A DNA stretch of 12,520 bases from Gallionella sp. (lineage in GTDB: Bacteria > Pseudomonadota > Gammaproteobacteria > Burkholderiales > Gallionellaceae): contig SCPW01000447.1 of assembly GCA_004298605.1 (NCBI GenBank), positions 1-12,520 of the forward strand. Reading direction: 5' to 3'. Of this stretch, positions 1-12,520 are shown piece by piece. Position 1 is the stretch's first letter. Each line of letters opens with the position of its first letter. Position numbers and translations under genes: made by a program. Below the pieces are notes generated by a model. The model was not told where the DNA came from and did not search any database. It saw only the letters and a program-made list of their open reading frames with translations.

Positions 1-44
1 GCATGCCCGCGATTTTTGAGCCCTCACGAGAGGGAAGCTCACTA

Positions 45-73
45 TTGACGGATAACAACAAGAGGCGTAGAAA
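45..73 (+). promoter_or_regulatory. Possible sigma70-type promoter
   Basis: TTGACG at 45-50 matches the -35 consensus in five of six positions. TAGAAA at 68-73, 17 bases downstream, matches the -10 box in four of six. If real, transcription would start near base 80 and read into the nested hairpin and the T run. The -10 box is weak, so this is a guess. Confidence 0.25.
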
Positions 74-75
74 CA

Positions 76-119
76 TGGGCATAGCCTTCCCGGATAGATG
101 GGGAGGTGGATGTTGCCCA
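76..119 (+). other. Nested inverted repeat, possible RNA structure
   Basis: TGGGCA at 76-81 pairs perfectly with TGCCCA at 114-119. Inside it, CCTTCCC (85-91) pairs with GGGGAGG (100-106) with one G-U pair. The two nested stems suggest a folded RNA element or a degenerate palindromic repeat. I recognise no riboswitch class in it. Confidence 0.4.
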
Positions 120-159
120 CGCTGTTCCGTCCCGCGTTTTCCGCTGTTTTTTTTTCGTG

Positions 160-175
160 TTTATAGCGCTATAAA
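160..175. promoter_or_regulatory. 16-bp perfect palindrome, candidate operator
   Basis: TTTATAGCGCTATAAA is perfectly self-complementary and sits just after a T-rich tract. It contains a TATAAA that could be a -10 box (170-175), so a dimeric regulator bound here would overlap a promoter. It could equally be a chance AT-rich palindrome. It does not match a Fur box as I know that consensus. Confidence 0.35.
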
Positions 176-191
176 TTGAAAGGAATGATCC

Positions 192-260
192 ATGGCGCAC
201 CTATCTGTAGCGGCAAAAAAAAATACCCATCCCCAACGATCGCGATTTCCAAGGAGATAA
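192..260 (+). CDS. Possible 22-residue leader peptide
   Basis: The ATG at 192 is preceded by AAGGA at 180-184 with a 7-base spacer. The frame runs 22 codons to a TAA at 258-260, two bases before the ATG of the ferritin-like gene. The stop overlaps that gene's Shine-Dalgarno region, which would allow translational coupling. The peptide carries Lys-Lys-Asn codons over a run of nine A (215-223). A -1 slip on this run would place the ribosome in the downstream gene's frame, since that frame is open back to at least 176. There is no homology evidence. Confidence 0.3.
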   Translation: MAHLSVAAKKNTHPQRSRFPRR

Positions 261-262
261 TC

Positions 263-739
263 ATGGACAAAAGCGCAGTGCTCAAAACCCTCAACCGCAT
301 CCTGGAACTGGAATTGTCCGGCGTGGTGCGCTACACCCATTACGCCCTGATGGTGTATGGCTACAACCGCATCCCCATCGTCGACTGGTTGCAGAAGCAG
401 GCCGACGAAGGGCTTGCCCATGCGCGCCTGGCAGGTGAGCTGGTGACCTGGCTGGGCGGACACCCGTCGCTGGGCATCGGCCCGTTGCTGGAATCACATA
501 CCCACGACATCGGCGACATCATGCGCGAATCGCTGGCGCACGAGGCCGAGGCGCTGAAGGCTTATTACGAACTGTTCGATCTCGTGAAGGATAAGGATGT
601 CCGGCTCGAAGAATACGCCCGCGGCATGATCGCCGCAGAAACGGGGCATCAGGATGCGGTGAACAAGATGCTGCGCAAGCCGGGGCAGATGGGGTCCTTC
701 GTGGAGTGTTTCGTCACGCCGGGCCAGATGATGCAGTGA
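263..739 (+). CDS. Ferritin-like / bacterioferritin-type protein
   Basis: This 158-residue protein has the length and four-helix pattern of a bacterioferritin-family ferritin, which oxidises Fe(II) at a di-iron centre and may store iron in a cytoplasmic shell. Candidate di-iron ligands are visible in the expected order: E17 in helix A, E49 with H53 in helix B (Glu-x3-His), E94 or E96 in helix C, and E126-x2-H129 in helix D. The canonical bacterioferritin haem-ligand methionine next to the helix-B glutamate is absent (Gly50-Leu51), so I infer it does not bind haem like classical Bfr. ATG 263 is chosen because AAGGAG lies at 251-256 with a 6-base spacer. The frame is open further upstream but without a good ribosome site. 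A non-storage ferritin-like oxidase remains possible. Confidence 0.82.
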   Translation: MDKSAVLKTLNRILELELSGVVRYTHYALMVYGYNRIPIVDWLQKQADEGLAHARLAGELVTWLGGHPSLGIGPLLESHTHDIGDIMRESLAHEAEALKAYYELFDLVKDKDVRLEEYARGMIAAETGHQDAVNKMLRKPGQMGSFVECFVTPGQMMQ

Positions 740-814
740 GCGGAACCCGATTTTCCGGTTCGCAAAATGTGATGAACCCGGATTATCCAACCCCATAAAC
801 CAAAGGAGTTAACC

Positions 815-1420
815 ATGACCAAAGTTCTTGTTCTCTATTACAGTATGTACGGCCATATCGAAGCGATGGCGCAAGCCGTGGCCGAAGGCGCGCGCGAAGT
901 CGAGGGTGCGAGCGCCGTGGTCAAGCGCGTGCCGGAAACCATTCCCGAAGACCGGGCGCGGGCGATCGGGGTGAAGCTCGATCAGCCCGCCCCGGTTGCC
1001 ACTACCGACGAGCTTGCCGACTATGACGCGATTATCTTCGGCACGCCGACCCGGTTCGGCAACATGACCGCACAGATGCGCAGCTTCCTTGACCAGACCG
1101 GCGGGCTGTGGATGAAGGGCGCGCTGATCGGTAAAGCCGGTAGCGTATTTACTTCCTGTGCCACCCAGCACGGCGGGCAGGAAAGCACTATTCTGTCTTT
1201 CCACACCACACTGCTCCACCACGGCATGGTGATCGTCGGCGTGCCCTATTCCTGCGCCGACCAGATGCGCACCGATGAGCTTACCGGCGGTTCGCCCTAC
1301 GGCGCCGGCACCATCGCCGGTGGCGACGGCAAGCGTATGCCCTCGGCCAACGAGCTCGGCATCGCGCGTTTTCAGGGCAGGCATGTGGCGGGGATTGCAA
1401 AGCGGTTGATGGCGCGCTGA
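815..1420 (+). CDS. wrbA: NAD(P)H:quinone oxidoreductase, WrbA family
   Basis: This is a 201-residue flavodoxin-fold protein, close to the roughly 198 residues of E. coli WrbA. WrbA binds FMN and reduces quinones by two electrons in the cytoplasm, avoiding semiquinone and superoxide formation. The N-terminal phosphate loop reads [10 protein letters not shown] (about residues 7-16). The family's GTPTRFGNM segment and the stretch [11 protein letters not shown] around residue 120 are both present, followed by [12 protein letters not shown] and a C-terminal helix. The start has a clear AAAGGAG at 802-808. It lies 75 bp after the ferritin-like gene and could be co-transcribed with it, as an oxidative or metal-stress pair. 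That pairing is inference. Confidence 0.95.
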
Positions 1421-1436
1421 CCCTTGTAGCATGCAC

Positions 1437-1469
1437 CTTGACTTGACCGGACCGCCGGATTTTGTCAAG
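1437..1469. promoter_or_regulatory. Inverted repeat ahead of metal locus
   Basis: CTTGAC occurs twice in tandem (1437-1442 and 1442-1447) and its complement GTCAAG follows at 1464-1469. A CCGG/CCGG pair lies between the arms. It sits between wrbA and the small exported protein that precedes cusC. It may be a terminator stem for wrbA (no clear T run) or an operator/promoter for the metal genes. TTGACC at 1443-1448 could be a -35 box, but I see no good -10 box. Confidence 0.3.
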
Positions 1470-1477
1470 CTACACCC

Positions 1478-1867
1478 ATGTTTCGCTTCCACAGAAAATT
1501 TGTTGCAGTGCTTGTAGCCATCTGGTTGCCGCTGTTCGGTGGCAACGCGCTGGCGATGGCGGTGTATATGCCGGGCGGCGGCGCGGTCGGCCATGCCGTC
1601 GCCGCGGAGCATGGTCAGGCGCACGCAGACGCCCAACATCATATGGCTGCCGCAATGGATCATTGCGCGACACATGATGATTCGGCGGGCAGCCACACAC
1701 AGTCCGATACGGGCTGCAAACATTCTGCCGCATGCCAGTTAGCGGTTGCGGCAGGGCAGGTCGAGATTGCTTTGCTGGTGTTGTCAGAGCATGTAACGCC
1801 ATACATGACGTTGTTTCAATCACAGACAGTCGCTCCCCTTTACACACCTCCGCTCGCCCGCGCCTGA
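1478..1867 (+). CDS. Small exported His/Cys-rich protein, putative metal binder
   Basis: This encodes 129 residues. Residues 1-26 form a Sec signal peptide: basic start, hydrophobic core, and Asn-Ala-Leu-Ala before the likely cleavage site. The mature part has nine His (39, 45, 49, 54, 55, 62, 66, 73, 82) and three Cys (63, 80, 86) within about 50 residues, then a more hydrophobic C-terminal section. This composition and the position just upstream of cusC suggest a periplasmic copper or silver binding or sensing protein. Small Cys/His proteins of unknown function at this position are common in RND metal loci, as I recall. I do not recognise a named family. No strong Shine-Dalgarno precedes the ATG, so the start is less certain than the frame. 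Confidence 0.65.
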   Translation: MFRFHRKFVAVLVAIWLPLFGGNALAMAVYMPGGGAVGHAVAAEHGQAHADAQHHMAAAMDHCATHDDSAGSHTQSDTGCKHSAACQLAVAAGQVEIALLVLSEHVTPYMTLFQSQTVAPLYTPPLARA

Positions 1868-1902
1868 CGCGGGACGAGTGTCTTTGCTTTCATTGCATCC
1901 AC

Positions 1903-1917
1903 GCTGAATTTTTCAGC
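1903..1917 (+). other. Short perfect hairpin between small protein and cusC
   Basis: GCTGAA (1903-1908) and TTCAGC (1912-1917) flank TTT. This is a weak AT-containing stem without a following T run, so terminator function is doubtful. It could mildly attenuate transcription into cusC or stabilise an mRNA end. The rest of 1868-1991 shows only the cusC ribosome site. Confidence 0.25.
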
Positions 1918-1991
1918 ATAAAGCCTCGTCTGGAATCGTTCGGCAGCCGCATTGCGCCTGCCTTGCTGCAACTCAATTGAGGATTCGGACC

Positions 1992-3293
1992 ATGAAGTTT
2001 TTTCTGAAATTTACATCGGGCCATGGCAGGTTTAACTTTGTTTTGGTCATACTGCTCGCGGCTTGGCTGTTGCCTGCCAATGGAGCCGAGGAACGTTTGC
2101 TGGGCTCCAATCTTGCCGGGCTGCTGGATTACGCGCGCGAGCACAACCCGGAATTGGCGGCGATGCGCCACGAGGCGGATGCGGCGGTACAACGCGTCCA
2201 GCCCTCGGCAGCCTTGCCCGACCCGGTATTCCGCGCCGAGCTGATGGACATCACCAACCGCGATATGGACAAGGGCGCCAGCCTGCTCCCATCGCAGGTG
2301 GGCAGCACGCGCTACACCTTGATGCAGAGCGTGCCGTGGGCCGGCAAGCGCGATTTGAAGCGGGGGGCGGCCGAGGCCGGTGCGGAGCAGGCGCGGGGGC
2401 GAACCGCCGCGACCTGGGCGGAATTGTCGGCGCAAATCAAGTCTGTTTACGCGCAGTACCACTACGTTGCGGGCAGCCAGAAAATCACCCGCGATCTGCT
2501 CGATCTGGTGGTGCAGATGGAGAAAGTGGCGCAGATCCGTTATGCCAACGGGCTTGCCGCGCAGCAAGACGCGGTGCGCGCGCAAGTCGAACAAACGGTC
2601 ATGAAAACCGGACTGGTCGCGCTGGATAATTCCAGACGGCAAACCGAGGCACGGCTGAATGCCTTGTTGTCGCGCCCGGCGAACATGCCGCTTGCCGCGC
2701 CGCAGCAATTACGCGGCATCCCCGCAACGGCCAGCCTGGAAAATTATGCGGCGCTGGAAAACCGTATCCGCGAACACAACCCGGATTTGTTTGCCGACGA
2801 GGCGGGCATCCGCGCGGGTGAAAAGAATCGTGATCTCGCTTACAAAAACCGTTATCCGGATTTCGCGCTGGGCATTTCCCCGACACAGTTTGGATCCGCA
2901 GTACGCGAATGGGGCGTGATGGTCGAACTCAACATTCCGTTGCAGCAAGAGACGCGCCGTTCGCAGGAGCGCGAGTCCGAGGCCATGCTGGCGGCAGCCA
3001 GGGCGCGCAAGGAGGCGACCGCCAACCGCATCCTGTCCGCGCTGGCCGAAAACCTGTCCGGCCTCGACGCGGCGCAGCGCACCGGGTCGCTGAGTTCCGG
3101 CAGCCTGTTGCCGCAAGCGAATGTCGCCTTTGAATCCGCGTTAACCGGCTATCAGACCGGCAGGGTGGATTTTGCGGCGCTGCTGGATGCGGTGCGGCAA
3201 ATTCTGAATGCCAGGCTGGAAGTGCTGAAAGCCCAGACCGACGCGCAGATGCGTTTGGCGGAGATCGAACGATTGTTGGGAGAAGAATTATGA
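1992..3293 (+). CDS. cusC: Outer membrane factor of Cu/Ag RND efflux pump (CusC/CzcC type)
   Basis: This 433-residue TolC-family protein would form the trimeric outer membrane channel of the tripartite pump with CusB and CusA. Residues 1 to about 33 form a signal peptide (LVILLAAWLLPANGA). No lipobox cysteine is visible, unlike E. coli CusC, so it resembles CzcC-type factors. The internal duplication typical of outer membrane factors shows as paired motifs AREHNPEL (near residue 48) and REHNPDL (near 260), each opening a long helical region. ATG 1992 is preferred over the in-frame TTG at 1977 because GAGGA at 1979-1983 lies 8 bases before it. The stop overlaps the cusB start by four bases (ATGA), which implies translational coupling. 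Metal specificity is inferred from the neighbours. Confidence 0.88.
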   Translation: MKFFLKFTSGHGRFNFVLVILLAAWLLPANGAEERLLGSNLAGLLDYAREHNPELAAMRHEADAAVQRVQPSAALPDPVFRAELMDITNRDMDKGASLLPSQVGSTRYTLMQSVPWAGKRDLKRGAAEAGAEQARGRTAATWAELSAQIKSVYAQYHYVAGSQKITRDLLDLVVQMEKVAQIRYANGLAAQQDAVRAQVEQTVMKTGLVALDNSRRQTEARLNALLSRPANMPLAAPQQLRGIPATASLENYAALENRIREHNPDLFADEAGIRAGEKNRDLAYKNRYPDFALGISPTQFGSAVREWGVMVELNIPLQQETRRSQERESEAMLAAARARKEATANRILSALAENLSGLDAAQRTGSLSSGSLLPQANVAFESALTGYQTGRVDFAALLDAVRQILNARLEVLKAQTDAQMRLAEIERLLGEEL

Positions 3294-4966
3294 AACCGAT
3301 TACCGGAATATTCATAGGCGCGGTTTTGCTGGGCGCCGGCGCGGGCGGCTATTGGCTGGGAGCCCAGAAGGCAGATGGCATCTCCTCACCTGACAAGGGG
3401 AGGTCGGGAGGGGTTGACAGAGGGCAGAGGACAGAAAAAGAGCACGCCCGCAAAATTCTTTATTACCGCAACCCGATGGGTTTGCCCGATACCTCGCCGA
3501 CGCCCAAAAAAGACGCGATGGGTATGGACTATGTTGCAGTGTACGAAGGAGAAGAAGGGTTGGGCGGCGGCAATCAAGCCGCTTCGCCCTCCGCTGCCTC
3601 AGGAGGCTCAGGGCAGTTAAAAATCAGCGTCGAGAAGGTGCAAAAGCTGGGGGTGAAAACCGAACCGGCAACGATGCGCGTATTTGATAAGGCGTTACGC
3701 GCCGTTGGCAGGGTGGAAGTCAATGAGCAGCATATTCACAATATTGCGCCCAAATTTGAGGGCTGGATCGAAAAACTGCATGTGAAAACGACTGGAGAGC
3801 CGGTCAAAAAGGGGCAGGCGCTGTTCGATGTGTACAGCCCGGAACTGGTATCGGCGCAGCGCGAATACGCGATTGCCGTGCAAGGTGTCGCGGCATTGAA
3901 AAATGCGGATAGCGATACCAGACAGAGCATGCAAAGGCTTGCCGATGCCAGCCTGCAACGCCTCAAAAACTGGGATATTTCCGAGCAGCAGGTAAAAGAT
4001 TTGGCCAAATCCGAGACCGCCAGGCGCAGCCTGACCTTTCATGCTTTTCATACGCCGGTGAATGGCATTGTGCTGGAGAAAAAGGCCGTGGAGGGGATGC
4101 GCTTCATGCCCGGTGAAATGTTGTATCAAATCGCCGATCTTTCCCATGTGTGGGTGATAGCCGATGTGTTCGAACAGGATATCGCCCTGGTAAAGACGGG
4201 CGCCAAGGCAAAAGTGAAGATCAATGCCTACCCGGACAAGTTGTTCGAGGGCGCCATTACCTACGTTTACCCGACCCTGAATCCGGCAACCCGCACCATT
4301 CCGGTACGGCTGGAGATCGCCAATCCGGGAGGGCTGCTGAAGCCGGCCATGTTTGCCCAAGTGGAGATCACGGTTGCCGACAAGGGCAAGGTGCTGACCG
4401 TGCCGATTTCCGCCGTTATCGATAGCGGCACGCGCCACATCGCGCTCGTCCAGCTCGCCGAAGGACGCTTCGAACCGCGTGCCGTCAGTTTGGGCAAACG
4501 CAGCGACAATTATGTGGAAGTGTTGGGCGGTGTCGCCGAAGGTGAACAGGTGGTCGTGGCGGCCAATTTCCTGATCGACGCGGAGAGTAATCTCAAAGCG
4601 GCGCTGGGCGGGCTCGGCCATGCGCACGGCGGTGAGACAAAGGATGCGAAAGGCATCGCCCAACCGGCAGCGGAACTTGCGGGGCAGGGTGCGTCAGAGC
4701 AGCCTGAACCGGCTGCGGTGGGGTATCAGACCGAAGGCACGCTGGATGCCCTCAACGCGGATGGTACGGTCAAAGTCACGCACGGCCAGATCAAGGCGCT
4801 GGGCTGGCCGGGGATGACCATGGATCTCGCCTTGGCCAATCCATCGCTGGTGAGCGGCGTAAAAATTGGCGGCGCGATCAGCTTTGAAATTGTCGAGCGC
4901 AAGCCGGGCGAATGGGTGATTACCAAGCTGCAAGCCAAGCCGGGCAAACCTCACGAAGGCCATTGA
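3290..4966 (+). CDS. cusB: Periplasmic adaptor CusB with N-terminal metal-binding and C-terminal CusF domains
   Basis: This 558-residue membrane fusion protein links CusA to CusC and passes Cu(I)/Ag(I) to the pump. Residues 1-25 form a membrane anchor. Residues 58-86 (YYRNPMGLPDTSPTPKKDAM and onward) match the heavy-metal-binding domain found at the N-terminus of many CusB-type adaptors. The adaptor core (hairpin, lipoyl, beta-barrel and membrane-proximal parts) follows from about 110 to 450. From Y479 on is a fused CusF domain with H498, W506, M509 and M511, whose spacing (8, 3, 2) equals E. coli CusF H36, W44, M47, M49. These are the Cu(I)/Ag(I) ligands plus the capping tryptophan, and they are the best evidence for substrate in this locus. 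Residues 31-43 appear to derive from a degenerate palindromic repeat. The start overlaps the cusC stop. Confidence 0.93.
   Translation: MKPITGIFIGAVLLGAGAGGYWLGAQKADGISSPDKGRSGGVDRGQRTEKEHARKILYYRNPMGLPDTSPTPKKDAMGMDYVAVYEGEEGLGGGNQAASPSAASGGSGQLKISVEKVQKLGVKTEPATMRVFDKALRAVGRVEVNEQHIHNIAPKFEGWIEKLHVKTTGEPVKKGQALFDVYSPELVSAQREYAIAVQGVAALKNADSDTRQSMQRLADASLQRLKNWDISEQQVKDLAKSETARRSLTFHAFHTPVNGIVLEKKAVEGMRFMPGEMLYQIADLSHVWVIADVFEQDIALVKTGAKAKVKINAYPDKLFEGAITYVYPTLNPATRTIPVRLEIANPGGLLKPAMFAQVEITVADKGKVLTVPISAVIDSGTRHIALVQLAEGRFEPRAVSLGKRSDNYVEVLGGVAEGEQVVVAANFLIDAESNLKAALGGLGHAHGGETKDAKGIAQPAAELAGQGASEQPEPAAVGYQTEGTLDALNADGTVKVTHGQIKALGWPGMTMDLALANPSLVSGVKIGGAISFEIVERKPGEWVITKLQAKPGKPHEGH
3384..3417. 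repeat. Degenerate palindromic repeat inside cusB coding sequence
   Basis: CCTCACCT (3384-3391) and AGGGGAGG (3396-3403) form an 8-bp stem with one mismatch around GACA, followed by TCGGGAGGGGTTGA. This resembles the core and GT-rich flank of the repeat family found between cusB and cusA. It is translated in frame as residues 31-43, rich in Gly/Ser/Pro, in the linker after the membrane anchor. Divergence suggests an old copy, or chance in a GC-rich linker. Confidence 0.45.
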
Positions 4967-4980
4967 TGATGCTCTTTCTA

Positions 4981-5063
4981 CCCATCCCCACCCCAACCCT
5001 CCCCTTGAAGGGGAGGGAGCTAAACTCCTTCCCCTTCAGGGGGAAGGCGGGGATGGGGGTGGG
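4981..5063 (+). repeat. Palindromic repeat unit, forward copy 1
   Basis: This 83-bp unit starts 14 bp after the cusB stop. It contains two palindromes: CCCTCCCCTT and AAGGGGAGGG around one base (4997-5017), then CCTTCCCC and GGGGAAGG (5027-5047). It is bounded by CCCATCCCC and a GATGGGGGTGGG end, so the termini are imperfect inverted repeats. Nearly the same unit lies inside cusA (7131-7214). As mRNA it would form two strong hairpins after cusB and could attenuate or stabilise the operon transcript. Confidence 0.9.
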
Positions 5064-5069
5064 TTAGGG

Positions 5070-5146
5070 TGGGGATGGGCGGGGTCGGACAATGTCTTTC
5101 ACGTTCGCTCCCTCCCCTTCAAGGGGAGGGTTGGGGTGGGGATGGG
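5070..5146 (-). repeat. Palindromic repeat unit, reverse copy 1 (40-bp arm)
   Basis: Bases 5107-5146 are the exact reverse complement of 4981-5020, a perfect 40-bp inverted repeat, and carry the core palindrome at 5110-5130. Bases 5070-5106 match, with differences, the linker of the units at 5603-5672 and 5770-5839 (shared GTCGGA, GTGTC-like and CACGTT blocks). The arm ends 33 bp before the DUF559 gene. Confidence 0.9.
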
Positions 5147-5575
5147 TGAGAGCGCCAAACTGAAAACGCGAGGTAAGAAATGAAAGGCCAAACAAACTCT
5201 TTTATCCTGGAAAACCGGCTACAGAGATCGCTGCGCCGCAACATGACCGATGCCGAGCAGGCGCTGTGGAGGCGGCTACGCGGCGGCCAGATCAAAGGGT
5301 GCAAATTCAGGCGACAGCATCCGTTCAACGATTTCATTCTGGATTTTGTTTGCCTGGAAGCGAGGCTGGTCGTGGAGGTTGATGGCGGGCAACACAATGA
5401 TTCGGTCGAGGATGCGCTTCGCGATCAAGCTCTGTCCAACGCGGGTTTTCGGGTCATGCGTTTTTGGAACAATCAGGTGTTGGATGAGATTGAATCGGTT
5501 GTTGAAGCTGTTTGGCTGGAGCTTGAAAAGCTGGACCCATCCCCACCCCAACCCTCCCCTTGAAGGGGAGGGAGC
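5107..5575 (+). mobile_element. Candidate DUF559-repeat cassette
   Basis: Perfect 40-bp inverted repeats (5107-5146 and 5536-5575) bracket a single short gene, giving a 469-bp unit inserted in the cusB-cusA gap of an otherwise compact operon. The right repeat supplies the gene's last eight codons and its stop. Further related repeats lie on both sides and inside neighbouring genes, so the unit looks like one member of a dispersed family rather than a simple insertion sequence. I see no transposase and no obvious target-site duplication. Mobility by DUF559 is inference. Simple recombination between repeats could also have placed it. Confidence 0.5.
5180..5563 (+). CDS. DUF559 / Vsr-like endonuclease-domain protein
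   Basis: This 127-residue protein matches the DUF559 family, small proteins related to Vsr and PD-(D/E)XK nucleases. Typical features are a helical start with TDAEQALWRRLR (residues 23-34), KFRRQHPF (42-49), then the putative catalytic strand pair with D55, E66, D68 and H72 (LVVEVDGGQH), and a C-terminal helix after RFWNNQVL. It probably cuts or nicks DNA in the cytoplasm, but no function is established for the family as far as I know. GAGGT at 5170-5174 supports the ATG at 5180. Residues 120-127 (PSPPQPSP) and the TGA are encoded by the flanking repeat. It interrupts the cusB-cusA junction in the same orientation, so it would be transcribed with the operon. Confidence 0.87.
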   Translation: MKGQTNSFILENRLQRSLRRNMTDAEQALWRRLRGGQIKGCKFRRQHPFNDFILDFVCLEARLVVEVDGGQHNDSVEDALRDQALSNAGFRVMRFWNNQVLDEIESVVEAVWLELEKLDPSPPQPSP

Positions 5576-5600
5576 CAAACCTCTTCCCCTTCAGGGGTCA
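5536..5600 (+). repeat. Palindromic repeat unit, forward copy 2, overlapping DUF559 stop
   Basis: Bases 5536-5575 are identical to 4981-5020. The core palindrome lies at 5552-5572. The second palindrome is shortened (TTCCCC and GGGG around TTCA) compared with copy 1. The unit overlaps the 3' end of the DUF559 gene and contains its stop codon at 5561-5563. Confidence 0.9.
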
Positions 5601-5602
5601 GG

Positions 5603-5672
5603 GTGGGGATGGGTGAGTCGGATAGTGTCTCCCACGTTTGTCCCCTCCCCTTCAAGGGGAGGGTTAGGGTGG
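5603..5672 (-). repeat. 70-bp repeat, first of an exact direct pair
   Basis: This segment is identical to 5770-5839 over 70 bp. It comprises the linker (GATGGG, GTCGGATAGTGTC, CACGTTTGTC) and the reverse-oriented core palindrome at 5643-5663. A diverged relative occupies 5070-5146. Confidence 0.9.
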
Positions 5673-5769
5673 CGGCCATGACACGGCGTTGCGAAGCATC
5701 CGGGGCGGGAATGGCCGCCTCACACCCGCTCCCGCAATCGGCTGGCTTCGCCAGTAACGTGTCGCGGGT
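5673..5769. other. 97-bp non-repeat segment between duplicated repeats
   Basis: This stretch breaks the repeat array and has its own imperfect inverted repeat: GACACG near 5680 against CGTGTC near 5758, plus GCGAAGC against GCTTCGC further in. It has no believable reading frame. It may be another palindromic element nested in the array, or an old intergenic spacer captured when the 70-bp unit duplicated. Confidence 0.55.
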
Positions 5770-5846
5770 GTGGGGATGGGTGAGTCGGATAGTGTCTCCC
5801 ACGTTTGTCCCCTCCCCTTCAAGGGGAGGGTTAGGGTGGGGATGGG
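5770..5846 (-). repeat. 70-bp repeat, second copy, just upstream of cusA
   Basis: Bases 5770-5839 repeat 5603-5672 exactly, and 5840-5846 complete the GGATGGG end that the first copy lost. The core palindrome is at 5810-5830. The unit ends 13 bases before the cusA Shine-Dalgarno (GGAG at 5859-5862), so its hairpin could influence cusA translation initiation. Confidence 0.9.
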
Positions 5847-5867
5847 GTAAAAAAGAACGGAGAAAAT

Positions 5868-8800
5868 ATGTTAAGCACCATCATAGCTTGGTCGGCGCGC
5901 AATCGCTTCCTGGTGATTATCGCCACATTGTTCATCACGCTGGCGGGCATTTACGCACTGGTCAAAACGCCGCTGGATGCCTTGCCGGATTTGTCGGATG
6001 TGCAGGTGATCGTTTTTACCGAATATCCCGGACAGGCGCCGCAAGTGGTGGAAGATCAGGTCACTTATCCGCTGACTACCTCCATGATTTCGGTGCCGAA
6101 ATCCAAGGTGGTGCGCGGCTTTTCGGTGTTCGGCGCGTCCTTCGTGTATGTGATTTTCGAGGACGGCACCGATCTGTATTGGGCGCGCTCGCGGGTGCTG
6201 GAATACCTCAATTTTGCTTCCGGCAAATTGCCCAAGGGCGTGACGCCGCAGATCGGCCCGGATGCGACCGGGGTCGGCTGGGTGTACCAGTACGCGGTGA
6301 TCGGCGTACACAAGACGCTGGCCGAACTGCGCACCATCCAGGACTGGTTTCTGCGCTACCAGCTCACCAAGGCGCACGGGGTATCGGAAGTGGCTTCGGT
6401 CGGCGGCTTCGTGCAGCAGTATCAGGTGATTGTTGATCCGGTGAAGCTGCGCGCCTATGGCATCCCGCTGATGAAGGTCACGCAGGTGATCCGCGAGTCC
6501 AACCGCGATGTCGGCGGGCGCGTCGTGGAAATGGCCGAGACCGAGTACATGGTGCGCGGCAGGGGCTATCTGCGCGGCAAGGGCGACATCGAGAATCTGG
6601 TGGTCAAGGCGGAGATGGGCACGCCGGTGCTGATCCGCGACATCGCGCGGGTCGAGCTCGGCCCGGACGAGCGGCGCGGCCTCACTGAGTTGAACGGCGA
6701 AGGTGAAGTGGTGTCCGGCATCGTGATGGCGCGCTATGGGCAGAACGCGCTGGAGGTGATCGAGAATGTAAAAGCAAAAATTGCCGAGGTGTCATCTGGC
6801 CTACCTGCAGGCGTGACCATCCAGGCGGTGTATGACCGTTCCGACCTGATCCATCGCGCCATCGATACCCTAAAGCGCACGCTGCTGGAGGAAAGCATCA
6901 TCGTCGCGCTGGTGTGTATGGTGTTCCTGATGCACGCGCGCAGCGCGCTGGTGGCGATCGTGATGCTGCCCATCGGCGTGCTGATCGCCATCATCGCGAT
7001 GCGCGCGCTGGGCATGAATTCCAACATCATGAGCCTGGGCGGAATTGCGATTGCAATCGGCGCGATGGTGGATGCGGCGATCGTGATGATCGAGAATGCG
7101 CACAAGCATTTGGAGCGCTTGGAAAGCAACCCCATCCCCTCCCCAACCCTCCCCTTGAAGGGGAGGGAGCGATCGCCCCTTCCCCTTCAGGGGGAAGGTC
7201 GGGATGGGGGTGGGGGCAGTGCAATGTCACAGCGCGCCAACGCCATCCTCGCCGCCTGCAAAGAAGTTGGCCCGGCGTTGTTTTTCTCGCTGCTGATTAT
7301 CACCGTGTCGTTCCTGCCGGTGTTCACGCTGGAGGCGCAGGAAGGGCGGCTGTTCGCGCCGCTCGCCTTTACCAAGACTTTCTCGATGGCGGGTGCGGCG
7401 TTGCTGTCGGTCACGCTGGTTCCGGTGCTGATGATGCTGTTCATTCGCGGCAAAATTATGCCGGAGGCGAAAAATCCGCTGAACCGCTTTCTGATCTGGG
7501 TTTATCGCCCGGTTATCGCGGCGGTGATGCGCTGGAAGAAAACGACGGTCGTCGCCGCGCTGGTGGTGCTGGGTGTTTCGATCTATCCGGCGACCAAGCT
7601 GGGCAGCGAATTCATGCCGACCCTCAACGAGGGCACGCTGCTCTATATGCCGGCCTCGCTGCCCGCGATGTCGATCACCAAGGCTGCCGAGCTGTTGCAG
7701 ACGCAGGACAAGATCATCAAGAGTTTCCCCGAAGTCGCGTCGGTGTACGGCAAGGCGGGGCGCGCGCAGACCGCCACCGATCCGGCTCCACCGGAGATGT
7801 TCGAGACCGTGATCAACCTCAAGCCCGAGGCCGAGTGGCGCGCCGGGATGAACATCGACAAGCTGATCGCGGAAATGGACAAGGCGCTGCAATTTCCGGG
7901 TATGGCCAATTCGTGGACCATGCCGATCAAGGCGCGCCTCGACATGCTCGCTACCGGTATCCGCACGCCGATCGGCATCAAGGTGTACGGCAAAGACCTG
8001 GACGGGATAGAGCGCGTGGCCAAGGAAATCGAAGCGGCGGTCAAGCAGGTGCCGGGTACGACCAGCGCGTTTGCCGAGCGCATTACCGGCGGTTTTTATC
8101 TCGATATCGTGCCCGACCGGGAAGCGCTGGCGCGCTATGGCATGGCGGTCGGCGAGTTGCAGGATGTCATTTCCACCGCGCTGGGCGGCGAGATGGTGAC
8201 CACCACGGTGGAGGGGCGCGAACGCTTCGGCGTGATCGTCCGCTATCCGCGCGAATTGCGCGGCAGCCCCGAGCTGATCGCGCGCGAGGTGCTGATACCA
8301 ACCATGGACGGCGCGATGATTCCGCTCGGGCAGCTCGCCAGAGTGGAAGTGGTCAAGGGCGCACCCGCGATACGCACCGAAAACGCGCTGCTGTCCGCCT
8401 ACATTTTCGTGGACATCCGCGACCGCGACATCGGTTCCTATGTGGCCGATGCGCGCCGTGCGGTGGCGGAGCAAGTGAAATTTCCGCCCGGCTATTACGC
8501 GACATGGAGCGGGCAGTTCGAATACATGGAACGCGCCGAAGCCAAGATGAAGATCGTGGTGCCGATCACCTTGCTGATTATTTTCCTGCTGCTCTACCTC
8601 AACTTCAGGCGCGTCACGGAAGCCCTGATCGTGATGCTCTCCGTGCCGTTCGCGCTGGTCGGCGGCGTGTGGCTGCTGTGGCTGCTCGGCTACAACCTGT
8701 CGGTCGCCGTGGTGGTGGGTTTCATCGCGCTGGCCGGGGTGGCGGCGGAAACCGGCGTGGTGATGCTGATCTATCTGGAACATGCATGGGAACGGATCAA

Positions 8801-9101
8801 GGCGCAACGCGAGGCCGATGGGCAATATCCGACTGCCGGCGATCTCTACGCGGCGGTCATGGAAGGCGCGGTCGAGCGGGTGAGGCCGAAGATGATGACG
8901 GTGGTCGCGATCATGGCCGGCCTGCTGCCGATCATGTGGGGAACCGGCACCGGCTCCGAGGTCATGCGCCGCATTGCCGCACCGATGGTAGGCGGCATGA
9001 TTTCCTCGACGATACTGACGCTGGCAGTCATACCGGCCATTTACGCGCTGGTAAAGGAAGCCACTTTGTTCAGCAAGGGCGGCAAAAACAATTTATCTTG
9101 A
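5868..9101 (+). CDS. cusA: Cu(I)/Ag(I) RND efflux transporter CusA with in-frame repeat insertion
   Basis: This 1077-residue inner-membrane proton-driven pump is the motor of the CusCBA complex; E. coli CusA has 1047. The heavy-metal RND hallmarks are present: TM1 near 12-30, TM2 near 342-360, the TM4 motif GAMVDAAIVMIEN with proton-relay D402, E961 in GFIALAGVAAETG, and K1008 in RVRPKMMTV. The periplasmic Cu/Ag methionine triad is intact: M594 (LLYMPAS), M644 (PPEMFET) and M693 (RLDMLATG), each 21 positions after E. coli M573, M623 and M672. Residues 422-449 (Pro/Gly-rich) are translated from a palindromic repeat unit and lengthen the cytoplasmic loop between TM4 and TM5. The start has GGAG five bases upstream. 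It lies 901 bp from cusB instead of being adjacent. The intact frame around the insertion suggests a functional pump. Confidence 0.95.
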   Translation: MLSTIIAWSARNRFLVIIATLFITLAGIYALVKTPLDALPDLSDVQVIVFTEYPGQAPQVVEDQVTYPLTTSMISVPKSKVVRGFSVFGASFVYVIFEDGTDLYWARSRVLEYLNFASGKLPKGVTPQIGPDATGVGWVYQYAVIGVHKTLAELRTIQDWFLRYQLTKAHGVSEVASVGGFVQQYQVIVDPVKLRAYGIPLMKVTQVIRESNRDVGGRVVEMAETEYMVRGRGYLRGKGDIENLVVKAEMGTPVLIRDIARVELGPDERRGLTELNGEGEVVSGIVMARYGQNALEVIENVKAKIAEVSSGLPAGVTIQAVYDRSDLIHRAIDTLKRTLLEESIIVALVCMVFLMHARSALVAIVMLPIGVLIAIIAMRALGMNSNIMSLGGIAIAIGAMVDAAIVMIENAHKHLERLESNPIPSPTLPLKGRERSPLPLQGEGRDGGGGSAMSQRANAILAACKEVGPALFFSLLIITVSFLPVFTLEAQEGRLFAPLAFTKTFSMAGAALLSVTLVPVLMMLFIRGKIMPEAKNPLNRFLIWVYRPVIAAVMRWKKTTVVAALVVLGVSIYPATKLGSEFMPTLNEGTLLYMPASLPAMSITKAAELLQTQDKIIKSFPEVASVYGKAGRAQTATDPAPPEMFETVINLKPEAEWRAGMNIDKLIAEMDKALQFPGMANSWTMPIKARLDMLATGIRTPIGIKVYGKDLDGIERVAKEIEAAVKQVPGTTSAFAERITGGFYLDIVPDREALARYGMAVGELQDVISTALGGEMVTTTVEGRERFGVIVRYPRELRGSPELIAREVLIPTMDGAMIPLGQLARVEVVKGAPAIRTENALLSAYIFVDIRDRDIGSYVADARRAVAEQVKFPPGYYATWSGQFEYMERAEAKMKIVVPITLLIIFLLLYLNFRRVTEALIVMLSVPFALVGGVWLLWLLGYNLSVAVVVGFIALAGVAAETGVVMLIYLEHAWERIKAQREADGQYPTAGDLYAAVMEGAVERVRPKMMTVVAIMAGLLPIMWGTGTGSEVMRRIAAPMVGGMISSTILTLAVIPAIYALVKEATLFSKGGKNNLS
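7131..7214 (+). repeat. Palindromic repeat unit translated in frame within cusA
   Basis: This 84-bp copy matches 4981-5063 almost base for base, with a few differences mostly in the spacer between palindromes. The core palindrome is at 7147-7167 and the second at 7178-7198. It is one base longer than the intergenic copy, and 84 is divisible by three, so the host frame is kept. It encodes PIPSPTLPLKGRER and a following Pro/Gly-rich stretch. Confidence 0.92.
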
Positions 9102-9220
9102 AAAAGGCAGCTACCCACGGATATATGGAACGCTATGGAAAGCCCGCACGGGAATAGGTGCAGTTGCCAGATATTGAGCATGGCCGTGACCGGGACGCCT
9201 GATGCCTGCTACTACGCCTA

Positions 9221-9239
9221 TTGCAGGAATGTCCTGCAA
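9221..9239. other. Perfect 8-bp hairpin
   Basis: TTGCAGGA (9221-9228) and TCCTGCAA (9232-9239) flank ATG. It lies 120 bp after the cusA stop and has no T run after it, so it may be an mRNA 3'-end stabiliser, a protein binding site or part of a remnant. Confidence 0.4.
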
Positions 9240-9265
9240 CGCCGCTGGGGCATGCGCTGCAACCA

Positions 9266-9279
9266 TGGGCAATTGCCCA
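9266..9279. other. 14-bp perfect palindrome
   Basis: TGGGCAATTGCCCA is self-complementary, and one mismatch further out CC/GG continues the pairing. It is a candidate operator or hairpin. Its role is unknown. Confidence 0.4.
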
Positions 9280-9595
9280 CGGTAGAAAAATCGCCTATTT
9301 ACGATCAAGTAGTGATGCATGAAGACAACACGTTGGCATTGTTAAAGAAGGCTTTGGGGTAGCGGCACTGTATCTGAAGTTATGCGCCCATCGCTGCGCC
9401 GATTGTGGGCATCAGGTTTTTGTAAGCTGACACCGCTGGAAATGCTGGCGATTTATGCGCTGATGAAAGAAATGGGGCTGCGCGGGCCGTAACAAGTTTT
9501 GGCTATAAAACGGGCATCAGTCGCGGTGCCGTCGGATAATGTCCGGGAGAGCAACGAATGGAGAGCGTGATGAGAAAACAGGTTTGGGTAACCAA

Positions 9596-9610
9596 CGGGC
9601 AAGCTGCCCG
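9596..9610. other. Short perfect hairpin
   Basis: CGGGCA (9596-9601) and TGCCCG (9605-9610) flank AGC. It lies about 110 bp before the phosphorylase start, inside a possible 23-codon frame (9558-9629). It may be a leader structure. Confidence 0.3.
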
Positions 9611-9633
9611 GTACACGGTAACACCCTAAACAG

Positions 9634-9670
9634 CCCTCTCACCCCCACTATTGTCGTGGGGAAGGGAGGT
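9634..9670. repeat. Degenerate palindrome related to the CCCTCCCC repeat family
   Basis: CCCCAC (9643-9648) and GTGGGG (9656-9661) form a perfect stem, extended outward by CCCTCTC and GGGAGG with mismatches. The C-rich/G-rich arms and the GGGGTTGG that follows recall the repeats near cusB-cusA. It lies 47 bp before the phosphorylase start. Confidence 0.4.
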
Positions 9671-9717
9671 TTGTAGGGGTTGGCCTGCAAAAATTTAGGT
9701 ATGGGAGGATGGTGATC

Positions 9718-11418
9718 ATGCTGGATGAATTTATTCACGAACCGCGCGTTGCGTACTTCTCGATGGAGATCGCGCTGCGCAATGAAATCCCGACCTACGC
9801 CGGCGGGTTGGGCGTGCTCGCCGGCGATACCGTGCGTTCGGCAACAGATCTCGAACTGCCGATGGTGGCCGTCAGCCTGATAAGCCACGCCGGCTATTTC
9901 CGCCAGGAAATTGACGCGCAGGGGCGGCAGTTTGAACATGCGGCGACTTGGGAACCCGGGCGCTGGGCGCAGCCCCTCGACGCCAAGATTGCCGTGCAGA
10001 TCGATGGCCGCACGGTCTGGATCGGCGCCTGGCTGTATGTGCTCGAAGGCCATATGGGGGGACGCCAGCCGGTGTTGCTGCTCGACACCGACTTGAGCGA
10101 GAACAGCGGCGACGACCGCGCGATCACCCACTATCTTTACGGCAGCGATAACGTCTACCGGCTCAAGCAGGAAATCGTGCTCGGGCTGGGCGGCGTGCGC
10201 CTGCTGCAGGCGCTCGGCTTCACCATCCGGCACTACCACATGAACGAGGGGCATTCCGCGTTGCTCGGGCTGGAATTACTGCGTCGCCACGCGCGCATGC
10301 CCGAGTTTGTCCGTCCGGGTGAATCGCTCTACGATCTTCCATACGTGCGCAGCCTGTGCAGCTTTACCACCCACACCCCGGTCGAGGCCGGGCATGACCG
10401 CTTTCCCTACGACATGGTGCAGCGCGTCCTGAACAACGGCTTTGACATCGAAATCATCAAGCGCCTGGCCGGCGAGGACAGCCTCAACATGACGCGGCTG
10501 GCGCTGAACCTGAGCGAATATGTGAACGGCGTCGCCAAGAAACACGCCGAAGTATCCAACGCGATGTTCCCTGGTTACAAAGTGCATGCGATCACCAACG
10601 GCGTGCATCCATATACCTGGGCCGCCGAAAGTTTCCGCCAGCTTTATGACCATTACCTGCCGGGCTGGTGCCACGAGCCGCAGTTGCTGGTGCGCGCCGA
10701 CTGCTGCATTCCGGAAGCCGCGATTTGGGAAGCGCATGTTCAGGCGAAACAACACCTCATCGAGAAAGTGCAGGCGCTGACCGGCGTGTCGCTGCAACCC
10801 GATGTCCCGATTTTTGGCTTTGCGCGGCGCATGACGGCATACAAGCGTCCGGATCTTTTGTTCTCTGACCTCGAACGGTTGAAGGCCATCGCGCACAACC
10901 ACCCGTTCCAGATCGTGCTCGCCGGCAAGGCGCATCCGCACGATGAAGGTGGCAAGCACCTGATCGAGCAACTGGGCGCGCATGCACGCGCCCTCGCCGG
11001 CGCGATACCGGTGGCCTATCTGCCCGATTATGATCTGGCGCTCGCCCAGACGCTGACCGCAGGGGCAGACGTGTGGCTCAACACGCCGTTGCCGCCGCTC
11101 GAAGCTTCGGGCACCAGCGGCATGAAAGCCGCGTTTAACGGCGTGCCCAACCTTTCGGTGCTGGATGGCTGGTGGATCGAAGGCTGCATCGAGGGCGTGA
11201 CCGGCTGGGCGATCGGCGATGCGGCGGGAATGGCTGACGGCAAGGCGCAGGTGCTTTACGACAAGCTCGAACAAGTGGTGCTGCCGCTGTATTACAGCCA
11301 CGGCGAGAATCCCGGCGGTTGGCTCAAGGTGATGAAGGGGGCGATCAGCAAGAACGCCTCGTATTTCAACAGCCACCGCATGATGCGCCGCTATGCGACG
11401 GAAGCGTACGCGCGGTGA
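9718..11418 (+). CDS. glgP: Alpha-glucan (glycogen) phosphorylase, short form
   Basis: This 566-residue GT35 enzyme would release glucose-1-phosphate from glycogen or maltodextrin by phosphorolysis in the cytoplasm. It belongs to the short alpha-glucan phosphorylase branch, against roughly 800 residues for the classical enzymes. Family motifs in order are the N-terminal VAYFSMEIALRNEIPTYAGG and GVLAGDTVRSATDL, then MNEGHSALL, FTTHTPVEAGHDRF, ITNGVHPYTW, GFARRMTAYKRPDL, and EASGTSGMKAAFNG. In the last motif K470 corresponds to the pyridoxal-phosphate lysine. ATG 9718 is chosen because GGAGG at 9704-9708 lies 9 bases upstream. The in-frame ATG at 9709 would abut that site. No other glycogen genes are nearby, so it appears as a single gene beside a metal locus. 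Confidence 0.94.
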   Translation: MLDEFIHEPRVAYFSMEIALRNEIPTYAGGLGVLAGDTVRSATDLELPMVAVSLISHAGYFRQEIDAQGRQFEHAATWEPGRWAQPLDAKIAVQIDGRTVWIGAWLYVLEGHMGGRQPVLLLDTDLSENSGDDRAITHYLYGSDNVYRLKQEIVLGLGGVRLLQALGFTIRHYHMNEGHSALLGLELLRRHARMPEFVRPGESLYDLPYVRSLCSFTTHTPVEAGHDRFPYDMVQRVLNNGFDIEIIKRLAGEDSLNMTRLALNLSEYVNGVAKKHAEVSNAMFPGYKVHAITNGVHPYTWAAESFRQLYDHYLPGWCHEPQLLVRADCCIPEAAIWEAHVQAKQHLIEKVQALTGVSLQPDVPIFGFARRMTAYKRPDLLFSDLERLKAIAHNHPFQIVLAGKAHPHDEGGKHLIEQLGAHARALAGAIPVAYLPDYDLALAQTLTAGADVWLNTPLPPLEASGTSGMKAAFNGVPNLSVLDGWWIEGCIEGVTGWAIGDAAGMADGKAQVLYDKLEQVVLPLYYSHGENPGGWLKVMKGAISKNASYFNSHRMMRRYATEAYAR

Positions 11419-11476
11419 TTTCCGGGCGCTCTTATTTCAAGGCGCCGCCATTTCCAGGAATAACCGGCGGATTAGC

Positions 11477-11482
11477 TATAAT
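11477..11482 (+). promoter_or_regulatory. Possible -10 box upstream of Met/His-rich gene
   Basis: TATAAT matches the -10 consensus perfectly and stands in the 239-bp gap after glgP. No good -35 box lies at 17 bases; TTCCAG at 11452-11457 is 19 bases upstream, a spacing used by MerR-type metal regulators. The start codon would be about 170 bp downstream, leaving a long leader. The assignment is tentative. Confidence 0.35.
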
Positions 11483-11527
11483 CAAGGCAGCCAGAATCCA
11501 AAGGTATTGGTATCTACATCTGAAATG

Positions 11528-11556
11528 TACACCGGCCTTCTGGCCCAATTGGTGTA
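11528..11556 (+). other. Imperfect hairpin in the leader
   Basis: TACACC (11528-11533) pairs with GGTGTA (11551-11556), and inside them GGCC pairs with GGCC around TTCT, leaving a CAATT bulge. It could be an RNA leader structure or an operator for the following gene. The rest of 11419-11657 shows nothing else clear. Confidence 0.35.
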
Positions 11557-11657
11557 GATTGTCAGGGAACAAAGTTGATTAATGGTTTGTCTCTTAGCCA
11601 GGCCTCAACAAGACACCTGAAGTGCATGGGTATTTTTCAATCTGAAAGGAATCAAAC

Positions 11658-12380
11658 ATGAAAAAATTATTAATTGGTGGCATGGTTGCGGTGTTGTGCA
11701 TGGGTGCGCCGGTGGTTTATGCCGATGATGCGCATCATCCCGGACAGAGCAGCGCGCCTGCGGCCAAGCCCGCTCCGGGAAAAAATGTACCGTCCAGGCA
11801 GCCTGCCGCATCCGATAAATCCATGAGTGGCGAAAAGTGCGACGGCGATGCGCAGATGGGCAGGGCGCAGGAGCGCATGGAACAGGCGCAGGCGCTCATG
11901 GCCAAGCTGCGCGAAGCCAAAAACCCTGCCGAGCGCCAAAAGCTTATGCGGGAGCACACGCAGGCTTTGCGCGACGTCATGGGTATGATGCGGGGCATGA
12001 AAATGGGCATGATGGGCGGTGCGCATGAAATGGGTGGCGGCCATGGAATGAGCGGTGGTCATGAAAAGGGTGGCGGCCATGGAATGAGCGGTGGTCATGA
12101 AAAGGGTGGCGGCCACGAAAAGGGCGCAATGGGAGGTTGCCAGGGAGCGGGGGCGGAGGACTGCTGTCAGGGGGCAGGCTGTGGCCAGGAAATGGGTTGC
12201 GGTCAGGAAAAGGGCGGCGGCCACGAAAAGGGCGCGATGGGCGGCGGTCATGGGATGGATATGATGGGCATGATGATGATGGGTATGCACCAGATGATGG
12301 AGGATCGCATGGAGATGATGCAGATGTTGGTGGAACAGATGTTTGATCGCCAGGAAATGCTCATGCGGGATGTAAAATAA
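11658..12380 (+). CDS. Exported Met/His/Cys/Gly-rich protein, putative periplasmic metal binder
   Basis: This encodes 240 residues. Residues 1-22 form a Sec signal peptide ending Val-Tyr-Ala before Asp-Asp. A Pro/Ala-rich linker is followed by a charged helical, probably coiled-coil section (about 67-110). Then comes a low-complexity part with tandem GGGHGMSGGHEK repeats (126-149), a Cys cluster (161, 169, 170, 175, 181) and a Met-rich C-terminal helix (about 199-237). Met, His and Cys patches of this kind bind Cu(I)/Ag(I) or other soft metals, so a periplasmic metal sponge or chaperone is plausible next to a Cus system. I recognise no named family. AAAGGAA at 11645-11651 supports the start. 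It stands alone, with its own terminator. Confidence 0.75.
   Translation: MKKLLIGGMVAVLCMGAPVVYADDAHHPGQSSAPAAKPAPGKNVPSRQPAASDKSMSGEKCDGDAQMGRAQERMEQAQALMAKLREAKNPAERQKLMREHTQALRDVMGMMRGMKMGMMGGAHEMGGGHGMSGGHEKGGGHGMSGGHEKGGGHEKGAMGGCQGAGAEDCCQGAGCGQEMGCGQEKGGGHEKGAMGGGHGMDMMGMMMMGMHQMMEDRMEMMQMLVEQMFDRQEMLMRDVK
12032..12121 (+). repeat. 36-bp in-frame tandem repeat, 2.5 copies
   Basis: Two identical 36-bp units (12032-12067 and 12068-12103) are followed by a half unit (12104-12121). Each unit encodes twelve residues, GGGHGMSGGHEK. A related GGGHEKGAMGG segment recurs at about residues 186-196. The number of units could vary between strains by slippage. Confidence 0.9.
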
Positions 12381-12426
12381 GCGTCCTGTTTTGGCGCAGC
12401 AGATATTGGGGATGCGGAGATTAATT

Positions 12427-12466
12427 GGCGGGGCGGAACGAGAAATCGCGCCGCCCTGCCCGGTTT
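12427..12466 (+). terminator. Rho-independent terminator after the Met/His-rich gene
   Basis: GGCGGGGCGG (12427-12436) pairs with CCGCCCTGCC (12451-12460) with a single G-U pair, and CGA/TCG close an inner GAAA tetraloop. A short T run follows (TTTT within 12463-12466). The strong stem, stable loop and position 47 bp after the stop make it a good intrinsic terminator, although the T run is short. Confidence 0.7.
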
Positions 12467-12482
12467 TGAATAATTCAGTGAG

Positions 12483-12515
12483 GTAAACCCCCGGCTATGC
12501 CGGGGGACTAAGTAA
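12483..12515. repeat. REP-like palindrome at right edge
   Basis: CCCCCGGC (12488-12495) and GCCGGGGG (12499-12506) flank TAT, with GTAA just before the stem. A short stem preceded by a GTAG-like tetramer recalls REP sequences that go with REP-associated tyrosine transposases, and some integrated-element ends. It differs from the CCCTCCCC family. The neighbour beyond the edge cannot be seen. Confidence 0.5.
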
Positions 12516-12520
12516 GGTTC

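Follow-up and report, generated by a model that had tools for sequence, protein, structure and literature searches.

A palindromic repeat within the cusA frame of a Gallionella-type genome and the DUF559 genes found among such repeats

Rickettsia palindromic elements (RPE) are short palindromic repeats that lie in frame within conserved genes, and intragenic in-frame REPs have been described in several species, many of them in DNA-repair genes (PMC3733652). In X. campestris and X. oryzae, different REPs occupy about the same recB site, and the families dealt with in the available portions of that paper are tagged with GTAG or CGTC (PMC3733652). REPtrons combine TnpA-REP with its cognate REPs (PMC8266576). 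Further, VsrA of Caulobacter, which belongs to the same domain family as the DUF559 protein described below, was proposed to be a mismatch-repair endonuclease, and the stem "palindrom" has no match in the available text of the corresponding paper (PMC12907096).

Here, we compare these systems with a locus in a Gallionella-type MAG (G000; 2.30 Mb, 86% complete); the window is the whole stretch of 12,520 nucleotides that was analyzed. As with RPE, palindromes are found in frame in otherwise conserved proteins, namely CusA and others. They differ from RPE in that they occur in another lineage, that several families per genome have an adjoining DUF559 gene and that one and the same loop is taken by different families. 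With regard to RPE-4/6, neither the CGTC tag nor its complement is present in the 84-bp unit of cusA as read, and RPE are set apart here by description rather than by sequence. Like REP/REPIN sequences with their RAYT, the repeats are present in many copies, their half-units form inverted pairs, the proposed partner gene is flanked by cognate repeats and some copies are intragenic and in frame. However, they have no GTAG head (none was detected in the 10 bases preceding CCCTCCCC in the window, nor in the 84-bp unit as read), and the flanked gene encodes a DUF559 protein with a Vsr-like fold instead of a Y1 transposase. This fold is common to Vsr and to EDxHD homing endonucleases such as I-Bth0305I, the latter being related to DUF559 by sequence as well. 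Homing enzymes propagate the intron or gene that encodes them, and the role of Vsr is in mismatch repair; in contrast, the repeats described here far outnumber the DUF559 gene.

In-frame palindromic insertion is of a known kind (RPE, intragenic REP). The initial annotation had considered Rickettsia-like behaviour at this locus notable, and the in-frame insertion is indeed real, but such palindromes outside Rickettsia are already in print, as the available part of PMC3733652 documents, so that the behaviour alone is not new. As far as our literature search reaches, a repeat class with a probable DUF559 partner appears to be new, and so does the re-occupation of the cusA loop by many families: among titles and abstract beginnings, with most subscription papers and bioRxiv preprints lying outside the search, no report linking DUF559 to palindromic repeats other than CRISPR was found.

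The repeat unit in cusA and its family

The following features of the window are relevant to the analysis (strand in brackets):

3290..4966 (+), cusB with a C-terminal CusF domain
about 3380..3420, B-type half-unit read in frame as part of the CusB N-terminal linker; its core, 3384-3403, matches the pattern on the - strand except at one base
4981..5063 (+), A-type pair in the interval between cusB and the DUF559 gene
5102..5146 (-), A-type half-unit directly upstream of the DUF559 gene
5180..5563 (+), DUF559 gene (PF04480, E 1e-37; Vsr / homing-endonuclease fold), the proposed partner enzyme
5536..5613 (+), A-type pair overlapping the end of the DUF559 gene
5643..5672 (-), A-type half-unit with shortened head
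5810..5846 (-), A-type half-unit immediately upstream of cusA
5868..9101 (+), cusA, encoding a CusA/CzcA RND metal efflux permease of 1077 aa (TIGR00914, 1247 bits, in two stretches)
7131..7214 (+), A-type palindromic pair inside cusA, two half-units with heads outward (cores 7147-7167 and 7181-7195), about 28 codons

The cusA frame is open throughout the 84-bp palindromic unit, as had been observed initially, and judging from the sequence the insert should be translated. The shift of 21 positions relative to E. coli CusA was also recovered, given that residues 1 and 458 of the query correspond to chain positions 8 and 444, respectively, with residue numbering deduced from the alignment. In contrast, the unit is not nearly identical to the intergenic copy at 4981-5063, with which it shares only 90% identity; the closest copies lie on two other contigs (C337 and C298, 93% identity). 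Its length does exceed that of the intergenic copy by one base (84 vs. 83 bp) and is divisible by three, but full-length copies elsewhere measure 84, 83 and 81 bp, so this is no special adaptation and selection of the 84-bp length for the frame was rejected.

In the window repeat listing, the unit belongs to the direct-repeat family D3 and to the inverted pair I8. Its predicted RNA fold reached -70.7 kcal/mol, a value attained by none of 200 shuffled sequences (mean -44.66, sd 3.75). When the 84-mer was compared with its own genome, 65 matching stretches were obtained (some places counted on both strands), and the core CCCTCCCCTTSAAGGGGAGGG, with up to two mismatches, was detected at 44 places, the control pattern read backwards giving none. 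Four of the six frames of the unit are free of stop codons, compared to 3.4 in same-letter shuffles and 1.6 in random sequence of 50% GC, which is therefore mostly a matter of composition. A search of Rfam returned 18 matches at E values up to 0.1, all of them microRNA families far under their gathering scores, which we attribute to hairpin chance.

Some A-type copies of G000 (on C84, C414, C337, C383, C298 and C54) reach outward with arms resembling GGGCGCGATG / TTGCGCCCCT, and the full element, arms included, may measure about 110 bp. Within the window, two identical 70-bp copies (5603-5672 and 5770-5839) enclose a piece with GGCCATGACACGGCGTT that seems to be a further small element sitting within the A-type array; a similar junction is found at about 1641-1670 of G000 contig C351. 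A-type half-units also lie beside a common or similar stretch, GTGTGATACGGTCGCTCCAGTTTTATTCCC, on C1, C9, C74, C77, C158, C177, C189, C214, C222, C277, C404 and C461 of the same genome, forming a second, larger composite element present in many copies.

The cusA loop across genomes and other in-frame inserts

The insert lies in the loop between TM4 and TM5, which we take to be cytoplasmic, as in RND pumps in general. Between fixed anchors, the loop region comprises 74 residues in this protein; E. coli-like members have 50, and related genes that carry no insert have 42. We read the loop as the interval from IENAHKH.ER to EVGP in cusA of related genomes and aligned 30 genes. Palindromic inserts were present in 12 of them (one per genome, the window's own included), a short KEGESR-like loop in 17 and a long non-palindromic loop in one (G025). 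These 30 genes also made up the flank tree and identity sets, where the long non-palindromic loop (L079) was scored as "none" in the tree. Left out were six distant E. coli-like loops (L080-L085), three other distant rows (L139-L141), L131 and L132 (which the regular expression did not capture and which are insert-free by eye), and L133, L135, L136 and L138, where no loop was found between both anchors.

The inserts are of several types. TTGAAG pairs occur with heads outward in G000 and with heads inward in G020 and G030; TTGTCAGG/TTGACAGG pairs occur in G017, G021 and G001 and, rearranged, in G013; single units of the CGGCGGG, CTCGCGGG and GCAAGC types are found in G007, G016 and G027; G009 carries a CCTTTGG insert, and that of G023 is known as peptide only. 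Several of these families are multicopy in the same genome, for example B cores in G017, G021 and G013 and A cores in G000, G030 and G020. The initial annotation would have been contradicted by close homologues carrying an unrelated loop of like composition, and this is partly the case in an unexpected manner, inasmuch as the loops of some close homologues are palindrome-coded by other families.

The cusA gene of the window is sister to an insert-free gene (G005, loop LKEGESRFEAML), the flanks of both sharing about 92% DNA identity. Alignment with such relatives had been expected to reveal exact borders and any target duplication; the relative was found, but the borders were not definable, and neither was a target-site duplication, such as a MITE of an insertion sequence would leave, at cusA or at gltB. 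Flanking DNA does not split insert-bearing from insert-free genes. On a tree of the protein flanks, eight changes are needed, at least six of them forced by well-supported branches (at least six were forced in a first tree of 29 rows, too), and a single clade of insert-bearers was rejected (log-likelihood 686 lower, AU p 5.4e-66). In five close pairs of cusA genes, the flanks were collinear up to the loop, indicating that the exchanged tract is short. Both kinds of cusA coexist in G001, G009 and G017.

All 12 inserts are followed by the motif A-I-[LI]-[AS]-A-C-K, preceded in 10 of them by R-A-x. The DNA after the inserts is alike as well, conforming to GCCATCCTCGCCGCCTGC apart from a few changes; the majority of insert-free genes have another sequence at this point, though L097 comes close. 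Since this common edge and the similar DNA are mostly absent from insert-free genes, we consider it equally likely that an old insert had its repeat portion exchanged later and that each insertion was entirely new.

We also searched with residues 405-500 of CusA. Among the best 120 of 7647 passing matches, 119 other proteins were listed, with loops of 30-80 residues (according to the anchors applied) that were almost all palindrome-like by eye at the protein level, a set biased to inserts by a query region that includes one. One palindrome-like loop, likewise judged by eye at the protein level, lies on a 2.74-Mb contig labelled Sideroxyarcus emersonii, which makes the assembly error considered in the initial annotation unlikely.

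Inserts are not restricted to cusA. In the stretches read, G000 has 59 unique repeat groups of the A or B type and G021 has 16. In-frame candidates were those whose frame stayed open for 60 residues or more to the left and to the right; from the candidates outside the window, 18 that looked likely to be coding were selected by eye and compared with family models. In G000, 12 of the 59 groups lie in frame, either inside a single match or with matches of the same protein on each side: in gltB, polA, ugd, cysS, nuoG and cusA, in genes for an RND permease, an acyl-CoA ligase, an NAD(P)H-hydrate dehydratase and an MmeI-like protein, and twice in that for an Eco57I/Alw26I-like protein. In G021, besides its cusA (L073), six of the 16 do so, in mutS, ybbP, gatB, manC and the genes for a GAF-HD protein and the pyruvate dehydrogenase E2 subunit. 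The tested frames L010 and L323 gave no family match. The gltB insert is present in G000 alone among the 29 genomes with the loop read (30 loci fetched). The CusB linker containing the B-type half-unit exceeds by 9-16 residues that of the close relatives whose sequence spans this region and has no half-unit; it stands outside the above count, as no family model covers its left side. Given that insert-free close relatives exist and other conserved genes also hold inserts, the likeness drawn to the in-frame elements of Rickettsia is apt, and the earlier observation is correct and understated.

DUF559 genes and the palindromes around them

The stop codon of the DUF559 gene falls inside an A-type core (5552-5572). 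The protein is a putative endonuclease with a Vsr/EDxHD-like fold, in which the conserved acidic and His residues are present. The three DUF559 proteins of G000 gave only weak matches in PADLOC (E 8e-5 and worse), from which no defence system is claimed, and DUF559 proteins matched one weak family of unknown function in PHROGs; matches to the cholera/heat-labile toxin B chain (E 0.008 and worse) were read as chance. The other two DUF559 genes of G000 are also located between palindromes, each of another type. Overall, DUF559 was detected in 27 of 41 genomes of the genus sample and in 161 of 397 of the phylum-wide sample.

We then scored perfect hairpins (arms of at least 8, loop of up to 6) within 250 bp of the DUF559 domain. 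The genus sample started from 49 places, of which 44 were taken (five weak or partial ones left out), 42 were located by tblastn (all except the long proteins L122 and L123) and 38 had enough flank. A hairpin was present at 32 of these 38 loci and on both sides at 13, and a word of at least 14 was common to both sides at 20; the respective values for SmpB control loci were 3, 0 and 0 of 30. Among the 29 best-scoring new loci of the phylum outside the genus, 27 had a hairpin and 11 had one on both sides. In named genomes (163 candidate stretches, 80 kept, 76 usable), these values were 72 and 52 of 76, the sample including Bradyrhizobium, Luteimonas, Parvibaculum, Dehalococcoidia and Gastranaerophilales. 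When measured from ORF ends at the named loci, hairpins on both sides were found at 18/64 DUF559 ORFs vs. 2/324 other ORFs more than 1 kb away, hairpins on either side at 49/64 vs. 77/324, and a 14-mer common to both sides at 16/64 vs. 1/324. The association of DUF559 with palindromic repeats is thereby directly observed.

The flanking hairpins are the same at DUF559 loci L214 (titled Gallionella sp.) and L113 (in G030, a genome of the same genus). Six Bradyrhizobium genomes contained the exact pattern of their own flanking palindrome in 1-9 copies; seven other genomes searched had none, and the control gave 0. At L046 (698-1435), a RAYT-like Y1_Tnp gene with GGAGCGCGGGCGTCCCGCCCGC-type repeats lies near a DUF559 gene with palindromes of its own, i.e., two palindrome systems side by side.

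On sequence comparison, palindrome type follows DUF559 subfamily. Among the 138 of 151 loci with a palindrome and a DUF559 protein of at least 85 aa, palindrome similarity rose with DUF559 identity when kinship was ignored (Spearman 0.29 vs. at most 0.09 in 500 permutations), and this held for pairs below 75% identity (0.24 vs. at most 0.11). Across 41 genomes, the A core reached at least five copies in 5/5 genomes with an A-type DUF559 vs. 6/36 without, and the B core, both strands summed, in 7/7 with a B-type DUF559 vs. 5/34 without, in tests that ignore kinship, include copies beside the DUF559 gene and assign subfamilies from identity and flanks. Four of the five B exceptions are genomes no more than 86% complete, the fifth (G001) being at 99%; two of the six A exceptions, G020 and G023, reach 99%. 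G007 (99% complete as well) lacks DUF559 and carries an insert in its cusA.

Movement of the repeats and re-occupation of the loop

We consider it reasonably probable that 7131-7214 is a mobile repeat copy in a tolerant CusA loop, that it represents one of several families, each with a probable cognate DUF559, and that break repair refills the loop. The mobile unit would be a palindromic repeat with half-units of about 37-40 bp, often in inverted pairs. From our analysis, each repeat family probably works with a cognate DUF559 endonuclease whose gene lies among its copies, in the way that REPs work with RAYT transposases; that the enzyme causes and drives the movement is what we infer. The enzyme would bind its own palindrome as a hairpin or cruciform and cut there or at a similar site, and break repair would copy a palindrome from elsewhere into the cut. 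Within genes, only frame-keeping inserts would survive; the C/G-rich units contain few stop codons. The cusA loop would already have contained a C/G-rich palindrome and would thus have been cut and refilled repeatedly, and, as the loop comparison suggests, this would have led to different families in different species and to occasional loss. With evenly divided confidence, we extend this to DUF559 proteins as the dedicated enzymes of an undescribed class of mobile palindromic repeats in several phyla, which would be a second, independent solution of the REP/RAYT kind, with loops such as that of cusA acting as lasting landing pads refilled by the active family.

The palindromes might instead owe their spread to another agent, such as a RAYT, the transposase of an IS or slippage during repair, with DUF559 being a selfish homing-type gene that lands in them. 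This is in line with the relationship to I-Bth0305I, with the placement of a DUF559 gene in the EDxHD homing family in the available part of PMC9403480 and with genomes that have many palindromes and no cognate DUF559 seen, and homing too would predict cognate specificity. However, the only Y1_Tnp (RAYT-type) gene found in the 86% complete G000 is flanked by a different, GGAGCGCGGGCGTCCCGCCCGC-type palindrome and not by A-type units, palindrome counts are higher where the cognate DUF559 is present, and three DUF559 copies in G000 face dozens of palindromes, so that we regard this explanation as possible but rather doubtful. It is unlikely, too, that the variety of cusA loops goes back to a single ancient in-frame insert that was later reshaped by drift and by recombination of short tracts among cusA copies, rather than to repeated insertion. 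The loop edge and downstream DNA common to all 12 inserts and the three genomes with both kinds of cusA would fit such a history, and the edge itself may be old. Nevertheless, the inserts differ in palindrome sequence, half-unit number and orientation, which point mutation cannot give, and several are members of families with multiple copies in the genome concerned. The repeat portion, at least, was therefore replaced.

It is very improbable, and strongly disfavoured, that the palindromes around DUF559 simply serve small genes as ordinary terminators or regulatory hairpins and have nothing to do with mobility. They do fold as strong hairpins, and 77/324 other ORFs have a hairpin on at least one side; yet SmpB flanks mostly have none, only 2/324 other ORFs have them on both sides, upstream and downstream copies share long words (20/38), and the repeats occur tens of times per genome, also inside reading frames. 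A repeat-mediated chimera of two cusA halves, arising from assembly or binning, is hardly credible: nine of the 59 repeat groups of G000 are located no more than 120 nt from the end of a stretch read, in most cases a contig end, as expected of repeats in a fragmented MAG, but both cusA flanks match the same sister gene, and the loop is palindromic in 11 other genomes as well as, by eye at the protein level, on the Sideroxyarcus emersonii contig.

If refilling by mobile repeats with DUF559 partners is true, a metal pump keeps gaining new peptide through its refilled loop. The pairing of enzyme and repeat can be read from the flanks, so that the role of DUF559, and the mover of repeats that have no RAYT, would become testable with a single purified protein and the DNA next to its gene. 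The loop of cusA would then constitute a natural series of selfish DNA taken into a coding frame and exchanged repeatedly in a membrane pump.

Finally, positions 11658-12380 of the window encode a protein with His/Met/Gly-rich repeats and no Pfam match, the repeats having an 18-bp period (GGGHGMSGGHEK); its product is possibly a metal-binding protein near the cus genes.
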